Positions 1 to 8,627 of a stretch of 8,627 nt of DNA are shown in pieces. The notes below the pieces were generated by a model that worked only from the letters and a program-made list of their open reading frames with translations, did not search any database and had not been told where the DNA came from. The translations under genes were made by a program, and so were the position numbers. How positions within the stretch are numbered: position 1 is the stretch's first letter; every line of letters begins with the position of its first letter. This DNA is from Deltaproteobacteria bacterium RIFOXYA12_FULL_61_11 (GTDB taxonomy: Bacteria > Bdellovibrionota_F > JAHFAK01 > YA12-FULL-61-11): the NCBI GenBank assembly GCA_001799195.1, contig MGSU01000112.1, forward strand, positions 1-8,627, in the 5' to 3' direction.

Positions 1-563
1 ATTCCCACCAGGCCCTGCCGGTGCTCAGTCACGACCTCGAACGCCTGGAAGAACTGGCCTTGTTACCCTTCCGCGCAGCCATCGAGGTCGGCGTAGGCTC
101 GATCATGTCCGCCCACCTCAAGTTCCCGGCTCTGGACAACCAATTCCCCAGCACCATGTCCCCCTTCTTCATGTCCGAGCTGCTGCGCCGGCGGCTGCGC
201 TATCGCGGCCTCGTGGTCAGCGACGACCTCGGCATGGGAGCCATCGCGCACACCTATCCTCTCGAGGTAGCCGCTCACCAGGCGCTGAAGGCCGGCTGCG
301 ACATGCTCATCATCAGTAAAGAGCGCGAGCGTCAGATCGCCGTGTTCGAGAGTCTCGTACACAATGTCGAACGCGGGTTGCTCGAGGAGAGCCGCCTGCG
401 CGAGGCCAACCGCGCGGTCCAAACCGCGAAGAAAGCCTTCGTGAGGCCCCACCAGTACGATGGCAAGGCCCTGCGGAAGCTACTCAACGCGAAGGCGACC
501 GGAAAACTGCTGCAACGGATCGATGCTCTCGCAACCGATGAGGACCAGGTCACTCCTCCATGA
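1..563 (+). CDS. Beta-N-acetylhexosaminidase, glycoside hydrolase family 3 (NagZ-like), 3' part only
   Basis: This is the C-terminal part of a GH3 beta-N-acetylglucosaminidase of the NagZ type, which removes N-acetylglucosamine from muropeptides during cell-wall recycling. The open frame enters from the left edge, so the start lies outside; the GTG at 21 is only an internal Val. The first visible full codons read S-H-Q-A-L-P. In NagZ enzymes the general acid/base is a Asp-His pair in an Asp-Ser-His motif, and the two leading bases (AT) fit the end of a GAT Asp codon, so the window begins inside that motif. Further on are SAHLKFPALD (a conserved core strand), LSP-like STMSP, and VVSDDLGM, the segment carrying the catalytic nucleophile Asp. 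About 186 residues are visible, with a short charged tail at the C-terminus. The gene overlaps the next one by 4 nt (ATGA), suggesting co-translation. The family call is firm; the exact substrate (muropeptide versus other GlcNAc glycoside) is inferred. Confidence 0.87.
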   Translation, partial: SHQALPVLSHDLERLEELALLPFRAAIEVGVGSIMSAHLKFPALDNQFPSTMSPFFMSELLRRRLRYRGLVVSDDLGMGAIAHTYPLEVAAHQALKAGCDMLIISKERERQIAVFESLVHNVERGLLEESRLREANRAVQTAKKAFVRPHQYDGKALRKLLNAKATGKLLQRIDALATDEDQVTPP

Positions 564-1576
564 AACACTTCTACCGCGAACGCTTCCTCATCGCGTTCGT
601 TGCCATCCTCAGCCTCTTCGTCATCGGCAGTCTCGGCTATCGTGTGATCGAGGGTTGGCCTCTGTTCGACGGCGTGTACATGACCATGATCACCCTGGCG
701 ACCATCGGTTACGGTGAGACCCACGAGCTGAGCAACTACGGCCGACTGTTCACCATGTTCTTGATCGTCGCAGGGCTCGGTATTTTCGGTTATTCGCTGA
801 GCATCTTCACGACCTTCCTGGTCGAAGGCGAACTCAAGCGCATACTCAAGAGGAAGAAGATGGAAACAAGGGTCGGCAAGATGACCTCGCACTACATCGT
901 CTGCGGAGCGGGCAATACCGGTCGCTGGATCGTCGACGAGATCCTCAAGGCGAAAGAAGACGTAGTGGTTATTGATAAAGATCCGAAGAGGCTGGAATTC
1001 CTCGAAAATCAACCGACAGCCGTCTATATCGTGGGAGACGGCTCGCGAGAACAAACGCTCCTCGACGCCGGGATCCATCGTGCATCGGGTTTGATCACCG
1101 CCCTCTCCGAGGACAAGGAGAACCTCTTCGTGGTCCTCACCGCCCGAGGCCTCAATCCCAAGCTCAAGATCATTTCCCGGGTCATCGACGGAGAGAGTGA
1201 GAAGAAACTGCTCATGGCCGGGGCGACCGGGACGGTCAACCCTCAGAAGATCGGTGGGTTGCGTCTGGCCTCGATGATGTTGCGCCCCACCGTGGTTACC
1301 TTCCTGGACACCATGATGCGGGTCAGCAAGGTCCCCCTCCGAGTCGAAGAGGCGGAGATCCAGGTCGGATCAAGTTTGCAGAATGTGACCTTGGGAGAAG
1401 CTCGCATCCCGGAAAGAACGGGACTCTTGGTCGTCGCGGTCAAGAAGAAGGGCGATGACGCCGATTTCTTCTACAACCCTCCGCAGGAGTACATCTTGCG
1501 CGCCCATGACGTGGTGATTATTATGGGTTCTTACGATAACTTACGCAAGCTCAAGGAGTTGGCAACAGCTCGCTGA
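560..1576 (+). CDS. MthK-like potassium channel: two TM helices, pore loop, cytosolic RCK (TrkA-N/TrkA-C) domain
   Basis: This encodes a 338-residue inner-membrane K+ channel with a regulator-of-conductance (RCK) domain. TM1 is about residues 9-28. The pore helix and selectivity filter are about 38-53, with T48-I49-G50-Y51-G52-E53, a TxGYG filter ending in Glu instead of the common Asp. TM2 is about 62-87 and is glycine-rich (AGLGIFG), as needed for a gating hinge. A basic linker (about 92-100) leads into a Rossmann TrkA-N domain (about 110-235), with the GxGxxG loop at G116-G121 and acidic D139 at the end of the second strand, which points to NAD(H)-type or adenine-nucleotide ligands. The TrkA-C domain is about 255-338. 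There is no S1-S4 voltage sensor. By eye, the Ca2+ ligands known in MthK (D184, E210, E212) align to non-acidic residues, so Ca2+ gating is doubtful. The ATG overlaps the stop of the glycosidase gene (ATGA), implying translational coupling; only a distant GAGGA precedes it. Family assignment is secure; ligand and physiological role are inferred. Confidence 0.92.
   Translation: MKHFYRERFLIAFVAILSLFVIGSLGYRVIEGWPLFDGVYMTMITLATIGYGETHELSNYGRLFTMFLIVAGLGIFGYSLSIFTTFLVEGELKRILKRKKMETRVGKMTSHYIVCGAGNTGRWIVDEILKAKEDVVVIDKDPKRLEFLENQPTAVYIVGDGSREQTLLDAGIHRASGLITALSEDKENLFVVLTARGLNPKLKIISRVIDGESEKKLLMAGATGTVNPQKIGGLRLASMMLRPTVVTFLDTMMRVSKVPLRVEEAEIQVGSSLQNVTLGEARIPERTGLLVVAVKKKGDDADFFYNPPQEYILRAHDVVIIMGSYDNLRKLKELATAR
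851..862 (+). promoter_or_regulatory. Candidate internal ribosome binding site and ATG for a free RCK domain
   Basis: Within the channel gene an in-frame ATG (860-862, codon 101) is preceded by AGGA at 851-854 with 5 nt spacing, in a purine-rich run AAGAGGAAGAAG. The ATG sits exactly at the junction between TM2 and the RCK domain. In MthK an internal Met start (M107) yields a soluble RCK subunit that joins four full-length subunits to form the gating ring. The purine run also simply encodes the basic K-R-K-K linker, so the resemblance to a ribosome binding site may be a by-product of amino-acid choice. Confidence 0.4.
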
Positions 1577-1621
1577 CACCTCCGAGAACCCTTTGCCCAC
1601 CACACGAAACCGGACCCACCC

Positions 1622-2746
1622 ATGCCGACCTACGAAGCCCCCCCCGAGACGACAGCCACCGTGGAAGGAGAGAAGGATCACCTCGAGACGCTGGGGTTCT
1701 CGGCCTTCTTCGCCGAACAGCTCAGCAAGGCCGAGCACGCGGGGGGTATTCCCGCCCGCATCGCGGCCGAACACCGCGGCGGCTATGAGGTCTGGGCGTC
1801 ATCCTCGGAGGGCCCGGCCCAGCTCGCGGGGAAACTGCGGGCCTCCCTAGAGCGTGAAGCTCTCCCCGGCGTGGGCGACTGGGTCCTCGTGCGGGAAGCC
1901 CCTGCTCCCGATCGGACCGCGATCATCGAACGGGTTCTGGAACGTCGCACGGTCTTCACCCGCGGCGCCGTCGGCCGTCCGGTACGGCTGCAGGTGATCG
2001 CCGCGAACGTGGACCTGCTCTTCGTGGTCTGCGGGTTGGACGGCGATTTCAACCTCCACCGCATCGAACGCTATCTCTCCCGCATCTGGGCCGGCGGAGC
2101 CACGCCCATCGTGCTGCTCAACAAGGCCGATCTCTGCGAACAGTCGGCCGCGCGCACGCTTGAGGTCGAGATGCGCTGCCGCGGCGTAGCGATCCACGCG
2201 ATCAGCGCCTTGCACGCCGAGGGTCTCGAGGTGGTGCGTGCCGCACTCCGACCCGGTCTCACCGCCGCCTTCGTCGGCTCCTCGGGGGCAGGAAAATCGA
2301 CTCTGGTCAATGCCTTGCTCGGGGAAGAGCTCATGCTCACCGGCGCCGTGCGGGCCCACGACGGACGCGGCCGCCACGTCACCACCCACCGGCAACTCGT
2401 GCTGCTGCCAGGAGGGGGGTTGTTGCTGGACACTCCGGGCATGAGGGAACTACAACTCGTTGACAGCGATGGCATCGACGCGGTCTTCCCCGAGCTCGCG
2501 CCGCTCGCGTCACGCTGCCGGTTCCGCGATTGCCGCCACGCGGGCGAACCCGGCTGCGCGGTCCAGGCCGCCGTGGAGGCGGGCGAACTCTCCTCGGACC
2601 GGCTCGAGCATTACCGCACGCTCGAGCGAGAAGCCCAAGCCTTCGAACGCCGGCACGATGAGCGCTTGCGCAGGCAGAGCGGACGGGTCTGGGGGCAGCT
2701 CTACGAGGAAGCCCTCAGGATCCGGCGTTGGAAGGAAAGCGAATAG
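1622..2746 (+). CDS. rsgA: Ribosome small subunit-dependent GTPase A (RsgA/YjeQ/YloQ)
   Basis: This encodes a 374-residue circularly permuted GTPase that binds the 30S subunit late in assembly and helps release maturation factors. The permuted motif order is clear: G4 N-K-A-D at 167-170, G5 S-A-L at 195-197, G1 GSSGAGKST at 219-227, a G2-like RGRHVTTHR at 249-257, and G3 DTPGMRE at 270-276. An OB-fold occupies about 45-110. A C-terminal zinc knuckle is formed by C299, C304, H306 and C312, followed by a helical, Arg/Glu-rich tail. The N-terminal segment LETLGFSAFF resembles the longer RsgA subgroup that starts with a conserved LGW/F-x-x-F stretch, which supports using the ATG at 1622. No good Shine-Dalgarno sequence precedes it, and a GTG at 1661 (codon 14) is a possible alternative. 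It lies 45 nt after the channel gene on the same strand and ends 6 nt from the convergent MEMO-family gene. Confidence 0.96.
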   Translation: MPTYEAPPETTATVEGEKDHLETLGFSAFFAEQLSKAEHAGGIPARIAAEHRGGYEVWASSSEGPAQLAGKLRASLEREALPGVGDWVLVREAPAPDRTAIIERVLERRTVFTRGAVGRPVRLQVIAANVDLLFVVCGLDGDFNLHRIERYLSRIWAGGATPIVLLNKADLCEQSAARTLEVEMRCRGVAIHAISALHAEGLEVVRAALRPGLTAAFVGSSGAGKSTLVNALLGEELMLTGAVRAHDGRGRHVTTHRQLVLLPGGGLLLDTPGMRELQLVDSDGIDAVFPELAPLASRCRFRDCRHAGEPGCAVQAAVEAGELSSDRLEHYRTLEREAQAFERRHDERLRRQSGRVWGQLYEEALRIRRWKESE

Positions 2747-2752
2747 GCTCCC

Positions 2753-3562
2753 TCAGCGAACGACCACGCCGGCATACCCCACGATCCAGTCTTCGCGCTG
2801 ACTGACGGCGAAAGAGGTGGTCCGGGCGAGCACCTCTGCCGTGGTCGCACCGAGCCCGCGGGCGGCGAAGAGCATGGCCGTGGCCGGGAGCACCCCGCAC
2901 ATGGAGATGCGTTCCCGGCGGACCACCGCGTGGAGCCCTTCGGGATCAAGGGCCAGGATAGCCTCGAGGGCAAGCCCGTCCTTGCGCTTGGTCTCGGCTT
3001 GGGTCTCGCCGTGCGAGAAATCCGAGGACGCCACGATCAGGGCCTTCCCGTCGAGTTCTTGGATCAACTCGCAGAGAGCCTTGCCGAGCGAACGGCAGTG
3101 TTCGAGGGAAGCATGGTTGAGACAGACCGGGACGATGCCGCAGTCGAACCCGAGAAAATGTTGGAGCAAGGGGAGTTGCAGCTCCAGGGCGTGCTCTCCG
3201 TGGTGGTTCGAAAGATCCAGCTTGGCCTGAGGACACCGCAGGGCCAGCTCCTTGCACAGCTCGGACCTGACCGGGGTGCTTCCCAAGGGACTCTCCCAGC
3301 TCCCGTCCGGCCAGATACCGATGACCGACCCCTCGCCGGTGTGGCTCGGCCCCAGCAGGAAGACGGTCTCCACGGGAGGCAGGGCGGCCCAGGTCGTGGC
3401 CGCGGTCGCCCCCGAATAGAGATAACCCGCATGGGGAACCACCGCGCCGAAGGCGGCAGACTTCACGGTCGGCGCCACGGCGAAGGCTTCTATCGCGGCG
3501 CGGAGGGCTGAAGGTTTGCCGGGATACCAGGCTCCGGCGAATTCGGCGCGACGAGACGGCAT
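2753..3562 (-). CDS. MEMO1-family protein (AmmeMemoRadiSam system protein B-like)
   Basis: This encodes a 269-residue protein of the MEMO1 family, a relative of extradiol dioxygenases. Human MEMO1 binds redox metal. The conserved sites are all present in the shortened numbering: VPHAGYLYSG with H44, LGPSHTGE with H74, a NHHGEHALE segment with E123/H124, VASSDFSHGE with D181 and H184, and SMCGVLPATA with C222. The last corresponds to the active-site Cys of human MEMO1. The start is placed at the ATG at 3562: it is preceded by GAGGGAG, gives the family-typical beginning (RRAEFAGAWYPG) and avoids overlap. A GTG/ATG further upstream (3598) would overlap the glycosyltransferase gene by 22 nt. It lies 14 nt downstream of that gene and is probably co-transcribed with it. 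In many genomes this family is clustered with AMMECR1-like and radical SAM partners; neither is in this window. Family call is firm; biochemical function remains unsettled for bacterial members. Confidence 0.9.
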   Translation of the reverse strand: MPSRRAEFAGAWYPGKPSALRAAIEAFAVAPTVKSAAFGAVVPHAGYLYSGATAATTWAALPPVETVFLLGPSHTGEGSVIGIWPDGSWESPLGSTPVRSELCKELALRCPQAKLDLSNHHGEHALELQLPLLQHFLGFDCGIVPVCLNHASLEHCRSLGKALCELIQELDGKALIVASSDFSHGETQAETKRKDGLALEAILALDPEGLHAVVRRERISMCGVLPATAMLFAARGLGATTAEVLARTTSFAVSQREDWIVGYAGVVVR

Positions 3563-3564
3563 GG

Positions 3565-3571
3565 CTCCCTC
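3565..3571 (-). promoter_or_regulatory. Ribosome binding site that fixes the MEMO-family start
   Basis: On the minus strand the 14-nt gap after the glycosyltransferase stop reads as AAGAGGGAGCC just before ATG. GAGG ends 5 nt upstream of the ATG at 3562. This is the best Shine-Dalgarno match in the window and favours the 269-residue form over the longer open frame. Confidence 0.7.
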
Positions 3572-3576
3572 TTCTA

Positions 3577-4257
3577 TTAATGATAACGGACGATACACCA
3601 GATAGCCCGAACCGCGTCTTTGATCCCGATCTTCTTGCCCTCGGCATACCCCCGGCCGAAATAGCTGATCCCCACCTCGTAGATACGGAGATTGCGCTTG
3701 GCGATCTTGGCCGTGAACTCTGGTTCGAAGCCGAAACGATCCTCTCGCAGGTCCAGGCCCTCGAGGACCTCTCGGCGGAAGGCCTTGAAGCCGGTCTCCA
3801 TGTCAGTCAGGTTGAGGTTGGTGAACATGTTGGAGCAGAGGGTCAGCAAGCGGTTGCCGAGATAGTGCCAGAAGAACAGCACCCTGTGCGGTTTACTGCC
3901 CTGGAAGCGCGAACCGTAGACCACGTCGGCATAATCGCGGAGCAGGGGTTCGAGGAGCTGGGGATAGTCCTTGGGGTGGTATTCCAGATCCGCGTCCTGG
4001 ATCAGGATAATCTCGCCTCGAGCCTCGGAGAACCCGGCGCGCAGGGCGAAACCCTTGCCGCGGTTCCTCGGCAACTCGACCAACCGGGCACCGAAACGGC
4101 TCACCTGCCGGCGCAACAAAGCCCTGGTACCGTCGGTGGAACCGTCGTCGATGACGATGAGCTCGCGCTCCGGCAAATCCACGGCCGCCACGCGCTCGAG
4201 CACCTCGAGGATGGTGGCCGCTTCGTTGAAGACCGGAATGAGAATGGACACCTTCAT
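3577..4257 (-). CDS. Family 2 glycosyltransferase, dolichol/polyprenol-phosphate mannose synthase (DPM1)-like
   Basis: This encodes a 226-residue cytoplasmic or membrane-associated GT-A glycosyltransferase. Such enzymes move a sugar from a nucleotide sugar onto a polyprenyl phosphate, supplying lipid-linked donors for envelope glycans or glycoproteins. The sequence starts MKVSILIPVFNEAATI, typical of GT2. It continues with VIDDGSTDGT (D37, D38, D42, nucleotide binding), NRGKGFALRAGF, the metal-binding D88-A-D90 in LIQDADLEYHP, GSRF at 115-118, TDMETGFKAF (about 151-160), FGFEPEFTAKIAK (about 175-187) and the C-terminal GYAEGKKIGIKDAVRAIW motif of the DPM1 subgroup. No C-terminal transmembrane domain is present, so it matches the short DPM1-like form. 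The ATG at 4257 is chosen over a GTG at 4311 because it places the family motif at the N-terminus; no clear Shine-Dalgarno is visible for it. Acceptor and sugar cannot be deduced. Confidence 0.91.
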   Translation of the reverse strand: MKVSILIPVFNEAATILEVLERVAAVDLPERELIVIDDGSTDGTRALLRRQVSRFGARLVELPRNRGKGFALRAGFSEARGEIILIQDADLEYHPKDYPQLLEPLLRDYADVVYGSRFQGSKPHRVLFFWHYLGNRLLTLCSNMFTNLNLTDMETGFKAFRREVLEGLDLREDRFGFEPEFTAKIAKRNLRIYEVGISYFGRGYAEGKKIGIKDAVRAIWCIVRYH

Positions 4258-4338
4258 GACCGAGGACGATAGCAGCAGCCGGGAAAGCCGGTCAAGTGCC
4301 GAAACCCACACTCGGTAACCATACTAGTAAAGGGGTAT

Positions 4339-4474
4339 TTCAGTTTTGGGTGGTTCAAGGGGTCCTGTCACCTCTCACCCCCACCATGCTCATTCTTGCG
4401 CGTGGTGGGGACCCCCCGTCGGTGCCACCCCATCGTTGGAGGGGGCACTCAAGTGCAATTCACCCAAAACTGAA
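4339..4474. repeat. 136-bp segment with perfect 14-nt terminal inverted repeats (MITE-like or large hairpin)
   Basis: The left end TTCAGTTTTGGGTG (4339-4352) and the right end CACCCAAAACTGAA (4461-4474) are exact reverse complements, separated by 108 bp of non-coding sequence. The interior is G/C-homopolymer rich and contains smaller hairpins, the strongest at 4379-4410. This shape fits a miniature inverted-repeat transposable element or a decayed insertion-sequence remnant. There is no obvious target-site duplication: the left flank ends GGGGTAT and the right flank begins CTTCTG. No transposase fragment is visible. It could instead be a structured RNA or a regulatory hairpin. I do not recognise the repeat sequence with confidence. 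Confidence 0.45.
4379..4410. repeat. GC-rich hairpin inside the inverted-repeat segment
   Basis: CCCCACCA (4379-4386) pairs with TGGTGGGG (4403-4410), and the stem extends inward by a G-T wobble and a G-C pair to 10 bp with a 12-nt loop. No T-run follows on the plus strand, so it is not a classical intrinsic terminator in that direction. It probably belongs to the folding of the surrounding 136-bp element. Confidence 0.5.
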
Positions 4475-4543
4475 CTTCTGAAGCCTTACACCTTCGATCG
4501 CCCACCGACGTGGGTCCTGAATTCCCCGGGACTTGTTCAGTCA

Positions 4544-4559
4544 GTGTACAATGGTACAC
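4544..4559. promoter_or_regulatory. 16-bp palindrome GTGTAC-N4-GTACAC, candidate operator
   Basis: GTGTAC (4544-4549) and GTACAC (4554-4559) are exact inverted copies around AATG. The site ends about 20 bp upstream of the predicted -35 box of the regulator gene, a position suited to activator or repressor binding. The adjacent gene encodes a predicted DNA-binding protein, so autoregulation is a reasonable inference, but no binding-site consensus for this family is known to me. Confidence 0.4.
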
Positions 4560-4578
4560 ACTTTCTCAGCTCAGCGCT

Positions 4579-4606
4579 TTGGCTTGCGGGCAGTTCGGGT
4601 TATACT
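4579..4606 (+). promoter_or_regulatory. Sigma70-like promoter for the regulator-lipoprotein operon
   Basis: A -35 candidate TTGGCT (4579-4584, 4 of 6 consensus) is separated by 16 bp from a -10 candidate TATACT (4601-4606, 5 of 6 consensus). Transcription would begin near 4613, giving a leader of about 50 nt before the ATG at 4666. The -10 match stands out in this GC-rich context; the -35 is moderate. Confidence 0.5.
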
Positions 4607-4665
4607 TCCAAAGGTGAACCAGAGCGATCGGTTACCACCCATGCGCGAGGTACCCCGGGTCGGTT

Positions 4666-5502
4666 ATGGCGGTGAATATTTTCGACTACGATGACTATCG
4701 CGTGTTCCTGCGCGACAGGTTCGACGAGCTCAAGAAAGAGAAGTCTCAGTTCTCCTTCCGATTCTTCGCCCGAAAAGCGGGTCTCGCGGCGTGGAACTTC
4801 CCAAGCCTGGTGATCAAGGGGAAGCGCAACCTCTCCAAAGAGAGCGTGTATAAATTCTCCACCGCGCTCGGGCTGCAGCCCAAGGAACACGAGTATTTCG
4901 AGAACCTCGTGTTCCTCAACCAAGCCGACACGATCAAAGAGAAGAACCATTACTACCTCAAATTGAACAAAGTCCGCGGTCCCTCGAAGATCAAGAGATT
5001 GTTGGAACTGGAGTTTTCCTATTATTCCGAGTGGTACATCCCGGTGCTGCGCGAAATGGTCGAACTGGCGGGGTTGCCCGAGGACCCCGAACGCATCGCC
5101 AAGCTCCTGGATCCACCCATCACCCGCAGAGAGGTGGAGAGGGGTTTCTCCGTACTCGAAGAACTGGGGTTGATCGAGTACGTCGAAGGACGCCGGGTCA
5201 AAAAGGACCGCACCCTGACGACCGACAGCGAGGCCCGTAGCCTGCTGATCAAGAACTTCCACCATCGCATGATCTCTCTCGGCCTCGAGGCCCTGGACCG
5301 TTTCCAACCCGACGAGCGCAACATCTCCTCCCTGACGCTCTCCATCACAGATGAACAGTTCGAGGAGGTCAAACGCCGCACCTACGAATTCATGCAGGAA
5401 ATCCTTGCCCTGGTGACCAACGAGAAGAGAACTGATAGAATCTACCAGTGCAACTTCCAGCTCTTCCCCTTGACGAGGAGCATACATACACATGAGGATT
5501 GA
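4666..5502 (+). CDS. TIGR02147 family transcriptional regulator (DUF4423 domain)
   Basis: This encodes a 278-residue protein of the TIGR02147 family, first noted as a paralogous family in Fibrobacter succinogenes and also present in Bdellovibrio-like bacteria. It opens with the family signature NIFDYDDYRVFLRDRFDELK, then FSFRFFARKAGLAAWNFPSLV (about 29-49) and GKRNLSKESVYKFSTALGL (52-70), which look like an XRE-like helix-turn-helix. ALGL..KEHEYFENLVFLNQA follows (68-87). The DUF4423 region spans about 110-270 and contains a winged-helix-like segment ITRREVERGFSVLEELGLIEY (152-172). No signal peptide or membrane segment is seen. The ATG at 4666 is used because the family motif starts four residues later; its ribosome binding site is weak (GAGGT 14 nt away). 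It overlaps the downstream lipoprotein gene by 11 nt, so the two are probably one operon and the regulator may control it. Family call is strong; target genes and signal are unknown. Confidence 0.9.
   Translation: MAVNIFDYDDYRVFLRDRFDELKKEKSQFSFRFFARKAGLAAWNFPSLVIKGKRNLSKESVYKFSTALGLQPKEHEYFENLVFLNQADTIKEKNHYYLKLNKVRGPSKIKRLLELEFSYYSEWYIPVLREMVELAGLPEDPERIAKLLDPPITRREVERGFSVLEELGLIEYVEGRRVKKDRTLTTDSEARSLLIKNFHHRMISLGLEALDRFQPDERNISSLTLSITDEQFEEVKRRTYEFMQEILALVTNEKRTDRIYQCNFQLFPLTRSIHTHED
5475..5480 (+). promoter_or_regulatory. Ribosome binding site of the lipoprotein gene, inside the regulator gene
   Basis: GAGGAG lies within the last codons of the regulator gene, 11 nt before the lipoprotein ATG at 5492. 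The spacing is somewhat long, and the intervening bases are a low-complexity CATACATACACA. Because the start overlaps the regulator stop, ribosomes ending the regulator could reinitiate here. Confidence 0.5.
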
Positions 5503-6601
5503 ACCTCGGATCACCGCTCCTCTCCGGAGCTGCAACGGACTCTTGGTCTTGCTCCTGGGAGGATCCATCTTCTTCGGCTGCGAAGACCGCACCAAGGATA
5601 CCCCCGATACCTCGAGTCCCGCCCGAACGGCCCTCGAAGAAACGCTGGCCGACGGTTCCGCCACCGAGGAGGCGAACACCGGCGGTTCTCCGCTCTCCGG
5701 GGAACTCAACACGCCCATCACCGACGATGCGGCCAAGGCCGCTCTCCAGGGCGAAGCCCTGGCAGGGGGGACGGGTACGGGAAACCCTCTGGCCGGAGGC
5801 AGCGGCACGGGGAACCCCATCGTCGTCGCGCCGCAGGACCCCGCGCTCGCGAGCGAGTACATCAGCGCCAACCAGAGCCTCGAGCTCGCTGCGCTGCTCC
5901 AGCGCGAGGACATCGGTTGCGCGGTAGTCCTCACCGATAAACTGCCCGAGGGGAGCACCGTCGACCACCTGATCGTCAGGATCACGGAACTGCGCCTCCT
6001 CGGTTCCGGTGAGGGGGAGGTGTTCCTGCCCCTCGAAGATCAGAGTATCGACCTGACCACCCTCCGCGAAGGACGCACCACCATCCTCTCGACCTTGCTC
6101 CTGCCCCAAAAGAGTTTCCGCGGGTTGGATTTCCGGCTCGCTCCCGACTACTCCCTGCAGATCAACGGGAACACCGTCGAGGTCGACGTGCCCGGAGAGC
6201 GGATCAAGGTGCTCGGTGACTTCGACCTCTCCTCGGACCGGGATTTGCTCTTCGTCCTGGACTTCTCCCCCGAGGAATCCCTCATGCCTCGCGGGTCCGG
6301 CGGAGGCTATCTGTTACATCCCGTCGTTCGGCTCAAGACCATTGCGGAATGGAGAGAGGGGGCCTTCTACATCCTGCAACACCATACGAACAACCAGGAC
6401 ATCACCGCTACCGAGACCGGCGAGACGAGCGCAGACCAGAGTATGGTCGACAATTCAGGAGATCATGCCGGCGAGTTCCCCCCCGAGACCGGGGGAGGGG
6501 ATGGTTCGGGAGATAGGATGCTCCAGGATCCGGTAGAAGATCCGAAAGGCGATGGCAAGATCCTCAAGCCCGGCGCTGATGCGGAACGAACGCTGCGCTG
6601 A
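5492..6601 (+). CDS. Predicted lipoprotein with DUF4382-like domain
   Basis: This encodes a 369-residue exported lipoprotein. A short basic N-terminus (three Arg) is followed by a hydrophobic stretch NGLLVLLLGGSIFFGC, with Cys30 as the likely lipidated residue. The lipobox (F-F-G-C) is not canonical because -3 is Phe instead of Leu. Glu at +2 suggests the outer membrane. Residues 31-125 are a low-complexity linker (Thr/Gly/Glu/Pro-rich) with a 10-residue tandem repeat LAGG(T/S)GTGNP at 90-109. Residues about 141-285 match the DUF4382 pattern: VVLTDKLPEG..VDHLIVRITELRL, SIDLTTLREG, LLLPQKSFRGLDFRL, an NG-x-x-V turn, LLFVLDFSPEESL and GGYLLHPVVRLK. The pattern predicts a beta-sandwich. The C-terminal 70 residues are acidic and Gly-rich, probably disordered. 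It follows a TIGR02147 regulator with an 11-nt overlap, so co-expression is expected. No enzymatic residues are apparent; function is unknown. Confidence 0.8.
   Translation: MRIEPRITAPLRSCNGLLVLLLGGSIFFGCEDRTKDTPDTSSPARTALEETLADGSATEEANTGGSPLSGELNTPITDDAAKAALQGEALAGGTGTGNPLAGGSGTGNPIVVAPQDPALASEYISANQSLELAALLQREDIGCAVVLTDKLPEGSTVDHLIVRITELRLLGSGEGEVFLPLEDQSIDLTTLREGRTTILSTLLLPQKSFRGLDFRLAPDYSLQINGNTVEVDVPGERIKVLGDFDLSSDRDLLFVLDFSPEESLMPRGSGGGYLLHPVVRLKTIAEWREGAFYILQHHTNNQDITATETGETSADQSMVDNSGDHAGEFPPETGGGDGSGDRMLQDPVEDPKGDGKILKPGADAERTLR
5759..5818 (+). repeat. 30-bp tandem duplication encoding LAGG(T/S)GTGNP twice
   Basis: Two consecutive 30-nt units (5759-5788 and 5789-5818) encode ten residues each, differing only at Thr/Ser at the protein level. 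The DNA copies differ at several third positions, so the duplication is old or kept by selection on the protein. It sits in the linker between the lipidated Cys and the DUF4382-like domain. Confidence 0.75.
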
Positions 6602-6609
6602 CGGCCCGG

Positions 6610-8627
6610 TTATTTCGTGACCAGGATACCCTTCTCTTCCAAGAACGCGCTGCGATCAACCTCTCGGCCGAGGAACTCGCGCACAATGTCGTTGGGATCG
6701 ACCGTTCCGCCGGGGGCGAGGACGATACGGCGGAGGCGGTTACCGGCCTTGGGATCCAACAAGCCGCTGCGTTGCATCTCGGCGAACATGTCCGCGCTCA
6801 ACACCTCGGCCCAGAGATAACCATAATACCCCGCGTCATAGCCCATCAGATGGCCGAACGAAGCCTCGGGTACCGTACCGTCGAGGTAGAGAACGCCGGG
6901 GAAGGTCGCGGCCAGCTCGCGCCACAGGGCCGTGCTGTCGGCGACCGGCTGCCCGGCGTGCAGTTCGAGATCATAGGTCGCATAGAAGACTTGCCCCAAC
7001 GTATTGATACCCGAGAGGAAGCGCTGCTGCTCTACCATGTACACGATGTATTCCTCAGGAATCGCTTCGCCGGTCTTATAGTGGCGTGCGAAACCCTGGA
7101 CGATGGAGCGGTTCATCGGCCAACGTTCCAGAAGCTGCGAGGGAGTCTCGACGAAGTCGCGTTTGACCGCCGTACCGGAGTGCGACATGTAGCGCGACTC
7201 CGAGAGCAGGGTGTGCATGAGGTGACCGAACTCGTGGAACAAGGTCTCGACCTCTCCCGGGGGCAAGAGCGAGGGTTCGGTCGGCGTGGGTTTGGCGAAA
7301 TTGCAGACGATCGCGGCCTCCGGCAACTGGATCGACCCATCGGCCAAGATCTTGCGCTTGCGCAGGCCGAACTGCGCGGCATGCGTGTATTTGTTCGGCC
7401 GTGGGAAGAGATCCATCAGGAAGGTCCCGATCAGTTTGTCGTCGTCCCAGATCTCGTAGGTGGTGACATCGGGATGGTACACGGGGCGATCGACCTTCTT
7501 GAAGGTGACTGAGAACAGGGTCTGGTATACCTTGAACAGACCGTCCTGGATGACCCGTTCGAGGGGAAAGTACTCTGGGAACTTCTGCACCTCAACCTTG
7601 AAGCGGCGTTCACGCAAGATCGTGCTGTAGAAATGGAGATCCCACGGCTCGATCACCGCCGCCGGATCTTTCGTCAGTTCGCGCTTGAGAAGAACAAGCT
7701 CTTCCATCTCTTGCACGGCACGTTGCTGGAAGGCGGTGTGCAAGCCTCGTAAGAATTCGCGCACCCGTTCGGGGGTCTTTGCCATCCGCGGCTTCAAGCG
7801 GACGGCGGCGTGACTGGGAAGCCCGAGCAGCCCGGCCACTTCGAAACGCTTCTGCAGCACTTCTGCCAGGAGGGGCTTGTTCTTCTCCGCGGCGCGGTTG
7901 CGATACTTGGTGTAGACGATGCGGCGTAGCTCGGCGTTCGCGCAATGCTTGAGCAAGGTATTGACCACCGTGCCATAGAGCGGGATGACGATCTTGCCCT
8001 CTTGCTTGTCGAGCTGGTTGAGGAACTTTTCGTCCATGCCCTCGAGAGCGGAAGGCTCCACGACGGTCGGGTCCTGGAATTTCGCGAGGTGCTGCTCGAA
8101 GGCGGTGGCGAGGTCGGCGAGCTGCTCGAGCAAGACCTTGATCTTCGCCCGGGTTGGGGCGTCCTTGGTCATACCCGAGAGTTCGTAGTCAAGCATCATG
8201 TCGTCGAAGATGGCCCGTTGGTCCGGCGCCATCACCGCCCGTTGATCGGAAAGGGAAGCCACCGCCCGGTAGAGGGCTTCGTTCATCCCGAGAGCGATGT
8301 CGTACTTCTCGGCCTCCTGCAGGTACAAGCGGGCAACCTCGCGCAAGTAATTGTCCGGATGGACGTTCATGAGGTAATTCAGTTCATAGAGCCCGAGGTA
8401 GAAGGAGTTGAGGAAGTCGTCGAGGGCGCCGACGGTGTTGTCGAAAGTCCGCGGAGCTGCGTCGGTCAGGCTGGCCAGGAACCGGTCATACGCCTGCCGC
8501 GTGGTCGTCGTGAACCGGGTGACCACCTCGTCGATGGCCGCGCGGGAAGTCTCGGTGAAGGGTTGGGGCGAGGTTTCGGCGTACTCCTTGGCTATCGCAT
8601 CATAAGAGACATCGGGCTTGAACTCCG
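6610..8627 (-). CDS. M3-family zinc oligopeptidase (thimet oligopeptidase/OpdA/Dcp type), 5' end outside window
   Basis: This encodes a metallopeptidase that degrades short peptides, usually in the cytoplasm or periplasm. The frame is open to the right edge: upstream of a GTG at 8526 it continues for 33 more codons reading EFKPDVSYDAIAKEYAET..., so that GTG is internal and the true start lies beyond 8627. About 671 residues are visible, near full length for the family (about 680-700). Counting from the Val at 8526, the zinc motif H431-E432-F-G-H435 lies in TLFHEFGHLMH, and the third ligand is E460 in DFVETPSQ, 25 residues after the second His as expected. The C-terminal substrate-binding segment GHLMGYDAGYYGYLWAEVLSADMF (about 558-581) has the conserved Gly-Tyr-rich loop. 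RHYKTGEAIPEE is also typical. Whether a signal peptide exists cannot be seen. It converges on the lipoprotein gene with an 8-bp gap. Confidence 0.95.
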   Translation of the reverse strand, partial: EFKPDVSYDAIAKEYAETSPQPFTETSRAAIDEVVTRFTTTTRQAYDRFLASLTDAAPRTFDNTVGALDDFLNSFYLGLYELNYLMNVHPDNYLREVARLYLQEAEKYDIALGMNEALYRAVASLSDQRAVMAPDQRAIFDDMMLDYELSGMTKDAPTRAKIKVLLEQLADLATAFEQHLAKFQDPTVVEPSALEGMDEKFLNQLDKQEGKIVIPLYGTVVNTLLKHCANAELRRIVYTKYRNRAAEKNKPLLAEVLQKRFEVAGLLGLPSHAAVRLKPRMAKTPERVREFLRGLHTAFQQRAVQEMEELVLLKRELTKDPAAVIEPWDLHFYSTILRERRFKVEVQKFPEYFPLERVIQDGLFKVYQTLFSVTFKKVDRPVYHPDVTTYEIWDDDKLIGTFLMDLFPRPNKYTHAAQFGLRKRKILADGSIQLPEAAIVCNFAKPTPTEPSLLPPGEVETLFHEFGHLMHTLLSESRYMSHSGTAVKRDFVETPSQLLERWPMNRSIVQGFARHYKTGEAIPEEYIVYMVEQQRFLSGINTLGQVFYATYDLELHAGQPVADSTALWRELAATFPGVLYLDGTVPEASFGHLMGYDAGYYGYLWAEVLSADMFAEMQRSGLLDPKAGNRLRRIVLAPGGTVDPNDIVREFLGREVDRSAFLEEKGILVTK

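Follow-up and report, generated by a model that had tools for sequence, protein, structure and literature searches.

The locus studied here consists of a gene for a putative DNA-binding regulator of the TIGR02147 family and an overlapping lipoprotein gene, which raises the question of whether such pairs recur and, if so, what ties the exported protein to its regulator. The window, i.e. the whole stretch of 8,627 nucleotides that was analysed, lies on contig C112 of the 4.64-Mb draft genome of Deltaproteobacteria bacterium RIFOXYA12_FULL_61_11 (342 contigs, 87% complete). The features relevant to this question are the following:

3577-4257, minus strand: glycosyltransferase gene, upstream neighbour
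4544-4559, no strand: inverted repeat GTGTACAATGGTACAC (GTGTAC-AATG-GTACAC), candidate private operator, function inferred
4579-4606, plus strand: sigma-70-like promoter TTGGCT-16-TATACT, consensus match only
4666-5502, plus strand: TIGR02147/DUF4423 regulator, 278 aa, from profile matches and model
5492-6601, plus strand: partner lipoprotein with DUF4382, 369 aa, from open reading frame and Pfam match
5567-5581, plus strand: lipobox-like IFFGC in the partner, read by eye, lipidated Cys30 predicted
5765-5788, plus strand: motif copy 1 of the partner, GGTGTGNP (residues 92-99)
5795-5818, plus strand: motif copy 2 of the partner, GGSGTGNP (residues 102-109), in different codons
6610-8625, minus strand: M3 peptidase gene, downstream neighbour

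Most of what the preliminary description stated about the layout of the locus was found again: the regulator and partner reading frames share 11 nt, the glycosyltransferase and M3 peptidase genes on either side are both on the opposite strand, and the -10/-35 pair is the consensus match listed above. What had been called a perfect 16-bp palindrome is more exactly made of two 6-bp arms (GTGTAC/GTACAC, 12 paired bases) around an asymmetric 4-bp AATG spacer. This inverted repeat is above chance (0.07 expected in the window), stops 19 nt ahead of the sigma-70-like site, and is centred at about -61.5 relative to the start site predicted from that promoter-like site. Positions 4339-4480 (searched as 4322-4490) contain a palindromic, structured repeat some 140 nt long, with a closing stem CAGTTTTGGGTG/CACCCAAAACTG and internal hairpins (MFE -78.6 kcal/mol, z -6.7). 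It has about 40 matches in the source genome with 80-94% identity, the copies in L266 and L276 carrying an additional insert at the same point, and a match in Rfam was not found; the repeat resembles a MITE or an element of the REP type.

Residues 3-271 of the window regulator match TIGR02147 (E 8e-75, 251.7 bits, cut-off 50), and the protein also matches DUF4423 (E 3e-36, 125 bits, cut-off 30). According to the profiles and an AlphaFold2 model (pLDDT 90), its N-terminus (residues 8-85 approximately) is an Xre-type HTH similar to those of HigA, SinR and C-protein; the DUF4423 half (about 112-269) is modelled as a MarR/SlyA-like winged HTH (141-179) followed by two long helices. The protein ends with a conserved strand, IYQCNFQLFPLT, for which the family consensus is [IV]YQxNxQxFPL, and residues Y11, R12, W123 and R218 are near-invariant. 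No significant full-length relative of the model was returned by Foldseek (best E 0.15), and the matches from VIA-align cover chiefly the HTH (HigA-like, Z about 8-9), with a weak match to 4g6q (Z 7.2) for the C-terminal half. The viral library gave nothing significant, and the phage and defence libraries only a generic HTH match. The window regulator is a cytosolic, one-component DNA-binding protein with two HTH domains and no known ligand. The NCBIfam entry for TIGR02147 (Fsuc_second) describes a paralogous family only, leaving partner, motif and function unassigned. Within the open-access literature searched, TIGR02147 is named in no paper, and DUF4423 in a single one, where the DUF4423 protein Bd3700 is among the up-regulated Bdellovibrio proteins (PMC12546842).

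The source genome has seven TIGR02147 genes, six of which precede a gene for an exported protein. At five loci (L001-L005, L004 being the window) the regulator is followed by a lipoprotein gene with overlaps of 4-28 nt, and at L007 by a secreted protein starting with SIVGNGGDG after about 105 nt (this partner was taken by reading, the automatic scan having picked another frame). The remaining gene, L006 (L233, 3892-4737), lacks a motif partner and precedes sdhC and a succinate dehydrogenase flavoprotein gene. Four of the lipoproteins carry tandem copies of a GG[TS]xxGNP-type motif (two in the window, three in L001, the third being GGVEIGNP, four in L002 and two in L003), and the L005 partner has CGIGVGNP. 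In a scan of the source genome for GG[TS]xxGNP, exported open reading frames with the motif were found at paired loci only. TIGR02147 was not found in G001, the one genome from the same class that was compared, and the search yielded no orthologue of the window locus.

Relatives were found in the Fibrobacterota (including Chitinivibrionales) and the Bdellovibrionota, at 5 to 82 copies per genome, and also in 13 of 385 other genomes sampled. The largest expansions are those of G033 (a Fibrobacterota, 82 copies), G034 and G041 (48 each), with a maximum of 48 for the Bdellovibrionota, so that the description of TIGR02147 as an expanded paralogous family holds for the source genome and elsewhere. 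The suggestion that the pairing may recur at other loci was also borne out. After a first survey, in which 80 loci were retrieved and their downstream gene was read, the full count was made on 148 distinct regulators from several phyla, each with at least 400 nt of downstream sequence. A same-strand open reading frame starts between -80 and +150 nt from the regulator stop in 128 of them, and an exported partner, defined by a hydrophobic N-terminus within the same interval, lies behind 125. Regulator and partner overlap in 97 of these 125 pairs, by exactly 4 nt (ATGA, the commonest case) in 60; all counts include related paralogues. Almost all Fibrobacterota regulators have behind them a lipoprotein in which a stretch of the kind AGGGSETGNG, GSETTNG, TEIGNP or TDTGN comes right after the lipobox. 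Partners in the Bdellovibrionota are of two kinds, lipoproteins (CGTDTGNP, NGTTVGNP) and secreted proteins with VGNGGG, and some regulator subfamilies of this phylum (C-terminus CLNIDWF and others) lack a partner.

The idea of the palindrome as a regulatory site was only partly supported. Palindromes with arms of at least 7 are found upstream of 39 of 99 regulators, compared with 13.6 expected from dinucleotide shuffles, and upstream of 36 of 83 regulators compared with 16 of 117 other intergenic regions from the same loci. The control regions are somewhat richer in G+C (0.43 vs 0.37 upstream of regulators), and part of the excess may therefore be due to composition. The palindromes differ between genes and are terminator-like in only 5 of the 39 cases, which suggests, on sequence grounds, that each paralogue has a private autoregulatory operator. 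The sequence from the window, on the other hand, is absent from the other cassettes of the source genome, and a palindrome common to these paralogous cassettes was rejected, given that only short half-site-like matches were obtained (CAATGGTAC with L001 and ATGGTACAC with L002), not above chance. The exact GTGTAC-N4-GTACAC occurs at three sites in the 4.6-Mb genome. One of the others, in L197 around 1501, precedes a lipoprotein gene (MKAIILLTALLALTLGCTSED...), has no TIGR02147 gene in its vicinity and is a possible trans target of the window regulator; the other, in L195, is in a region of unclear coding.

The partners themselves are diverse. The window partner has a hydrophobic N-terminus and matches DUF4382 over residues 145-277 (E 7e-10, 39.6 bits, cut-off 25). 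Among 74 partners scanned against Pfam, CarboxypepD_reg was found in 29, Laminin_G_3 in 12, DUF2341 in 11 and DUF4382 in 2, and Kelch, LRR, pectate lyase and FGE-sulfatase domains were seen once each. Partner lengths are typically from 130 to over 800 aa, and the motif is found in lipoproteins and non-lipoproteins. The partner bodies are unrelated, and export and the motif are what they have in common. Several secreted partners of the VGNGG/NNGGG type, mostly from Bdellovibrionota, the partners of L143, L159 and L007 among them, have a hydrophobic-HE stretch (LLLHERI, VLHEVGHD, VLHELYY), which suggests metal-binding or protease-like domains.

The motif, which the preliminary description did not mention, lies in a flexible stretch after the signal peptide or lipobox and has the consensus G-[TS]-[ED]-[TVI]-G-N, or more loosely G-[TS]-x-[TIV]-G-N-[PG]. 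Unsupervised EM on 77 partner N-termini returned GGGTETGN (N in 62% at position 8, E in 52% at position 5), with a log-likelihood of 280 compared with 128 for residue-shuffled sequences. By score or pattern, 97 of 125 partners have the motif, compared with 3 of 77 other exported-like open reading frames from the same loci (Fisher p 1e-27), one of these three being a member of a three-gene cassette. This p value overstates independence, because the paralogues are related and the set partly trained the model. For the loci outside the motif model (L235-L261, 21 regulators with an exported partner), 15 partners pass the score cut-off, and all 21 have the motif or a close variant by eye, the six below the cut-off showing EIGNG, KTGNG, KVGNGG, DVGGGG, TVGDGG and VIGNGADG; eight of the 21 cases come from one family near training genomes (G106, G246, G375). 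The consensus is approximate, the motif being weaker in some Fibrobacter partners (L110-L115). Its distance to the signal peptide is loose: in Fibrobacterota it adjoins the lipobox, in the window it comes some 60 residues further on, and in L199/L204 it is deep within the mature part. The copies differ in their codons, even when in tandem within one gene, and the motif is therefore conserved as protein, with selection acting on the protein.

The strongest evidence for a specific relation between motif and regulator is the reverse search, in which the motif alone was matched in the DNA and the regulator was ignored: 27 of the 29 exported proteins thus found are directly behind a TIGR02147 gene. 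For ETTNG in five Fibrobacterota genomes, 30 matches were inspected. A lipobox precedes the match in 20 of them, 18 with TIGR02147 immediately upstream; for one of the two exceptions the regulator gene is co-oriented but lies two genes ahead, and the other is a truncated orphan. For T[ED]xGNP in 13 genomes, all nine distinct exported proteins are paired; they come from three phyla and include proteins of a Bdellovibrionota and of the source genome. For VGNGG in six Bdellovibrionota genomes, N-terminal matches are paired in three of three cases and others in none of three. Among chance matches elsewhere in proteins, none has a regulator immediately upstream. The motif is probably what links the partner to the regulator.

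The reading which we favour, without granting it an even chance, is that the window holds one instance of a cassette that recurs, composed of an autoregulated regulator and a motif-tagged exported protein, and that the regulator reads the motif. In such a cassette the gene for the tagged partner comes directly behind the TIGR02147 gene and is translationally coupled to it, each regulator would bind its own palindromic operator and control its own cassette, and the motif would be the element by which the partner reports back; operator binding and reporting are both inferred. Within this reading, a regulator synthesised beside the nascent N-terminus of its partner would most likely bind the motif of the precursor while this is still cytosolic, transcription would then follow the amount of partner exported or not exported, and tandem copies (2-4 in the source genome) would raise avidity. 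Direct recognition of the T-G-N motif by TIGR02147 before export, making the cassette a self-contained secretion gauge, is rather unlikely when taken by itself; it would account for the motif and regulator being inseparable and for the overlap being so often 4 nt. The contact between regulator and motif is inferred, with no experiment or complex model showing it. In an AlphaFold run on a fused regulator and partner (the in-frame read-through of L239, used as an artificial probe), the partner segment is unstructured (pLDDT 30-46). Regulator and partner divergences are not correlated in G034 (r = -0.01; about 0.44 in two other genomes), and fine co-adaptation is hence not evident. The existence of regulators that lack a partner (L006 and the Bdellovibrionota subfamilies) and the merely approximate consensus also speak against the favoured reading. 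It is in G034 as if partner bodies had been swapped among cassettes.

The main rival to direct recognition is that the motif serves in the envelope, as a tag for sorting, surface display, anchoring or processing, and that TIGR02147 only controls expression and never touches it. This is quite possible, though on the unlikely side: the motif belongs to the portion of the protein that ends up in the envelope, close to the N-terminus of the mature form, and is shared by lipoproteins and non-lipoproteins, but a general tag would also be expected on exported proteins without a regulator, which the reverse search hardly found, and the loose spacing from the signal peptide is unlike that of a typical processing signal. 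A role in signalling, in which a motif peptide would be cut from the exported protein, re-imported and sensed by the regulator as in RRNPPA systems, has in its favour that an HTH regulator is encoded beside an exported source of peptide and that the tandem motifs of the source genome resemble multi-copy propeptides (PMC9765709). We consider it doubtful, as the partners are mostly large multidomain proteins rather than short propeptides, TPR repeats are not apparent in the predicted C-terminal half, and a motif that is near-identical across paralogues would leave little signal specificity.

Slightly more doubtful still is descent alone, with all cassettes derived from one ancestral pair and the motif a functionless remnant. 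Cassettes clearly duplicate within genomes, and the similarities of regulator and partner do correlate in two of them; against this, the bodies have diverged past recognition or been exchanged while the motif was kept, in varied codons, in at least three phyla, and it was retained in G034 without any such correlation. That what is conserved is a DNA site, an operator internal to the partner gene, is hardly conceivable: its position close behind the regulator gene would suit an operator, but third codon positions vary freely, also when the tandem copies of a single gene are compared. Conservation of the motif at the DNA level was ruled out by this codon variation.

Fibrobacterota are cellulose degraders and Bdellovibrionota are predatory bacteria. 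TIGR02147, of which a single genome can have as many as 82 copies, previously had no assigned function; the motif predicts the partner of each regulator, brings together hundreds of surface proteins that lack annotation, and is a short peptide that can be tested as a ligand. If it is the regulator that reads the motif, this would be a new coupling of transcription to export, and if it is the envelope, a new sorting tag; secretion gauges working in parallel by the dozen in one genome, every one under a separate operator, would amount to a new envelope regulation across several phyla. That tag and regulator are almost never apart points to an undescribed mode of cell-surface control. A description of the pairing or of the motif was not found in the open-access literature, subscription journals and preprints being outside the scope of the search.

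Among known systems, the cassettes are similar to RRNPPA (Rgg, PlcR, PrgX), in which an HTH regulator is also encoded beside the gene of an exported product, in some cases with repeated short peptides (PMC9765709), and the window regulator has an N-terminal Xre-type HTH (residues 8-85 of the model). The RRNPPA receptor is however a TPR domain, whereas DUF4423 looks like a winged HTH with helices in the model; a PDB comparison gave only an N-terminal match, to ElrR, and the absence of TPR is not conclusive. The exported product is a short propeptide in RRNPPA and a full-size surface protein here, and RRNPPA have been described in Firmicutes, whereas TIGR02147 cassettes are found in Fibrobacterota and Bdellovibrionota. 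The cassettes cannot be equated with DUF4382 lipoproteins either, since the window partner has this domain but most partners do not. The tag itself can be likened to protein-sorting tags recognised by genomics such as PEP-CTERM (PMC1569441), also a short tag common to otherwise unrelated exported proteins, but the tag of the cassettes is on the N-terminal side and is tied to an adjacent regulator gene instead of a processing enzyme.
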